Shown here one piece after another: positions 1 through 64,000 of a stretch of 64,000 nucleotides of DNA (position 1 is its first letter; every line of letters starts with the position of its first letter). A program made the position numbers and the translations under genes. The stretch spans positions 892,501 to 956,500 of the forward strand of contig NZ_JAMGBA010000002.1 of assembly GCF_023516455.1 (NCBI RefSeq), given 5' to 3'. This stretch comes from Sphingomonas caseinilytica. GTDB taxonomy: Bacteria; Pseudomonadota; Alphaproteobacteria; Sphingomonadales; Sphingomonadaceae. Under the pieces are notes generated by a model. That model was not told where the DNA came from and searched no databases. It saw nothing but the letters and a program-made list of their open reading frames with translations.

Positions 1-71
1 GCCAGCGCACGCACACCAATGCGCGCACTCGCAAGGGCAAGGCCAAGCCGATCGCCGGCAAGAAGAAGTAA
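1..71 (+). CDS. rpsM: 30S ribosomal protein S13, 3' end (partial)
   Basis: Only the last 22 codons are inside the window. The third frame reads QRTHTNARTRKGKAKPI followed by a lysine-rich end and a TAA stop at 69-71, which is the basic C-terminal tail typical of S13. S13 sits in the head of the small ribosomal subunit and touches the tRNAs. Its position directly before rpsK and rpoA is the standard alpha-operon order. The start lies outside the window, so full length cannot be judged. Confidence 0.93.
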   Translation, partial: QRTHTNARTRKGKAKPIAGKKK

Positions 72-140
72 GCTCGAAGTGAGTGACCGCGTGGGACGCG
101 GTTGCGAGACCGAGCTCAGCTAAAGATTTAGGGATTTCCT

Positions 141-530
141 ATGGCACAAGCACCACAGCGCATTCGCCGCCGCGAGCGCAAGAACATCACTTCTGGCGTC
201 GCGCATGTGAACGCCAGCTTCAACAACACCATGATCACCATCACCGACGCGCAGGGCAATGCGATTGCCTGGTCCAGCGCCGGCATGATGGGCTTCAAGG
301 GCAGCCGTAAGTCCACTCCGTACGCGGCACAGGTCGCGGCGGAAGACGCAGGCCGCAAGGCCGCCGAGCATGGCGTCCGCACCCTCGAAGTCGAAGTGAA
401 GGGCCCGGGTTCGGGCCGCGAGAGCGCGCTTCGCGCACTCCAGGCGGTCGGTTTCCAGATCACGTCCATCCGCGACGTGACCCCGATCCCGCACAACGGC
501 GTCCGCCCGTCCAAGCGCCGCCGCGTCTGA
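141..530 (+). CDS. rpsK: 30S ribosomal protein S11
   Basis: Encodes 129 residues, the usual length of S11, a platform protein of the small subunit that binds 16S rRNA near the mRNA exit. The family core is plain: an NNT-ITITD-GN segment at about 28-40, WSSAG at about 44-48, and a very conserved end with [17 protein letters not shown] followed by KRRRV. An AGGGA ribosome binding site precedes the ATG. It lies 69 bases after rpsM and about 100 bases before rpoA on the same strand, so all three are probably co-transcribed. Confidence 0.97.
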
Positions 531-634
531 CCGTTTCGCCCGAACTCATCCTTCGGGCGAGTGGTTGGAAAGAAAGTAGTTCAAAATCAGGAGTTTAGCG
601 GGACGCCGCGACTCCGCACTGCCAAGGAAGAAAC

Positions 635-1711
635 ATGGCCGTCAACGCAAAGAACTGGCAGGAACTCAAGAAGCCGAACGCTCTGGAGCGCAAGCCCGGC
701 ACCGACGTTCGCCGCAAGGCGGTGTTCGTGGCCGAGCCGCTGGAGCGCGGTTTCGGCATGACGCTCGGCAACAGCCTGCGCCGCGTGCTCCTGAGCTCGC
801 TGCAGGGCGCCGCCGTCACCTCGATCAAGATCGAAGGCGTGCTTCATGAGTTCTCGAGCCTCGCAGGGGTTCGCGAGGACGTTACCGACATCATCCTCAA
901 CGTGAAGCAGATCGCGCTGAAGATGGAAGGCGAAGGCCCGAAGCGGCTTCAGCTGTCGGCCACTGGCCCGGGCGAAGTCACCGCCGGCCAGATCGCCACC
1001 ACCGGCGACATCGAAGTCACCAATCCGGAACTGGTCATCTGCCACCTGGACGATGGCGCGACGCTCAACATGGAGCTGACCGCGGACGTCGGTAAGGGCT
1101 ATGTCCCGGCCGCCGCCAACCGTCCGGCCGATGCGCCGATCGGCCTGATCCCGGTTGACGCTCTCTACGGTCCGGTCCGCCAGGTCGCCTACAAGGTGGA
1201 AAACACCCGCGTCGGCCAGGAACTGGACTATGACAAGCTGACCCTGACCATCGAGACTGACGGCACGATCACGCCGGAAGACTCGCTGGGCTACGCCGCC
1301 AAGATCCTTCAGGACCAGCTGCAGCTGTTCGTCCACTTCGACGACAGCCAGATCCGCATGGCTCCGGCCGCCGGCGTGGTTGGCACCGCTGGTGTCCCGG
1401 GAGCACCGGAAGGCGCAACCACCGACACCAACCAGCTCAACCGCTACCTCCTCAAGAAGGTCGATGAGCTGGAACTGTCGGTCCGCAGCGCCAACTGCCT
1501 GAAGAACGACAACATCATCTACATCGGCGACCTGGTCCAGAAGACCGAGGCCGAGATGCTCCGCACGCCGAACTTCGGCCGCAAGAGCCTCAACGAGATC
1601 AAGGAAGTCCTTGCCTCGATGGGCCTGCGCCTCGGCATGGACATCCCAGGCTGGCCGCCGGAAAACATCGAAGAGATGGCCAAGAAGCTCGAACAAGAGC
1701 TCCTGGGTTAA
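635..1711 (+). CDS. rpoA: DNA-directed RNA polymerase subunit alpha
   Basis: 358 residues. The N-terminal domain (about 1-235) dimerises and nucleates polymerase assembly; it shows the conserved [17 protein letters not shown] segment near residue 35-55. A linker rich in Gly, Ala and Pro (about 240-275) joins the C-terminal domain, recognised by [11 protein letters not shown] and the helix-hairpin-helix region around [12 protein letters not shown], which contacts UP elements and activators. AAGGAAG lies just before the ATG. A strong intrinsic terminator follows 32 bases after the stop. In most relatives rplQ comes next; here rplQ is 3.1 kb away. Confidence 0.98.
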
Positions 1712-1743
1712 AGCCCAGCCGCTTTTTCAGTTTGCGTAAAGAA

Positions 1744-1772
1744 GGGTCGTGGCGAAAGCCGCGGCCCTTTTT
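1744..1772 (+). terminator. intrinsic terminator after rpoA
   Basis: A 10-base-pair stem, GGGTCGTGGC with GCCGCGGCCC, closed by a GAAA loop and followed by five T. It ends the rpsM-rpsK-rpoA transcript. The 35 bases from 1741 match the region from 5294 (after rplQ) at all but four positions, counted by eye. Confidence 0.9.
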
Positions 1773-1879
1773 GCTTGGGCTCCGGTGACAGGGCGGGCCT
1801 CGCATCGGACAGGCCGAGCGCCCGCGTCCAACTGCCACTCGTTCATTACCTTTCCCCGAAGATCGAGGAGTGTACGAGT

Positions 1880-2182
1880 ATGAAACTCATTCTTGCGGCC
1901 ATCGCCGCTGCCGGCCTAGCCGCGCCCGCCATGTCACAGGGCGTGGGCGGAATCATCCTGACAAACACCGAATTCCAGGGTGGATTCAGCAACAACGGCC
2001 AATGCACCGCTGCGCTCGCCAAGGTGCGCAACAAGCAGCGGCTCGACGCGTCCCTGCGCGGCGAAGCCTATCGCAGCCTGTCCGCTTCGGCCTTCCAGAA
2101 GGCCAGCCTTCGCACGACCCGATGCGAACGGATCGACGGGCGCCATCGTGTTGTGTTCTATGCCGACGGCTTTCCGGGGTAA
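1880..2182 (+). CDS. small secreted protein, unknown function
   Basis: I do not recognise this family. The product is about 100 residues and starts with a clear signal peptide (MKLILAAIAAAGLAAPAMSQ, cleavage probably after AMS). The mature part has two cysteines, one near residue 40 (NNGQCTAAL) and one near 79 (RTTRCERID), which could form a disulfide in the periplasm. I chose the ATG at 1880 because the signal peptide begins there and GAGGAG lies 11 bases upstream; an upstream GTG at 1775 would add 35 residues ahead of the signal peptide. It stands alone between two terminators. Confidence 0.7.
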   Translation: MKLILAAIAAAGLAAPAMSQGVGGIILTNTEFQGGFSNNGQCTAALAKVRNKQRLDASLRGEAYRSLSASAFQKASLRTTRCERIDGRHRVVFYADGFPG

Positions 2183-2200
2183 CCGGACGCCATGAATCAG

Positions 2201-2229
2201 AAGGCCCGCGGCAATCGCTGCGGGCCTTT
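2201..2229. terminator. hairpin terminator between convergent genes
   Basis: AAGGCCCGC and GCGGGCCTT form a 9-base-pair stem with an 11-base loop. The stem has A residues on its left side and T residues on its right, so it can act in both directions. It lies between the plus-strand small secreted protein gene and the minus-strand 72-residue gene. Confidence 0.75.
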
Positions 2230-2252
2230 GCTATTCCGGTCTTAGCGGACGG

Positions 2253-2471
2253 TCAGGCCATTTCTCTGAAGCAATAGGCGCCAGCCGTGCGATGGGCCTG
2301 CGCCATTTCCGCGTCGCTGAACGGAAGCGGCGCCTTCAATGCCTTCAGATGCTGGAGATAGGTCTCGACCAATTGGAGCCGGCGAAAGCGCGCGGCTTCG
2401 GTGACGGCGCGCGACGCGGCAGCCATCTCCTCATAGGCGCGGCGTCGATAATAGCGAATGTCAGACTCCAC
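2253..2471 (-). CDS. small conserved-looking hypothetical protein
   Basis: 72 residues, rich in Arg, Ala and Glu, and probably all-helical. It starts MESDIRYYRRRAYEEM and ends with a His- and Cys-containing tail. No signal peptide or membrane segment is visible, so it is likely cytoplasmic. The pattern of one Tyr-Tyr-Arg-rich helix followed by a second amphipathic helix resembles short uncharacterised proteins common in sphingomonads, but I cannot name a family. The stop is near a shared terminator. It is divergent from nothing nearby and probably has its own promoter in 2472-2563. Confidence 0.6.
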   Translation of the reverse strand: MESDIRYYRRRAYEEMAAASRAVTEAARFRRLQLVETYLQHLKALKAPLPFSDAEMAQAHRTAGAYCFREMA

Positions 2472-2563
2472 GGCCGTCCCCTCCCAAAGAACAGTCGCCT
2501 CGTTAACGCACGAGTCGGAGCGCGCAATTTAACGGATGCTTGCCCAACGTCGAGTCCGGACGC

Positions 2564-2950
2564 TTAACCAGCCACTGCTTGGCGTGGGCTTGCGCGGAAA
2601 CCGACAACGCAAAGAACCAGCATCGCCAAGTTCGCCGCGAAGTCGAGCATCATCCACTCGTTGAACAGCGGCACGACGAAGACGAACCAATAGTTGAACC
2701 AGAAGAACGGGAGCAGCGCCAAGCCGTAGGCCAGGAAGGTGGCCCGGGTGAACCGGCTGAAGGCGGCGAAAATTCCGGCCAGCATCGCTTGCGCCCCGAA
2801 ACAGCCCATCATCACCGCAGAGGTCGCAGTGCCATGGTAATGTTCGGGCCGGAAGGTCAGTCGCTCGACCATTTGCGGGAAGAACAGGCACCAGGCACCC
2901 AGGACAAGGAACGGTACGGCGATGAGCCGTTGCGCGACGATCGGGGTCAT
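2564..2950 (-). CDS. small integral membrane protein, unknown function
   Basis: 128 residues with about four hydrophobic helices: one near the start, one around the Gly/Ala-rich MMGCFGAQAMLAGIF segment, one around ALLPFFWFNYWFVFVVPLF, and one near LAMLVLCVVGF. It resembles short uncharacterised inner-membrane proteins; I cannot assign a function. Its ATG overlaps the stop of the upstream propeller gene by four bases (ATGA type), so the two are translationally coupled and probably act together. Both are part of the block that separates rpoA from rplQ. Confidence 0.72.
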   Translation of the reverse strand: MTPIVAQRLIAVPFLVLGAWCLFFPQMVERLTFRPEHYHGTATSAVMMGCFGAQAMLAGIFAAFSRFTRATFLAYGLALLPFFWFNYWFVFVVPLFNEWMMLDFAANLAMLVLCVVGFRASPRQAVAG

Positions 2951-4170
2951 TGCGCGCGGCTAAAAACGGTGCCGTGAACCATTGCCTTGCCTGACGCGCC
3001 ATGCGGCCAGTCGGGGCGATCGAACTGGATGCCGCCGCCGGTCCCGAACCGCTCGTCCAGGGCAAGCTGGCCGGTTTCCTGGTCGAACTTCAGCATAGCC
3101 AGCCAGCTATCGACCATGCCGGTGACAACGACGCGGTCGCTATTCCGGTCCGCGGCAATCCAGTGGGGCACGTGGAAGCCATGGGGCATCGTCAGCCTTG
3201 ATACCTCGACCGGCTTATCGGGATTGCTGGTATCGAGGACGACCAGGCCGTTAATGGCGCCGACCGTCTGGATCCAGTATTTGCCGACGACGAGCGGGAC
3301 CGCGCACATGTCGTGTAGGCCCGGGCCTGACGGAAAGGCGTGCACTTGCCTGGCGGTGGGCTTCGCGGAGGTGATCCCGTCGATCTTGAACAGGCCGCAG
3401 GTGAAGGTGTTCACATAGACGCTTCCGTCGGCGAGCAGGCGCGGCTCCGCCGGGAAGATATTGTGCTTGCCCTTGTCGCCGTCCGGAAGCGCGACGCTGG
3501 CCAGCAGCTGCAATTCGCTCAGCGACCAGACCTGGACGTGGCTGGTATCCGGGCTCTTCCAGCTTGGTCCCATGCCCATATCGGTGCTGGTGGTGATGAC
3601 GCGGTCGGCGGCCGGTGCGATTGCCAGGCTGTAGGGCCAGTTGATCGCGGTTGGAATGTCGGGCGTGGCGGAAGGCGTCGCGCGGACCAATTGACCACGC
3701 TCGTCGAGTTCGACGAGCCCGCCGGGCGGGGCATATTTGTCGCCGATCGACTGGAAGGTGACGAGCGTGTTCCCGCTCGGCAAGCGGGCAAAGCTGTGCG
3801 GATAGCTATACTGACCGGCGCGCTTGAAATCGGCCGCGACACGCGGTTTCAGCGGGTCGGCGATGTCCAGGACGAAACTGTGGCTCGCCTTCCAGCCGTT
3901 GGCGAACAAGGTCGTGCCCGGCGGCGTTTCATATTCGATGTGATGCGGCATCGTCGCCTTGGTGCCAGTCGGCGCGGTAGCAACGACCTTGCCATAGCTC
4001 GCACTTGCCGGATCGGCATCGATGACCGCGAGAAAGTCGCTGTCCTTCTCATCCGCATCGCCTGCCCAGGCGTAGAGATATTGCGCCGGTCTTGTCGTTT
4101 CTGCAGCCGCAGCAGCACCGCTGAAACCCGCCAAAAAAATAGCTGAAATTACTAGTGCAGCGTTCGCCAT
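2947..4170 (-). CDS. secreted beta-propeller resembling SBP56 / selenium-binding protein family
   Basis: 407 residues with an N-terminal signal peptide (about 1-23, ending AAAAAETT), so it is exported. The rest looks like a blade-repeat protein. Motifs recalling the SBP56/methanethiol oxidase group are PHHIEYE (His76-His77), YPHSF, LHDMC, GFHVPHW and WPHGASG; such His-rich loops bind metal in that family. Overall similarity looks remote, so methanethiol oxidase activity is not claimed. It is the first gene of a two-gene operon with the 128-residue membrane protein. An alternative is a general YVTN-type periplasmic propeller. Confidence 0.72.
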   Translation of the reverse strand: MANAALVISAIFLAGFSGAAAAAETTRPAQYLYAWAGDADEKDSDFLAVIDADPASASYGKVVATAPTGTKATMPHHIEYETPPGTTLFANGWKASHSFVLDIADPLKPRVAADFKRAGQYSYPHSFARLPSGNTLVTFQSIGDKYAPPGGLVELDERGQLVRATPSATPDIPTAINWPYSLAIAPAADRVITTSTDMGMGPSWKSPDTSHVQVWSLSELQLLASVALPDGDKGKHNIFPAEPRLLADGSVYVNTFTCGLFKIDGITSAKPTARQVHAFPSGPGLHDMCAVPLVVGKYWIQTVGAINGLVVLDTSNPDKPVEVSRLTMPHGFHVPHWIAADRNSDRVVVTGMVDSWLAMLKFDQETGQLALDERFGTGGGIQFDRPDWPHGASGKAMVHGTVFSRAQ

Positions 4171-4274
4171 GGCCTGCCCCTCACGGCTGTGGAAAATTCG
4201 CTGGCGTCGAGGCTGGTCCCGGGAGGGGCACTAGTCAAGGTAAGCGAGCCGTCCGGCCCAACCGTCCCGTCCCG

Positions 4275-4604
4275 TCATTCCATCTCCGAGCCCTTGGCCG
4301 CGCCCCGATGGCCGAGCACGAAGCCCGCAATGCCGCTGAGAAGCGCGATCACCGCTTCGCCCTCGATGACGCCCATCAGGCCCAGCAAAGATGCTGCCAG
4401 CACGATCATCATGATGGTCGCAAGCTTGGGAACGTCCGTCTGCCGCAGGATCCCCGCAATACCGGACGCGGACAGATTGCCCTTCCAGAACATCGTGATG
4501 TAAACGATGGCCGCGCCACCGATCAGAATTCCAAATGCAATCAACAGGAACTGGGCGAGCTGGAGGATGAAATCCAGAAGCTCGGGGGTTACGCCATTCG
4601 CCAT
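4275..4604 (-). CDS. small integral membrane protein, unknown function
   Basis: 109 residues starting MANGVTPELLDFILQLAQF. Three hydrophobic helices are visible: LLIAFGILIGGAAIVYITMFW, LATIMMIVLAASLLGLM and AVIALLSGIAGFVLGH. The ATG at 4604 was chosen over longer upstream options because GGGAGA lies a few bases before it and the upstream extension is not hydrophobic or conserved in style. Family unknown. It is transcribed away from rplQ; the 245 bases between them must hold both promoters. Confidence 0.7.
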   Translation of the reverse strand: MANGVTPELLDFILQLAQFLLIAFGILIGGAAIVYITMFWKGNLSASGIAGILRQTDVPKLATIMMIVLAASLLGLMGVIEGEAVIALLSGIAGFVLGHRGAAKGSEME

Positions 4605-4849
4605 CGCAGGTCTCCCACCGTCCTCATGCCGGAATTTATCCGATGCCGTTGAAGTCGCCAATGAAATAACGGGGCCGGAATGAGCGCCGCTCAAACTTGA
4701 CTCCGCGCGCGTAATCGGGTTGAGGAGCCCGCGACGGCGGGGCTCGTGGCCTCGCCATTGCTTTTTAAGGGAAAAGGGGCGGCTCCCAATCAAGTCCGCC
4801 TGGCTGGGGTTACCTTACACGGACCCCTGACGAACGAAGGAAGAAGATC

Positions 4850-5266
4850 ATGCGTCATCGCGTCGCCGGCCGTAAGCTGCAGCGCACCTCGGCCCACCGT
4901 GCGGCAATGTTCCGCAACATGGCCGCAGCCCTCATCAAGCATGAGCAGATCACCACCACCACCGCCAAGGCGAAGGAGCTCCGCCCCTACGTCGAGAAGC
5001 TGGTCACGCTGGCCAAGAAGGGCGGCCTTTCGAACCGCCGCCTGGCCCATGCGCGCCTGATGGACGACACGCAGCTTGTGAAGCTGTTCGACGTCATCGC
5101 CGCGCGCTACGCCGACCGCAACGGTGGCTACACCCGCGTCATCAAGGCCGGCATCCGCGCGTCGGACGCTGCCCCGATCGCGATCATCGAATTCGTCGAC
5201 CGCGACACCTCGGCCAAGGGCCAGGATTCGGGTCCGGTCATGATTGACGAGGAAGCCGAAGCCTAA
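4850..5266 (+). CDS. rplQ: 50S ribosomal protein L17
   Basis: 138 residues, the usual length. The start [17 protein letters not shown] and the segment [20 protein letters not shown] are family hallmarks. L17 is a large-subunit protein near the exit tunnel. GAAGGAAG precedes the ATG. In most proteobacteria rplQ directly follows rpoA in one operon; here it stands alone with a 245-base upstream gap that must carry its own promoter, so its supply is uncoupled from S13, S11 and alpha at the transcription level. A GC-rich hairpin is present at 4725-4745 in the leader. Confidence 0.97.
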
Positions 5267-5296
5267 GCCTTCGCTTTCACAGCCAGGAACAACGAA

Positions 5297-5325
5297 GGGT
5301 CGCGGCCGATGCCGCGGCCCTTTTT
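5297..5325 (+). terminator. intrinsic terminator after rplQ
   Basis: GGGTCGCGGC pairs with GCCGCGGCCC around a CGAT loop and is followed by five T. It is nearly the same sequence as the rpoA terminator. Confidence 0.9.
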
Positions 5326-5366
5326 GCATGCTGGCATGAAGGGGCGTGGGCGCCTATCTGAGCCCC

Positions 5367-6032
5367 ATGAGCAAGCCCATCAAGATCGACTTCGTTTCCG
5401 ACGTGTCATGCCCGTGGTGCGTCATCGGCCTTAAGGGGCTGGAACAGGCTTTGGAACGTGTCCCTGAGGTGCAGGCGGAAGTTCGGTTCCAGCCGTTCGA
5501 GCTTAATCCGAATATGCCACCGGAAGGGCAGCGGCTGGTCGATTATGCGGCGCAGAAATATGGCTCGACACCTGAGCAGCTGGCTGAACGGCGGGCGATG
5601 GTCCGGGAACGGGCGGGGGATCTTGGGTTCACCATCGCGCTGCCCCCGGAAGAAGGGCGGGTGTACAACACGTTTGATGCGCACCGCTTGCTGCATTGGG
5701 CGGGGCAGGAAGGACGGCAGCGGGAGCTGAAGCTCGCGCTGTTCGATGCCTATTTCACCCAGTGCCTCAATCCTGCCGATCACGGCGTGCTTGCCGATGC
5801 GGCGGAGAAGGCCGGCCTGGACCGCGAAGCCGCTGCGGCACTGCTCTCGTCGCATCGGTTCGCGCGGGAAGTGCGGGAAGAGGAAGAGCAATGGCGGGCA
5901 AAGGGCATCAACGCGGTGCCAGCGGTCATCATTAACGATCGCTACCTGATTTCCGGCGGCCAGCCGTCCGAGGTATTCGAGCAGGCGATCCGGAAGATCG
6001 CCGCGGAAGGTGCCGAAGCGCCAGCCGCCTGA
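5367..6032 (+). CDS. DsbA-family (FrnE-like) thiol oxidoreductase
   Basis: 221 residues. The redox motif CPWC is at Cys15-Cys18 in a thioredoxin fold, followed by the long helical insert and a C-terminal AVPAVIINDRYLISGGQPSE segment holding the cis-proline Val-Pro. This is the pattern of the cytoplasmic FrnE/2-hydroxychromene-2-carboxylate isomerase-like branch of DsbA proteins. No signal peptide is present, so it acts in the cytoplasm. The ATG at 5367 gives a typical N-terminus; a GTG at 5346 would add seven residues. Its substrate is unknown. Confidence 0.88.
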   Translation: MSKPIKIDFVSDVSCPWCVIGLKGLEQALERVPEVQAEVRFQPFELNPNMPPEGQRLVDYAAQKYGSTPEQLAERRAMVRERAGDLGFTIALPPEEGRVYNTFDAHRLLHWAGQEGRQRELKLALFDAYFTQCLNPADHGVLADAAEKAGLDREAAAALLSSHRFAREVREEEEQWRAKGINAVPAVIINDRYLISGGQPSEVFEQAIRKIAAEGAEAPAA

Positions 6033-6065
6033 TCCAGCCTAGAATTGCCGGACGGTCTCCCCCAT

Positions 6066-6335
6066 ATGTCCGCCATGCAGAACGAACGGAAAGCGGCCGA
6101 AGCGGAATTCTGGCGGATGGCCCGATGGATCGCCGTCATCGGCGTTGTCATGGCGGCCGGTGCGATCGCCTACCTCGCGGCGACCGGAGAGCTTTATTTC
6201 CATCTGGTCGTGGCGACGATCCTTGGCGTCTTCTTCTCGGTGCTGCTGGGTTGCGGACTGTTCGCCTTGTCCTTTTTCAGCGACAAGAGCGGCCACGACC
6301 AGTCGGTCAGCGACGCGACCAGCCGCAAGGAATAA
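6066..6335 (+). CDS. small two-helix membrane protein
   Basis: About 89 residues. After a short charged start (NERKAAEAEFWRMARW) there are two membrane helices, WIAVIGVVMAAGAIAYLAA and VVATILGVFFSVLLGCGLFAL, and a polar tail. No family recognised. The start could be the ATG at 6066 or the one at 6075. It follows the DsbA-like gene by 33 bases and may be co-transcribed with it. Confidence 0.68.
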   Translation: MSAMQNERKAAEAEFWRMARWIAVIGVVMAAGAIAYLAATGELYFHLVVATILGVFFSVLLGCGLFALSFFSDKSGHDQSVSDATSRKE

Positions 6336-6457
6336 CCCGGCATTTCGGCAATGTGACAGTCATGTTGCCTCGAATCTGGACAAGTTGAACTTTCGGCTGG
6401 AAAGTATCCCGGTTGCGGGCGTTATTGCCGTTCACAACTCGGGATTTCTGACAGCCT

Positions 6458-6961
6458 ATGAAGCTTTCCTATTTCGCAGCCGTGCCCGCAGCATTTGTGG
6501 TCGTGGCGGCTGTTAGTCCAAGTCTGTGGGCGGCCGAGCAGAAGTCCAGCGCAATGAGCTTCTTCGAAGGGCGGACGGAAAGCCTGGCGACGATCAAGCT
6601 GGTCATGAAGAAGCCCTACAAGTCGCGAAGCATCGGACGCGGCGAAATCAAGCCTGACGGTTCCCTGCTCCTCGTCCAGCGGGTCGAGGATGAGGGGAAG
6701 CCGCCCCATGAGCGGCGATGGCATATCCGGGAGACTTCGCCGGGCAAGTTCACCGGAACCATGTCGGAGGCCAAGGGCCCGATTACGGTCGACGAGGTGG
6801 GCGGTCGATATCGCTTCCGCTTCAAGATGAAGGGCAATGTCTCGGTCGAGCAATGGATCGCGCCATTGCCGGGCGGAAAAACCGCGAGCACCAAGGTCAC
6901 GATCCGCAAGATGGGGATCACGGTCGGCCAATCCGAAGGCACGATCAAGCGGCTCGACTAA
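6458..6961 (+). CDS. secreted protein resembling DUF3833
   Basis: 167 residues with a signal peptide (MKLSYFAAVPAAFVVVAAVS, cleavage near LWAAEQ). The mature part has FFEGRTESLATI, GEIKPDGSLLLVQRVEDEG, RRWHIRE and PGKFTGTMSEAKG segments in the order typical of DUF3833, a beta-rich periplasmic lipoprotein-like family of unknown role; this copy lacks a lipobox. A sequence close to a sigma-EcfG promoter (GGAAA, 16 bases, CGTT) lies at 6399-6423, 35 bases before the ATG, which would make it stress-responsive if real. Confidence 0.72.
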   Translation: MKLSYFAAVPAAFVVVAAVSPSLWAAEQKSSAMSFFEGRTESLATIKLVMKKPYKSRSIGRGEIKPDGSLLLVQRVEDEGKPPHERRWHIRETSPGKFTGTMSEAKGPITVDEVGGRYRFRFKMKGNVSVEQWIAPLPGGKTASTKVTIRKMGITVGQSEGTIKRLD

Positions 6962-6976
6962 AATCGACCTGCGCCC

Positions 6977-6996
6977 GCGTTCAGAAAGCTGAACGC
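6977..6996 (+). other. perfect hairpin between two secreted-protein genes
   Basis: GCGTTCAG and CTGAACGC form a perfect 8-base-pair stem with an AAAG loop, 15 bases after the upstream stop. There is no T run, so it is not a classic terminator; it may be a weak terminator, an operator or an mRNA-end stabiliser. A second stem, CGGGCC/GGCCCG, lies at 7057-7077 in the leader of the next gene. Confidence 0.4.
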
Positions 6997-7099
6997 AAGG
7001 CATCAACCATATTCAGCATCGATGCAGCCGATGACGCATAAAAAGCGTTTCATAGGCGGGCCGAAAAGTGTGGCCCGAGTTTGAGTAGGAGGATGTCTC

Positions 7100-7702
7100 A
7101 TGTCGGTGACGACGAAATTACTGACCGGTGCAGCTGGTCTTGCGGCTCTCGCGGGTTTCGCGACCCCGGCAGCGGCGCAATATTATCCGGGCTACGGATA
7201 TCCCAATAACAACAACAATATCGTTGGCGCGATCATCAACAGCGTCACCGGTTACGGCCGCTATCCGTACGGCAACTATGGGTACAACCAGTATGGCAAC
7301 CAATATGGCAACCAGTATGGCGGCCAGTACGGGTACAACCAGAACGCGGCGGTCGACCAGTGCGCCCGCGCGGTCGAGGCCCGCTTGAATGGCGGCAACG
7401 GCTATTACGGCTACGGCAACATGCCTTATGGCGGCGGTTACAATGGCTACGGCTACAACCAGGGCAATGCCGGCGGTCGCGTCCAGGGCATCACCCGGGT
7501 CGACCGCAAGAGCTACGGCCTGAAGGTCCATGGCGTCGCCAGCTCGGGTTACCGTGGCTACGACGGTTATGGCCGCCAAGGTTACGGCAACTACGGCTAC
7601 AACGCAGGTGCGGACCTGAGCTTTAACTGCGAAGTCCGCAACGATGGCCGGATCCGCGACATCGATATCAACCGCCGTTCGGCTAGCTGGCGCGGTTACT
7701 AA
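7100..7702 (+). CDS. secreted Gly/Tyr/Asn-rich low-complexity protein
   Basis: 200 residues. A signal peptide (MSVTTKLLTGAAGLAALAGF, cleavage after AAA) is followed by low-complexity Gly, Tyr, Asn and Gln sequence: a five-Asn run near residue 37 and repeated QYGNQYGN units near 62-80. Two small ordered parts interrupt it, one around AVDQCARAVEARL and one around ADLSFNCEVRNDGRIRDIDI; each carries one Cys, so a disulfide may join them. TAGGAGGA precedes the ATG. No enzyme motif is present. The composition is prion-like and suggests a surface or matrix protein that self-associates, but this is inference. Confidence 0.75.
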   Translation: MSVTTKLLTGAAGLAALAGFATPAAAQYYPGYGYPNNNNNIVGAIINSVTGYGRYPYGNYGYNQYGNQYGNQYGGQYGYNQNAAVDQCARAVEARLNGGNGYYGYGNMPYGGGYNGYGYNQGNAGGRVQGITRVDRKSYGLKVHGVASSGYRGYDGYGRQGYGNYGYNAGADLSFNCEVRNDGRIRDIDINRRSASWRGY

Positions 7703-7740
7703 TCGATTGACTTGAGTTTCCCCTTTCCGGGGGAACGGGG

Positions 7741-7776
7741 TGCGCCGGGCTCGAAAGATCCCGGCGCATTTTCTTT
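7741..7776 (+). terminator. intrinsic terminator after the Gly/Tyr/Asn-rich protein gene
   Basis: TGCGCCGGG and CCCGGCGCA form a 9-base-pair stem with a 10-base loop followed by TTTTCTTT. The T tract overlaps the last bases of the converging histidine kinase gene. Confidence 0.85.
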
Positions 7777-10195
7777 AGACCGAACGCAGACGCGGTTTGC
7801 CGCGGGGGGATCGCCCCTCGCTGCTAAGCAGAGCGGCAACGGCGCGCGCCAGGTCCGCTTCCCGAAACGGCTTCGACAACCTTGGCAGGCCAGCCGCTTC
7901 TCCCTTCGCGAGATTGGCGTATCCGGTCAGCAACAGCACCGGTAAGCCGGGCCGGATAGCAAGCGCATCTTCCGCCAGCTCGCTGCCCCGCATCCCCGGC
8001 ATCAGATAGTCGGTGATCAGCAAATCGACCTGCTCGCCGGAATTGAGCCGATCGAGGGCGGCCGAGCCGCTTGCGGCCTCGATTACCGAATGGCCCATTT
8101 CGCGGAGCATTTCGGCCGTTGCCGAGCGCACCAGATTTTCATCGTCAACGATCAGGATCGACGCGCGGCGCGGCTGTTGCGGCAATTCGCCGTCGGCCGT
8201 GTCCGGCGCTTCCACCCGGCCATCGGCAACCGGCAGCCACAGTTCGGCCGTAGTGCCCTGGCCGACCTTGCTTCGGATCTTGAGTGCGCCCCCGGATTGC
8301 GCGGCCAGACCATGAACCATGGAGAGGCCAAGACCGGTGCCTTCGCCTTGCCCCTTGGTGGTGAAGAACGGCTCGATGGCACGGCTGAGAGTGGCTTCGT
8401 CCATGCCCGTGCCCGTGTCGGTCACAGCCAGGCGGATATAGCGGCCAGGCCGCAAGGATTCGTCGTCTGCTGGAGTTACCTCGACGTCGTCCAACGCCAG
8501 GCGGATTTGACCGCCGCCCGCCATGGCATCCCGGGCGTTGACCGCCAGATTCAGGACCGCCAGCTCGAGCTGGCCGGGATCGACCCGCGCGGCGGGCACA
8601 TTGGCCGCCGTATCAACGCGAACCGCGATATGGGGGCCGATCGTTCGCTGCATCAGGTCGTGCATGCCTTCGACCAGCGATTTCACGTCGACCGTCCGCG
8701 TCTCAAGATGCTGGCGTCGGGCAAATGAGAGCAGTCGCTGAACCAGGGTCGCGGCACGTTCGGCGGCCTGCATGGCGCCCGAGATCAGCCGATTTGAACG
8801 TTCGTCGGCTTCGTGTTGCCGACGGAGCATGTCGAGCGCGCCGACGATGGGCGTGAGGAGATTGTTGAAGTCGTGGGCAACGCCGCCCGTCAGCTGCCCC
8901 AGGGTTTCAAGCTTGGCCATCTCATGCATTTGGGCGGTCGCTTCGGCCAGCCGTTGATGGTCGCGAACGCGGTCCGTCACGTCATAGGCGAACTGATAGG
9001 CTCCGACCTGCTTGCCGCTTGGGCCGTAAAGCGGGTTGAACTTCATCTCAAAATGGAGAGTGCCGCGCCGCGGATCGTTGACGTGCGAGATCTCGGTGAA
9101 GGCTTCGCCATCGATGGCGCGTTGCCAGACCGTTTTGGCGTTTCGAAGCAAGTCCGGGTGGTCCGCCAGGAGCGCAAGCTTGTCGTCGCCGACCTTGGGC
9201 CGTTTTCCCGTAAGCCGTTCGGTTTCGTCCGCCGCGGCCTTGTTGATCGCCAGTATGCGGAAATTCTTGTCGACGACCTGGACGATCGCGTCCGTCCCTT
9301 CGACCAGTTCCGCAAGCAGCTTCCGTTCAGCCAAAGCCTCTGAGATGCGCTGCTCAAGCGTCGCATTGAGCTGCTGCAGCGCGATCTCGGCATGTCGACG
9401 GGCCGTGATGTCCTGGAACAGCACTGCCACCTGTTGCTTCGAGGATGGTTCGACACGGAAGGCCGCCAGTTCCAAATGCCGGCCGGTTGCGACCAGCTCC
9501 TGCTCGAAGCGGATCGGCTCACCAGTTTCAAGGACTGCCCGGTACCGCTTCACCCAGCTGTCGGCTTCGTCCGGCACCATGTCCCGGACCCGCTGGCCCA
9601 CGACGTTCGGAATGCCGGCATGCCGCTCATAGGCAGCATTGGCATCGACATGGATATAGTCGCTCAATGGCCCATGCGGACCATCGAGAAACTCGATGAT
9701 GCAGAAGCCTTCGTCCATCGTGTCGAAGAGCGTCCGATACTTGGACTCGCTTTCCCGAACGAGCTGCTGGCTCTGATGCAGCTCGGCGATGTAGGTTTCG
9801 GCCTCATGCTGCCTGGCGCGGGCGCGCAGGGCCGCGCGGGCCGCGGAAACGAGTGTAACCGGGTGAAGCGGCCGTTCAAGGATGGTGACGTTGCCGAGAC
9901 GGCCCGCCAGGCCGAGGTTCGCTTCCGGCCCTGAACGGCCACGGGTCAGCAACACGATCGGCAGGTCCGACCATGGCGGTTGCGCCGACAGATATCGTTC
10001 AAGCTGGACCAGCCCCTCTTCACCCAAGGCTTCCTCGGCAAGGATGATTCCGCCGGCGCGCGGCTCCTCGAGCGCGTGGATCAAGCTGTCGATGCCCGCT
10101 TCCACGGTCGTATCCAGCCCCGCACCTCTAAGAATGCCGTTGATGACCGTGGAATCGCGCCCGGACGGCGCCAGAATTGCGAGGCATTGCGGCAC
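7775..10195 (-). CDS. hybrid sensor histidine kinase with N-terminal pseudo-receiver and C-terminal receiver
   Basis: 806 residues, no membrane segment. Order: a receiver-like domain (about 1-125), two PAS domains (about 150-270 and 295-415), HisKA with GGVAHDFNNLLTP (His near 450), HATPase_c with NLAVNARDAM, DTGTGMD and GTGLGLSMV, and a C-terminal receiver (about 685-800) with VDDE and phospho-acceptor Asp in LLITDYLMPG. The first receiver is degenerate: the acceptor position reads IILAEEAL (Ala53) and the usual Lys is Arg108. It starts four bases after the kaiC-like stop, so the two form one operon. A soluble kinase reading out the KaiC-like ATPase is the simplest model. Confidence 0.9.
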   Translation of the reverse strand: MPQCLAILAPSGRDSTVINGILRGAGLDTTVEAGIDSLIHALEEPRAGGIILAEEALGEEGLVQLERYLSAQPPWSDLPIVLLTRGRSGPEANLGLAGRLGNVTILERPLHPVTLVSAARAALRARARQHEAETYIAELHQSQQLVRESESKYRTLFDTMDEGFCIIEFLDGPHGPLSDYIHVDANAAYERHAGIPNVVGQRVRDMVPDEADSWVKRYRAVLETGEPIRFEQELVATGRHLELAAFRVEPSSKQQVAVLFQDITARRHAEIALQQLNATLEQRISEALAERKLLAELVEGTDAIVQVVDKNFRILAINKAAADETERLTGKRPKVGDDKLALLADHPDLLRNAKTVWQRAIDGEAFTEISHVNDPRRGTLHFEMKFNPLYGPSGKQVGAYQFAYDVTDRVRDHQRLAEATAQMHEMAKLETLGQLTGGVAHDFNNLLTPIVGALDMLRRQHEADERSNRLISGAMQAAERAATLVQRLLSFARRQHLETRTVDVKSLVEGMHDLMQRTIGPHIAVRVDTAANVPAARVDPGQLELAVLNLAVNARDAMAGGGQIRLALDDVEVTPADDESLRPGRYIRLAVTDTGTGMDEATLSRAIEPFFTTKGQGEGTGLGLSMVHGLAAQSGGALKIRSKVGQGTTAELWLPVADGRVEAPDTADGELPQQPRRASILIVDDENLVRSATAEMLREMGHSVIEAASGSAALDRLNSGEQVDLLITDYLMPGMRGSELAEDALAIRPGLPVLLLTGYANLAKGEAAGLPRLSKPFREADLARAVAALLSSEGRSPRGKPRLRSV

Positions 10196-10199
10196 GAGG

Positions 10200-11699
10200 C
10201 TAGGCGTCCTCTTTCAGTTCGAGGAGCTTTTCGTTCGCCCCCGAGAATTTGGGAACGCCCGTCAGGATGCCGCTGAACTGGGTAAGCGGCTCACCTACCT
10301 TCACTCCCGATTTGTCGATACGATATTCGCGAATTGACGGCTCATGGTCGCCAGTTCGCTTCTTCAGTACAGAGATTGCGCGACGCAACTGGCCGGCGGC
10401 CTCAAAGTAGCGGAGCAGCAGGACGTTATCCGACAGGTAGGTCAGATCGACCGGCGATTGCATCGCGCCGACAAGTCCGTGTTGCGCCAGAACGAGGATC
10501 GTCAGCACGCCTTGCTGGTTCAGGTAGGTCAGCATTTCATGCATCTGAAGCAGCAGGAACTGCTCTTCCGGCATCGCATTCTGATAACCGGACAAGCTGT
10601 CCAGCACGACGATGGTGGTCCCTTCCGCAACATGATCCCGGACGATGCCCGACAATTCGCCCGGGCTTAGCTCGGCTGGATCAACCTGTTGGAAGCTGAA
10701 GTTCTCTTTCCGCTGATCGAGATTGATGTGCAAGCCGCCCGCGCGCTTGTAAAAGTTGCGGCGTGTTTCGTCGAAGCTGATGAACAGCGCCTTCTCACCG
10801 CGTTCAAGCGCTGCGCAAACATATTGCATGGCCAACGTCGACTTCCCGCACCCTGCCGGCCCCATAATGAGGGTGCTTGTGCCTCGGTCGATCCCGCCTT
10901 TCAACAAGTTGTCGAGGTCGGGCAGCCCGCTGCTGACCGGTTGATCTTCTTCAAATCCGATATTGTGGTCAGAGGCCACCAGGCGCGGGAAAATGCGCAG
11001 GCCGCCGGTGCGGATGATATAGTCGTGAAAGCCCCCACGAAAGGCGCGGCCGCGCATCTTGAAGACCCTTAGGCGGCGGCGCTCGGCACCATAGGCGATG
11101 GTAAGCTGTTCCAGGCGGGTGACGCCGTGGACCAGGCTATGGAGGTTGGCATCATCCATCTCCTCCGTGAGGTCGTCGACGAAAATGGTCGTGACCTGCT
11201 TGCCGGTGAAATAATGCTTCAGGGCCAGCACTTGCCTTCGGTAGCGAAGCGGAGATCCGGCAAGCAGCCGGATGTCTGAAAGGCTGTCGAACACTACGCA
11301 GTCGGGTTTGAGACGCTCGACGCAGTCCATCACCAACTTGACGGTTTCGCCAAGCTCCAGGTCGGACGAATAGACCACCGATTGCTCGCGCGTCGGATCG
11401 AGGCTGAGCTCTGCCGGGACTAGCTCGTAGATTTCGATGCCGTCCAGCGACCAGCCGTGGGTCGCGGCCGCGGCGATCAATTCATCGCGTCCCTCCGATA
11501 GAGTGACGTAGAGGCTGGTCTCACCGCGTTCTCGCGCGGCCATCAGGAATTGAAGGGCGAGGGTTGTCTTGCCCGATCCTGGCCGGCCTTCAATCAAATG
11601 TACGCGCGATCGGGCGTAGCCGCCGGCCAGGATGTTATCAAAGGCTTCGATGCCGGTCGGAATGCCGACTTCCGGCTGAACGTCGTTTTTGGCTTTCAT
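10200..11699 (-). CDS. KaiC-like double-domain RecA-fold ATPase
   Basis: 499 residues with two tandem KaiC domains. CI has Walker A GRPGSGKT (38-45) and CII has GPAGCGKS (280-287). The catalytic acid pair after the first beta strand, Glu-Glu in cyanobacterial KaiC, is Ser68-Glu69 in CI and Asp310-Glu311 in CII. By hand alignment to YFE (431-433), the KaiC phospho-sites Ser431/Thr432 fall at Thr420-Tyr421. The ATG at 11699 was chosen because AGGAA lies just upstream; it drops nine residues from the longest frame. No kaiA or kaiB gene is visible nearby. It is likely a signalling ATPase paired with the adjacent kinase rather than a proven clock. Confidence 0.88.
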   Translation of the reverse strand: MKAKNDVQPEVGIPTGIEAFDNILAGGYARSRVHLIEGRPGSGKTTLALQFLMAARERGETSLYVTLSEGRDELIAAAATHGWSLDGIEIYELVPAELSLDPTREQSVVYSSDLELGETVKLVMDCVERLKPDCVVFDSLSDIRLLAGSPLRYRRQVLALKHYFTGKQVTTIFVDDLTEEMDDANLHSLVHGVTRLEQLTIAYGAERRRLRVFKMRGRAFRGGFHDYIIRTGGLRIFPRLVASDHNIGFEEDQPVSSGLPDLDNLLKGGIDRGTSTLIMGPAGCGKSTLAMQYVCAALERGEKALFISFDETRRNFYKRAGGLHINLDQRKENFSFQQVDPAELSPGELSGIVRDHVAEGTTIVVLDSLSGYQNAMPEEQFLLLQMHEMLTYLNQQGVLTILVLAQHGLVGAMQSPVDLTYLSDNVLLLRYFEAAGQLRRAISVLKKRTGDHEPSIREYRIDKSGVKVGEPLTQFSGILTGVPKFSGANEKLLELKEDA

Positions 11700-11725
11700 A
11701 AATTCCTGCTTTAACCCCCGCCACA

Positions 11726-11744
11726 TTCCCCCTTGTCGGGGGAA
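11726..11744. other. hairpin in the kaiC-like gene leader
   Basis: TTCCCCC and GGGGGAA pair around a five-base loop, about 27 bases before the ATG of the kaiC-like gene and after the AHSA1 stop. No T run follows in either direction, so it is better read as a leader structure than a terminator. Confidence 0.35.
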
Positions 11745-11811
11745 CGCAACGCAGGAATGCAGGAAGGGTTTCCGTTAATTTACCGAGTGACGGAATCCAT
11801 GTTCAGTGGTC

Positions 11812-12312
11812 TCAGGCGTGAGCCGCCAAGCCCTGGGCAAGTTCCTCAAGCTGCTCGGCACATTTGCCCCAGCCGCCCTCGAAGCCCATTTCCGCATGGG
11901 TGTTGCTGTCGGCTTCGTTCTTATGCAGCGCAACGGCACGATAATTGGTCTTTCCGTTTCCGGCGTCTGCCAAGGTGACGATCACGGTCATCGGGAAAGA
12001 CTCGCAACCTTCACCGACCCCTTCCGCGGGCCGATATTGCGGCGCCAGTGCGCTGGTCCAAACCAGCTTTTCGCCATCGACCACTTCGAGGAAGCAGCCT
12101 GGATTACCATGGCCGGTGTCGAACCCGTCGGGCCCAACCATGCCGATCCGGAACACGCCGCCCGGCTTCAAATCCATTTCGACTTCGCTGATCTCATAAG
12201 GCTTGGGCGCAAACCACTGCTTCAAAAGCGCAGGGTCGGTCCACGCCTTCCATACGAGGTCGCGCGGGGCGTTGAGCGTGCGTTCCAGCACCAGGTCATG
12301 TTTACCAGTCAT
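11812..12312 (-). CDS. SRPBCC / AHSA1-domain protein
   Basis: 166 residues. The family pattern is clear: LERTLNAPRDLVWKAWTDP at the start, LLKQWFAP, GGVFRI, GCFLEVVDGEKLVWT, and a final helix with GFEGGWGKCAEQLEELA. Such proteins bind small hydrophobic ligands in a START-like cavity; many are encoded with ArsR regulators. The ATG at 12312 is set by a perfect AAGGAGG six bases upstream; the ATG two codons earlier would touch this site. It follows the ArsR gene by 17 bases in the same operon. Ligand unknown. Confidence 0.88.
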   Translation of the reverse strand: MTGKHDLVLERTLNAPRDLVWKAWTDPALLKQWFAPKPYEISEVEMDLKPGGVFRIGMVGPDGFDTGHGNPGCFLEVVDGEKLVWTSALAPQYRPAEGVGEGCESFPMTVIVTLADAGNGKTNYRAVALHKNEADSNTHAEMGFEGGWGKCAEQLEELAQGLAAHA

Positions 12313-12329
12313 CGTCATCCTCCTTGAAC

Positions 12330-12650
12330 CTAAAGTTTGCTGAGAAATTTTTCGAGGCGATCGGCCTGGGCTTCCCATTCCTTGCGCCGGTCGGTGAGCC
12401 ATTGCTCCGCCTCCGCAATCGCATTGCCTTGCATTTGCGCGGTCCGGACCCGGCCCTTCTTTTCCGTTCGGATCAGTCCGCTCTCTTCCAGCGCCTTCAG
12501 ATGCTGCAGCACCGCGGGAAGGCTCATGGGCAGCGGCTGTGCCAGCTCACTGACCGAAGCGGGTCCGCGTGACAGGCGCGCCAGCATCGCCCTCCGCGCC
12601 GGGTCAGCCAGCGCGGCGAAGGCATTGTCGAGAAGTGATTCGTTAAGCAT
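12330..12650 (-). CDS. ArsR-family transcriptional regulator
   Basis: 106 residues with a winged helix: AFAALADPARRAMLARL, SVSELAQPLPMSLPAVLQHLKALEESGL, then the wing RTEKKGRVRT. No paired Cys metal site is visible, so it belongs to the non-metal branch usually paired with an AHSA1 protein, as here. The ATG at 12650 lies only about eight bases after the predicted -10 box, so the transcript may be leaderless. Three TAACTAT half-sites in the promoter are candidate operators, implying autoregulation of the two-gene operon. Confidence 0.9.
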   Translation of the reverse strand: MLNESLLDNAFAALADPARRAMLARLSRGPASVSELAQPLPMSLPAVLQHLKALEESGLIRTEKKGRVRTAQMQGNAIAEAEQWLTDRRKEWEAQADRLEKFLSKL

Positions 12651-12655
12651 GGGCT

Positions 12656-12711
12656 TAACTATCGACTCGGCAGCCCCGCTTGTCAAGATAGTTAAGTCAC
12701 TACCTAACTAT
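12656..12711 (-). promoter_or_regulatory. arsR promoter with three operator half-sites
   Basis: On the minus strand TTGACA (12686-12681), a 17-base spacer and GATAGT (12663-12658) form a good sigma-70 promoter. The heptamer TAACTAT occurs at 12656-12662 and 12705-12711 and inverted (ATAGTTA) at 12688-12694; the last two form a perfect inverted repeat with a 10-base gap. One site overlaps the -10 box and the others flank the -35 box, as expected for repression. Confidence 0.7.
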
Positions 12712-12718
12712 TGCGTGG

Positions 12719-13414
12719 TTAGCCCCCCGGCGGAGAAGGTGGTTCGGGCAAGTCCTTCGGCTCGGACTCGAACTTCGCATTCTGTCGGGCGCCGGTGATC
12801 GCGATTGCCCCAAGAGTGATGATAAGGGCGAGAAGGAGGATCCACCTGCCCAGCGCCTTCCAGTTCACCGATTGAACCGGCAAGGCCGTCATTTGCTGAA
12901 GTGTAGTATGGTCCGCAATATCACCGCCATTCGAGGCGGCCGGGTCGATGTGAATCCGAAGATCACGGACGAGCCTCGTCAACTGTGCATGGAAATCGCG
13001 GCCGCTGTCGACGGGCAGTGCGTTGCGGCGGAGAAGGGGCCAGAGGCTTTCCGGAAGCTGGTCGCGAGTTGGCAGTGAGGCTCCGTCGATCAGCAGCGGG
13101 ACCACCGGAATGCCGCGATCAAGTGCGGTCTCAACTTCGATGCGGACCCAATCGTCCGGATCCATGATCCGCGCTGGCTGCCCCTTGCGCTGCGACCGCC
13201 ACGACTTGCCGACGACGACCAGCAATGCGCCGCAGTCGGCGAGGATCGCTTGCAAATGTTCGTGGAAGTCGACGCCGGCGGGCATGGAATCGATGTCCAT
13301 AAAGACGCGGTCCGTGCCGAATTCCTGGGTGAGACGGTCAAATATCCGCCCGGTTACGCCCGCGCTGTCCTCGCGGCGGTAAGAGAGAATGACGGTCGAC
13401 TGCGCCCCGGACAT
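12719..13414 (-). CDS. TIR-domain protein with C-terminal membrane anchor
   Basis: 231 residues from the ATG at 13414. The TIR domain covers about 6-150: ILSYRREDS (box 1, 9-17), RVFMDIDSMPAGVDF (36-50), CGALLVVVGKSW (61-72) and DPDDWVRIEVETAL. The WxxxE motif (Trp89, Glu93) found in TIR NAD-cleaving enzymes is kept, so NADase activity is possible. A single membrane helix near 200-220 (WILLLALIITLGAIAIT) and a short Pro-rich tail follow, which puts TIR on the cytoplasmic side. It is divergent from guaA by 83 bases. No partner effector or sensor gene is adjacent. Confidence 0.85.
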   Translation of the reverse strand: MSGAQSTVILSYRREDSAGVTGRIFDRLTQEFGTDRVFMDIDSMPAGVDFHEHLQAILADCGALLVVVGKSWRSQRKGQPARIMDPDDWVRIEVETALDRGIPVVPLLIDGASLPTRDQLPESLWPLLRRNALPVDSGRDFHAQLTRLVRDLRIHIDPAASNGGDIADHTTLQQMTALPVQSVNWKALGRWILLLALIITLGAIAITGARQNAKFESEPKDLPEPPSPPGG

Positions 13415-13497
13415 GAGCGCGGCGTAGCAAGAATTCGGAAGTGCGAGAAGCACGCCCGGCGGTTTACAGCGCCAGATCACCTCACTATCGGCCCGCC

Positions 13498-15063
13498 ATG
13501 CAGCCCAACGAATCCATCCTCATCGTCGACTTCGGCAGCCAGGTGACGCAGCTGATCGCGCGCCGTGTGCGCGAGGCCGGCGTCTATTGCGAGATTGCGC
13601 CCTTCAGCCAGGCCCTCACCGCCTTCGAGCGGATGAAGCCGGCCGGGATCATCCTTTCGGGATCGCCCGCCGGAGTGCCGGAGGAGGGGAGTCCCCGCGC
13701 TCCTGTCGAGCTGTTCGACGCCGGACTGCCGATCCTCGGCATCTGCTACGGCCAGCAAGTGATGAGCCACCAGCTTGGTGGCCGGGTAGAGCCTGGCAAC
13801 CAGGGCGAATGGGAAGGCGAGTTCGGCCGCGCCTTCATCGCCATCACCGAGGAATGCGCGCTGTTCGATGGCCTATGGGCGGTTGGCGAGCGGCACCAGG
13901 TGTGGATGAGCCACGGTGACAAGGTCACCGCCTTCGCGCCCGGCTTCAAGATCGTCGCGGTCAGCGACGGCGCGCCGTTCGCGGTGATCGCGGACGAAGA
14001 GCGCCAGTTCTACGGGACGCAATTCCATCCCGAAGTCGCCCATACGCCAGACGGCGCCAAGCTCATCGCCAACTTCGTCCACCGCGTGTGCGGTTTGAAG
14101 GGCGATTGGAGCATGGCCGCCTATCGTGAGACCAAGGTCGCCGAAATCCGCGAGCAGGTTGGAACTGGCAAGGTGATCTGCGGCCTGTCAGGCGGCGTTG
14201 ACAGCTCGGTCGCCGCGATCCTGATCCATGAGGCAATCGGCGACCAACTCACTTGCGTCTTCGTCGACCACGGCCTGCTGCGGTTGAACGAGCGTCAGCA
14301 GGTCGAGAGCCTGTTCCGCGATCATTACAACATCCCGCTGGTCGTGGTGGACGCTGAGGAGCGCTTCATGGCCGGCCTCGCCGGCGTTACCGACCCCGAA
14401 GCCAAGCGCAAATTCATCGGCGGCGAGTTCATCGCCGTGTTCGAGGAAGAAGCGAAGAAGCTCGGCGGCGCCGACTTCCTGGCCCAAGGCACGCTCTATC
14501 CCGACGTGATCGAAAGCGTCAGCTTCACCGGCGGGCCGTCGGTGACGATCAAGAGCCACCACAATGTCGGCGGGCTCCCTGAGCGGATGAACATGAAACT
14601 GGTCGAGCCGCTTCGCGAACTGTTCAAGGATGAGGTCCGCGATCTCGGCCGCGAACTTGGGCTCAACGAGCTGTTCGTTGGCCGCCATCCCTTCCCCGGA
14701 CCGGGCCTTGCGATCCGCATCCCGGGTGAGGTGACCAAGGAGCGCTGCGACATCCTTCGGAAGGCCGACGCGGTCTATCTCGACGAGATCCGCAATGCGG
14801 GCCTGTACGACGCGATCTGGCAGGCTTTTGCGGTCCTTCTTCCGGTCCGGACGGTCGGCGTCATGGGCGATTACCGAACCTATGACAGCGTCTGCGCGCT
14901 TCGTGCGGTGACCAGTGTGGATGGAATGACCGCTGACATCTATCCGTTCGACGCCGCCTTCCTGTCGCGCTGCGCGACTCGGATCATCAATGAGGTGAAG
15001 GGCATCAACCGGGTGGTGTACGACTATACGTCGAAGCCGCCCGGCACCATCGAGTGGGAGTAG
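13498..15063 (+). CDS. guaA: GMP synthase (glutamine-hydrolysing)
   Basis: 521 residues, the normal length. It converts XMP to GMP with glutamine and ATP. The class I glutamine amidotransferase domain holds the nucleophile in GICYGQQ (about Cys84) and the His-Glu pair in FHPEVAHT. The ATP pyrophosphatase domain has the P-loop SGGVDSS (about 228-234), and the C-terminal dimerisation domain ends KPPGTIEWE. The ATG at 13498 was preferred over a longer frame because the core begins [10 protein letters not shown] right after it. The gene stands alone and converges on the CHRD gene with a three-base gap. Confidence 0.97.
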
Positions 15064-15066
15064 GGG

Positions 15067-15525
15067 CTAGCCCTGGAGCTGCCCGCGAAGAGCACCGTCC
15101 GGATATTCAGTGGTGTAAAGGTTCACGTAGAAGTCCGACGGGTTGGCGACGATCTCGGTCAGCCACTTTTCGACCCACATCACGCAATCGTCGAGTTTGC
15201 CTCCAGGGCCGGTGAAGAGAGTGACGACGGTGGGACCGGTGCTGTGCTCGCCGCCCTTGTGGATATGCGCCATCAGCGGCGTTGCGAGATGGGACAGGGT
15301 GAAACCGTAGCAGATCTGGTTCTTGTCGAGGTCTACCGTCAGCCTGACCTGGCCTGACCCGTCCATGTCGCCGCTCCATCGGTGCGATGGCGCCACCTCG
15401 GCTTGCCCGGACAGAGCGACTACGTAGGTCGCGGCATTGCGATGAGTCGGAATAGATGGGGACGCGGCGCCGAGAAGCGCTGGCGCGGCGATCGCGGCGC
15501 AAGCGACGCGGGGGAACGAACTCAT
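15067..15525 (-). CDS. secreted CHRD-domain protein
   Basis: 152 residues with a signal peptide (about 1-22). The CHRD fold (first seen in chordin) is recognised by YVVALSGQAEVAP, GSGQVRLTVDLD, ICYGFTLSHLATPLMAHIHKG and the end NLYTTEYPDGALRGQL. The AHIH stretch resembles the superoxide dismutase-like histidine cluster of such domains. Two Cys in the mature part may pair. The role in bacteria is unknown. A candidate sigma-EcfG promoter lies upstream, which would place it in the general stress response. Confidence 0.85.
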   Translation of the reverse strand: MSSFPRVACAAIAAPALLGAASPSIPTHRNAATYVVALSGQAEVAPSHRWSGDMDGSGQVRLTVDLDKNQICYGFTLSHLATPLMAHIHKGGEHSTGPTVVTLFTGPGGKLDDCVMWVEKWLTEIVANPSDFYVNLYTTEYPDGALRGQLQG

Positions 15526-15557
15526 GGCAATACTCCTGCCCGTCGCTCACGGTCACG

Positions 15558-15582
15558 AACCGTCGGGGCGTCGGTCAGTTCC
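15558..15582 (-). promoter_or_regulatory. candidate sigma-EcfG promoter of the CHRD gene
   Basis: On the minus strand GGAAC (15582-15578), a 16-base spacer, then GGTT (15561-15558), against the alphaproteobacterial general stress consensus GGAAC-N16/17-CGTT. One mismatch in the -10 element. The start codon is about 33 bases downstream. Confidence 0.45.
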
Positions 15583-15695
15583 ACGCGTCAGCCGGGCTGT
15601 GACTAAGCTTGGACAATTACGCCCTTCGTCGAAAAAAGCGGTGACGGAAGGCCGGCCTCGGCTAGGCTTTACCCCATCGTCTGGAGGGTTTTCCC

Positions 15696-16676
15696 ATGCT
15701 TCGCCATGCTGCTTTAGCTTTCAGCCTTGCGGCCTCATCCATCGCTTGCGCCGCGCAATCGCCCAAAGGCCCAGTGCTGCTGATCGGCAACAAGGGGGAA
15801 GACACGGTCAGCTTCGTCGACCTTGGGACCGGGACGGAACTGGGCCGCAGCCCGACGGGGAAAATGCCGCATGAGATCGCCATCTCGCCCGACGGGAAGC
15901 AGGCGGCAGTTGTCGCCTATGGCGACCAGACCATCGACCTGTTCGATATCGCGACCCGGACCAAGCTGAAGACGATCGACCTTGCACCCAATGAAGGCCC
16001 GCATGGCATCGCCTGGCTAAGGGACGGGCGGATCGTGGTTACGACTGAGCGAAGCCAGTCCCTGGCGGTGGTCGATCCCGCCGCCGGCAAGCTTCTGTCG
16101 AGCATCAAGACCGATCAGGCGGGGACGCATATGGTTGCCGTCACGGCGGACGGAACGACTGCCTACACCAGCAACATCCCGGCAGGCACCGTTTCGGTTC
16201 TCGATCTGAACCGTGGGAAGAAGCTGCGCGACATTACGGTTGGCGGACGGCCCGAGGGGATCGCGCTGAGCAGGGATGAATTGGTTCTGTGGGTCGGCGA
16301 CCTGGAAGGTAGCCGGGTGCAGGCCTTCGATACGGATACGTTCGACAAGCTTGCGGAGGTCAAGACCGGCGGCGTCCCGATCCGGGTCGCGGCCAGTCCC
16401 GACGGCCGTTGGATCGTCACCTCCAACCTTGGCGCGGGAGGGATTACAGTGATCGATGCGGTTTCGCGCGCGCACGTCCGTGACGTGCCTCTGTCCGGCG
16501 ATGAAAAAGCGGGCCAGGTCACCATCATCTTCTCAGCCGACGGGCAACGCTTGTACGCGGCCGAAACCGGATCCAACGTCATTGCGGAGGTCGACCTCAA
16601 AAGCGGCACAGTCCTTCGACGCCTTCCGGCCGGAAAGAATGGTGACGGCTTGGCGATCGCTCCCAAGCCTCAATAG
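15696..16676 (+). CDS. secreted YncE/YVTN-type beta-propeller protein
   Basis: 326 residues with a signal peptide (about 1-20; a weak lipobox SIAC is present, so lipidation is uncertain). Seven or so blades repeat patterns such as GPVLLIGNKGEDTVSFVDL, MPHEIAISPDGKQAAV, GIAWLRDGRIVVTT, GIALSRDELVLWV and RVAASPDGRWIVTSN, typical of YVTN propellers. Such proteins sit in the periplasm; their ligands are mostly unknown. It is divergent from the CHRD gene across 170 bases. No heme or quinone motif is visible. Confidence 0.85.
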   Translation: MLRHAALAFSLAASSIACAAQSPKGPVLLIGNKGEDTVSFVDLGTGTELGRSPTGKMPHEIAISPDGKQAAVVAYGDQTIDLFDIATRTKLKTIDLAPNEGPHGIAWLRDGRIVVTTERSQSLAVVDPAAGKLLSSIKTDQAGTHMVAVTADGTTAYTSNIPAGTVSVLDLNRGKKLRDITVGGRPEGIALSRDELVLWVGDLEGSRVQAFDTDTFDKLAEVKTGGVPIRVAASPDGRWIVTSNLGAGGITVIDAVSRAHVRDVPLSGDEKAGQVTIIFSADGQRLYAAETGSNVIAEVDLKSGTVLRRLPAGKNGDGLAIAPKPQ

Positions 16677-16691
16677 CCATGTCGCCGCCGA

Positions 16692-17300
16692 TCAGGTGAG
16701 GGCGCGCCGCCTTGCCTGCTGCAAAAGCACCCACCCAAGGATCGCCAGATAGGGGATTCCGATGGCGGTGTTGATCCGTTGCCAGATGCCGACATTGGCA
16801 CGGGTCACCAGCCCGCCGACCCCCATCATGATCGCGAACAGCGCGAAGCTGGCCACGAATATCGCGATGAGGAACATCTTTAGTCCGGACAGGCCCTCGA
16901 CCCTGCGCAGGGCTATCCATGCGAACAGCGACGTGAATTGACCGGCGATCGCCAGCCCGTAGGCGCCGTGGCGATCGTCTGGCATCGGATAAAGACCGGC
17001 CACGACGATCGCGAGGCCCCACAAGGAAATGCTGACCCCCGCTGCGACCGACCATGCGCGGTTGCTCGTCAGGCGGGTTAGAACATGGGTAAGGCCGAAG
17101 CCGCCGATCAGCGCAGAAAGCCCACACAGGATCACATTGCCATTGAAGAACATCGGATTGGGCGAAGCCGACGAGCCCAGCTCGCTGGCATATTGGGTAA
17201 CATGGCTATAGCCCGGCCAAAGCAGCGATCCGCCAATCAGTGCGACATAGTAGAAGAGCGGAGCCAGGATCAGGCCCCACAGCAACGTCGAACGGTCCAT
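16692..17300 (-). CDS. DUF998-family integral membrane protein
   Basis: 202 residues with about six membrane helices. The loop after helix 1, GYSHVTQYASELGSSASPN, matches the YSH(V)xQxxSELG signature of DUF998. The function of the family is unknown. GGGAGGG lies just before the ATG. It is divergent from the next membrane protein across 100 bases and converges on the YncE-like gene with a 15-base gap. Confidence 0.82.
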   Translation of the reverse strand: MDRSTLLWGLILAPLFYYVALIGGSLLWPGYSHVTQYASELGSSASPNPMFFNGNVILCGLSALIGGFGLTHVLTRLTSNRAWSVAAGVSISLWGLAIVVAGLYPMPDDRHGAYGLAIAGQFTSLFAWIALRRVEGLSGLKMFLIAIFVASFALFAIMMGVGGLVTRANVGIWQRINTAIGIPYLAILGWVLLQQARRRALT

Positions 17301-17400
17301 CGCAATCCCTCCCCAGTTGCGAGACCCATCGGGTCATTTCACTTGCTAAACGGATTCGCACGTCGGACAAGTGCCTGGCCAAAATGTGAGGGAGGCGCGC

Positions 17401-17832
17401 GTGGACGAAGGAGCGACAAGGGCAGCGGTGCCAGCTTGGTTCTGGGCCGTGGCAATCGGAGCGCTCCTGTTCGAGGGGGCGGGCGCATTTCTGTTCGCCA
17501 ACAGCCTGACGCTCGACCCCGCGACCCTCCCGCTCGACCAGCGCGCGATCTACGATGCGACACCGCAGTGGATGACGATCGCCTGGGCGGTGGCGATCGG
17601 CGCGGGCCTGTTCGGGGCCGTCGGCCTCATCATGCGGCGGCGCTTTGCGGAGCCTGCACTGCTGCTCTCGGTGATCGCGGTCGCCGTGCAATTCTCCGGC
17701 CTGTTTCTGGTCAAGCAACTCCGGGAGCTCACTCCAGAAGATCATCTGCTGGTGCCGGTGGTCATCCTCGTCATCGCTTACGCCCTTTGGCAGACCGCCA
17801 AGCTCGCGCGCCGAAAGGGCTGGCTAAGCTAG
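17401..17832 (+). CDS. four-helix membrane protein, unknown function
   Basis: 143 residues. Four hydrophobic segments: [61 protein letters not shown] and [16 protein letters not shown] chose the GTG at 17401 because GAGGGAGG ends five bases before it; a GTG at 17371 lacks such a site. No family recognised with confidence. It precedes panB by 43 bases and may share its transcript. Confidence 0.72.
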
Positions 17833-17875
17833 CCGGGGTTGGCTGTCCCGCCAGCGAGCGGCTAGAAGGAAACCC

Positions 17876-18745
17876 ATGTCGACCTTCACCATCGATACGG
17901 CGACCAGCCGCGCCACGCCGACGCCGGTTCCCGGCAAGCGCATGACCGTTCCCGCCATCCGCGCACACAAGAAGGACGGCAAGACCGACCAGCCGCTCGT
18001 GATGCTGACCGCATACACGATGCGAATGGCGCAATTGCTCGACCCCCATTGCGAAATGCTGCTGGTCGGCGACAGCCTTGGCCAGGTGATCTACGGCCTG
18101 CCGTCGACAGTTCCGGTGACGCTGGAAATGATGTGCGCCCATGGTGCGGCCGTGGTGCGAGGGAGTTGGCACGCCTTGGTGGCGGTCGACATGCCGTTCG
18201 GAAGTTATGAGGGCTCTCCGGAGACAGCGTTCGAAAGCGCATCGCGGATCATGAAGGAAACCGGCTGCGCCGCCGTGAAGCTTGAAGGCGGCGAGGCTAT
18301 GGCGCCGACAATCGATTTCCTGACGCACCGCGGAATTCCGGTGATCGGACATGTCGGCCTGACCCCGCAGGCGGTCAACGTGCTTGGCGGCTACGGCGCC
18401 CGCGGCAGGAGCGCCGACGAGGCGAAGAAGATATTGGCAGACGCCAAGGCGGTGTCCGATGCGGGCGCTTTCTGCATCGTCGTTGAAGGCGTGATGGAGC
18501 AGATCGCCGAGCAGGTCACCGAGGCGGTTCCGGTGCCGATCATCGGGATTGGCGCGTCTCCCAGGTGCGACGGGCAGGTGCTGGTCACGGAGGACATGCT
18601 GGGCCTGTTCGAGCGCACTCCCCGGTTCGTAAAGCGCTACGCCGACATGGCCAGCGAGATCGGCGATGCCGTCGGCCGCTATGCCGACGAAGTTCGCAAT
18701 CGCTCCTTCCCGACCGACGAGCAGACCTACCGGCCGAAGGCCTGA
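17876..18745 (+). CDS. panB: 3-methyl-2-oxobutanoate hydroxymethyltransferase
   Basis: 289 residues. Catalyses the first committed step of pantothenate synthesis, moving a one-carbon unit from methylene-THF to alpha-ketoisovalerate. Family motifs: [57 protein letters not shown] and FCIVVEG, then [16 protein letters not shown]. The Asp and Glu metal and substrate ligands in these are intact. AGAAGGA precedes the ATG. No panC is seen nearby, so the pathway genes are dispersed. Confidence 0.96.
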
Positions 18746-18752
18746 CCCATCC

Positions 18753-19145
18753 ATGACCGGCGCCGCGCCCTTTCATGCCCATATCTATTATTCGGATGCA
18801 GAGCGCCCAGTCGCCGAGGCACTGCGCGCGAAATTCCAACAACGCTTGTCGATCGAGGGCGATGGGCGCCTGCTCTTCGTCGGAGCGATGACGGATCGGG
18901 CAGTCGGGCCGCATCCGATCCCGCAATATGAGATTCACTTCCTGGAAGCCGCGCTACCATCAGTTGTTGAAGCCATCGAAGTGTCGGGCCTCCAGGCACT
19001 GGTCCATCCGCTGACCGATGACGATCTCGCCGATCATACGAGCCTCGCCCGCTGGATTGGCGAGCCGATCGATCTCGATCTCACCGTCCTCGATCCGCCG
19101 GGCATGAATCAAGGCGTCGAACGCTTCGGCAAGGCGGACTTCTAG
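18753..19145 (+). CDS. DOPA 4,5-dioxygenase family protein
   Basis: 130 residues. The start FHAHIYYSD (His8, His10) and the later PIPQYEIHFLEAAL and ALVHPLTDDDLADHT are the signature of the small DOPA-dioxygenase-like fold, in which histidines bind iron for extradiol ring cleavage. The bacterial members often have no proven substrate. The ATG is eight bases after the panB stop, so it is probably co-transcribed. Confidence 0.85.
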   Translation: MTGAAPFHAHIYYSDAERPVAEALRAKFQQRLSIEGDGRLLFVGAMTDRAVGPHPIPQYEIHFLEAALPSVVEAIEVSGLQALVHPLTDDDLADHTSLARWIGEPIDLDLTVLDPPGMNQGVERFGKADF

Positions 19146-19204
19146 CCACACTTGCTCGGGCCAGTTCAACGCCGGTTCATGCGCCCGGGCGACTATTGCC
19201 GTCC

Positions 19205-19540
19205 ATGACTAGTCTGCCTCAAGTTCAGGCCCTGCCGAGTGAAGCCGAGCATGATGGGCCGGCGCGTGGAGTAAGCGAAATGCCAGTTCAGACCCAGCTC
19301 AAGCAGGTCAGCGAGCCGTCCGTGGAGGATATGGTGATTGGCCCGCCGCGGCAGCTTCCGCTGTTCGAAGGGCTGGAAGATGAAAGCCTGGTCTGTCCGG
19401 GCTGCGGCGATGAAATCACGATCGGCGTGTCGGCACTGACGGTGCAGGCGCTATTCAAACCGCCAGGGCGATTGCTGTTCCATTGCAACTGCGATGCCTA
19501 TGGCGAAGTCGACCGGCCAGGTTCCTTGTCCCGTCAATGA
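19205..19540 (+). CDS. small protein with a zinc-ribbon-like cysteine pattern, unknown function
   Basis: About 111 residues. The first half is polar and probably disordered. The second half has LVCPGCGDEI and, about 30 residues later, LLFHCNCDAYGEV: two CxxC/CxC pairs that could bind one metal ion. An aliphatic helix, VSALTVQALF, lies between them. No family recognised. The start is uncertain: ATG at 19205, or ATG at 19280 with a GGAG before it. No membrane or export signal. Confidence 0.55.
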   Translation: MTSLPQVQALPSEAEHDGPARGVSEMPVQTQLKQVSEPSVEDMVIGPPRQLPLFEGLEDESLVCPGCGDEITIGVSALTVQALFKPPGRLLFHCNCDAYGEVDRPGSLSRQ

Positions 19541-19631
19541 GGCGTGGGCTCTGAATGAGAGAGCGACGGTGGGGCTTTGCCTTTCGCCGCGCGCGCGCTA
19601 GACGGAGCGCCGCCAGCTTCTGTTCAAACGG

Positions 19632-19671
19632 GGTGGGGAACGAAGCGATTGGCGCCCCACCGGTAATTTTT
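19632..19671 (+). other. hairpin with T run in the leader of the YfgM-like gene
   Basis: GGTGGGG (19632-19638) pairs with CCCCACC (19655-19661) around a 16-base loop, and TTTTT follows at 19667-19671, immediately before the GAGGA ribosome binding site. It may end upstream transcription or act as an attenuator; the long loop makes a simple terminator uncertain. Confidence 0.4.
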
Positions 19672-19681
19672 GAGGACCCCC

Positions 19682-20395
19682 TTGGCGCTTCCTAACGATC
19701 CGGCCGAAAGTTTCGTCCGCGAAGTCGATGAAAATCTCCGCCGCGACCAGCTTCGTGATATGGCCAAATCCTATGGGAAATGGCTGATCGTCGCGGTCGT
19801 CCTGCTGCTCGTCGCAGTGGGCGGCTACCTCTTTTGGCAGGATCGCCAGAAGCAGGAGGTTGCCGAGCAGACCGAAGCCATGTCCGCCGCGATCGACAAG
19901 ATCGGCGAGGGAAATGTGAAGGGCGCGACGGCCGACCTTCAGTCTCTGTCGAACGCGTCCAACGACGTCGTTCGGGCTGGTTCCGAACTGGCACGGGCCG
20001 CCATGGCGCTTCGTCAGAACGACCGAAAAACGGCGCTCGACATCTACAAGCGAATCGCGGCCGACGATGGCATGCCCCAGCCGTATCGCGATCTTTCCAC
20101 GGTGCGCGGGACGATGATCGAATATGATCAGCTGAAGCCCGACGAGATTATCAGCCGCCTGTCGCCGCTGGCACAGCCCGGCAAGCCCTTCTTCGGGACC
20201 GCTGGTGAAATGGTCGCGCTCGCGACGCTTGCCAAGGGTGACCGCAATGGCGCTGGTCAGCTGTTCGCCCGCATCGCGGAAGACCGCCAGGTTCCCCAAT
20301 CCATCCGCAGCCGCGCCGTTCAGTTCGCGGGCTCCCTGGGAGTCGACGCTAGCGCTGCCCTTCCGGCGGAACCCGCCGCCAATCCTGCTCAGTAG
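19682..20395 (+). CDS. YfgM-like TPR membrane protein
   Basis: 237 residues. A short cytoplasmic part (FVREVDENLRRDQLRDMAKSYG), one membrane helix (about 36-54, WLIVAVVLLLVAVGGYLFW) and a TPR-like helical domain fit the YfgM/TPR_21 family, which works beside BamB and the Sec translocon. The TTG at 19682 was chosen as start because GAGGA lies five bases before it and MALPNDPAESF is a typical N-terminus. It is 11 bases before bamB, as yfgM is in other proteobacteria, so they form one operon with der. Confidence 0.85.
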   Translation: MALPNDPAESFVREVDENLRRDQLRDMAKSYGKWLIVAVVLLLVAVGGYLFWQDRQKQEVAEQTEAMSAAIDKIGEGNVKGATADLQSLSNASNDVVRAGSELARAAMALRQNDRKTALDIYKRIAADDGMPQPYRDLSTVRGTMIEYDQLKPDEIISRLSPLAQPGKPFFGTAGEMVALATLAKGDRNGAGQLFARIAEDRQVPQSIRSRAVQFAGSLGVDASAALPAEPAANPAQ

Positions 20396-20406
20396 GACGA
20401 TCACTC

Positions 20407-21741
20407 ATGCGTCACGTATCTCGCGTTACCCTGCTTCTCCTGTCGGCTTCGATGCTGGCGAGCTGCGGCGGCGGCCTCGGACTGTTCAAGAAGTCGGACA
20501 AGATCACGGTTCCGGGTGAGCGGACGCCGGTCCTCGTCAACGAGGCGGACATCGACATCGACACCGCCACCGCGACGGAGCCGATGACCCTGCCGGCGGC
20601 GGTCACAAACGACAGCTGGGCCCAGTCGGGCGGCAATGCCAACAAGTCGGTCGGACATCTAAGCCTGGGCCAGTCCCTCGGCGTCGCCTGGACCGTTTCC
20701 ATCGGCCGGGGCAGCGACAAGAGCGGCCGGCTGGGCGGCGGGCCGGTCGTGGCCGATGGCAAGGTCTTCACGATGGATACGTCCGGAACGGTTCGCGCCT
20801 TCAGCACCCAAAATGGCGGTCAGCTCTGGTCGACCCGGTTCGGCGAAGTCGGCGATAATGCTGCGTCGATCTACGGCGGCGGCGTCGCCTATGATTCGGG
20901 CAGGGTCTACGCGACCAACGGCATCGGCTATGTCGCCGCGCTCGACGCCACGAACGGCGGAATTGTATGGACGGTGAAGCCGGCTGGTCCGCTTCGCGGC
21001 GAACCGTCGGTCGATGGCGGCTCTGTCTACGTGATGAGCCAGGACAATCAGATCTACTCGCTCAAGGCCGCCGATGGGACAACCAACTGGTCGAACGCCG
21101 CCGCGCTGGAAATCGCGGGTGTGTTCGGTTCGGCCGCCCCCTCGATCGGACAAGGCACCGTAGTCGCCGGATTCTCGTCGGGTGAGCTCAACGCCTATCG
21201 ATATGAGAATGGCCGCCAGGTTTGGCAGGACGCGCTGGCCCGGACGACCATGTCGACCAGCGTCGCCTCGCTGTCGGACATCGATGCGGACGCGGTGATC
21301 GACAATGGCGTGGTCTATGCGATCGGGCAGGGCGGACGAATGGTCGCCCTCGACCTCTTCTCCGGCCAGCGCATCTGGGAACTGAACTTCGCGGGTATCG
21401 CCACACCATGGGTTGCCGGCGACTGGATTTTCGCGGTCAACGACAAGGCCCAGCTGGTGGCGATCGCTCGCCGCACCGGCAAGATCCGCTGGATCAACCA
21501 GCTGCCCCGCTACCGCGACCAGAAGGACCGCAAGGGACCGATCACCTATGTCGGACCGGTCCTCGCCGGCGAGCGTTTGATCGTCGCCGGATCGAACGGC
21601 GCACTGGTCAATGTCAGCCCGGTTGACGGCACCTTCCAGAGCCAGGTCGACCTCAAGGACGGTGTTAGCTTCCAGCCGGTCGTGGCCAATAATACGCTCT
21701 ACCTGCTGACTGACGCAGGTCGGCTGATTGCCTACCGCTAG
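20407..21741 (+). CDS. bamB: outer-membrane assembly lipoprotein BamB
   Basis: 444 residues. Signal peptide with a lipobox LASC (Cys20), so it is a lipoprotein. The rest is an eight-bladed PQQ-like propeller with repeats such as GGPVVADGKVFTMD, VRAFSTQNGGQLW, IYSLKAADGTTNW and LVAIARRTGKIRWINQLP. BamB helps deliver beta-barrel proteins to BamA. The order yfgM-like, bamB, der is the one conserved in proteobacteria. It is somewhat longer than the enteric protein. Confidence 0.93.
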   Translation: MRHVSRVTLLLLSASMLASCGGGLGLFKKSDKITVPGERTPVLVNEADIDIDTATATEPMTLPAAVTNDSWAQSGGNANKSVGHLSLGQSLGVAWTVSIGRGSDKSGRLGGGPVVADGKVFTMDTSGTVRAFSTQNGGQLWSTRFGEVGDNAASIYGGGVAYDSGRVYATNGIGYVAALDATNGGIVWTVKPAGPLRGEPSVDGGSVYVMSQDNQIYSLKAADGTTNWSNAAALEIAGVFGSAAPSIGQGTVVAGFSSGELNAYRYENGRQVWQDALARTTMSTSVASLSDIDADAVIDNGVVYAIGQGGRMVALDLFSGQRIWELNFAGIATPWVAGDWIFAVNDKAQLVAIARRTGKIRWINQLPRYRDQKDRKGPITYVGPVLAGERLIVAGSNGALVNVSPVDGTFQSQVDLKDGVSFQPVVANNTLYLLTDAGRLIAYR

Positions 21742-21777
21742 TTGACGCCTGCGCAGCGGGCGGGCAGGGGCGTCCAC

Positions 21778-23130
21778 ATGTCCCTCCCCACCGTCGCCAT
21801 CGTCGGCCGCCCTAACGTCGGCAAATCGACGCTGTTCAATCGGCTGGTCGGCAAGCGCATCGCGCTGGTCGACGACCGGCCCGGAGTCACGCGCGACCGC
21901 CGCGAGGGCGAGGGGCGGTTGCTGGACCTCGAATTCCGCGTGATGGATACCGCCGGTTTCGAGGATCATGACCCGGCCAGCCTGCCGGGCCGGATGCGGG
22001 CACAGACGGAAGCGGCGGTGCGCGAGGCGGACGTTGCGCTGTTCCTGATCGATGGCCGCGAAGGCCTGACGCCGCTGGATGAGGAAATTGCCCGCTGGCT
22101 TCGCTCCGGCAAGACGCCGGTGGTGGTTGCCGCGAACAAGGCGGAAGGCAGCGCCGGCGAGGCTGGCCGGCTCGAAGCCTTTGCGCTTGGCCTTGGCGAA
22201 CCGATCGCCATCAGTGCCGAACATGGCGAGGGACTGGTCGACTTGTTCGAAGTGCTGCGCCCGCATGTCGAGCATGAGCATTTCCAGACAGAGGCGGAGG
22301 AGGTCGAAGAGGGCACCGGCCCGCTGAAGATGGCCATTGTCGGTCGTCCTAACGCCGGCAAGTCGACACTGGTCAACAAAATGCTGGGCGAGGAACGGAT
22401 GATCACCGGTCCGGAAGCCGGCATCACCCGCGACAGCATCAGCCTTGACTGGCAGTGGAACGAAAAGGCCGTACGGCTTGTCGACACCGCTGGGCTCCGG
22501 AAGCGGGCCAAGGTCGAAGACAAGCTGGAAAAATTGTCGGCGATGGATACGCGCCGCGCGATCGACATGGCCGAGGTCGTCGTCCTCCTGCTTGATGCTA
22601 CGCGCGGTTTGGAAGCGCAGGACCTCAGGATTGCGGACCAGGTGATCGAGGAAGGTCGGGCACTCGTCATCGCGATCAACAAGTGGGACGTAGCCGAACA
22701 TGCCTCATCGCTGTTCAACGGGGTCAAGGCCGCGCTCGAGGAAGGGCTGAGCCAGCTGAAAGGCGTTCCCGTGCTCACGGTTTCCGCCAAGACCGGCAAA
22801 GGAATCGACCAGCTGTTAGGCGCGGCGTTCGAGGTCCGCGACAGCTGGTCGAAGCGAATCCCGACCGGCGAACTCAATCGCTGGTTCGAACGTGCGATCG
22901 AGCAGAATCCGCCGCCAGCGCCCGGCGGCAAGCGGATCAAGCTGCGTTACATCACCCAGGTGAAGAGCCGGCCGCCAAGCTTTGTGGTGTTCGGGACGCG
23001 GGTCGACCAGCTGCCGACCAGCTACCAGCGCTATTTGCTCAATTCGATGCGCCGCGACCTTGACCTGGGCCCGGTGCCGCTTCGCCTGACGATGCGTGCT
23101 CCGAAGAACCCGTTTCACAACAAGGGTTAA
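21778..23130 (+). CDS. der: ribosome biogenesis GTPase Der (EngA)
   Basis: 450 residues. Two tandem GTPase domains: G1 motifs GRPNVGKS (about 11) and GRPNAGKS (about 190), G3 DTAGFE and DTAGLRKR, G4 NKAE and NKWD, then the C-terminal KH-like domain with KLRYITQVKSRPPSFVVFG. Der is needed for 50S subunit maturation. The ATG at 21778 was preferred over an earlier start because the G1 motif follows at the normal distance. Third gene of the yfgM-like/bamB/der series. Confidence 0.97.
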   Translation: MSLPTVAIVGRPNVGKSTLFNRLVGKRIALVDDRPGVTRDRREGEGRLLDLEFRVMDTAGFEDHDPASLPGRMRAQTEAAVREADVALFLIDGREGLTPLDEEIARWLRSGKTPVVVAANKAEGSAGEAGRLEAFALGLGEPIAISAEHGEGLVDLFEVLRPHVEHEHFQTEAEEVEEGTGPLKMAIVGRPNAGKSTLVNKMLGEERMITGPEAGITRDSISLDWQWNEKAVRLVDTAGLRKRAKVEDKLEKLSAMDTRRAIDMAEVVVLLLDATRGLEAQDLRIADQVIEEGRALVIAINKWDVAEHASSLFNGVKAALEEGLSQLKGVPVLTVSAKTGKGIDQLLGAAFEVRDSWSKRIPTGELNRWFERAIEQNPPPAPGGKRIKLRYITQVKSRPPSFVVFGTRVDQLPTSYQRYLLNSMRRDLDLGPVPLRLTMRAPKNPFHNKG

Positions 23131-23220
23131 GACGGAAAATAACCGGTCCTTTACCCTTTGCGCGTACGCAAGGCATGTGGACCCGCGCCTTCATTGAGGG
23201 CGTCACGGAGATTGGAACAA

Positions 23221-23655
23221 GTGGAAGACGGCTCGGACATCATCGACTGGGTGCATTTCGAGAAAAGCCGGGGCGAGCTCGGACCGGGCTTTATTCGCAT
23301 TCTCTCCTATTTTCGCGAAGATGGCGAAAAAAGCCTCTCGGCGATCGAATTGGCGATGCACCAGCAGAATACCGTGGCCTTGGTCATCCCCGCCCACACG
23401 CTAAAGGGTGAGGCTCGTCAGTTCGGTGCGGAGCCGTTGGCCGCAGTAGCTGAAAAGATCGAGCAGACGGCCCGCTTCTGCATCGAGACCCATCGCTTCC
23501 CGGACGAGCTGGTGCCCGACGTTGTCGAGCTGCGCCGGCTGTGGAACCGGACGATCGAATTTTTCGACAAGGCGACCAATCCGTTGCAGAGCCGCCCGGG
23601 CTCGCCCGGTGGCTTTGGCCGCAAAGTCGCCAACCAGGGCTTCGGCAGGATCTAG
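23221..23655 (+). CDS. histidine phosphotransfer (Hpt) domain protein
   Basis: 144 residues, a stand-alone four-helix Hpt domain. The phospho-accepting histidine is His59 in PAHTLKGEARQFGA, the classic HxxKG motif. No kinase or receiver domain is attached, so it must pass phosphate between other proteins; the hybrid kinase at 7.8-10.2 kb is one possible partner, but no adjacency supports that. The GTG at 23221 has a GGAG ten bases upstream and gives a normal N-terminus. Its stop overlaps that of the converging DUF418 gene. Confidence 0.83.
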   Translation: MEDGSDIIDWVHFEKSRGELGPGFIRILSYFREDGEKSLSAIELAMHQQNTVALVIPAHTLKGEARQFGAEPLAAVAEKIEQTARFCIETHRFPDELVPDVVELRRLWNRTIEFFDKATNPLQSRPGSPGGFGRKVANQGFGRI

Positions 23656-24914
23656 ACGACGGCCGGCAGGGCGGGCTTGCGCATGGGCTGCAACGATCCT
23701 CGTGACAGGCTTCGCCACAGCCATTCCAGCGGGCCATATTCGAACCGTTCCAGCCACGGCTTCGACCAGGCCAGCATCACCACCCATGCGGCAATGACGA
23801 CGAGCCAGAGCTCGGCGCGGCTCAGCTCTCCGAACAACCCAAGCCCCCATCCGTAGAACAGGCCGGTCATCAGGATCGACGTGCCGAGATAGTTGGTGAA
23901 CGCGGCGCGGCCGGCGGCGGCGATCCGTTCGACGAGCCAGCCTCCCTGGTCGGTCAGGATGATGATCAATGCGGCAACGGCGACGATCATGATCGGGCGG
24001 ACCAGGACAGTGGCCACCATGGCCAGCCAGAAAAGGCCCACTGGAGAGAAACCGTCGAGGAATATCAGCGAGACGATGACGAGATAAATCGGAATGCCGA
24101 TCAGGAAGCCACGGACGGCAACCCGCGTATAGGATTGTTCATCCCAGCTACCGGCAAAGAAGCCGCTCTTCAACGCCGCCATCCCGAACAGCATGTACCC
24201 AAGTGTCTCGGGTCCAAACGTCAGCGAGAAGATAAGGGGTTCCCACCGATGTTCGGTCAACTGGTAGTGGACCAGGCTGGTCCAGGGTCCGAGCGCGCGG
24301 CCCATTTGCTCGGCCAGCTCGACACTGCTCGGGACGCGCACCCACAGCGACATTTCCTTCCAGGCCGCGACGGTATCGGCGCTCGCGCCCGGTTGGGAGG
24401 CCGCCACCGAAAGGCCCTGGGCGCTGTAGGCGAAGCTGGCCATGATCAGGAATTGGAGGAAAATGAGGGTGGCGCCGAGGGCGATCAGCTTGCGCGGCGC
24501 CATGTTGCGGAAGAACCAGGCGACCATTCCGATCAGGGCGTAGCCGAACAGGATGTCGCCAAACCAAATCAGGTAGAAATGCATCGCTCCGAATAGCAGC
24601 AGGACGAGCATCCGGCGGTAGTGGACCGATGCCGAGTTCAGGCCCTTCGCCTCAGCCTTCTCGATCACCAGCAGCATGCTGGCTCCGAACAGGAAGGAGA
24701 AAAGGCCCCGCATCTTTCCGTCGATCAGGATGAAGTTGAAGGCGTAGGCGGCAAGGTCGAGCGACGTCTCGCTGCCGTATGCCATGGGGTTCATGTAGGC
24801 CCCGACAGGCATTGCAAAGGCGACGATATTCATCGCCAATATTCCCATCACCGCGACGCCGCGGACAATGTCGAGCGTTGCGATGCGGTCCGGCGATGAT
24901 GATGTCGTGGCCAT
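23652..24914 (-). CDS. DUF418-family integral membrane protein
   Basis: 420 residues with about ten membrane helices. The start RIATLDIVRGVAVMGILAMN and the loop SFLFGASMLL are hallmarks of DUF418 (YeiB-like) proteins; the C-terminal DUF418 core includes AAFTNYLGTSILMTGLFYGWG and the final FEYGPLEWLWRSL segment. The function is unknown, possibly transport or acyl transfer. The ATG at 24914 is followed directly by the family start; longer versions run into a palindromic repeat upstream. Confidence 0.9.
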   Translation of the reverse strand: MATTSSSPDRIATLDIVRGVAVMGILAMNIVAFAMPVGAYMNPMAYGSETSLDLAAYAFNFILIDGKMRGLFSFLFGASMLLVIEKAEAKGLNSASVHYRRMLVLLLFGAMHFYLIWFGDILFGYALIGMVAWFFRNMAPRKLIALGATLIFLQFLIMASFAYSAQGLSVAASQPGASADTVAAWKEMSLWVRVPSSVELAEQMGRALGPWTSLVHYQLTEHRWEPLIFSLTFGPETLGYMLFGMAALKSGFFAGSWDEQSYTRVAVRGFLIGIPIYLVIVSLIFLDGFSPVGLFWLAMVATVLVRPIMIVAVAALIIILTDQGGWLVERIAAAGRAAFTNYLGTSILMTGLFYGWGLGLFGELSRAELWLVVIAAWVVMLAWSKPWLERFEYGPLEWLWRSLSRGSLQPMRKPALPAVV

Positions 24915-24932
24915 GGGTCCCCCGGGGGCGTC

Positions 24933-25056
24933 ACCCTGAACTTGTTTCAGGGTCCATTTTCTCGCCCGGTACCACACTCCCCCAAGATGGATGCTGAAAC
25001 AAGTTCAGCATGACGGCAATGCGGGGCATTGCCGGCCCGGTGAACTCAGCATGACG
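24933..25056. repeat. palindromic REP-like intergenic repeat, two inverted copies plus a fragment
   Basis: ACCCTGAACTTG followed by TTTCAGGGT (24933-24953) is a palindrome; 37 bases on, CTGAAACAAGTTCAG (24994-25008) is the same 14-base core inverted. CAGCATGACG at 25006-25015 recurs at 25047-25056 after GTGAACT. The layout is that of short palindromic repeats scattered in sphingomonad genomes. It lies between DUF418 and bfr; it may fold as one long stem in RNA. Confidence 0.75.
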
Positions 25057-25065
25057 AATTCCAGG

Positions 25066-25545
25066 CTAGTCTTCCGAGCCCTCGCTCTGAAGCTGGATAT
25101 AGTTCTGAAGGCCCATGCGCGCGATCATGTCGAACTGGGATTCCAGCGTATCGACATGCTCTTCCTCATTCTGGAGTATCTCGCTGAACAGGTCGCGACT
25201 GACATAGTCCTGGACCTTTTCGCAGTGGGCGATTGCGCCCTTGAGCTGGACCAGCGCCTCCATTTCGAGAGCCAGGTCACACTTCAGCATTTCCTCGACA
25301 TTCTCTCCGATGCGGAGTTTGCCGAGCAACTGGAAATTGGGAAGTCCGTCGAGGAACAGGATCCGCTCCGCCAATTTGTCGGCATGCTTCATCTCGTCGA
25401 TGGATTCGTGCCGCTCGAACTCGGCGAGCTTGGCGATGCCCCAATTGTCGAGCATCCGATAATGCAGCCAATATTGATTGACCGCGGTCAGCTCATTCTT
25501 GAGCGCTTCGTTGAGGAGTTGGATGACCCGTTTATCGCCCTTCAT
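25066..25545 (-). CDS. bfr: bacterioferritin
   Basis: 159 residues, the normal length. The iron-oxidising centre ligands are all present: Glu18, Glu51, His54, Glu94, Glu127 and His130, and the heme ligand Met52 is kept. 24 subunits form a shell storing ferric iron in the cytosol. GGGAGGT lies seven bases before the ATG. It is downstream of bfd on the same strand, with a separate Fur-type palindrome between them, so each gene may have its own iron-controlled promoter. Confidence 0.97.
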
Positions 25546-25629
25546 CGCGACCTCCCTTGGCTGTCACGGCTCTAACGCCTTGGTGGCACAAAAGGAAGCA
25601 AGAATTTGGCGGAAATCAGGGAAAAATAA

Positions 25630-25644
25630 TGCGACTTAGTCGCA
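25630..25644 (-). promoter_or_regulatory. Fur-type box upstream of bfr
   Basis: TGCGACTTAGTCGCA is a perfect palindrome of 7-base arms around one base; the arms extend by three more bases on each side (25627-25647). It overlaps the bfd stop and is 85 bases before the bfr ATG. The right arm continues as GCATTAT on the minus strand, a likely -10 hexamer (CATTAT), as at the bfd site. Confidence 0.65.
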
Positions 25645-25863
25645 TTACGCGGCGCGCGGGAACTCGATGACCACGCGGCTCGACTTGGACCGTGACGCAA
25701 CACCGCGTTCCTCGTCGATGATGTCCTGCGCGCAATTGAGGCAGCAACCACACTGCGGCTCAAAGCCGAGAGCCTTATAGGCCTCAAGCGGACATGTAGC
25801 GCCCTTGCGAGCTTCGGCCCGGACTTCGTCTTCGCGAATCGCATTGCAGACACAGACGATCAT
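25645..25863 (-). CDS. bfd: bacterioferritin-associated [2Fe-2S] ferredoxin
   Basis: 72 residues. The cluster ligands are in CVCN (Cys4, Cys6) and CGCC (Cys38, Cys41), the exact CxC-x31-CxxC spacing of Bfd. Bfd docks on bacterioferritin and gives electrons to release stored iron. The pairing with bfr supports the call. A Fur-type box overlaps its promoter, so expression should rise in iron shortage. The C-terminal 20 residues are basic and variable. Confidence 0.93.
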   Translation of the reverse strand: MIVCVCNAIREDEVRAEARKGATCPLEAYKALGFEPQCGCCLNCAQDIIDEERGVASRSKSSRVVIEFPRAA

Positions 25864-25883
25864 GAAGATCGTTTACACGATAA

Positions 25884-25898
25884 TGCGAACCATTCGCA
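25884..25898 (-). promoter_or_regulatory. Fur-type box upstream of bfd
   Basis: On the minus strand TGCGAATGGTTCGCA: 7-base arms around one base with one mismatch. It is followed by GCATTAT, a likely -10 element, exactly as at the bfr box. The site is 21 bases before the bfd ATG. Confidence 0.65.
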
Positions 25899-25917
25899 AG
25901 AGTAAATTGGAATCCGA

Positions 25918-26370
25918 TCAGGCGATCAATCGGCCCCGCAAATTCTTCGCGGTGATAAGCGCGATCGGGATACCCACCAGCGCAATATGCGCGAACAGCT
26001 GGGAGACGATCGCGCGTGTCTGCGGAGGCAATGGCGAGTCAAAGCGGATCGGCACGACGATCCAGTTCATCACGACATAGGTAATCAGCCCATAGGCAAC
26101 GCCCGCGTGAATGGGCTTGGCAATCACTGCAGGCCAATTGCGCGCCGCAATCACAAAACAGGCCGCCATGATCGCCATCAGGACGAAATGGACGACGAGG
26201 CCGAGTATGGATCCGGTCGCTCCCCATTCGGTCGCTCCGGGGAAGGGGCCCGATGCCACCGTGCGCAGCATTGATGCCGGCCCGCGGCCAAAGATCGAAC
26301 TCATCAGAGCCGCGTAGAGAATATCCAGTGCGCCCGCGACCAATGTCGCCATGGCGATCGTTCGACCCAT
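25918..26370 (-). CDS. four-helix membrane protein, unknown function
   Basis: 150 residues. Four hydrophobic helices: MATLVAGALDILYAALM, ILGLVVHFVLMAIMAACFVI, AGVAYGLITYVVMNWIVVPI and FAHIALVGIPIALIT. The overall look is of a small uncharacterised inner-membrane family found in proteobacteria; I cannot name it with confidence. GGGGAGG precedes the ATG. An inverted repeat at 26431-26472 lies in its upstream region. Confidence 0.72.
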   Translation of the reverse strand: MGRTIAMATLVAGALDILYAALMSSIFGRGPASMLRTVASGPFPGATEWGATGSILGLVVHFVLMAIMAACFVIAARNWPAVIAKPIHAGVAYGLITYVVMNWIVVPIRFDSPLPPQTRAIVSQLFAHIALVGIPIALITAKNLRGRLIA

Positions 26371-26430
26371 TCTTGCCTCCCCTTGTATCGGACTGGAAGG
26401 CTGCCTTGGGTCGGGCCGAAGTCAAGTTGG

Positions 26431-26472
26431 CGCTCGTTGAACGTTGCCGCTGCGTCGCTCAACGTTCGAGCG
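26431..26472. repeat. inverted repeat upstream of the four-helix membrane protein
   Basis: GAACGTTG (26439-26446) and CAACGTTC (26460-26467) are perfect inverted arms with a 13-base gap, flanked by CGCTC and GAGCG. It lies between the DUF3052 stop and the membrane protein start, with no T run; an operator or a transcript-end hairpin. Confidence 0.5.
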
Positions 26473-26496
26473 GGACGCTAGATCGGCCATTGGCTG

Positions 26497-26907
26497 TCAG
26501 CGATGCTCCTTGCGGATCACCAGCTTCAGCCCGGACCAGATCTCATCCACTGCGCAAACCTTCACGTCGACCAGTTGAAGCGGCAAGGCGACTTCCCGAA
26601 TGACGTCTTCGGTAATGTCCGTCGGCACTTTCGACGCCTTCTTTGGCCAACTGACCCAGATCATCCCGGCGGGGTCGAGAAGCGGAAGAAGCATGCGCAG
26701 TTCGCAATCAAGCACGGCGCAGCTTGTCACAAATATATGGGCAAATTCGATCGGCGGTTCTGGAAGGCTCAGCCGCTGCAACGATGGCGCATCGCGGTCG
26801 ATCGCCGCGCGGACGGCGTCCGGCACGTCCTGGAACCAGGCGCGCATACCGGGCTTCAGGCCGAGCTTCTGGGCTAGCGGCCTGGCTGAATAGCCCGCCG
26901 CCGCCAT
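26497..26907 (-). CDS. DUF3052-family protein
   Basis: 136 residues. The start AAAGYSARPLAQKLGLKPGM matches the GYSxxPLxxKLGxKxG signature of DUF3052, a small cytoplasmic alpha/beta family of unknown role; the WVSWPKKASKV segment is also typical. It starts three bases after the purL stop and so is probably in one transcript with purL, though a direct link to purine synthesis is not established. Confidence 0.85.
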   Translation of the reverse strand: MAAAGYSARPLAQKLGLKPGMRAWFQDVPDAVRAAIDRDAPSLQRLSLPEPPIEFAHIFVTSCAVLDCELRMLLPLLDPAGMIWVSWPKKASKVPTDITEDVIREVALPLQLVDVKVCAVDEIWSGLKLVIRKEHR

Positions 26908-26910
26908 GGC

Positions 26911-29190
26911 TCAGAGTTCGCCCGACATCAGTGCGGGGAAGAAGCCCTCATGCGCCGCACGCAGGTCGGTGAGGCTGACTTCGCCATCGGTCGCCGCTTC
27001 CTTTGTCCCGATGTAGATCGTCTCGCCGCCGGTCCAGCCGACGAAGCAGCAACCGATGCCGTGCTCCGCCGCCAGCTTTTCGACGATGTCGCGGTCGAGC
27101 GGCTCGGTGACGATGTAGCGCCCCTGGGTTTCGCCAAACAGCGACCAATCGTGGCGGATGACCTCGCGGTCGACATACTCTTCGAAGCTTCGGATCATCA
27201 GCCGCGCGCCGATATTACCGGTGAGCGCCATTTCCGCGACGGCAACGGCGATGCCGCCGTCGGAAACGTCGTGGACGGCGGTGACATATTCTTCTTCGAT
27301 CAGCTTTCGCACGAATTCGCCATTGGCGCGCTCGCGGGCCAGGTCGACCTTGGGCGGTTGTCCGTCGCGCGATCCGCGGCAGACGTTCAGCCACAGGGAC
27401 TGGCCAATCTCGGTGTCCATGTCGGGATCCGCGCCGATCAGCAGGATCTTCTGCGCTTCTGCCTTGAATGCGATCGTCGCCGACTTCTGCCAGTCATCGA
27501 GCAGGCCGACGCCACCGATTGCCGGCGTTGGGAGGATGGCGCTGCCGCCACCGGTCGCCTTGCTTTCGTTGTAGAGGCTGACATTGCCCGACACGATCGG
27601 GAAGTCGAGCGCGCGGCACGCTTCGCCCATGCCTTCCAGGCAACCGACAAACTGGGCCATGATTTCCGGCCGCTGGGGATTCCCAAAGTTCAGGCAGTTG
27701 GTCACGGCGAGCGGCGTTGCGCCCACCGAAGAGAGGTTGCGATAGGCCTCGGCAATCGCTTGCTTCCCGCCCTCATAGGGGTCGGCATAGCAGTAGCGAG
27801 GCGTGCAATCGGTCGTGACGGCGAGGGCCTTGTCGGTCCCATGCACGCGGACCACAGCTGAGTCGCCGCCGGGCCGTTGCACGGTATCCGCCCCGACCTG
27901 GCTGTCATATTGCTCCCAGATCCAGCGGCGCGAGGCGAGGTTGGGCGATCCCATCAGTGTCAGCAGGTCCGCGGCACAGTCGCTGCTCTTGGGGATGTTG
28001 CCCAGCGGACCGACCTTCGCCCAGGCCTTGTAATCGTTGCGGGACAGATAGGGCCGCTCATATTCGGGAGCCTCGTCGGCCAGCGGGCCAAGCGGGATGT
28101 CGCAAACCGTCTCGCCGTTCCAATCAAGGACCATGTGGCCGGTATCGGTCACTTCGCCGATCACCGCGAAATCGAGTTCCCATTTGCGGAAGATCGCTTC
28201 TGCCTCGCCCTCGCGGCCGGGCTTCAGCACCATCAACATGCGCTCCTGGCTTTCGCTGAGCATCATCTCATAGGGCGTCATGCCTTCTTCGCGGCACGGC
28301 ACCTTGTTCATGTCGAGCCGAATGCCCGCTCCGCCCTTCGAAGCCATTTCAACCGAGGAGCTGGTGAGGCCTGCGGCGCCCATATCCTGGATGGCAACGA
28401 TCGCGTCGGTCGCCATCAATTCGAGGCAGGCTTCGATCAGCAGCTTCTCGGTGAAGGGATCGCCGACTTGCACCGTTGGGCGCTTCTCGTCGCTGTTCTC
28501 ATCGAAATCGGCGGATGCCATGGTCGCGCCGTGGATGCCGTCGCGCCCCGTCTTGGAGCCGACATAGACGATCGGATTGCCCAGCCCGGTCGCGGCCGAA
28601 TAGAAGATCTTGTCGGTATGCGCGACGCCGACGGTCATCGCATTGACCAGGATGTTGCCGTCATAGGCGGGGTCGAAATTGACCTCGCCGCCGACGGTCG
28701 GAACGCCGACGCAATTGCCGTAGCCGCCGATCCCGCTGACCACGCCGGCGATCAGGTGGCGCATCTTGGGATGGTCGGGCCGCCCGAAACGCAGCGCGTT
28801 CATATTGGCGACTGGCCGCGCCCCCATGGTGAACACGTCGCGGAGGATTCCTCCAACGCCGGTCGCCGCGCCCTGATAGGGTTCGATGTAGCTCGGGTGG
28901 TTGTGGCTCTCCATCTTGAAGATGGCGGCCTGCCCGTCGCCGATGTCAATCACACCGGCATTTTCGCCGGGACCCTGGATGACCCAGGGCGCCTTGGTCG
29001 GCAGCTTCTTCAGATGGAAGCGCGACGATTTATAGGAACAATGCTCCGACCACATGACCGAGAAGATTCCGAGCTCGACCAGGTTGGGCTCGCGGCCCAG
29101 CGCGTGGAGAACGCGGTCATATTCTTCCGGGCTGAGGCCATGTTCGGCGACGATCTCGGGGGTGATGCGGGGGGCGTCCAAAACGGTCAT
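26911..29190 (-). CDS. purL: phosphoribosylformylglycinamidine synthase subunit PurL
   Basis: 759 residues, the small (three-subunit) form used with PurS and PurQ. It makes FGAM from FGAR with ATP and ammonia. Motifs: [12 protein letters not shown] near 50-60, the ATP/metal segment [22 protein letters not shown] near 92-112 (seen in two parts), [17 protein letters not shown], and the C-terminal [17 protein letters not shown]. No purS or purQ is in the window, so the complex genes are dispersed or lie elsewhere. Confidence 0.97.
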
Positions 29191-29261
29191 GCGCGGCCCC
29201 TTAGCCTCGGCGAGCCGTTACGGCTAGCCGCGGAGACGCAAGTCGGAGAACTATGGCCAAA

Positions 29262-29290
29262 GAAAAAGCCCCCGGCATTGCCAGGGGCTT
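29262..29290 (-). terminator. terminator after the lipoprotein gene
   Basis: AAGCCCC (29266-29272) and GGGGCTT (29284-29290) pair around an 11-base loop; on the minus strand the stem is followed by a short T run. It separates the lipoprotein gene from purL. Confidence 0.75.
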
Positions 29291-29314
29291 CCCAAATCTA
29301 CCGAGCTGTAAGGC

Positions 29315-29710
29315 TTAGCCCTTACAGACCTGCGCGCCCTTGCCTGGGAGGGTAAGGTTCACAGTCGACGCGGTTGCACTGCCCTTCAAGACATAGCCGC
29401 CTTCGGCAGTGAGATCGGTGCTTGCGGGCTGGCCTTCAACGGCCTCTGCCGGCTTGACGTGCGTCTGCGTCCGGTCGGCGCCGTGGACGTAGGCACCCTT
29501 GTTTTCAGCAAGCCAATCAATCTGCACCAGGCTGTTGTCCTTGCAGCGATAGGTCTTGCTCGCCGCGATCGACGGCGGCAGCTCGACCGGCGCCGCATTT
29601 GCCAGTTCGTGAGCCATCGGATCCGGCTGCTCGCCACCAGTGATGGTTTCAGGTTTGCAAGCGGCCAGAGCCAGCAAGCCAACGGCGATGAGTGAAAGAT
29701 TGCGAATCAT
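29315..29710 (-). CDS. lipoprotein, possibly MliC-like
   Basis: 131 residues. Signal peptide with a lipobox LAAC (Cys18). The mature part has TYRCKDNSLVQIDWL near residue 53-67 and ends with LPGKGAQVCKG: two Cys that may pair across a small beta barrel. This order recalls MliC, the membrane-bound inhibitor of C-type lysozyme, but the resemblance is weak, so function is not assigned. It stands alone with its own terminator and is divergent from the next gene. Confidence 0.75.
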   Translation of the reverse strand: MIRNLSLIAVGLLALAACKPETITGGEQPDPMAHELANAAPVELPPSIAASKTYRCKDNSLVQIDWLAENKGAYVHGADRTQTHVKPAEAVEGQPASTDLTAEGGYVLKGSATASTVNLTLPGKGAQVCKG

Positions 29711-29807
29711 GGATTCGCCTTTGTCAATGAAATGCCTCCGCGTAAAGCACCTGATCGACGAGCGTCACTTCGTTGCAATGAAACGTCCGGGCGCATAGTG
29801 TGTCGCA

Positions 29808-30059
29808 ATGAACCGCGCCCAAGGCGAAGAGCGGATGCAGCGCATCCGCATCGGACTGACCGGCCTGGCCTTCGTTTTCCTGCTCGTTTTACTCGGCACG
29901 GCGATCAGCCGATCCAGCGAGGACAGCGTTGTCTCGCCTGCCCAGAATGAGCTGGCTGCCGACAAGGAGCCGAACGAACCGTTGGCCGAGATCGGCGCAG
30001 CTCCAGGCGCCACGCTGGAAAATGAAACCAGCGAGGGCGCTGCCAGCAACAAGCAATGA
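29808..30059 (+). CDS. small single-helix membrane protein
   Basis: 83 residues. One helix (LTGLAFVFLLVLLGTAI, about 17-33) is followed by an acidic, Ala/Glu-rich outer tail. No family recognised. Its stop overlaps the ATG of the next gene by four bases (ATGA), so the two products probably work as a pair. Both lie just before the division cluster. Confidence 0.68.
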   Translation: MNRAQGEERMQRIRIGLTGLAFVFLLVLLGTAISRSSEDSVVSPAQNELAADKEPNEPLAEIGAAPGATLENETSEGAASNKQ

Positions 30060-30736
30060 AGCGCTCGACGATCGCGATGCTGGGCGCGATTGCGTTCCTG
30101 GCGGCGATCGCCGCCTGGGCGGTCACCGGATCCAGCGATCGCCTGGGGCCACGACCGGAAGCGGAGCGGGCTCCACTGGCACTCATCACCAGCCTGCCGC
30201 TGCTATTCGGGGAAGAGTTCGGGTTGGACAATGGCGGATCGCCGGCACTGACCCGGCTTGAGCAACGCTATAATATCTTGCCGGTCGGGGTGGCGGATCA
30301 AAAAAGCCTGCAAGGGAAGAGCCTTTTGTTGATGGCACACCCGCGCGCGCAGCCTGCAGACGTCCTGGTTCAGCTCGACCAATGGGTGCAAGGTGGCGGG
30401 AAGCTTCTGTTGCTTGCCGATCCCAAGCTCGACTGGCCAAGCAGCCGCCCGTTCGGTGACAAGCTCCGTCCGCAACCGGCGTTCGCCGATACCGGCTTGT
30501 TACAGCATTGGGGATTGAAGCTGAGCGGTCCGGAAGCCGACGGATCCGACACCAGAGGGCATCTCGCAAGCACTGGCAAATGCATCGTGGTGGGCGGAGG
30601 GATGATTGCTCGCTGCTCCATCGGTCGCGGCTGGGTAACAGTAATTGCGGACGCGGACTTCCTTAATGTCGACGACAGCGAAGCCGACAATCTGAGCTTG
30701 CTGGTCGGGGAACTGAACCGGCTCGAATCCCGCTAA
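30056..30736 (+). CDS. DUF4350-like membrane-anchored protein
   Basis: 226 residues. An N-terminal helix (about 6-24) anchors a periplasmic domain with LALITSLPLLFGE, KSLLLMAHPRAQPADVLVQL and GGKLLLLADPKLDW. This resembles the DUF4350/GldG-type substrate-like domain of ABC exporter accessory proteins. No ATPase gene is adjacent. Two Cys near 183 and 195 might pair. Coupled to the preceding small membrane protein; the role is not known. Confidence 0.65.
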   Translation: MKRSTIAMLGAIAFLAAIAAWAVTGSSDRLGPRPEAERAPLALITSLPLLFGEEFGLDNGGSPALTRLEQRYNILPVGVADQKSLQGKSLLLMAHPRAQPADVLVQLDQWVQGGGKLLLLADPKLDWPSSRPFGDKLRPQPAFADTGLLQHWGLKLSGPEADGSDTRGHLASTGKCIVVGGGMIARCSIGRGWVTVIADADFLNVDDSEADNLSLLVGELNRLESR

Positions 30737-30766
30737 GTCCACGAGTCATGGCCAATTCCAACAGAC

Positions 30767-30775
30767 TTATCCACA
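30767..30775 (+). promoter_or_regulatory. perfect DnaA box upstream of mraZ
   Basis: TTATCCACA, an exact match to the DnaA consensus, 250 bases before mraZ and 31 bases after the preceding stop. No companion boxes or AT-rich unwinding element are seen, so it is not an origin by itself. Confidence 0.65.
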
Positions 30776-30833
30776 GGGTTGGCCGACCAGAACAGGCGAA
30801 GAACAAATCCCTAACAGACCCTTAAAAAACCGT

Positions 30834-30889
30834 TGAAAATCCGCCACACGGCATGGAATCCCGCTGTATGGCATGAAAATCCATTGTAT
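30834..30889 (+). repeat. 20-base-phased direct repeats upstream of mraZ
   Basis: TGAAAATCC (30834), TGGAATCCC (30854) and TGAAAATCC (30874) are spaced exactly 20 bases apart. The 20-base units at 30850-30869 and 30870-30889 match at 15 positions. This spacing puts each copy on the same face of the helix, as for cooperative protein binding. Confidence 0.6.
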
Positions 30890-31024
30890 CCCGCACCTCG
30901 TTGAGTTACCAACATCAACTGTAGCGCGGGGCATTCCTGACTGAGTCGATGGGACGCAGGGCGCACGGGGAACCGTGCATCCTGCGAACGGGAAAGCTTG
31001 TGCCCGCGCCAAGGGGTGTAGGAC

Positions 31025-31510
31025 GTGGCACTAGAGCATCTGTTTCAAGGCAGTGCTTTGAACGCGGTAGACGCGAAGGGTCGCGTTTCCGTGCCCGCTT
31101 TCCTTCGCTCCGTGATCGAGCGCCGCGGCGATGCCCGCACCATCGTGCTCGCCAAACATGACGCCTTCACCTGCCTCAGTGCCTACGACCCCGCCTACGC
31201 CGCGCTGAAGCATCAGAAGCTTGAGCGACTGCTGGAGAAGCAGGAAACAGATCCCAGCGCCGAGCTCGACTATGCCCGCCGCACAATGATGGCCTTCGGC
31301 GCTACCGAGGAGGTCCCCTACGACAGTTCAGGCCGCGTCATCTTGCCCCCGATGATGCGCCGGAAGGGCCAGGTCGACGACCTGGCCCTGTTCATCGGTG
31401 TTGGCGAGACGTTCCAGATCTGGAACCCGAAACTGTTCCTCGCCGACCCCAATGTGCCCGAAGACATGAAGGATATCGCCCGCTTCCGTCTCGAGGAGCG
31501 CGGCCAGTGA
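31025..31510 (+). CDS. mraZ: division/cell-wall cluster regulator MraZ
   Basis: 161 residues with two SpoVT-AbrB-like domains: [20 protein letters not shown] in the first and [17 protein letters not shown] in the second. MraZ forms a ring and binds direct repeats in its own promoter to repress the dcw cluster. The start is a GTG with a weak ribosome binding site. Its stop overlaps the rsmH GTG (GTGA), so it opens the cluster. The 288 bases upstream carry phased repeats and a DnaA box. Confidence 0.94.
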
Positions 31511-32475
31511 CCGACAAGGCTCCACATTTACCCGTCCTGATCGAAGAGGTCGTTGCGGGTCTCGCCGTCGTCCCCGGCGAGACCCTTGTCGACGGCACGT
31601 TCGGTGCTGGCGGATACACGCGTGCCTTGCTGGGGGTGGGAGCGGGACGAGTGATCGGCTTTGACCGCGATCCCGACGCGATCGCCAGTGGTCCGTCACT
31701 CGTCCCAGATCCCCGCCTTACACTGATCAACGAACGCTTCAGCCAGATGGACCGGGTGCTCGCCGAGCGCGGCCTGCTTCCGGTCGATGGTATCGCGCTC
31801 GATATCGGTGTGTCGTCGATGCAGCTCGACCAGGCCGATCGCGGCTTTTCCTTCATGAACGATGGTCCGCTCGACATGCGCATGAGCCAGTCGGGCCAGA
31901 CCGCAGCTGAATTCCTCAACCATGCCGATGAGGGCGAGATTGCCCGCGTCCTCAAGGAATATGGGGAGGAGCCGCGCGCCCGCGCGGTTGCCCGCGCCAT
32001 CGTCGCTGCGCGGCCGTTGACCCGAACGGCCGAGCTCGCGGCGGTGGTGCGGAGGGCTCTTGGGTTCCGCCAGGGTCAGAAGAGCGACCCGGCGACCCGC
32101 ACCTTCCAGGCGATCCGAATCCATTTAAACGCCGAACTCGACGAACTTGAGCAGGGCCTGAGGGCCGCCGAACGCTCGCTTCGTCCTGGCGGGCGTCTGG
32201 CCGTCGTCACCTTCCACAGTCTTGAGGATCGCATCGTCAAGCGCTTCCTCAAGACCCGCAGCGGGGATGTTCCTTCCGGATCGCGCCATCGTCCGATGGT
32301 CGCCAAGGGGCCCGCCCCGACATTCGAACAAGTTGCCAAGCCGGTCTCACCGTCTGAGGCCGAGCTGGCCCGTAACCCGCGCGCGCGCTCGGCTCGTTTG
32401 CGAACTGCGGTCAGGACCGATGCGCCCGCGTGGGACCAGGAAAAGGCAGTCTCTGCCGGGAGGGCAGTACAATGA
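31507..32475 (+). CDS. rsmH: 16S rRNA (cytosine1402-N4)-methyltransferase RsmH
   Basis: 322 residues. Methylates C1402 in the decoding centre using SAM. Motifs: [13 protein letters not shown] at the start, the SAM site [14 protein letters not shown], the [10 protein letters not shown] segment, [14 protein letters not shown], and [15 protein letters not shown] with [12 protein letters not shown] near the end. GTG start overlapping the mraZ stop; its own stop overlaps ftsL (ATGA). Often called mraW. Confidence 0.96.
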
Positions 32476-33179
32476 GCGCGCGCGGATTCGGTTCGGTCAT
32501 TTGGGCCGGAGCAGTCGCTGGCGCCGCGCTCGGCTTTTATCTGGTCTCGTTGAACGTTGCCTCGGAGCGCGCCGAGCTGGAGCAGGTCGAGACAAAGATC
32601 GCCCTCGCCCAGCGCGACATCCGGCTGCTGCAGACCGAAATCGGTACGCGTGGTCGGCTGGCGCAGCTTGAGCGCTGGAACGTCAAATTCATCCGCCTGT
32701 CGGCGCCGACCGCCGACCAGTTCGTCGAAGGCGGCTTCCAGCTGGCGACGATGGTCACGCCGCATAAGAAGCCGGCGATCGAAGCGCCGGTCGTGCTCGC
32801 CTCTGCTCCTGTTGAGCAGGCCATTTCGAGTCGCCCGAAGCTGACTGGCGATGCCGATGGCCCAGCGGTCCCGGCGACTGCACCCAAGTCGGCAAGCGAC
32901 ATGATGTACGTTGCGAGCTACGGCGTCTCGAGCAAGGCGATTACCAGGCCGTCCTCAGTCAAGCCGCAACCCATCAAACCGACCGCGACCGCACCGGCCA
33001 ATACTGTTGCCGACAAGCCGCAAAAACCCGCCGCTGCGACGAAGCCAGCCAAAACCGCGACGGCTGATCCGCTCGCGCCCTTGCCAACCGCCAAGCCCAA
33101 GGCCAAAGGCGGCGCGCCCACGGCATCCGCCGGGGCGGCAACCCCGAAACGCACTCACAAGGACAGCGATTCCGACTGA
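32472..33179 (+). CDS. ftsL: cell division protein FtsL with an extended C-terminal tail
   Basis: 235 residues, about twice the usual length. A membrane helix (about 8-27, [19 protein letters not shown]) is followed by a coiled coil ([20 protein letters not shown] and [17 protein letters not shown]). After about residue 95 comes a low-complexity tail rich in Ala, Pro, Lys and Thr. The call rests on position between rsmH and ftsI and on this topology, as FtsL sequence is poorly conserved. The ATG is in a four-base overlap with rsmH, and the TGATG with ftsI. Confidence 0.85.
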
Positions 33180-34885
33180 TGAACGCCCCGACGCCCGCTC
33201 TCGTCGCACGGCCCGAGCGGCTCCGTCTGGTCGGACAGCGGCGGCAGATACTGGCGCTGATGCACCAGCGGCTGATGTTTGGCATGCTCCTCTTCGCCGG
33301 CATCATCGCGATTATTTGCCTTCGGCTCATCTGGCTCGCGGCCTTCGGCGACCATGCCGGGCGGAAGGGCGGGGCACTCGACCTTACTCCTGAGCGCGGC
33401 GACATCGTCGACCGTGAAGGCCATGCGCTGGCGCGGACGATCGACGCCTGGATCATCGGTCTCCAGCCCGCGAAGGTGATCGGCAACAAGCTCGACCTGG
33501 CGCGCAAGCTGGCCCAGCTCATGCCGGAGAAGGATGAGGCACAGTATCTGGCGATGCTGCGCTCAGGTCGCAGCTTCTATTACCTTCGCCGCCGGGCGAG
33601 CCCCAGTTTGGTTGCCGCGATCAACTCGCTCGGCGAGCCGGGCCTGGCCCTGCAGCGGGAGCCCGACCGGCTCTATCCGCAGCTTAGCCTCGCCGCCCAC
33701 GTCGTCGGCTACACCGACATCGACGGCAAGGGTAATGCGGGCATCGAACGCGCCTTCGATGAACAGCTCCGCGATCCCGCACGGCGCGGACAACCGATCG
33801 TCACCAGCGTATCGAGCCGCGTGCAGCAGGCGCTGGAGCATGAACTCGACGCGGCCAAGACCCATTTTTCCGCGATCGGCGCGGCCGGCGTCATCATGAA
33901 CATACATACTGGCGAAATCCTGGCGATGACGTCGTTGCCGCAGCTCAATCCGAACGCGGCGGGGCAGGGCACGCCGGAAGCCCGCTTCAATCGCGCTACG
34001 CTTGGCGTTTACGAGCTTGGCTCGACCTTCAAGCCGTTCACTGTGGCAATGGCCATGGACGCCGGTGTCGTGAAGTCGTTCGGCCAGATGTATCCTTGTC
34101 CAAAGTCGCTTCGCGTCGGCAATCGGTCGATCAGCGATACCCATCCATTCGGTCGCGCCTGTTCCGTTGCCGAAATCATGAAGGAAAGCTCGAACATCGG
34201 CACGGCGCAGATCGCCGACCAGCTTGGCCCGACGCGGCAAAAGGAATTTCTTCGCAAGATGGGGTTCCTCGATAAGGTTGAGATCGAGCTCAAGGAGCGC
34301 GGCCGGACTCTGACCCCGGGCAACCAGTGGAACCAGGTTGAAACGATGACCGTCGGTTACGGTCACGGCATTGCGGTCACTCCGCTGCACCTGGCGACCG
34401 GATATGCGACGCTGTTCAACGGCGGCATCTATCGCCCGGCGACCTTGCTCAAGGTCGACAAGAACCACGCTCCGGGCAAGGGCCACCGCGTGTTCACGGA
34501 AGAAACCAGCTACAAGATGCGCTCGCTGCTGCGCCTCGTTGTCACGGAAGGCACCGGCAAGAAGGCCGACGCGCCGGGCTACCGTGTCGGCGGCAAGACC
34601 GGCACCGCCAACAAGCCGGTCGCCGGCGGATATTCGAATACAAGGGTTGTAACCAGCTTCGCCGGTGTGTTCCCAATGGACGAGCCGCGCTATGTCATGG
34701 TGGTGATGCTGGACGAACCCCAACCGACCAAGGAAACCTACGGCTTCCGAACCGCCGGTTGGAACGCCGCACCGATCTTCAGCAAGACGGTTAGCCGGAT
34801 CGCGCCGATGCTTGGCGTGCGCCCCGACAAGAATCGCGAGCCCAACATGGCCGAGGTGCTGCCCTTCGTTCACGAGGACAAGTAA
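33179..34885 (+). CDS. ftsI: septal peptidoglycan transpeptidase FtsI (PBP3)
   Basis: 568 residues. One membrane helix (about 37-58), a dimerisation domain with GDIVDREGHALART, and the transpeptidase domain with the catalytic motifs GSTFKPF (serine of SxxK), ESSNIG (SxN) and GGKTGTANK (KTG). It crosslinks septal wall with FtsW. The start overlaps the ftsL stop. All active-site residues are intact. Confidence 0.97.
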   Translation: MNAPTPALVARPERLRLVGQRRQILALMHQRLMFGMLLFAGIIAIICLRLIWLAAFGDHAGRKGGALDLTPERGDIVDREGHALARTIDAWIIGLQPAKVIGNKLDLARKLAQLMPEKDEAQYLAMLRSGRSFYYLRRRASPSLVAAINSLGEPGLALQREPDRLYPQLSLAAHVVGYTDIDGKGNAGIERAFDEQLRDPARRGQPIVTSVSSRVQQALEHELDAAKTHFSAIGAAGVIMNIHTGEILAMTSLPQLNPNAAGQGTPEARFNRATLGVYELGSTFKPFTVAMAMDAGVVKSFGQMYPCPKSLRVGNRSISDTHPFGRACSVAEIMKESSNIGTAQIADQLGPTRQKEFLRKMGFLDKVEIELKERGRTLTPGNQWNQVETMTVGYGHGIAVTPLHLATGYATLFNGGIYRPATLLKVDKNHAPGKGHRVFTEETSYKMRSLLRLVVTEGTGKKADAPGYRVGGKTGTANKPVAGGYSNTRVVTSFAGVFPMDEPRYVMVVMLDEPQPTKETYGFRTAGWNAAPIFSKTVSRIAPMLGVRPDKNREPNMAEVLPFVHEDK

Positions 34886-34889
34886 GGGC

Positions 34890-36305
34890 ATGAACCTGGG
34901 CGCACTGGCCGGCATCACCAGCGATTCCAACGTTACCGGTTTTGCGCTGGATCACCGCAAGGTGGCCGCCGGCAATGTGTTCGGTGCCTTCCGCGGCGCG
35001 CGTTTCAACGGCGAGGATTTCATTGCTGAGGCCGTGCGCCGAGGTGCGGTCGCGATCGTCGCCCGCCCGGAGGCCGTCGTTGAAGGCGTTCCCCACCTGA
35101 AGGGCGACGAGCCGCGCAAATTGTTCGCCGATCTTGCCGCCCGCTACTTTGCGCCATTTCCCGAAACGATCGTCGCGGTGACGGGTACCAATGGGAAAAC
35201 GTCGACCGTCGAGCTGACCCGGCAACTGTGGCGGATGGCGGGGCATCGATCGGCGTCTATCGGCACGCTCGGCGTCACAACTGCCGACGATCAGGTTTCC
35301 ACCGGGCTCACGACACCAGATATCGTCACCTTTCTCAGCAACATGGCAGGCCTCAGGAAATTGGGGATCAGCCATGTCGCCTATGAAGCTTCATCCCACG
35401 GACTCGATCAGTTTCGCGCCGAGGGTGTGAAGGTGAACGCGGCCGCTTTCACCAACTTCAGCCGCGATCATCTGGATTATCACCGCGACATGGACTCCTA
35501 TTTCGCGGCCAAGATGCGCCTGTTCGACGAGGTCGTCGCGCAGGACGGCGTAGCGGTCGTGTGGACCGGCGACCCTAAGTCGCAAGATGTGATTGGTCGC
35601 GTTGAGCGGCGGGGGCTGAAGCTTATTACTGTGGGACCGGGCGCCCGGACGATCGAGCTGGTCTCTCGTGCATCAACCCCGCTTGGACAGCAGCTCATCC
35701 TTCGCCACGAAGGGAAGGAGTATAAACTCAGCCTTCCGCTCATCGGCGCTTATCAGATGAACAATGTGCTGACCGCGGCGGGACTGGCCCTGGCGACCGG
35801 CGCGGATTGGTCGACGACATTGTCCGGCATGGGGCGGGTAGCGCCTGTCCGAGGCCGCCTGGAACGTGCCGTCATCAGCCGCGCCGGGGCGCCAGTCTAT
35901 ATCGATTATGCGCATACGCCCGATGCCATCGAAGCGGCGATTGCGGCACTTCGCCCGCACGTCGAGGGACGCTTGATCACCGTGCTTGGCGCGGGCGGCG
36001 ATCGCGACCATGGCAAGCGGCCCGAAATGGGCGCGGTTGCGGCGCGACTTTCGGACGTCGTGATCGTTACCGACGATAATCCGCGAAGCGAGGATCCAGG
36101 CGTGATCCGGCATGCCGTGCTTCAAGGGGCGCCCGGAGCGATCGAGGTCGGTGACCGGCGGGCGGCTATCGGCGAAGCAATCGCGATGGCGAAAGCGGGC
36201 GACATTGTGCTGGTGGCCGGTAAGGGCCATGAGCAGGGACAGATAATTGGAGACCAGGTGCTTCCCTTCGACGATGTGACCGTGGCGCGGGAGTGCGCCG
36301 CTTGA
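34890..36305 (+). CDS. murE: UDP-MurNAc-L-Ala-D-Glu:meso-DAP ligase MurE
   Basis: 471 residues. Three Mur-ligase domains: an N-terminal UDP-binding part (GITSDSNVTGFALD), the ATP domain with GTNGKTSTVELTRQ, and the C-terminal domain with the DNPR motif (DDNPRSEDP), which marks selectivity for meso-diaminopimelate. So this wall has DAP in the third position. The ATG is four bases after the ftsI stop and overlaps into murF by a TTGA. Confidence 0.97.
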   Translation: MNLGALAGITSDSNVTGFALDHRKVAAGNVFGAFRGARFNGEDFIAEAVRRGAVAIVARPEAVVEGVPHLKGDEPRKLFADLAARYFAPFPETIVAVTGTNGKTSTVELTRQLWRMAGHRSASIGTLGVTTADDQVSTGLTTPDIVTFLSNMAGLRKLGISHVAYEASSHGLDQFRAEGVKVNAAAFTNFSRDHLDYHRDMDSYFAAKMRLFDEVVAQDGVAVVWTGDPKSQDVIGRVERRGLKLITVGPGARTIELVSRASTPLGQQLILRHEGKEYKLSLPLIGAYQMNNVLTAAGLALATGADWSTTLSGMGRVAPVRGRLERAVISRAGAPVYIDYAHTPDAIEAAIAALRPHVEGRLITVLGAGGDRDHGKRPEMGAVAARLSDVVIVTDDNPRSEDPGVIRHAVLQGAPGAIEVGDRRAAIGEAIAMAKAGDIVLVAGKGHEQGQIIGDQVLPFDDVTVARECAA

Positions 36306-37723
36306 ACGCCCACCAGACAGCGCTGTGGACCAGTGAAGAGATCGTCGCTGCGACCGGCGGAGCCCTTCATGGCACGGCCTTTGAAGTATCGGGGGTCACC
36401 TTCGACAGCCGCGAGGTTGAACATGGCTGGCTGTTCGTTGCCATGCCGGGAACGGTCGCGGACGGGCATGATTATTGCGCGAAGGCTTTTGCCGCCGGTG
36501 CGCCCGCCGCGCTTGTTTCGAAGCCTGTCGACGGCCCGCACATCCTCGTGGATGATGTACCCAACGCGCTCACGAAGCTAGCAGTTGCTGCCCGCAATCG
36601 TTGCCACGGAAAAATAATTGGAGTGACCGGATCAGTCGGCAAGACGTCGACCAAGGAGGCCCTCTATGCGGCGCTGGAGCGCTATGCGAAGGGCAGGGTC
36701 CACCGTTCGGTGAAAAGCTATAATAATCACACCGGCGTGCCGCTGAGCCTGGCGCGGATGCCGCGCGACAGCGAGTTTGCGGTGCTGGAAATGGGCATGA
36801 GCGCCAGGGGCGAGATTGCTGCGCTGACCAGGCTGGTTCGGCCGCACATTGCGGTGGTGACGACGATTGCCTCGGCACACATCGAACATTTGGGATCGAT
36901 GGAAGCGATCGCCGACGCCAAGGGCGAGATCTTCGAAGGGCTGGAGCCGGAGGGGATCGCCATCGTTCCGGAGGATAGCGATCACCGCGACCGGCTGGTG
37001 AAAGCGGCGCGGAAATATGCGGGGCGGACCGTAACTTTCGGCCAGGGCGAGGCCGACGTCGTGGCATTGCATGCCGTGAGGTCTGAGAGTGGCGGCAGCC
37101 TGGTGACTGCCCAGCTGCTCGACAGCGAGTTGACCTATACGATCGCCCAGCGCGGCGACCATTGGGTGCAAAATTCGCTCGCCGTGCTGGCAGCAGTTGA
37201 GGCCGCCGGCGCGGACTTGGCAATCGCCGGCCTGGCACTGGCCGACATGGGCGGCCTCAAGGGCCGGGGCGAGCGTCACCGGCTGGAAGTCGCCGGCGGT
37301 AGCTATCTGCTGATCGACGAAAGCTACAATGCCAATCCGGCGTCGATGGCCGCGACTTTGAAAGCCCTTGGCGAAGAGCGCGACGTCGGTCGGCGGATCG
37401 CCGTCCTCGGCCCGATGCGTGAGCTTGGCACCCATTCCGCGGCACTTCATGCCGGCCTCGCTTCGTCGGTTCGGGAGGCTGGCGTGGACCGGTTGATCCT
37501 GGTCGGTGAGGAAATGGCGCCGCTGGCCGACGCGTTAGGCGACGACCTGCCGATCGAACGGGCCGAAACCGTCGAGCAGGCAACCCGGATGCTTTCGCAG
37601 CTCGTTCGCCCCGGCGACGCTGTTCTGGTCAAGGCGTCCAATTCGATCGGGCTTGCGAAGCTGGTCGAACGGATGGCAGGGGGATTGCAATTGGCGGACG
37701 CTGGTGAGGGGGCCAGGCACTAA
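36302..37723 (+). CDS. murF: UDP-MurNAc-tripeptide:D-Ala-D-Ala ligase MurF
   Basis: 473 residues. Adds D-Ala-D-Ala to the tripeptide. The ATP site is [15 protein letters not shown] (about 107-121), followed by [11 protein letters not shown], and [11 protein letters not shown] in the C-terminal domain. I chose the TTG at 36302 because it overlaps the murE stop and GGGAG lies eight bases before it; a GTG at 36293 would sit inside that site. Its stop overlaps the mraY ATG (TAATG). Confidence 0.96.
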
Positions 37724-38793
37724 TGCTCTACATCTTGGCCGAGCAGCTGGGCTTTCCGGGTCTCCTCAACCTCATTCGCTACATCAGCTTCCGTGCCGGC
37801 GCGGCGACCGCGACCGCGCTGATGATCGGCCTGCTGATCGGCCCTGCCTTTATCAACTGGCTTCGGGCCAAGCAGGGCAAGGGCCAGCCGATCCGCGCCG
37901 ACGGTCCGCAAAGCCACCTCGCAAAGCGCGGCACGCCGACCATGGGCGGGCTGATGATCCTGATCTCGGTCGGCATTTCGGTCCTTCTCTGGATGGACCT
38001 CGCCAATCCCTATGTATGGGCCTGCCTGCTCGTGACGGCCGGGTTCGGCCTGATCGGGTTCCTCGACGACTACGACAAGGTGAAGAAGGCGCATCATGCC
38101 GGCCTCAAGGGCCGTACGCGCCTGTTGCTGGAGTTCCTCATCGCCGGTGCCGCCACCTGGCTGATGGTTCGTCATTCAGGAACGCAGCTGTACCTGCCCT
38201 TTGTCCAGGGCGCGGTAATCGACCTTAGTTGGGCGTACATTGCGTTCGGCGCTTTCGTCATTGTCGCATTCGGCAATGCGGTAAACCTGACCGACGGGCT
38301 CGACGGGCTGGCGACAATGCCCGTGATCATCGCCGCGGTAGCTTTCACCCTGATCGCCTATCTCGTCGGCAATGCCGTCTATTCGCAATATCTCGGCATC
38401 CCGAACGTGAAGGGTGCCGGCGACCTTACCGTCCTGCTGCTCGCCATCGTCGGCGCAGGGCTCGCCTTCCTCTGGTTCAACGCACCGCCGGCCGCGGTCT
38501 TCATGGGCGATACGGGCAGCCTTGCACTCGGTGGGGCGCTAGGCGCGGTCGCGGTTGCGACACATCACGAGTTCGTGCTTGTGATCGTCGGCGGCCTGTT
38601 CGTGCTGGAAGCGGTTAGCGTCGTCGTCCAGGTCTTCTGGTTCAAGCGATACGGCAAGCGCATCTTCCGGATGGCGCCGATCCATCACCACTTCGAGCAT
38701 CTGGGCTGGAGCGAGCCGACCGTGGTCATCCGCTTCTGGATCATCAGCTTCATTCTTGCCCTTGCCGGCCTCTCCACCCTGAAGCTGAGGTGA
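37723..38793 (+). CDS. mraY: phospho-MurNAc-pentapeptide transferase MraY
   Basis: 356 residues with ten membrane helices. Makes lipid I from undecaprenyl phosphate. Motifs: [23 protein letters not shown] with the Asp pair, [25 protein letters not shown] and the HHHFEHLGW metal loop near the end, all in the right order with catalytic Asp residues intact. Overlaps murF and murD by 1-4 bases. Confidence 0.98.
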
Positions 38794-40103
38794 TCACCGC
38801 CAGGGCCTTCGCCGGAAAACATTATGCTGTCCTTGGTCTTGCGCGAAGCGGCCTGGCGACGGTCGAGGCGCTGCTTGCCAGCGGGGCGCGGGTTACGGCC
38901 TGGGACGACAAGGAAGAGGCGAGGGCGAAGGCGCCTGTCGGCGTCGAGCTTGAGGATTTCGTCGGTGGCGATCTCTCACGCTTCGACTCCATCGTTGTAA
39001 CCCCGGGCCTGCCGCTCAACCGGCACCCAATCGCGGGCCAAGCGAAGAAAGCCGGCGTCGAAATCATCGGCGATATCGAGTTGTTCGCCCGGGCGCGGGC
39101 CGAGCTACCGGCGCACAAGGTCGTCGGGATCACCGGCACCAATGGCAAGTCGACCACGACCGCGCTGGTTCACCACATCCTGAAGACCGCAGGCGTGCCG
39201 ACGGAAATGGGCGGTAACATCGGCCTTCCGATCCTGGCGCAGGACCCACTGCCGGAAGGCGGAGTCTATGTGTTGGAGTTGTCGAGCTACCAGATCGACC
39301 TGACCCAGAAGCTATATTGTGAAGTTGCCGTGCTTCTTAATGTCACCCCTGACCACCTAGATCGGTATGACAGTTTCGAGGCCTACACTGCTTCGAAAAT
39401 CCGCCTGTTTGAAATGCAAGAGGCGGGAGACTGGGCCGTATTCAACGCGGACGATCCCGTTGCCGATGATTGGTACATGCGCATCGAGCAAGAAGAGTAC
39501 ATGGGCGACAAGTGGCAGTGGACTACGTTCTTTGAGGCTTACCAAAACGACAAGTTCAAACGGGCGCAGGAACATTGGCCTTCGCTCCAAGGCCCTCACA
39601 ATGCTCAGAATGCTGCAGCAGCCATCAAGATCTGTGAGCTGCTGCGCGTCTCGGAAAATGACATTGAAGAGGGACTTTGCACCTATGCCGGCCTTCCGCA
39701 CCGGATGGAACGCGTGCGCGAAAAGGGCGGCGTCCTGTTCGTCAATGACAGCAAGGCGACCAACCCAACCGCGACCGCTCCGGCGCTGGCTGCCTTCCCG
39801 AAAATCCGCTGGATTCTTGGCGGGCAGGCCAAGACGGACAATCTCGACGAATGCGCTCCGCACTTCGGCCATGTCGTCAAGGCCTATACCATTGGCGAAG
39901 CGGGAGAAATGTTCGCCAGCCTCTTGTCCCCGCATATGGCTGTGGCAGAGTGCGGTACGCTGGGCGAAGCGGTCAGGACAGCCGCGTCGGAAGCTGAGGC
40001 AGGTGACACGGTTTTGCTGTCCCCTGCCTGCGCTTCCTTCGACCAGTTTCGGGATTTCGAGGCGCGGGGCGATGCCTTCCGCGACCTGGTGGGGGGATTA
40101 TGA
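38790..40103 (+). CDS. murD: UDP-MurNAc-L-Ala:D-Glu ligase MurD
   Basis: 437 residues. N-terminal Rossmann part ([18 protein letters not shown]), ATP site [50 protein letters not shown] and the final [20 protein letters not shown] start in a GTGA overlap with mraY. A segment of the middle domain (about 39.48-39.66 kb) has about 53 % GC by hand count and unusual residues ([17 protein letters not shown]), unlike flanking sequence; the frame stays open and later motifs are intact. Confidence 0.96.
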
Positions 40104-41323
40104 ACCAGACGATCACCGGCAGGATCAAGGCCAGCACCGCCTGGGCTGATCCCAACCGCTATGGCCGATCCGACCGGTCGGCGACGGGCCGTTGGTTCTG
40201 GGAAATCGACCGGGTCCTGCTGTTCATGCTGGCACTGCTGATCGGCTTCGGCCTGATCGCGGTCGCGGCAGCGTCGCCTGCCGTGGCACAGCGCTACTCG
40301 GGCGGCTCGGTCCGGATCGACGAACTCTATTATTTCTACCGGCAGATCGCCTGGATCGCACTGTCGATGCCGGTGATGATCGCTATCTCGATGCAACCGC
40401 GTGAGAGACTCAAGCGGCTTTCGCTGATCGGCGCGATGATCTGTCTTGTCGCACTGGCCCTGGTTCCCTGGCTGGGCACAGAGGTCAACGGCGCCAAGCG
40501 CTGGTTCAACTTGGGCGTCGGTTTGTTCCAGCCGTCCGAATTCTTGAAGCCCTTCTTCGTCGTGTCGATGGCTTGGCTGCTTAGCCTCAAGGAAACCGAC
40601 AAGTCGCTGCCTATCTTCACCTTCTCAGCCGGCATCATCGGCATCGTTGCGATCTTGCTGATGCGCCAGCCCGATTTCGGATCGACCATCATTTTCGCCG
40701 CCGTCTGGATCGCGATGCTGGCAATCGCCGGCCTCAACATGCGCATCCTGATCGGGCTTGGCATTGCCGGCATCATCGGCGTCGTGCTGGCCTATTTCTT
40801 CTATGACGTTGCGACCCAGCGGATCGACGCTTTCATCTTTGGGGCGGGCGACAATTTCCAGACCGAGAATGCGATGCGGACCCTGACTGCCGGCGGCCTG
40901 TTCGGAATGGGTCCCGGCGCCGGGACCCGCAAGTTCGGTCTTCCGGAGCCGCATACCGACTACATCTTCTCGGTCATCGGCGAGGAGTTTGGCCTGATTG
41001 CCTGCCTGATGATCGCGCTTCTCTACCTCGGTATCGTCGCCCGAGTGCTGATCAAGCTCCTCGACGAGGAATCCAGCTTCGCGATCCTCGCCGCGGCTGG
41101 CCTGGTCATCCAGTTCGGGCTCCAGGCGCTGATCAACATGGCGGTCAACGTCCAGATCGCCCCCTCCAAGGGCATGACCCTGCCGTTCATCAGTTACGGC
41201 GGATCGTCGATGCTGGCACTGTCGATTGCGATGGGATTGCTGCTCGCCTTCACGCGCCGAAACCCCTATCTGAGCCGCTCGCCCTATGTGGTGAAATGGG
41301 GCGGGGAGAATTTGCGGGGATGA
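40100..41323 (+). CDS. ftsW: septal peptidoglycan glycosyltransferase FtsW
   Basis: 407 residues of the SEDS family with about ten membrane helices. It polymerises lipid II at the septum with FtsI. Family signs: VNGAKRWFNLGVGLFQPSEFLK, LMRQPDFGSTIIF, the extracellular loop with GAGTRKFGLPEPHTDYIFSVIGEEFG, and SYGGSSMLALSIAMGLLL near the end. An N-terminal cytoplasmic stretch of about 33 residues comes first. ATGA overlaps on both sides. Confidence 0.97.
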   Translation: MNQTITGRIKASTAWADPNRYGRSDRSATGRWFWEIDRVLLFMLALLIGFGLIAVAAASPAVAQRYSGGSVRIDELYYFYRQIAWIALSMPVMIAISMQPRERLKRLSLIGAMICLVALALVPWLGTEVNGAKRWFNLGVGLFQPSEFLKPFFVVSMAWLLSLKETDKSLPIFTFSAGIIGIVAILLMRQPDFGSTIIFAAVWIAMLAIAGLNMRILIGLGIAGIIGVVLAYFFYDVATQRIDAFIFGAGDNFQTENAMRTLTAGGLFGMGPGAGTRKFGLPEPHTDYIFSVIGEEFGLIACLMIALLYLGIVARVLIKLLDEESSFAILAAAGLVIQFGLQALINMAVNVQIAPSKGMTLPFISYGGSSMLALSIAMGLLLAFTRRNPYLSRSPYVVKWGGENLRG

Positions 41324-42477
41324 ACGTCACACTCGCCGCCGGAGGTACCGGCGGGCACATGGTTCCGGCCCACGCGCTAGCCGCAGAGCTGAAGTCGCGC
41401 GGCCATGGCGTGATGCTGATCACCGACGAGCGCGGTGCGAAGATCCCTGCGCTGTTCGAGGATGTGCCGACCTATATCCTTCCGGCCGGACGTCTCGGCG
41501 GCGGGCCGATCGGCTGGTTGAAAGCGGCAGCTGCGGTTCTTGCCGGGCGTAGGCAAGCCAAGGCGCTGTACCGCGAGTTCACGCCCGACGCGGTGATCGG
41601 CTTTGGCGGCTATCCGGCATTTCCGGCCCTGTTGGCGGCCAGCGCGCTCAACATTCCGACGATCCTCCACGAACAAAATGCGGTGCTTGGCCGGGTGAAC
41701 CGGCTGCTTGCCGGCTCGGCCGATGCGATTGCCACGTCCTACGCCGAGGTAGATCGGCTGAAGCCCGGCCACCAAGGCAAGGTAGAGCTGGTCGGCAACC
41801 CGGTCCGCGAGTCCGTCGCCAGGCTCGGCACCTTGCCATTCCCGGAATTCGACGACACCGCACCGCTGAAGATTCTTGTGACCGGCGGCAGCCAGGGTGC
41901 GACCGTGCTCGGGCAGGTAGTACCCGATGCCCTCGGCATGCTGTCGCCCAAGCTCAGGCATCGGCTTCAGGTCGTGCAGCAGTGCCGGCCCGACGATATC
42001 GAGGCGGTGCGCAACCGCTATGCCGCATTGAACATTCCGGCTGAGCTTTTGACCTATATTGAGGACATGCCGGACCGGCTTGGCGAAGCGCACCTCATCA
42101 TCGCCCGCGCCGGAGCCTCGACCATAGCCGAGCTCACTGCCGCCGGAAGGCCGGCGATCCTTGTACCGCTACCGATCGCAACCGATGACCATCAGACTGC
42201 AAATGCTCGGGAAATGGCGAAAGCAGGTGGTGCTCGCATGATTGCACAGACGGAGTTCTCGCCGGAGCTTCTCGCCAAGCAGGTCGAAGCCATAGCAGGC
42301 GATCCGCAGGCGCTTTCCAATGCCGCCGAGCGCGCGCTTTCGGTTGGCAGGCCGCACGCCACCAGCGACCTTGCCGACCTGGTCGAGCGGATTGCTGGTG
42401 GCACTGCGCCATTGCTGGTTGGGCCGGCCGAAACGCAGTCGGCGCCTGGCATCGGCGGCATGGGAGTGCCGGCATGA
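41320..42477 (+). CDS. murG: UDP-GlcNAc:lipid I GlcNAc transferase MurG
   Basis: 385 residues, GT-B fold. Makes lipid II on the inner membrane face. The acceptor-site loop is [16 protein letters not shown] (about 4-19), the donor loop [13 protein letters not shown], and the Glu/Gln-containing [24 protein letters not shown] segment closes the nucleotide site. The ATG at 41320 overlaps the ftsW stop; longer starts run into ftsW. Confidence 0.97.
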
Positions 42478-43886
42478 AGGCGATGGGCACCGAGATCGGT
42501 ACGATCCACTTCGTCGGAATCGGCGGGATCGGCATGTCCGGCATCGCCGAGGTCATGCACCACCTCGGCTACAAGGTGCAGGGCAGCGATAACAACGACA
42601 GCTATGTCACCGAAGGCCTGAGGAAGCGCGGCATCCCGGTGATGATCGGACAGGACGCCGACAATCTCGGCGATGCCGCGGTCGTCGTCTGCTCGACTGC
42701 CATCCGCGACGACAATCCGGAAGTGAAGGCAGCGGCTGAACGGCGCCTGCCGCGCGTTCGCCGCGCGGAAATGCTGGCCGAGCTGATGCGGATGCAGTCG
42801 ACGGTCGCGGTTGCCGGCACCCACGGCAAGACCACGACGACGTCGATGATCGCGGCGATGCTCGACGCTGGCGGGATCGACCCGACCGTGATCAACGGCG
42901 GGATCATCAACGCCTATGGCTCCAACGCGCGGCTCGGCAAATCCGACTGGATGGTGGTCGAGGCGGACGAAAGTGACGGCAGCTTCCTGCGCCTCGACGG
43001 TACGATCGCGGTCGTCACCAACATCGATCCCGAGCATCTCGAACATTATGGCGACTTCGACACGGTGAAGGACGCCTTCGTCGAGTTTGTCGAGAATGTT
43101 CCTTTCTACGGCCTTGCCGTGATGTGCGTGGACGACCCCGACGTGCAGCATGTCCTGGCCGAGATCCGCGATCGGCGCGTCGTGACGTATGGCACTTCCG
43201 CGCTGGCTGACCTTCGCGCCGAAAATATCGTGCCGGAAAAAGGCGGCAGTCGCTTCGACGTTTCGGTCCGTCAGCTCGATGGCGAGCGGCGCGTGATCGA
43301 AGGCGTGTTCGTGCCGATGCCGGGCCGCCATAATGTACTCAACGCGCTTGCTGCGATCGCGGTCGGCCTGGAATTCGGCTTCTCGGACGAGATAGTCAAA
43401 AGCGGCTTCAAGAATTTCTCAGGCGTGAAGCGCCGCTTCACCAAGGTTGGTGAGGTGGGCGGAGCGACCGTGGTCGACGACTATGCGCATCACCCGGTGG
43501 AGATCCGCGCCGTCCTGTCGGCTGCGCGCGAAGCGGCGGAAGAGCGGGTGATCGCGGTCGTCCAGCCGCATCGCTTTACCCGGCTTCGCGACCTGATGGA
43601 CGACTTCCAGAATGCCTTCAACGACGCGGACGTCGTGTTCGTGGCGCCGGTCTATCCGGCCGGCGAAGAGCCGATCGAGGGTGTCGACGCTGCCGCGCTT
43701 GCCAACGGCTTGCGCGCTCATGGGCATCGGATGGTCAAGACGGTCGACAGCCCGGCCGACCTTGCCGCGTCGCTTCGGGACCTGGCTGCCGAGGGCGACA
43801 TCATCATCTGCATGGGGGCTGGAGACATCACGAAATGGGCCGGCGGCCTTGCCAACGGTATTGTGAAGTCGAGGGCGGCCAAGTGA
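42474..43886 (+). CDS. murC: UDP-MurNAc:L-Ala ligase MurC
   Basis: 470 residues. First Mur ligase. Start with [21 protein letters not shown] site [41 protein letters not shown], and the C-terminal [16 protein letters not shown] with histidines typical of MurC. Starts in an ATGA overlap with murG; its stop overlaps the murB GTG. Confidence 0.97.
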
Positions 43887-44779
43887 GCTCGACAGCCACT
43901 CTTCCCAGCGTCCGCGGCAAGCTGAAGGCCGATGCGCCATTGGCACCGCTGGTCTGGTTCAAATCCGGCGGCAATGCCGAGCTATTGTTCGAGCCGGCCG
44001 ACCGCGACGACCTGGTCGAGTATTTGAAGGGCCTCGATCCGGATATGCCGGTGATGGCGCTAGGCCTCGGCTCCAACATGATCGTCCGGGACGGCGGCGT
44101 TCCGGGCGTCACGGTTCGCCTGGGCAAAGCCTTCTCCAAGATCGAACGGCTGGACGAGACCACCCTCAAGTGCGGCGGCGGAGCGAGCGGAATTCTCGTG
44201 TCGTCAACCGCGCGCGATGCGGGCATTGCGGGGCTGGAATTCCTGCGCGGTATTCCCGGCACGGTTGGCGGCTTCGTCCGGATGAATGGCGGCGCCTATG
44301 GCCGCGAAGTTCAGGACATCCTCGTTTCCTGCACGGTGGTCCTTCACGACGGGACGGTCGAGGAATGGCCTGCCGAGCAGCTCGGCTACACCTATCGCCA
44401 CAGCGAACTGCCGGAAGGCGCGGTGGTGGTGGAGGCTGTGTTCCGCGGGATGGCCGGGGACCCGCTGATCATCGGCCAGGAGATGGACCGGATCGCCCAG
44501 GCCCGCGAAGAGTCTCAGCCGCTTCGGAGCCGGACCGGCGGCTCGACCTTCAAGAATCCGCCCGGCCACAAGGCATGGGCCCTGGTCGATGCGGCGGGAT
44601 GCCGCGGCCTCAAGATCGGTGACGCGCAAGTGTCGGAGAAGCATTGCAATTTCCTGCTCAATCTCGGTAACGCTAGCTCTGCCGACATCGAGGAATTGGG
44701 CGAGGAAGTCCGGCGCCGGGTGCAGGCCAAGACCAACATTTCCCTTGAATGGGAAATCCAGCGGATCGGAGTAGCTTAA
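43883..44779 (+). CDS. murB: UDP-N-acetylenolpyruvoylglucosamine reductase MurB
   Basis: 298 residues, the type without the extra enteric domain. FAD domain with [15 protein letters not shown] and [45 protein letters not shown]; the catalytic region [12 protein letters not shown] (Ser as proton donor) and a conserved Glu near the end ([10 protein letters not shown]). GTG start at 43883 in a GTGA overlap with murC. Confidence 0.96.
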
Positions 44780-44781
44780 TC

Positions 44782-45765
44782 GTGCCCCAACAGCTCGACC
44801 GGAACCTTAATATCGTTGTGCTGATGGGCGGCTGGTCGTCCGAAAGTGACGTTTCGCGCATGAGCGGCCAAGGCATCGTCGAGGCGCTGAAGGACCGCGG
44901 GTTCACCAATGTCACGCCGGTCGACATGGACCGTAACGTCGCACAGGTGCTGGCGGCGATCCGGCCGGACGTCGTATTCAATGCCCTCCACGGCACGCCG
45001 GGCGAGGACGGCACCGTTCAGGGCCTGCTCGACCTGATGCAGATCCCCTACACCCACAGCGGTCTCGAAACGTCGGTCATCGCGATCGACAAGGAACTGA
45101 CCAAGATGGTCCTCGTCCCGCACGGGATCCGCATGCCGAAGGGCAAGGTGGTCGAAAGCCGCTCGCTCTACGAAGGCGACCCGATGGCGCGGCCCTATGT
45201 GCTGAAACCGGTAAACGAAGGTAGCTCGGTCGGCGTCGCAATCGTGACCGACGAGGGCAATTACGGCCGCCCGATCAGCGCCAAGGCGGAAGGCCCGTGG
45301 CTCCATTTCGAAAGGCTTCTGGCCGAGCCTTTCATCAAGGGCCGCGAGCTCACGGTTGCTGTGTTGGGTGACGAATCCTTGTGCGTCACCGAATTGAAGC
45401 CGGTGCAGGGCTTCTACGACTATGACGCCAAATATACCGACGGCCTCACCGAGCATGTCTGCCCGGCCGACGTACCGGCGAATATTGCCCAGGAAATGAT
45501 GGACATGGCGCTGGCGGCCCATCGCCTGCTGGGATGCAAGGGAGCTTCGCGCAGCGACTTCCGCTGGGACGATACGCAGGGCGAAGCTGGAGTCTACTTG
45601 CTCGAGGTTAACACCCAGCCGGGCATGACCCCGCTAAGCCTGGTGCCGGAACAGGCCCGGCAGAAGGGCATCAGCTACGGCGAATTGGTCGAGCGGATCA
45701 TTGCCGAAGCTATGGTTCCGGTGGCCGACAAGACCGAAGCGCTCGAAGGAGTGAAGGACGGGTGA
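44782..45765 (+). CDS. ddl: D-alanine-D-alanine ligase
   Basis: 327 residues, ATP-grasp fold. NIVVLMGGWSSESDVSRMSG at the start, FNALHGTPGEDGTVQGLLD, YTHSGLETSVIAIDKELTK, YVLKPVNEGSSVGV and the end YLLEVNTQPGMTPLSLVP holding metal ligands Glu and Asn. GTG start two bases after murB, chosen because no closer ATG exists and the fold starts right after. Confidence 0.96.
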   Translation: MPQQLDRNLNIVVLMGGWSSESDVSRMSGQGIVEALKDRGFTNVTPVDMDRNVAQVLAAIRPDVVFNALHGTPGEDGTVQGLLDLMQIPYTHSGLETSVIAIDKELTKMVLVPHGIRMPKGKVVESRSLYEGDPMARPYVLKPVNEGSSVGVAIVTDEGNYGRPISAKAEGPWLHFERLLAEPFIKGRELTVAVLGDESLCVTELKPVQGFYDYDAKYTDGLTEHVCPADVPANIAQEMMDMALAAHRLLGCKGASRSDFRWDDTQGEAGVYLLEVNTQPGMTPLSLVPEQARQKGISYGELVERIIAEAMVPVADKTEALEGVKDG

Positions 45766-46649
45766 CCTCAGCGCATGTCCGGCGGGGGGCGTCGAGCCGG
45801 GCACGATCCCGTAAGGGAGGCTCACGCGTCTCCGTTCCCAGGAAATTGGCAGGCAAGCTGCCGGTCAAGGAAGCCCAGGCCAACAAGCTGGCCGGTTGGG
45901 CCTTTGCGCTTTTTGCCATTGCGGTGACCGGCGCGGCTGCTGTCGCACTCGATGTCCCAGCCAAGGTCGGCATCGCTGCCGGTGAGGCCGTGGGCGACGC
46001 GGGTTTCCGGGTGCGAAGCGTCGACGTGCAGGGCATCAAGCGAATGGATCCGCGGCCCGTTTACGAAATTGCGCTCGACCAGAAGACGACGGCCATGCCG
46101 CTCCTCGACGTGGCGGCGATCCGGCAACGGCTGCTTGAATATGGCTGGGTCAAGGACGCGCGCGTTTCGCGCCGCTTCCCGGATACGCTGGTCATCGACA
46201 TCGTCGAGCGAAAGCCCGCCGCGCTATGGCAGGATGAGGATCGGCTGACCCTGATCGATGCGGAGGGCGTGGTGCTGGACCGGGTCCCGGTCAGCCAGAT
46301 GCCCGATCTGCCGTTGTTGATCGGCAAGGGCGCCAACGCTCATGCCGTCGCGCTGGACGCGCTGCTGTCGCAAGTTCCCGCTTTGAAGGCGCAGCTCGTT
46401 TCGGCGACCTGGGTCGGTGAGCGCCGCTGGAATCTCAGCCTGCAAACTGGTGAGACAATTATGCTGCCGGAGGGCAACACGGCTGCGGCGACGGCGCTGA
46501 CGAAATTTGCCAAGATGGATAAGTCGTCCGGCCTGCTCGGTCGCGGCTATATCCACTTCGACATGAGAAATCCCAACAACACGATGACGGTCCGGCTGCC
46601 TCGAAAGCCGGGCGAACCGATCGTTCCCGAACCGGTTTCAGAGAGTTAA
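45762..46649 (+). CDS. ftsQ: cell division protein FtsQ
   Basis: 295 residues. A basic cytoplasmic tail (RRGASSRARSRKGGSRVSV), one membrane helix (about 46-66), a POTRA domain with FRVRSVDVQGIKRMDPRPVY, and a beta domain with RRFPDTLVIDIVERKPAALW. FtsQ bridges early and late divisome proteins. GTG start in a GTGA overlap with ddl. It ends 11 bases before ftsA. Confidence 0.95.
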   Translation: MTSAHVRRGASSRARSRKGGSRVSVPRKLAGKLPVKEAQANKLAGWAFALFAIAVTGAAAVALDVPAKVGIAAGEAVGDAGFRVRSVDVQGIKRMDPRPVYEIALDQKTTAMPLLDVAAIRQRLLEYGWVKDARVSRRFPDTLVIDIVERKPAALWQDEDRLTLIDAEGVVLDRVPVSQMPDLPLLIGKGANAHAVALDALLSQVPALKAQLVSATWVGERRWNLSLQTGETIMLPEGNTAAATALTKFAKMDKSSGLLGRGYIHFDMRNPNNTMTVRLPRKPGEPIVPEPVSES

Positions 46650-46660
46650 GACCAACGATA

Positions 46661-47914
46661 ATGGCCGACACCGACCAGCCTTTAATTGCAGCACTCGATA
46701 TCGGATCGTCGAAGGTCAGCGCGCTGATTGTGACGCGCGACCCGGACGGGCGACTGCGCGTGCTCGGCACCGGCCAACGGGAAAGCCGCGGCGTCAAGCG
46801 CGGCTATGTCACCGACATGGAAGCCAGCGAGGTCGCGGTCCGCGAAGCCGTCGAGATCGCCGAGCGCATCTCCGGCGTCACCATCGATGACGTCTGGGCA
46901 AGCTTTGCCGCCGGCGGACTGGTCAGTGACATTGCCAATGTCGAAGTCGAACTGGGCGGCCACCAGGTCGAACAATCGGACATCGAGGAATTGCTTGCCG
47001 CGGGCCGCGGCGCGATCGACCGCAACGGCCAGGTCGTCCTCCATGCCCATCCCGCCCTTTACACTGTCGACGGCGTCGAGGGCGTGCACCATCCGATCGG
47101 GCTTCATGCCGACCGATTGGGCGTCGACATCCATGTCGTTGCCGCCGATCCGGCGCCTCTCCGCAATATCGATTTCGTCATCCGCTCGGCGCACCTCGGC
47201 GTGAAGGCGATCATCGCCTCCCCGGTTGCCGCTGCGCTCGCCTGCCTCACGCCGGAAGAGCGAGAATTGGGCGTCGCCCTCGTCGAAATGGGCGCCGAAG
47301 TGACCAACATCTCGCTTCACGCCGGAGGCATGCTCGTAGGCCTTCGCTCGATACCGCTGGGTGCCAAGGATATCACCGACGACATCGCCTGTGCGTTCGG
47401 CGTCCAACGGCGGGAAGCGGAACGGATGAAATGCCGGTTCGGTTCGGCGATGACATCCCCGCGCGACAATCATGAAATGGTCGAGGCAACGCCAATCGGC
47501 GGCGATGACGGCGGAGAGCCGCTGCGCATCACCCATGCCCAGCTGATCACCGTCATCCGGCAGCGCACCGAGCAGATCACCAACGAGATCGAGCGCGCGC
47601 TGAAGGAACTGGGCTTCGCAGGACCGGTCGGCCGGCAGGTGGTACTGACGGGCGGTGGCGCAGAGCTGAAGAACATCGCCGACTATATGCAGGGCGTGCT
47701 TGGCCGTGCCGTCCGGGTCGGCCGTCCGAAAACCATCACCGGTCTGCCGGAGGCGCATAGCGGGCCCGGCTTCTCCACCTTGGTGGGTCTCGCCATGCTG
47801 GCGGGCGAAGGAAGCGGCGACATCCGCGACCTGGCGCTGGTTGGTGTGACCCAGAAGAAGCCGGCGACCGGGATGATGGGCCGGCTTATCGCCGCGATGC
47901 GGGGCGGGTTTTAG
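46661..47914 (+). CDS. ftsA: cell division protein FtsA
   Basis: 417 residues, actin-like ATPase that ties FtsZ to the membrane. PLIAALDIGSSKVSALI (phosphate 1), VKRGYVTDMEASEVAVREAV, the 1C domain around ADRLGVDIHVVAADP, GVALVEMGAEVTNISL (phosphate 2), VLTGGGAELKNIADYM (adenosine site) and a C-terminal amphipathic end (GMMGRLIAAMRGGF). Its normal partner ftsZ is 1.45 kb further on, past a transporter gene. Confidence 0.97.
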   Translation: MADTDQPLIAALDIGSSKVSALIVTRDPDGRLRVLGTGQRESRGVKRGYVTDMEASEVAVREAVEIAERISGVTIDDVWASFAAGGLVSDIANVEVELGGHQVEQSDIEELLAAGRGAIDRNGQVVLHAHPALYTVDGVEGVHHPIGLHADRLGVDIHVVAADPAPLRNIDFVIRSAHLGVKAIIASPVAAALACLTPEERELGVALVEMGAEVTNISLHAGGMLVGLRSIPLGAKDITDDIACAFGVQRREAERMKCRFGSAMTSPRDNHEMVEATPIGGDDGGEPLRITHAQLITVIRQRTEQITNEIERALKELGFAGPVGRQVVLTGGGAELKNIADYMQGVLGRAVRVGRPKTITGLPEAHSGPGFSTLVGLAMLAGEGSGDIRDLALVGVTQKKPATGMMGRLIAAMRGGF

Positions 47915-47960
47915 TCCGCGAGACTAGCTGTTAGCCTCCTGCGAAAACAGGGGGGATTGA

Positions 47961-49184
47961 ATGGCGACCATCGCGACGACGAAGAACGCCACGGGGGCAC
48001 TGATCCTCCTGCTGGGAGCGGCGGTCTTCCTCAACTATGTCGATCGCGGTGCGATCGGGATCGCCGCGCCGGTAATGAAGGGCGACCTCGGCCTGTCCGA
48101 TGAAGCCTATGGCGTCGTTTTCTCCGCCTTCTTCTGGATCTACGCGCCGGTTCAGCTCTTCGCCGGTTGGCTGTGTGATCGCTTTTCCGTCTATCGGCTG
48201 ATGGCCGGCGGCATCGTCCTTTGGGCGGCGAGCACCCTCTTAATGGGTTTCGCGGGGGGCTTTGCCTCACTCCTTGTCCTCCGCGTCATGCTCGGCATCG
48301 GCGAAAGCATCTCCTTTCCCGGAAGTTCGAAAATCATTGCCCGCCACGTTCCGCCCGAACGGAGGGGCGTCGCAAATGCTGCGGTGGCTGCCGGAATTGC
48401 TCTCGGGCCGGCGGTCGGAACTCTTGCAGGCGGCTTGATCCTGGCGAAGTGGGGCTGGCCAGCAATCTTCTTCGTCTTTGGTGCCGTGACGTTACTGTGG
48501 GTGCTGCCGTGGCGGCAGGTGGTGGGAACGCTTCCAACAACGGGTCATCATGACGAGGGGCCAAGGGTTCCGCTCGGCGAGCTTCTCACCAAATGGCCGC
48601 TATGGTCGATGTCGATCGTGCATGCCCTCGGAAACTATTGTTTCTATTTCCTGCTTGCCTGGCTGCCCCTGTTCCTGACCAAGTCTCGGGGCTTCAGCAT
48701 CGGCGAGATGACCATGCTGGCGACGCTCGGCTATGCGGTTCAGGGCGCCTGTGCGCTCGGCTATGGCCACTTCTCGGACTGGTGGACGCGGTCCGGAAGG
48801 TCGGAGGCCGCTTGCCGTCGCTGGATGATGGTCGTCAGCCAGTTGGTCGCTGCGGGAGCGATCCTCGGACTGGCATTCGCGCATACTGCGCTATCCATCG
48901 CGATCCTGCTGTGCCTCGCGGGGGCGGCGTCCGCGGCGCTATCGCTCAATCTCTATGCCGTTGCGCAAATGTTTGCTGGTCCGCGAGCATCCGGGACCTG
49001 GGTCGGCGTGCAGAATGCCATCGGCAACCTGTCCGGCATCATTGGGCCAATTGTTACCGGCATTGTGGTCCAGCGCGCTGGTTACAACAGCGCATTCATC
49101 CTCACAGCGATCGTAGCCGCAATCGGTGCAATTTGGTGGGCAGTCTGCGTTCCGCGCATCGAGCAAGTAAATCTGAAAGATTAA
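47961..49184 (+). CDS. MFS transporter, anion:cation symporter-like
   Basis: 407 residues with 12 membrane helices. LNYVDRGAIGIAAPVMKGDL near the start and the loop WLCDRFSVYRLMAGG match the ACS branch of the major facilitator superfamily (hexuronate, glucarate and related acids). The second half has YGHFSDWWTRSGRSEAACRR. A purine-rich ACAGGGGGGATTGA precedes the ATG. Its place between ftsA and ftsZ is unusual, and no sugar-acid catabolic gene is nearby. Substrate unknown. Confidence 0.88.
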   Translation: MATIATTKNATGALILLLGAAVFLNYVDRGAIGIAAPVMKGDLGLSDEAYGVVFSAFFWIYAPVQLFAGWLCDRFSVYRLMAGGIVLWAASTLLMGFAGGFASLLVLRVMLGIGESISFPGSSKIIARHVPPERRGVANAAVAAGIALGPAVGTLAGGLILAKWGWPAIFFVFGAVTLLWVLPWRQVVGTLPTTGHHDEGPRVPLGELLTKWPLWSMSIVHALGNYCFYFLLAWLPLFLTKSRGFSIGEMTMLATLGYAVQGACALGYGHFSDWWTRSGRSEAACRRWMMVVSQLVAAGAILGLAFAHTALSIAILLCLAGAASAALSLNLYAVAQMFAGPRASGTWVGVQNAIGNLSGIIGPIVTGIVVQRAGYNSAFILTAIVAAIGAIWWAVCVPRIEQVNLKD

Positions 49185-49224
49185 CGTTAACGACGAAGCG
49201 GGCTTTTCATGGCTGTGCCATTTT

Positions 49225-49320
49225 GAATCATGGTGAGTCTGTACGGGCACAATCCACGCTTTTTTTCGTTTTACGTTAACTTTTACGCTTGTCGCGGGAC
49301 TCGCAATGATTCATGGATTC
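49225..49320. promoter_or_regulatory. cluster of five GANTC sites upstream of ftsZ
   Basis: GAATC at 49225, GAGTC at 49235, GACTC at 49298, GATTC at 49308 and GATTC at 49316. Two pairs are exactly 10 bases apart. GANTC is the site of the cell-cycle methyltransferase CcrM of alphaproteobacteria. The last site ends 48 bases before the ftsZ ATG, so the cluster covers the likely promoter. Confidence 0.7.
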
Positions 49321-49367
49321 TCGTTGACGGTTCAACGCGCTAGCAGCGCAGGGGGAGGGGTTAGTCC

Positions 49368-50753
49368 ATGAGCATTGATTTCATCCGGCCGGAAGTGGAC
49401 GAGCTTCGCCCGAGGATCAGTGTCATTGGTGTCGGCGGCGCCGGCGGCAACGCCATTGCCAACATGATCCGCTCCGACGTCCAGGGCGTCCAGTTCCTGG
49501 TCGCCAACACTGACGCGCAGGCACTCAATGCTTCCGAAGCCGACCAGCGCATCCAGCTGGGCCTCAAGATCACGCAAGGCCTGGGTGCCGGCTCGCGGCC
49601 CGAGATCGGTCGCGCCGCAGCCGAAGAGACGCTCGAAGAGATCGAGCGCTCGCTCGACGGTGCGCACATGTGCTTCATCGCCGCAGGCATGGGCGGCGGC
49701 ACCGGCACTGGCGCCGCGCCGGTCATCGCCAAGGCCGCGCGCGACCGCGGCATCCTGACCGTCGGCGTCGTGACCAAGCCCTTCGCGTTCGAAGGATCGC
49801 GCCGCATGCGCTCGGCCGAAAGCGGCATCGAAGAGCTGCAGAAGCATGTCGACACGCTGATCGTCATTCCCAACCAGAACCTGTTCCGTCTCGCCACTTC
49901 CGAAACCACCTTCAAGGAAGCGTTCGAGATGGCGGATGAGGTACTGCAGCAGGGCGTCCGCGGAATCACCGACCTGATGGTCATGCCGGGCCTCATCAAC
50001 CTCGACTTCGCCGACGTCCGCTCGGTGATGGGCGAAATGGGCAAGGCGATGATGGGAACCGGCGAAGCTTCGGGCGACAACCGCGCCATCGAAGCCGCGG
50101 AGAAGGCGATCTCGAACCCGCTGCTCGATGGCGTCAGCATGAAGGGCGCCAAGGGCGTCATCATCTCGATCACCGGCGGCGACGACATGCGCCTGATGGA
50201 GGTCGACGAGGCCGCCAGCCACATCAAGGAACTGGTCGACCCCGACGCCAACATCATCTGGGGTTCGGCGTTCAACAACGACCTTGGCGGCAAGATCCGC
50301 GTGTCGGTCGTCGCCACCGGCATCGAGGCGGAAGCCGCCGTCCAACCGACGCAGGGAAAGGTCTTCACCTTCCCGACCGCCGGCCGCCCCGCCGCGGCTC
50401 CTACGCCAGCTCCGATCATTACTCCGGCGCCCGAGCCCACGGCCGAAGAAGCGCCGCTTGACCTGACGAGTGACGACGAAGCGACCGATGAACTGCTGCT
50501 CGGCAATGACGATATCCTTGCCGATCCGGTCATGGGTACGCCGATCGCTCCGCCAATCGACGAGGAAGAAGCCGAGATCGAGCCGATCGAGGAAGCCAAG
50601 CCGGCCGCTGCTGCCGGAGGCACGCTGTTCGAACGCATGTCGAACATCGCGCGCGGCGCAGCCCAGGCGAAGGTCGAGGAAGAGCCGGTCCCGGGCTTCC
50701 GCCGCGAACCGCTCGATATTCCGCGTTTCCTTAATCGGCAGAATAATCAGTAA
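49368..50753 (+). CDS. ftsZ: cell division protein FtsZ
   Basis: 461 residues. Tubulin-like GTPase that forms the division ring. [18 protein letters not shown] at the start, the tubulin signature [13 protein letters not shown] near 103-115, [20 protein letters not shown] with synergy loop Asp, a disordered Pro/Glu linker (about 320-430), and a C-terminal FtsA-binding peptide [20 protein letters not shown] precedes the ATG. The 183 bases upstream hold its own control region. Confidence 0.98.
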
Positions 50754-50776
50754 CCTGGTTTAGGCTCGGCGCGGCT

Positions 50777-50794
50777 GCCGCTCAAGCGAGCGGC
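50777..50794 (+). other. hairpin downstream of ftsZ
   Basis: GCCGCTC and GAGCGGC form a perfect 7-base-pair stem with an AAGC loop, 24 bases after the ftsZ stop. There is no T run; it may be a weak terminator or stabilise the ftsZ mRNA end. Confidence 0.45.
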
Positions 50795-50833
50795 GGCTCG
50801 TCGCCGGGCCGCAACGTCTTGTCGCGACGCCCT

Positions 50834-50855
50834 TTTCAGCAAGCTTTCAGCAAGC
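50834..50855 (+). repeat. 11-base perfect tandem repeat
   Basis: TTTCAGCAAGC occurs twice head to tail directly upstream of the TPR/SPOR gene. Each copy is about one helical turn long. Function unknown. Confidence 0.6.
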
Positions 50856-50878
50856 TTCCATCAGGCATGGGGAGGACC

Positions 50879-52495
50879 ATGCTTAATTTGGGATCGATGC
50901 GCGCGCGCTTCATTGCCGTGCTGGCAGCGTCATTCATTGCCACTGCGGCTTCGGCCACCGTTCAGTCCGTCACACCGGAATCTCCGGGTACGGCGCTGTC
51001 GCGTCATATCCGCATCCTGGCCAGCAATCCGCGCGACTTCAATTCGCTGATCGGGGCAGGGAAGGCCGCCCTGGAGCTTGGCGACGTGCAGACCGCCGCG
51101 GGCTTTTTCGGACGCGCCGAAGAGGTCAATCCGAATGCGCCGGCGGCAAAGGCCGGCCTTGGCGCGGCGATGGCGCATATGGGCGATGCCGACGGCGCGA
51201 TTTATTATTTCGACCAGGCAACCCGGCTTGGAGCTTCGGCACTGACCATTGCGCTGGACCGCGGGCTGGCTCGCGACCTTAGCGGCGATCTTACCGGTGC
51301 ACAAAGCGATTATCGGCTGGCGATCGCGTCGCTGAACAGCGACGAAGGCCGCCGGCGCTTGGCTCTCAGCCTAGCGATCGGCCGCGACCGCAACGGTGCG
51401 ATGGCGTCCATCCAGCCGCTCCTGAATCGCCGAGACCCCGCGGCGCAACGAACGCGCGCCTTCGTCCTGGCGTTAGTCGGGGATTCGAGAGGTGCCGCGC
51501 AGGCGATTGAAGCGGTGATGCCGGGCGGGTCGGCTCGTTTCGCGCCGTTCATCAGCTCTCTTCCGCAGCTCAGCGTTCAGGAGAAGGCAGCGGCGGTCCA
51601 TCTCGGCATGTTCCCCGACAATGCCTCCATTCGAATCTCACAAGCTCAGGCTGCGCCTGCGCCAGCTTCGGTACCTCCCTCGCGGGATCGGTCCGCATTG
51701 GCCGAGCCGCCCGCCACCGTAACCGCGCCGCCCGTCCAGACGACGCCGCCGGTTCGCGTGGCGGTGCGGGAACCGCTGCCGCCGGCACCCAAGCCCAGCT
51801 TCTCGCTGCCGTCGCAGAGCTCATCGGCGGCGCCATCTTTTAGCCTGCCGTCGGCGTCGAGCGCCGCTCCGACGGAAGACAGGTTGGCGCAGTCCGAGTC
51901 CGAACAGGAAGCCACTGAACCGGTCGCGGTTGCCGAAGACGGCGAGTCCTCGCTGCAGCAGGTCGATAAATCAACAGGCGAGAACAAACTCAGCAGTATA
52001 GACAAGCTGCTTGCCGCTATCGAGGAACCGCCTCCGCCCGCGCCGTCCCCCAAAGTCGAAAGTACTGCGTCCGACGATGCCGCGGCGACAAAGGCGGCAG
52101 CTGCGAAGAAAGCTGCCGACAAGAAGGCAGCCGACAAGAAGGCGACCGAGAAAAAGGCGCGCGACGCGAAACTCGCTGCCGAAAAGAAGGAGCGCGAGGA
52201 AGCGGCCAAGCTGGGGGTCAAGGGAACCTACTGGGTCCAGCTCGCCGGTGGATCCAACCAGGACCGGATGGCTACTGAATATAAGAAGCTGTCCGACAAG
52301 GCCGGCAGCCTGCTCAAGTCGCGGCCCGGCTACGTCACCGCCGGCAAGGAATATTTCCGGCTGGTGATCGGCCCGTTCGATACGAAGTCGGAAAGCCAGG
52401 CCTTCGTCAACAAGCTTGCCAAGGAAGGCGTCGGCGGCTTTAGCTGGACCCGCACGCCGTCGCAGATCAAGATCGAGAAACTTTCCTCAAGATGA
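50879..52495 (+). CDS. TPR and SPOR domain periplasmic protein
   Basis: 538 residues. Signal peptide (about 1-28), helical TPR-like repeats (about 45-240, for example GAGKAALELGDVQTAAGFFGRAEEVNPNA seen in parts), a long Pro/Ser-rich linker, a Lys/Ala-rich coiled stretch near 410-450, and a C-terminal SPOR domain (TYWVQLAGGSNQDRM onward) that binds denuded septal glycan. GGGGAGGA precedes the ATG at 50879. Its place after ftsZ fits a division role. The stop overlaps the next gene (ATGA). Confidence 0.85.
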   Translation: MLNLGSMRARFIAVLAASFIATAASATVQSVTPESPGTALSRHIRILASNPRDFNSLIGAGKAALELGDVQTAAGFFGRAEEVNPNAPAAKAGLGAAMAHMGDADGAIYYFDQATRLGASALTIALDRGLARDLSGDLTGAQSDYRLAIASLNSDEGRRRLALSLAIGRDRNGAMASIQPLLNRRDPAAQRTRAFVLALVGDSRGAAQAIEAVMPGGSARFAPFISSLPQLSVQEKAAAVHLGMFPDNASIRISQAQAAPAPASVPPSRDRSALAEPPATVTAPPVQTTPPVRVAVREPLPPAPKPSFSLPSQSSSAAPSFSLPSASSAAPTEDRLAQSESEQEATEPVAVAEDGESSLQQVDKSTGENKLSSIDKLLAAIEEPPPPAPSPKVESTASDDAAATKAAAAKKAADKKAADKKATEKKARDAKLAAEKKEREEAAKLGVKGTYWVQLAGGSNQDRMATEYKKLSDKAGSLLKSRPGYVTAGKEYFRLVIGPFDTKSESQAFVNKLAKEGVGGFSWTRTPSQIKIEKLSSR

Positions 52496-53652
52496 CGCTT
52501 CCAAAGGCCCTTGCCGCGCAGCCTTCCAATTCGCGCGGCAGGGCCTTCGCGGAAGACGACCGGGGTCCGCGCGGTCCTCGCGATGCCTTTCAGCGCGACC
52601 GCGACCGCATCATTCATTCTGTCGGATTCCGGCGCTTGCGGCACAAGACGCAGGTGTTCGTCGCGCCCGATGGCGACCATTTCCGCGTCCGACTCACCCA
52701 TTCGTTGGAAGTTGCGCAGATCGGCCGGACGATGGCCAGGGCGCTGGGCCTCAACGAGGATCTGACGGAGGCGCTTTGCCTGGGACATGACCTGGGCCAT
52801 CCGCCATTCGGCCATGGCGGCGAAGAAGCATTGCAGCGGAGCCTCTCGAAGGCTGGTGGCTTCGATCATAACGGCCACACGCTCCGCCTGGTCACTGAAC
52901 TTGAGAACCCTTACCCCACGTTCAACGGACTGAATCTCAGCTGGGAAACGCTGGAGGGCCTGGCCAAGCACAATGGACCGGTTAGCCAGCCTCACTGGGC
53001 CTTGAAGGAGGCCAATGACGGCTTCGATCTGGAGCTCCTCAGTTGGCCAAGCCTCGAGGCGCAGGTCGCTGCGATCGCGGACGACATCGCCTATGACAAT
53101 CATGACATCGACGACGGCTTGCGGTCGGGGGTGTTACAACTTGAACCGCTATTGGAACTTCCCCTCGTCCGGGGATGGTGGGACGAGATCGAGGCGCGCC
53201 ATCCGGGCCTGGACCAATCACGAAAGCAAAAGGCCCTGATCCGCGACGGCATTGGCGCAATGGTTGGCGATGTGCTTGGCGAAACGCGGCGACGCATCCG
53301 CGAATCCGGTGTCGAGACGATCGATGATGTCAGGAGCGTTGGCCGACAGCTGGCCGGCTTCTCCAGCGAAATGAAGGACGCCGAGCGCGCGCTCAAACGC
53401 CACCTCTATGCGAACCTGTACGACCATGACGCGCTTCGCCCGATCCGTATCGAAGCGCAAAGGATCGTCAGCGATCTTGCGCAATATTTCATCGATCGCC
53501 CCGAAGCCTTGCCGGAAGGCTGGCAGCGCGCCGACGATGAGACGGCCAGGCTGCGCGGGATCGGCGACTATGTCGCCGGGATGACCGACCGTTTCGCCAT
53601 CGCACGCCATGAGGCGCTGATCGGTCCGGTTAGGCTGCCGGAAAAATTCTAG
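52492..53652 (+). CDS. deoxyguanosinetriphosphate triphosphohydrolase-like protein
   Basis: 386 residues, HD-domain superfamily. RDAFQRDRDRIIHSVGFRRL, the metal site HSLEVAQIGR with LCLGHDLGHPPFGHGGEEAL, and DDIAYDNHDIDDGL are the dGTPase family motifs with the His-Asp pair intact. It splits dNTPs into nucleoside and triphosphate. It starts in a four-base overlap with the TPR/SPOR gene, so the two are coupled. The proteobacterial short form usually acts on several dNTPs; substrate is not proven here. Confidence 0.92.
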   Translation: MTLPKALAAQPSNSRGRAFAEDDRGPRGPRDAFQRDRDRIIHSVGFRRLRHKTQVFVAPDGDHFRVRLTHSLEVAQIGRTMARALGLNEDLTEALCLGHDLGHPPFGHGGEEALQRSLSKAGGFDHNGHTLRLVTELENPYPTFNGLNLSWETLEGLAKHNGPVSQPHWALKEANDGFDLELLSWPSLEAQVAAIADDIAYDNHDIDDGLRSGVLQLEPLLELPLVRGWWDEIEARHPGLDQSRKQKALIRDGIGAMVGDVLGETRRRIRESGVETIDDVRSVGRQLAGFSSEMKDAERALKRHLYANLYDHDALRPIRIEAQRIVSDLAQYFIDRPEALPEGWQRADDETARLRGIGDYVAGMTDRFAIARHEALIGPVRLPEKF

Positions 53653-53668
53653 GGCCCGCTTAGCCTGG

Positions 53669-54322
53669 TCATCGCGAGACGTGGAGCTCAAGCTCGTCGG
53701 CAGTCTCGTAGCTCAGGGGAACGGTAAACTCTTCGACCAGCGCTCGGCGCTCGGCGGCCGGCAGGCTGGCGATTTCCAGGGCAAGCCGCTCGAGAACCTC
53801 TGCCCGGAACAGTGCATTCTTGTTCTGGCTAGCGACCGTCACCCGCTTCGCCTTGAAGCGTTGCAGGCCCATTTCGGCGCCAAAATTCAATCGGGGCATG
53901 ACACGAAGGGCGAAGGAGGCGCTGACCCACAAGCCGAAATAGCCGCCCCAAACCATTACGAAACGAAGGTCGCCCGGAAATCCGTTGGGATTGGTCGCGC
54001 CCATTTGCTCAAGCAGAACCCGGGCCAGAAGTACCACGATTGTAGCGGGAAGAATCGTGGCCAGGATCGCCAGTGGCTTGCCGGGACGGTCGCGGGTGCC
54101 GTCGATCAGGTACGACAGCACGAGCCAATAGAGTCCGGCGCCGACCGCAGTCGAAACGAACCTGATCGTGTCGACAAGCTCATAAGCGTCACCGTACCGA
54201 AGCTGAGCCCGATAGGTGAACAGTGCATAGGTGAATGCCCAGAAGATGGCCGTCAGAAGGAAATTGGCATTCCGCCAGTCGATTGCGAAAGGCGGCCGCG
54301 ACGAGGGGAGAGCTTGTTGCAT
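53669..54322 (-). CDS. four-helix membrane protein, possible sensor module
   Basis: About 217 residues. Four membrane helices in the first 145 residues, then a helical cytoplasmic part (FKAKRVTVASQNKNALFRAE, LEIASLPAAERRALVEEFTV). The topology looks like the input part of a membrane kinase, but no kinase domain follows. No family recognised. The ATG at 54322 lies in an inverted TTGCA/TGCAA repeat; a TTG three codons upstream is the alternative. Converges with the dGTPase-like gene. Confidence 0.68.
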   Translation of the reverse strand: MQQALPSSRPPFAIDWRNANFLLTAIFWAFTYALFTYRAQLRYGDAYELVDTIRFVSTAVGAGLYWLVLSYLIDGTRDRPGKPLAILATILPATIVVLLARVLLEQMGATNPNGFPGDLRFVMVWGGYFGLWVSASFALRVMPRLNFGAEMGLQRFKAKRVTVASQNKNALFRAEVLERLALEIASLPAAERRALVEEFTVPLSYETADELELHVSR

Positions 54323-54428
54323 AAGTTGCAAATTAGAACTGTATGCCCGCGACGTGAAGCTCCTTGATCGAGCACCAGCGCATGTTGGTCGAATTGTCCC
54401 TACGAGATTGGTGAAAGGAGGTCGGCCA

Positions 54429-54453
54429 GGCAGGGACGGTTTTCGTCCCTGCC
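54429..54453. other. perfect hairpin between two minus-strand genes
   Basis: GGCAGGGACG and CGTCCCTGCC form a perfect 10-base-pair stem with a five-base loop. No T run follows on either strand. It lies 33 bases after the stop of the Met/Asn/Asp-rich lipoprotein gene and may end or stabilise that transcript. Confidence 0.5.
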
Positions 54454-54485
54454 AAGCTGCTCAAAATTGAAAATCCTGAACTGGA

Positions 54486-54728
54486 TTAATAGCTGTTGGT
54501 CGTCGCGCTATTGTCCACCGCATTCCCCGCCGCATTATCCATGCTGTTGTCGGTCATGTTCATGTCCATGTTCATGTCGGTGTTCATATCCATGCCCATG
54601 TTCATGTCTTCGGTGGCGTTGAGGTCCTCAACATTCTCGACAGCCATATTTTCCTGGTCGCGATCACCACAGGCCGCCAATCCGAGCGCCGCGGCAGCCA
54701 TGATGCTCGTCAAAACTAGCTTCGACAT
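54486..54728 (-). CDS. small lipoprotein with a Met/Asn/Asp-rich repeat
   Basis: 80 residues. Lipobox LAAC (Cys20) after a signal peptide. The mature part is acidic and repetitive: NATEDMNMGMDMNTDMNMD at about 38-56, then TDNSMDNAAGNAVDNS. It holds about ten Met in a short stretch, a pattern seen in some periplasmic copper-binding proteins, but Asp and Asn dominate, so another role such as a spacer is possible. AGGAAG precedes the ATG, and a sigma-EcfG-type promoter lies upstream. Confidence 0.78.
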   Translation of the reverse strand: MSKLVLTSIMAAAALGLAACGDRDQENMAVENVEDLNATEDMNMGMDMNTDMNMDMNMTDNSMDNAAGNAVDNSATTNSY

Positions 54729-54757
54729 TCTTCCTCTCCCATTTGGGACCGCCCTCT

Positions 54758-54782
54758 AACGAACGCTCGGGAAGGGCGTTCC
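54758..54782 (-). promoter_or_regulatory. candidate sigma-EcfG promoter of the Met-rich lipoprotein gene
   Basis: On the minus strand GGAAC (54782-54778), a 16-base spacer and CGTT (54761-54758): an exact match to the alphaproteobacterial general stress sigma factor consensus. The start codon is 30 bases downstream, leaving room for a short leader. Confidence 0.65.
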
Positions 54783-54849
54783 GGCTTATCCGACTCCCGC
54801 TCAACGTTAATTTCGTGTTATATGGCTGCAGCCACGAGGGGGCGTTGCC

Positions 54850-55371
54850 ATGATAAGGGCGGGGATCGCGTTATTTTTGCTGGGCTCTGGTTCGACCGCG
54901 ATTGCGGCCGAAACCGACTTTGGTGTCCGTGAGGTAGGAAAGCCCGTGAGCCATTCCACCGCGGACGAACCTCCGCCGGCGGGCACCTGGGCATTGGAAA
55001 CCAACAGCCGCTCCGTCAACATGGGCGACGTCAAGCAGATCGGCGCTCGTTGGGGCCAGGTAACCAGCACTTATCGAAGCCCCGCGCACAACCGCCGCGT
55101 TGGCGGAGTGGCCAACAGCTACCATCTCAGCAACCGCGCGATCGATATTGCCCGACGGCCGGGCGTGAGCCACGGGCAGATCGCCGCGGCCTATCGCAAC
55201 GCCGGCTTCGCGCTCGCGGAGTCGCTGGACGAAGGTGATCATAGCCATTTCGCCTTCGGCTCACCCAAGCGGCGTGGCGGGGCGCAGCCGCAGTTGGTGT
55301 CCGTCAAATCCGGCGAGAAAACCGAATGGCGCATCGTCTATGCTCCTCCGTCGTCGGGCGGCGGCAACTAG
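54850..55371 (+). CDS. secreted M15-type peptidase (D-Ala-D-Ala carboxypeptidase-like)
   Basis: 173 residues with a signal peptide (about 1-20). TYRSPAHNRRVGGVANSYHLSN followed by AIDIA, and later DEGDHSHFAFG, give the zinc ligand pattern of peptidase M15 (His in YHLSNRAID, Asp, and His in HSHF), as in YcbK/VanY relatives. It likely trims peptidoglycan peptides in the periplasm. Encoded divergently from the lipoprotein gene across 121 bases, and close to division and wall genes. Confidence 0.85.
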   Translation: MIRAGIALFLLGSGSTAIAAETDFGVREVGKPVSHSTADEPPPAGTWALETNSRSVNMGDVKQIGARWGQVTSTYRSPAHNRRVGGVANSYHLSNRAIDIARRPGVSHGQIAAAYRNAGFALAESLDEGDHSHFAFGSPKRRGGAQPQLVSVKSGEKTEWRIVYAPPSSGGGN

Positions 55372-55450
55372 CCACTTCAATGCATAAAGTTGGCGAAGCG
55401 GCCCTGAACCGCTAGAGGCGCGCCGAATTCCTTTCATTCGGTGAGCCACA

Positions 55451-57184
55451 TTGTCCCTTTACGCCCGCTATTCCGCGCTGCTCGACGGCATCCTTGACGA
55501 ACTGGTCGCGGAAGGAGCGCTGCCGCCCGAACTCAATCGCAAGGCCGTAGCGGTCGAACCGCCGCGCGATCCTTCGCATGGCGACCTCGCAACCAATGCC
55601 GCCATGGTACTGGCCAAGGGAGCCGGCACAAACCCGCGCGCGCTGGCGGAACAGGTCAAGCCGAAGCTTGAGGCTATACCCGGGGTTACTCAGGTGGACG
55701 TTGCCGGGCCGGGCTTCATCAACCTGCGCCTGACCGATGGTGCATGGCGCGACGAGCTGGTGACGATCCTTGCCGAAGGCGAGCGCTACGGATTGTCGAC
55801 CATCGGCAATAACGAGCGGGTCAACGTCGAATATGTCTCGGCCAATCCGACCGGCCCGATGCACATGGGCCATTGCCGCGGAGCCGTGGTTGGCGACTCC
55901 CTTGCCCGCTTGCTGGAAGCCGCCGGCTTTCGGGTAACCAAGGAATATTATGTCAACGATGCCGGCAGCCAGGTCGACACGCTCGCCCGGTCTGCGCACC
56001 TCCGTTATCGCGAGGCGCTGGGCGAGAATATCGGCGAGATACCGGAAGGGCTGTACCCGGGCGACTATTTGAAGCCGGTCGGAACGCTCCTGGCCGCCGA
56101 ATATGGCAACGATTGGGTCGGCAAGCCGGAAGCCGAGTGGCTTCAGCTGTTCAAGCAGAAGACGGTCGCCGCGATGCTCGACCTCATTCGGCACGACCTC
56201 AGCCTGCTTGGCATCCATCACGACATCTTCGCATCCGAGGCCGAGCTGCAAGCCTCCGGCAAGGTCGAAGAAGCGATGGAGAATCTTCGTTCGAAGGGCC
56301 TCGTATATGAGGGCCAGCTCGAGCGGCCGAAGAGCCTCGACGAACATGACGAATGGGAACCGGTCGAGCTGACCTTGTTTAAATCGAGCGAGTTCGGAGA
56401 CGACCAGGACCGGCCGATGAAGAAGTCGAACGGCAGCTGGACCTATTTCGGGGCCGACGCCGCCTATCACCTGAAGAAGGCCCAGTCGGCGGATCATCTG
56501 GTCAACATCTGGGGCGCCGACCACGCAGGGACTGTCAAGCGGGTGCAGGCGGCAGTCACGGCGCTGACCGACGGCCGCGTCGATCTCGACGTGAAGATCA
56601 TCCAGATGGTGAAGCTGCTTCGCGCCGGCGAGCCGATCAAGATGTCGAAGCGTGCCGGAAACTTCGTCACGCTGGCAGATGTGGTGCGCGAAGTCGGCAA
56701 GGACGTCGTCCGCTTCATGATGCTGACAAAGCGGACGGATTCGATGCTCGATTTCGACTTCGCCAAGGTCGTCGAGGCATCGAAGGACAACCCGGTTTTC
56801 TACGTCCAATATGCCCATGCGCGGATCAGTTCGCTGCAGCGAAAGGCAGTGGAGGCGGCGCTACCGCTCACTGACAAGGCCGACCTCGCATTACTCGACG
56901 CCGAGGAGCTTGGACTGGTCAAGCTAGCCGCCCAATATCCGCGCGTCGTCGAAGGTGCGGCGATGGCCCATGAGCCGCATCGTATCGCCTTCTACCTCTA
57001 CGATCTCGCGGCCGCATTCCATGCGCTTTGGAACCGCGGCAACGACGATCCCGAACGCCGCTTTCTCATTGAAAATAATCCACAACTTTCTCTGAGCAGG
57101 CTGGAACTGGCGCGCGGAATTGGGCAGATTATCAAGAATGGCCTCGGGCTGATGGGAGTGGAGGCCGCCGAGGAGATGCGCTGA
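55451..57184 (+). CDS. argS: arginyl-tRNA synthetase
   Basis: 577 residues, class I. The signatures are [14 protein letters not shown] (HIGH-type) near 136-149 and KMSKRAG (KMSKS-type) near 400, with the N-terminal Arg-specific domain first and the DALR anticodon domain with [13 protein letters not shown] at the end. TTG start followed by [10 protein letters not shown], a typical N-terminus; no ATG is placed better. It overlaps the first SPOR gene by TGATG. Confidence 0.96.
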
Positions 57185-57915
57185 TGGCTGACGCGGGGGT
57201 GGTGAGGGATGCAAATCGGCTTCCCTGGCTCGAACCTTATCGCGCTCCAACCGGCAAGAAATCGAACCGGAAGACGGGTGTCGCCACCGCGATTGGCGCG
57301 ATCGGGCTGGCCGCGGTCGTGACCCTGCTCACCCGCGACTTGCCCTCTGGGCGGGAGGCGGAACCGGCAGCGGAAGCGCATGTGACCTTACCAGCTCCCG
57401 TCGAAATGCAGCCCCAGGTCGTGCTGCCGCCGCTGCATGTAAGCCAGACACCGACTGCAATAGTGAAGCCGACGCCGGCCTTTCGCAGGCCCGCGCCATT
57501 GCCCAGGCGAAAGATCAAGGCGGTCCCGACCGATACAGCCTATCGCGAGGTCGTGAGCGAGCAGGCTGGAGAAGCCGCCGCCGCGGAAGTGGTGGCGTCC
57601 GAAGCCGCCCTGGCGATCGCAGACATGCCTCTCCCGCCTGACCCGCCGCGCCCCGCAGTCGATCCGACCGCGCAGGTGGTCCGCGGCAAGACGGTACAGC
57701 TGGGTGTTTACTTGACCCGGACGGAGGCCGAGGCCGCCTGGAAAAGCACGGTGAGCGACTACACCTTCCTGGTCACCATGCCCAAGAGCATCGAAGCGAT
57801 TTCGATCCGGTCCAAGCGCTTCTATCGGCTTCAACTCGGCACTCCGTCGAAGAAGCATGCCAAGCTGCTGTGCGGCAATCTGAAGTCGATCGGCCGACCC
57901 TGCACGGTCGCCTGA
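57184..57915 (+). CDS. membrane-anchored SPOR domain protein 1
   Basis: 243 residues. A short cytoplasmic N-terminus with RLPWLEPY, one membrane helix (about 33-50), a Pro/Ala-rich periplasmic linker and a C-terminal SPOR domain (KTVQLGVYLTRTEAEAAWKS onward, about 168-243). SPOR binds glycan strands lacking peptides at the septum. Coupled to argS by TGATG. It shares its layout and the LPWLE motif with the next gene, so they are paralogues. Confidence 0.85.
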   Translation: MADAGVVRDANRLPWLEPYRAPTGKKSNRKTGVATAIGAIGLAAVVTLLTRDLPSGREAEPAAEAHVTLPAPVEMQPQVVLPPLHVSQTPTAIVKPTPAFRRPAPLPRRKIKAVPTDTAYREVVSEQAGEAAAAEVVASEAALAIADMPLPPDPPRPAVDPTAQVVRGKTVQLGVYLTRTEAEAAWKSTVSDYTFLVTMPKSIEAISIRSKRFYRLQLGTPSKKHAKLLCGNLKSIGRPCTVA

Positions 57916-58002
57916 GAGAGCGCAATTATTTGGCCAATGCCTCTCCCATATTGAACTAGCAGCCCCTAGTATGACCATCGAGTGAAGGGGAGAGTCACAA
58001 GC

Positions 58003-58692
58003 ATGAGCGATGGGCGGGCCTATGACGGCGATGCGCTGCCTTGGTTGGAGGCCGTCGAGAATGAGGACGGCCCGCGGGCAATTTCAGCGCGCAAGATGTT
58101 CATGGCGTTGCTGCTTGTCCTGCTTGCCGCGGCCGTTGTCGCCGGAACGATGTTCTGGATCGGCCGGCGCGATCCGGCTCCAGGTGGAGCGCCGCAGCTG
58201 ATCAAGGCGGAGCCAGGGCCCTATAAGGTTCGGCCGACCGACCCCGGCGGACTCGACGTTGCCGGCGATAGCGAAACGGCTTTCTCAACCAGTGCCGGGG
58301 AAGATCCCGACGCGGCTCTGGACGTCAAGAAGCTGCCGCAGGAAATGACCCCGCTACCGGTAGAGACTCCGGAGGCTGTACCTCCGCCGAAGAAGATTCC
58401 TCCGAATGAGGTAAAGGAGCCCGCTCCGGACACTGCAACGGCCTCAACGGCAGCATCCTCGGGACCAACGATTCAGCTTGGTGCCTATGCGTCGACCGTG
58501 AAGGCCGAGACGGCGTGGAAGCTGCTGTCCGGCCGCTTCCCGACCGTGGCCGCACTGAACAAGGTGGTCGTCACTGCAACGGTGGGAGGAAAGTCGGTCT
58601 TCCGCCTGCGCGCTACGGGCTCCTCCGATCAGACCAAGGCAGCCTGCGCTGCGCTGAAGGCTGCGGGCGAGAGCTGCCTGCCGGTGAACTGA
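58003..58692 (+). CDS. membrane-anchored SPOR domain protein 2
   Basis: 229 residues. N-terminal ALPWLEAVENEDG, membrane helix (about 33-53, MALLLVLLAAAVVAGTMFW), Pro/Glu-rich linker, and a C-terminal SPOR domain starting GPTIQLGAYASTVKAETAW. GGGGAGAG eight bases before the ATG at 58003 sets the start. It lies 87 bases after its paralogue and overlaps nagZ by TGATG. Confidence 0.85.
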   Translation: MSDGRAYDGDALPWLEAVENEDGPRAISARKMFMALLLVLLAAAVVAGTMFWIGRRDPAPGGAPQLIKAEPGPYKVRPTDPGGLDVAGDSETAFSTSAGEDPDAALDVKKLPQEMTPLPVETPEAVPPPKKIPPNEVKEPAPDTATASTAASSGPTIQLGAYASTVKAETAWKLLSGRFPTVAALNKVVVTATVGGKSVFRLRATGSSDQTKAACAALKAAGESCLPVN

Positions 58693-59699
58693 TGCAAGCG
58701 GCGATTTACGGCCTGGCCGGCACTGAAGTTTCGGCGGAAGAGAGGGATTTCTTCCGAGATGCCCGGCCAGCCGGCTATATTTTGTTCAAGCGAAATATTG
58801 AGTCGCGACAACAATTGCGAGCGCTGACGGATGCGCTTCGGGACCTTGAAGGCCATGACGAAGTGCCGATCCTGATCGACCAGGAGGGCGGGCGAGTGGC
58901 GCGCATGCGGCCACCCGAATGGCCGGCGTTCCCAAGCGGCGAAGCGTTCGACAAGCTCTACCAGCTAGCGCCTTCCAGCGCGATCGAGGCGGCGCGGGTC
59001 AATGCAAGGGCATTGGGGCTGATGCTCCACGAGGTCGGAGTGAACGTCGACTGCCTGCCGATGCTCGACGTTCGCCAGCCCGGCGCGACCGATATCGTCG
59101 GCGACCGCGCGCTCGGTGCCGAACCCATGCAGGTGGCGGCGCTGGGCAAGGCCATGCTGGAAGGCTTGCGCAGTGCCGGCACCTTGGGCGTCATCAAGCA
59201 TATCCCTGGACATGGCCGGGCGCTGGTCGACAGCCATCTGGAACTGCCGGTGGTCGATGCCACGGATGATGAACTGCTGGTCGACCTGGAGCCGTTCGAG
59301 CGGATGCGGGAAGCGCCGATGGGGATGACCAGCCACATCCTCTACACCGCCTGGGATTCCGAACGGCCTGCCTCGCAATCGCCGTTCATCATCCATGAGA
59401 TCATCCGACAGCGGATCGGCTTCGACGGTTTCCTGATGAGCGACGACATCGGCATGGAGGCGTTGGCGGGAGACCACGGCCAGCGAGCGGCGGCCTGTGT
59501 CGCCGCGGGTTGCGACGTCGCGCTGCATTGCGACGGCAAGATGGAGAATATGCGTCTGGTCGCCAATGCGGTTGGCGACATTTCAGCGGAAGGTGCGTCG
59601 AGGCTGGCGAGGGCCATGGCGATGCGCTTCACGCCCGATGACGAAATGAATTTCGCCGAGGCCGTCACCAAGCGCGACGCGCTTCTGGCGCTGGTTTGA
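58692..59699 (+). CDS. nagZ: beta-N-acetylhexosaminidase NagZ
   Basis: 335 residues, GH3 family. It removes GlcNAc from anhydro-muropeptides in wall recycling. PILIDQEGGRVARMRPPEWP near 57-76, the KHIPGHGRALVDSH motif with the catalytic His, and FDGFLMSDDIGMEAL with the Asp nucleophile. The start overlaps the SPOR gene stop. No export signal: cytoplasmic. Confidence 0.95.
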   Translation: MQAAIYGLAGTEVSAEERDFFRDARPAGYILFKRNIESRQQLRALTDALRDLEGHDEVPILIDQEGGRVARMRPPEWPAFPSGEAFDKLYQLAPSSAIEAARVNARALGLMLHEVGVNVDCLPMLDVRQPGATDIVGDRALGAEPMQVAALGKAMLEGLRSAGTLGVIKHIPGHGRALVDSHLELPVVDATDDELLVDLEPFERMREAPMGMTSHILYTAWDSERPASQSPFIIHEIIRQRIGFDGFLMSDDIGMEALAGDHGQRAAACVAAGCDVALHCDGKMENMRLVANAVGDISAEGASRLARAMAMRFTPDDEMNFAEAVTKRDALLALV

Positions 59700-59720
59700 A
59701 TTACGGCATAGTCTGGCTCC

Positions 59721-60479
59721 ATGGGGGATGAAGAGCTGTTCGTTGCGCCGGCGCGCGAAGACGAGGCGCTGAACCTCAGCCTCGACGGCTGGGAAGGCCC
59801 GCTCGACCTGCTTTTGAGCCTTGCCCGCCAGCAAAAGGTCGACCTCCACCAGATTTCCATCCTGGCATTGGTCGAGCAGTATCTGGCCTATATCGAGGGC
59901 GCCCGGACGCTGCGCCTGGAAATCGCCGCCGATTATCTGGTGATGGCGGCATGGTTGGCTTACCTTAAGAGCTGCCTGCTGCTTCCCAAGGATCCGACGG
60001 TCGATCCATCGCCGGAAGAGCTTGCGATGCGCTTGCAGCTTCGGCTGCAGCGGCTCGATGCAATGCGCGATGCGGGAGCCCGGCTGATGGGGCGTGACCG
60101 GATCGGCCGCGATGTCTTCGCTCGCGGCGCGCCGGAGGGGCTGAAGCTGGTCCGCAAATCCGCCTGGCAGGTCACCCCGTTCGAGCTGTTCGCCGCCTAT
60201 GGACGGGTCAAGGCGCGCACCGCGCCAGCGATGCATGTCGTCGCGCATCGCGCCGTGATGACCTTGGAAGATGCTATCCAGCGCGTCGCGGCCTTGCTCG
60301 GGCAGGCCCTGGACTGGACGACGCTCGAAGCCTTTCTTCCCGCCACCGGCGATCCGCAATACCGCAAGTCGGCGCTGGCAAGCAGCTTCGTCGCTGCGCT
60401 GGAACTGGCTCGGCAGGGCAAGCTCCAGATCGAACAGCAAGAAAGTTTCGGCGAACTGCTCGTCCGGAAGGCAGCCTGA
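59721..60479 (+). CDS. scpA: segregation and condensation protein A
   Basis: 252 residues, kleisin subunit of the SMC complex. Start LNLSLDGWEGPLDLLLSLAR and VDLHQISILALVEQYL are classic; the C-terminal winged helix is near 175-250. It bridges SMC heads with ScpB. Overlaps scpB by TGATG. smc is not in the window. Confidence 0.95.
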   Translation: MGDEELFVAPAREDEALNLSLDGWEGPLDLLLSLARQQKVDLHQISILALVEQYLAYIEGARTLRLEIAADYLVMAAWLAYLKSCLLLPKDPTVDPSPEELAMRLQLRLQRLDAMRDAGARLMGRDRIGRDVFARGAPEGLKLVRKSAWQVTPFELFAAYGRVKARTAPAMHVVAHRAVMTLEDAIQRVAALLGQALDWTTLEAFLPATGDPQYRKSALASSFVAALELARQGKLQIEQQESFGELLVRKAA

Positions 60480-61045
60480 TGGACGATTTTCAGCGCGCGG
60501 TCGAAGCGGCTGTATTCGCTTCCGAAAGCCCCCTCAGCGTCGAGGAAATCGCCGGCTATGTCGGCGAAGGCGACATCGACTCCGCACTGGCCGGCCTGGC
60601 CGAGCGATACGCCGGTCATGGTGTCGAACTGGTGGAGCGTGGTGGCCGCTGGCATTTCCAGACCGCCCCGGATCTCGCGCACATCCTTCGCCGGACCAGG
60701 GAGGACGCACGGCGTCTGTCTCGCGCGGCGACGGAAACGCTCGCGATCATCGCTTACCACGAGCCGGTCAGCCGGGCCGAGATCGAGGCGATCCGCGGCG
60801 TGCAGATCAGCAAGGGTACTCTCGACGTGCTGATGGAAGCGGGATGGGTTCGCACCGCCGGACGCCGGGAATCCCCGGGGCGGCCGCTGCTCTACGCGAC
60901 CACATCTGATTTCCTGACCCATTTCGGCTTGTCGTCGCGACGCGATTTGCCTGGAATCGACGATCTGAAGGCCGCCGGCCTGCTCGACCCACTCGAAGAG
61001 TCCGTTTTTCAGCTTCAGCTAGAAACTGAAGGCGAGGACGACTAA
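60479..61045 (+). CDS. scpB: segregation and condensation protein B
   Basis: 188 residues with two winged-helix domains. VEAAVFASESPLSVEEIAGY at the start, then SRAATETLAIIAYHEPVSRAEIEAIRG, and GRRESPGRPLLYATT. It pairs with ScpA to close the SMC ring. Directly coupled to scpA. Confidence 0.96.
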   Translation: MDDFQRAVEAAVFASESPLSVEEIAGYVGEGDIDSALAGLAERYAGHGVELVERGGRWHFQTAPDLAHILRRTREDARRLSRAATETLAIIAYHEPVSRAEIEAIRGVQISKGTLDVLMEAGWVRTAGRRESPGRPLLYATTSDFLTHFGLSSRRDLPGIDDLKAAGLLDPLEESVFQLQLETEGEDD

Positions 61046-61078
61046 GACGTTCCCAAAGTCTTTTACCGGAGTTTCCTC

Positions 61079-61336
61079 ATGGGCGGTTTCAGCCTCTGGC
61101 ATATCCTGATTTTCGCGGTCATCGTCCTGTTGCTGTTCGGAGGAAATCGCTTCTCCAACATGATGGGCGACGTGGCCAAGGGGCTGAAGAGCTTCAAGCA
61201 AGGCCTGGCCGACGACGAGAAGCCGGCCGAGCAGAAGCAGATTCCGCCACAGCAGCCGATCGACGTCACGCCGCGACCCGCCGAGCCGACCGCGACGCCG
61301 ACGGCCACGCCGACCGACGATCAGTCGCGTCAGTAA
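61079..61336 (+). CDS. tatA: twin-arginine translocase subunit TatA
   Basis: 85 residues. A short membrane helix ([19 protein letters not shown]) followed by an amphipathic helix with [16 protein letters not shown], then a polar Pro/Thr tail. TatA forms the pore that moves folded proteins. First gene of tatABC; 33 bases after scpB. Confidence 0.95.
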
Positions 61337-61365
61337 TCACGGCTAGAATCTGATAGAGTCCGCCG

Positions 61366-61737
61366 ATGTTCGGCGTCGATACCAGCGAACTGCTCGTTGT
61401 GGCGGTAGTGGCCCTTTTGTTCATCGGGCCCAAGGAGCTGCCGCGCGTCATGATGATGGTCGGCCGCTGGGTCGGGAAGATCCGCGGCTATGCCCGCCAT
61501 TTCACCTCCGGAATCGAAAATGTGATCCGCGAAGCCGAGCTGGAGGAAATGGAGAAGACATGGCGCGAACAGAATGACCTCATCATGAAGCAGTTTCCGC
61601 CCAACGCGACCTACGAGGAACCGAAGCCCGTCATGACGTCGCTGCCGCCGGACGAGGGCCAGCCGGGGCTGCCGCTTGAAGCGCCCCCAGCGCCGGACGA
61701 GGATCCCACGCCACCTGAAGACCGGCCGCTTCCATGA
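61366..61737 (+). CDS. tatB: twin-arginine translocase subunit TatB
   Basis: 123 residues. FGVDTSELLVVAVVALLFIGP then KELPRVMMMVGRWVGKIRGYARHF, the TatB form of the hinge and amphipathic helix, with an acidic helix and a Pro-rich tail. It joins TatC to recognise the twin-arginine signal. Overlaps tatC by ATGA. Confidence 0.95.
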   Translation: MFGVDTSELLVVAVVALLFIGPKELPRVMMMVGRWVGKIRGYARHFTSGIENVIREAELEEMEKTWREQNDLIMKQFPPNATYEEPKPVMTSLPPDEGQPGLPLEAPPAPDEDPTPPEDRPLP

Positions 61738-62603
61738 TCAGCGATATCGATGAAACCAAGGCGCCGCTGGTCGACCATCTGATCGAGCTTCGCCGCCGGC
61801 TATTGTGGTGCGTCGCGGCGATCGCCGCCGGTTTCTTCATCTGCCTCTACTTCGCCAAGCCGATCTTCGCGATCCTGGTGCAGCCGCTGCTGGCCGCCGG
61901 CCAGGGCAAGCTCATCTACACCGATATTTTCGAGGCCTTCTTCGTCGAAGTGAAAGTGGCCTTCTTCGCGGCGCTGATGTTCAGCTTTCCCGTGATCGCG
62001 ACGCAGATGTGGCGGTTCATCGCGCCGGGGCTCTACGCCAAGGAGAAGAAGGCGTTTCTGCCCTTCCTCATCATGACGCCCTTCTTCTTCATTGCCGGCG
62101 CAAGCTTTGCTTATTTCGTGGCAATGCCCTGGGCGCTGAAGTTCCTTCTCGGCTTCGAAGGCGAGGTTGGCGGCGTTACCCAGGAGGCGCTGCCCGCCAT
62201 CGGTAATTATATGAATTTTTCGATGCGGTTCCTGTTCGGGTTCGGCGTCGCATTCCTGCTGCCGGTGCTGCTGATGGTGCTGGAGCGCGCCGGTATCGTC
62301 ACCCGCGAACAGCTGGCGAAATCGCGTCGCTATGCGATCGTCGTTGCCGCGGCGGTTTCCGCGGTGCTGACCCCGCCGGACGTCGTGTCGATGCTGTTGA
62401 TGCTCGTGCCGCTCTACACGCTGTATGAGTTCGCGATCCTGGCCATTCGGCTGACCCACTGGAGAGCGGCTCGCAAGGCCGCCGTTTCGGGACAAAATTT
62501 GGGCCCGAAAACGCCACCGGGGGGGGGGAGGGTTGGCGATTCCGGGCCCATTTCGTCGGATAGCGAGAGCGGGGGGGCAAAAGGTCACTATCCGCCCAGT
62601 TAA
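61734..62603 (+). CDS. tatC: twin-arginine translocase subunit TatC
   Basis: 289 residues with six membrane helices. LVDHLIELRRRLLWCVAAI at the start, FFVEVKVAFFAALMFSFPV, FIAPGLYAKEKKAFLPF and FGVAFLLPVLLMVLERAGIV are TatC hallmarks. The core ends near residue 255 with RAARKAA. A hydrophilic Gly/Ser tail of about 35 residues follows and contains a run of ten G (62519-62528), so tail length could vary by slippage or reflect a read error. Confidence 0.95.
   Translation: MISDIDETKAPLVDHLIELRRRLLWCVAAIAAGFFICLYFAKPIFAILVQPLLAAGQGKLIYTDIFEAFFVEVKVAFFAALMFSFPVIATQMWRFIAPGLYAKEKKAFLPFLIMTPFFFIAGASFAYFVAMPWALKFLLGFEGEVGGVTQEALPAIGNYMNFSMRFLFGFGVAFLLPVLLMVLERAGIVTREQLAKSRRYAIVVAAAVSAVLTPPDVVSMLLMLVPLYTLYEFAILAIRLTHWRAARKAAVSGQNLGPKTPPGGGRVGDSGPISSDSESGGAKGHYPPS
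62519..62528 (+). repeat. ten-base G homopolymer in the tatC tail
   Basis: Ten consecutive G within the last quarter of tatC, followed by A and three more G; a seven-G run lies at 62571-62577. Length change would alter the tail frame but not the conserved core. Confidence 0.85.
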
Positions 62604-62676
62604 ACGCCCTTTTTTCGGTCTCGGTTCCGCCTGAAGTTAAATTAATTCAACGGTTCGTCGCATTTTTTGCAACGAC

Positions 62677-64000
62677 TTACCGGTCCGGAAAAATCGGTAC
62701 GGTAACGGCATAGCGGCCAAGCTTCCGATCAAGCGGCGAGCGGAGCTGGCGGGCCAGCCCTTCGACGATCCGTTCGAACTGCATCCGTGCGACGTCGGAT
62801 GTGTCGCCATCCGGAACCAGAACCGCCGAGGTGATCGCCAGCGTGGCCGTCAACTCGTCGTCGCGGCGGAGCGAAATCTCGACGATGTCGTCCGGCTGGC
62901 GGAGCATCGCATATTCGACGATCTCGGTGATCAGGAACGCTACCGCAACCGCGACGTCCTGCGTCGTGTTAGGCGCATCCAGTTCCAAATCGATGCGCAT
63001 CTTGCGCGCTTCGACCGGGGCGCTGGAACGAAGGTCCGCCGTCAGTTCGGTCAGCAGCGGCCGAAGGGCGATACCCCGATTCTCCTCGAGTTCCGCATAA
63101 TGGTGACGGTGGACGACCGACAGTGCGTCGACCCTTCGTCCAATGGCCGAATAGGCCGCCTTCGCCTCGGGCCTATCCGCGCTTCTACCGTGGATGCTGA
63201 GCAGGGACGCGACGACCTGGAGGTTGTTCTTCACGCGATGATGAACTTCGCGGACCAGCCTTCGCTGGCCTTCCAGCGCCTCCAGCGCCTCGCGCTCGGC
63301 GCCTTCGATTCGGTCGACGGCCCGTTCGAACGCTATCGACACGTCGCGGATTTCGGTTGCCGCTCCGAATTTGGTCCCAAGCTCCAATCCTTGTTCGCCG
63401 GGCTGATATTCCAGAACCGCGGTCTTCAGCCGGGCGAGGGGCAGCAGGATCAGGCGGCGAACAAGCAGCCAGCTAAGCAACGCGGCGACTGCCCACATCA
63501 GCAGAGGCAGGTAGATGATGGCCCGATCGATCTGTGTCGCGGACGCCAACGGCGTTACCACCTTGACCTGCAGCTGCCCGTTGCTGATCGGATGAATCTT
63601 CTCGAAGCTTCGCAAATTTCCTGCGAGTGGCCGGTCGATTACGGCGATTTCACTTGTGCCATCGGCGACGGACAGCCGGTAAATATCGCCGGTCGGTTCA
63701 TCAGCTGCTTTCTGCAGCTCCGCGATGGTGAGGACTCCGGTTGCCATCCCACCGATGACGCCAAGCCGGTAATGGATCAGGCCGCGGGGGGAGACCCAGG
63801 CCCTCACGTCGCCAGGGGCGACCAGCCAATCCTCATGCTCTGCCTGAAACGACCCGATCGTGCACAGTGTTTTCCCCTGTGCATCGCGAAGCCTGAACCG
63901 CTGGCCCACGGCCGGAGCGACGGCCAGCGAGCGGGCTGCAGTGGCGCAGGGATCGGATGGATTGGACGCAAATGCGGCGTTGGACGCGATCCGCAAGGCA
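62677..64000 (-). CDS. sensor-kinase-like protein with HisKA_2 domain and degenerate ATPase domain (partial)
   Basis: At least 440 residues; the frame stays open to the window edge, so the N-terminus is missing. A periplasmic sensor part is followed by a membrane helix (IIYLPLLMWAVAALLSWLLV), a HAMP-like stretch, and the HisKA_2/HWE-type phospho-acceptor REVHHRVKNNLQVVASLL. The following ATPase-like domain lacks the usual Asn of the N box (LITEIVEYAM) and the DxGxG motif (ITSAVLVPDGD). It may act as a phosphotransferase or need a partner. Converges with tatC across 73 bases. Confidence 0.8.
   Translation of the reverse strand, partial: ALRIASNAAFASNPSDPCATAARSLAVAPAVGQRFRLRDAQGKTLCTIGSFQAEHEDWLVAPGDVRAWVSPRGLIHYRLGVIGGMATGVLTIAELQKAADEPTGDIYRLSVADGTSEIAVIDRPLAGNLRSFEKIHPISNGQLQVKVVTPLASATQIDRAIIYLPLLMWAVAALLSWLLVRRLILLPLARLKTAVLEYQPGEQGLELGTKFGAATEIRDVSIAFERAVDRIEGAEREALEALEGQRRLVREVHHRVKNNLQVVASLLSIHGRSADRPEAKAAYSAIGRRVDALSVVHRHHYAELEENRGIALRPLLTELTADLRSSAPVEARKMRIDLELDAPNTTQDVAVAVAFLITEIVEYAMLRQPDDIVEISLRRDDELTATLAITSAVLVPDGDTSDVARMQFERIVEGLARQLRSPLDRKLGRYAVTVPIFPDR

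Follow-up and report, generated by a model that had tools for sequence, protein, structure and literature searches.

In Caulobacter ctrA is a classic methylation-controlled gene, and GcrA is reportedly, in the model of Haakonsen and others from 2015, a cofactor of sigma-70. The closest described counterpart of the promoter analysed here is that of Caulobacter crescentus ftsZ, where a single CGACTC between the -35 and -10 elements makes transcription methylation-dependent; in the accessible text of that report the effect is graded, about two-fold, with transcription lowest from the unmethylated, intermediate from the hemimethylated and highest from the fully methylated promoter (PMC3708114). 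The mipZ promoter of Caulobacter contains two juxtaposed GANTC sites, and GcrA, which prefers methylated GANTC, binds hemimethylated DNA in a strand-dependent manner (PMC3667746), while at 11 of 96 Caulobacter cell-cycle start sites two or more GANTC lie within 50 bp (PMC4287350). Counts of one to five or six GANTC per 300 bp are found in the ctrA promoters of both Sphingomonadales and Caulobacterales (PMC8116508); among 13 species of Alphaproteobacteria, some have an ftsZ gene scored as a likely target of GcrA (PMC7987155); and SMRT sequencing has detected methylation of GANTC in Sphingomonas sp. AAP5 (PMC8067484), all as given in the accessible parts of these reports. In the open literature that was searched, no paper describing GANTC arrays of several sites at the ftsZ promoter of Sphingomonadales was found.

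Five GANTC sites upstream of ftsZ

The window, by which we mean the whole 64-kb stretch of DNA analysed, contains ftsZ at 49368..50753 on the forward strand (Pfam PF00091 and PF12327; TIGR00065 421.7 bits, cut-off 295.2). The gene is preceded by a 183-bp gap, the 5' bound of which is a major facilitator transporter gene on the same strand (47961..49184; PF07690). Within this gap lie five GANTC in 96 bp, starting at 49225, 49235, 49298, 49308 and 49316, as an earlier note on this DNA had counted them: two distal sites, d1 (GAATC, 49225..49229) and d2 (GAGTC, 49235..49239), and three proximal sites, p1 (GACTC, 49298..49302), p2 (GATTC, 49308..49312) and p3 (GATTC, 49316..49320). Successive spacings are 10, 63, 10 and 8 bp; the two pairs 10 bp apart in which the note saw a 10-base phase are present, but the fifth site does not follow this pattern. 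The ftsA gene is located 5' of the transporter gene, at 46661-47914, the transporter gene separating it from ftsZ. By eye, the frame before ftsZ ends alike in a few relatives, such as G026, G028 and G061, and is seemingly ftsA in others.

Between the distal and proximal sites the forward strand presents, in this order, a T-tract (49260..49266), which forms a T-rich block in the genus alignment, GTTAAC (49275..49280; majority base in 40-47 of 63 genomes per column) and TTT-CGCTTG, of which CTTG (49288..49291) is near-invariant (CTT in 62-63/63 and G in 58/63 at these columns). A consensus sigma-70 promoter was rejected, a scan having found none. We presume that CTTG is part of the -35, and that ATGGATT (49313..49319, forward strand), placed by position and conservation, is the -10 region; the spacing would then be 18-19, which is long, with the presumed -10 overlapping p3. 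In the alignment p1 lies 3' of CTTG and 5' of the presumed -10, and would thus be inside the spacer. A conserved block, TTCAACGCG (49331..49339, forward strand; TTCA in 60-63/63 at its columns), follows p3 and the presumed -10.

The TTAA of GTTAAC resembles what we take to be a CtrA half-site. Regular CtrA sites were rejected, as TTAA-N7-TTAA occurs in 0/63 upstream regions of 250 bp and ATGGTTAA in one (G009). A DnaA box was similarly rejected as a constant part: it is exact in 4/63 regions, present with one mismatch in a fifth and absent from the window. In the four genomes (G051, G059, G037 and G030; loci L032, L038, L039 and L125) the exact box, TGTGGATAA, stands beside a distal GANTC, ~143-145 bp before ftsZ.

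GANTC is scarce in the window, where 119 copies were counted; dinucleotide shuffles contain 328 on average. Across forty 20-kb stretches (800 kb of the 2.78-Mb genome, with ORFs called crudely) its density is 3.11 per kb outside ORFs (167 in 53,644 bp) and 1.73 inside. At the intergenic rate the probability of at least five sites in a given 96-bp stretch is ~1.6e-5, and a rough Poisson estimate gives ~0.03 such stretches in the genome, in agreement with the view of the earlier note that the cluster is rare by chance. The ftsZ promoter is one of only two 96-bp stretches with at least four sites in 864 kb (the window plus the 800 kb), the other being the hemE-maf region. Among GANTC pairs the 10-bp spacing is not enriched, a single pair at this distance occurring in a 400-kb genome sample. 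A further GAATC-N5-GAGTC pair with 10-bp spacing is found at 61346-61360 of the window, directly 5' of the ATG at 61366 of a gene that by eye resembles tatB.

The distant inverted repeat described from GAATCAT and ATGATTC is real and longer than had been claimed. Its distal arm of 16 nt (49224..49239, forward strand), which contains d1 and d2, is 88% complementary to the proximal arm (49298..49313, reverse strand), which contains p1 and p2 and is in inverted orientation in relatives too; GANTC itself being palindromic, part of this complementarity is automatic. In the 15 of 63 genomes with both pairs, the ten positions outside the fixed letters match at 2-8 when the copies are inverted and at 1-3 when they are direct. 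YGAKTCK is given as the extended Caulobacterales motif in the accessible part of the relevant study (PMC7987155). Of 111 distal sites, 22 fit this motif pointing up and 6 pointing down; the corresponding counts for the 156 proximal sites are 6 and 21 (Fisher P 4e-5, relatedness uncorrected).

Site number within and outside the genus

FtsZ was searched in 71 genus genomes, named members among the public loci including Sphingomonas cremea and Sphingomicrobium lutaoense. The upstream 200 bp was readable in 65; three genomes lacked an FtsZ match and three (G012, G065 and G066) had a match without a gene start. All 65 readable regions contain 3-6 GANTC (3 in 11 genomes, 4 in 28, 5 in 18 and 6 in 8), although these genomes are related and do not represent 65 independent events. 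The absence from close relatives that the earlier note would have held against its proposal is thus not what is observed. In 63 genus regions there are 276 GANTC, compared with 60.0 in dinucleotide shuffles (sd 6.8, maximum 80, 200 rounds) and with 98 copies of the next commonest XYNY'X' palindrome.

The genus alignment contains two arrangements. In the first, which includes the window, a distal GAATC-GAGTC pair with a 9-10 bp spacing is combined with the proximal triplet p1, p2 and p3; in the second the distal sites are ~21 bp apart and p2 is absent. By column, d1 is GAATC in 36 of the 63 genomes, d2 is GANTC in 40 (GAGTC in 39 of these), p2 in 43 and p3 in 61, and a GANTC 16-19 bp 5' of p3, corresponding to p1, is present in 48, with C, G or A as its central base. 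All three proximal sites co-occur in 32/63 and at least one distal site is present in 61/63. In G025, G045, G036, G011, G033 and G068, which lack d1, the inverted word pair GTCCC...GGGAC was seen by eye at its position. The alignment does not bear out a strict 10-base phase, which was rejected because spacings of 8, 9, 10, 17, 18 and 21 bp, as well as others, are all present; the distance from d2 to p1, 62-65 in one branch and 49-53 in the other, is near whole helical turns only roughly. Single sites have been gained and lost across the genus while the total has held at 3-6, and site number has a variance/mean of 0.19 in the 63 genomes (relatedness uncorrected). The low spread of site number, together with the turnover of single sites, argues that number, not geometry, has been selected, which we read as redundancy. 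The non-GANTC promoter columns have a median pairwise identity of 0.56 across the 63 genomes.

Outside the genus, in samples that partly overlap, the 200 bp upstream of ftsZ contain 0-4 sites, mostly 0-2. The counts are 0 in 9, 1 in 27, 2 in 21, 3 in 10 and 4 in 3 of 70 Sphingomonadales loci; 0 in 3, 1 in 10, 2 in 8, 3 in 3 and 4 in 2 of 26 out of 28 loci from other genera of the family, drawn from the 30 best-matching of 79 genomes (two starts not found); and 0 in 14, 1 in 7, 2 in 4 and 4 in 1 of 26 out of 29 loci in a class sample (three starts not found). Ten loci, L041-L050, were excluded from the outside count as genus members. One other genus has 4 GANTC in 96 bp (L297). By eye, a single GANTC stands at a comparable position ahead of a GTGCA word in many other Sphingomonadales, and therefore a single p1-like site is probably ancestral.

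CcrM, GcrA and other GANTC-dense places

The earlier note had regarded the lack of a ccrM gene as grounds for abandoning its proposal; ccrM-like and gcrA-like genes are both present in the genome. The CcrM-like methyltransferase gene (L121:1169-2332; PF01555, N6_N4_Mtase, 233 bits; PF18755, RAMA, 62 bits) encodes a protein that matches NF050803 with E 4e-189 and 628 bits (627.8), under the equivalog cut-off of 830. Its neighbours in L121 resemble, by eye, RNase HII and dihydropteroate synthase genes, and no restriction gene was seen beside it there. The GcrA-like gene (L122:1179-1850; PF07750, 142.8 bits) encodes a protein scoring 134 bits against NF050816, under the equivalog cut-off of 280. 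A RAMA match and a GcrA match were each found in 20/21 genomes, the latter also in 79/79 family genomes; G008, a genome of the same genus that is 96% complete and has the array, gave no GcrA match. GcrA frames in Sphingomonadaceae are mostly 220-290 aa, compared with a model of 173 positions, and often have a long stretch between the N- and C-terminal parts. In the 21-genome sample the frames of the genus are longer than those in eight other order members. Co-evolution of a long GcrA linker with the arrays was rejected, however, since long frames are common in genera of the family without such arrays.

The region upstream of ccrM (L121:919-1168; G000:C1 near 167 kb), which is outside the forty-stretch sample, is denser than that of ftsZ, with 7 GANTC in 250 bp. 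With ccrM start codons chosen by rule, the equivalent 250 bp contain 5-10 sites in 11/11 usable genus relatives (L256-L266; G005 not usable) and 4-5 in 7/7 other Sphingomonadales. Four GANTC occur around the dnaA start (L166:4179-4316; G000:C1 near 674 kb). As a second array ctrA, identified by eye from its N-terminus, was rejected, having one GANTC in 300 bp. Seven sites lie in 127 bp at L232:10458-10584 (G000:C2:370458-370584), between hemE, which exceeds the cut-off of TIGR01464, and a Maf-like gene, which scores 113.4 bits against TIGR00172 (cut-off 117.15); this cluster also has TGTGGATG words. As replication in Caulobacter starts at the hemE region, the hemE-maf cluster is probably the origin of this genome.

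With hemE-maf as reference, ftsZ is on the same contig at 0.41 of the replichore, and in 20/20 complete genus genomes it is at 0.32-0.48 of the replichore from mnmG. The turn in the GC skew sampled along G078 falls at ~1.11-1.2 Mb, coinciding with mnmG at 1.187 Mb, and mnmG therefore marks the origin there. The dnaA gene is located away from the origin marked by mnmG, a separation also reported for Sphingomonadales in the accessible text of an earlier study (PMC8116508).

Candidate roles of the array and comparison with known systems

We consider it likely that ftsZ has a methylation-dependent promoter, activated by CcrM and GcrA and expanded to several sites, of which the five GANTC form the cis-part. 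The CcrM-like enzyme would methylate the adenines of GANTC, as shown for its family elsewhere, and the GcrA-like protein would bind the methylated sites and help sigma-70 RNA polymerase to start ftsZ transcription. The positions of p1, between the presumed -35 and -10, and of p3, over the presumed -10, would suit this function, and the array, if Caulobacter is a guide, would be a multi-site landing place for GcrA. After the fork has passed ftsZ, by proxy at ~0.4 of the replichore, the sites would stay hemimethylated until renewed CcrM activity late in S phase, should the timing be that of Caulobacter, and the extra sites may allow GcrA recruitment to survive hemimethylation or the loss of a single site. 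Redundancy, and not a steep switch, is the most likely contribution of these extra sites. Consistent with a methylation-dependent promoter, p1 retains GA-TC around a variable central base, which selection for methylation would predict, p3 is GANTC in 61/63 despite the low identity at other columns, and other dense places exist at hemE-maf, ccrM and the dnaA start. Weighing against it are the scores of the CcrM-like and GcrA-like proteins below the equivalog cut-offs, the array of G008 without a GcrA match, the one GANTC at ctrA, the lack of CGACTC at p1 and of a consensus promoter, and the long 18-19 spacing.

The earlier note had instead proposed a steep methylation switch. With cooperative sites, a passing fork would make all of them hemimethylated at once and so turn ftsZ sharply down or up. 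Several sites are indeed close together, the mid-replichore position means that the hemimethylated period is not short, and there are single-site precedents, hemimethylated ctrA P1 being activated and ftsZ being most active when fully methylated, in the accessible text of that work (PMC8116508). The geometry is, however, variable: one branch lacks p2 and d2, 15/63 genomes have no p1 and spacings differ, single sites turn over within a total of 3-6, pairs at 10 bp are not enriched, and the Caulobacter ftsZ effect is graded, as far as its report can be consulted (PMC3708114). We therefore regard a steep switch as unlikely. The inverted pairs could have the opposite effect, acting as a buffer such that hemimethylation does not split the sister promoters, an idea to which we assign a low probability. 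GcrA binding to hemimethylated DNA being strand-dependent in Caulobacter and the two pairs facing opposite ways, each sister would, if this were true, retain a pair methylated on its favourable strand, and both ftsZ copies would be equally active after fork passage.

The sites could alternatively belong to another DNA-binding protein, the operator of which contains words resembling GANTC by coincidence, such as inverted copies of TGAATCA-GAGTC. The 16-nt inverted repeat and the partly conserved flanks, in which T before and A after the site are commonest, would suit such an operator, whereas variation of the central base at p1 and of the spacing, turnover of sites at a maintained count, and the dense GANTC with other spacing upstream of ccrM would not; this explanation is accordingly rather improbable. 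Chance, or a relaxed depletion of GANTC in intergenic DNA, is very improbable, for although GANTC is denser in intergenic than in coding DNA, as accessible text reports for Alphaproteobacteria (PMC3973325), the probability per stretch at the intergenic rate is minute and the conservation of the array in 65/65 genomes, at a site number that shuffles never approach, already contradicts it.

If the ftsZ promoter is indeed a multi-site, methylation-dependent one, single-site control of ftsZ by methylation would have become multi-site in one genus, with a steady site number despite the turnover of individual sites. Its promoters, with 3, 4, 5 or 6 sites, would then form a natural series for setting a sharper switch against robustness, a question beyond the reach of single-site Caulobacter promoters. 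It would also suggest that the CcrM regulon of Sphingomonadaceae has its core in a small set of GANTC-dense places: the replication origin region, ccrM, dnaA and ftsZ.

The Caulobacter crescentus system (Gonzalez and Collier 2013, PMC3708114) shares with that described here the gene and the CcrM and GcrA homologues; its GANTC between the mapped -35 and -10 would have a counterpart in p1 if the elements presumed here are correct. As far as that report is accessible, the earlier note was right that CcrM controls ftsZ in Caulobacter, but the effect there rests on one conserved CGACTC and is graded, whereas here there are five sites, 3-6 in the genus, and a distal inverted pair; ftsZ is near the terminus in Caulobacter, in contrast to ~0.4 of the replichore here. 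The p1 hexamer of the window is GGACTC, CGACTC occurring in 15/48 genus p1 sites, and the absence of CGACTC leaves untouched the claim that the two promoters work alike. A GANTC in the promoter core is also common to Caulobacter mipZ, ctrA P1 (one site) and other GcrA/CcrM promoters, which differ in having fewer sites at other genes, and for which the accessible texts describe no inverted pair of pairs. The GANTC-rich ctrA promoters, in what is accessible of their description (PMC8116508), resemble the ftsZ array in having many sites in one promoter, and come from the same order; here, in contrast, the clusters are at ftsZ and ccrM, and ctrA has one site.
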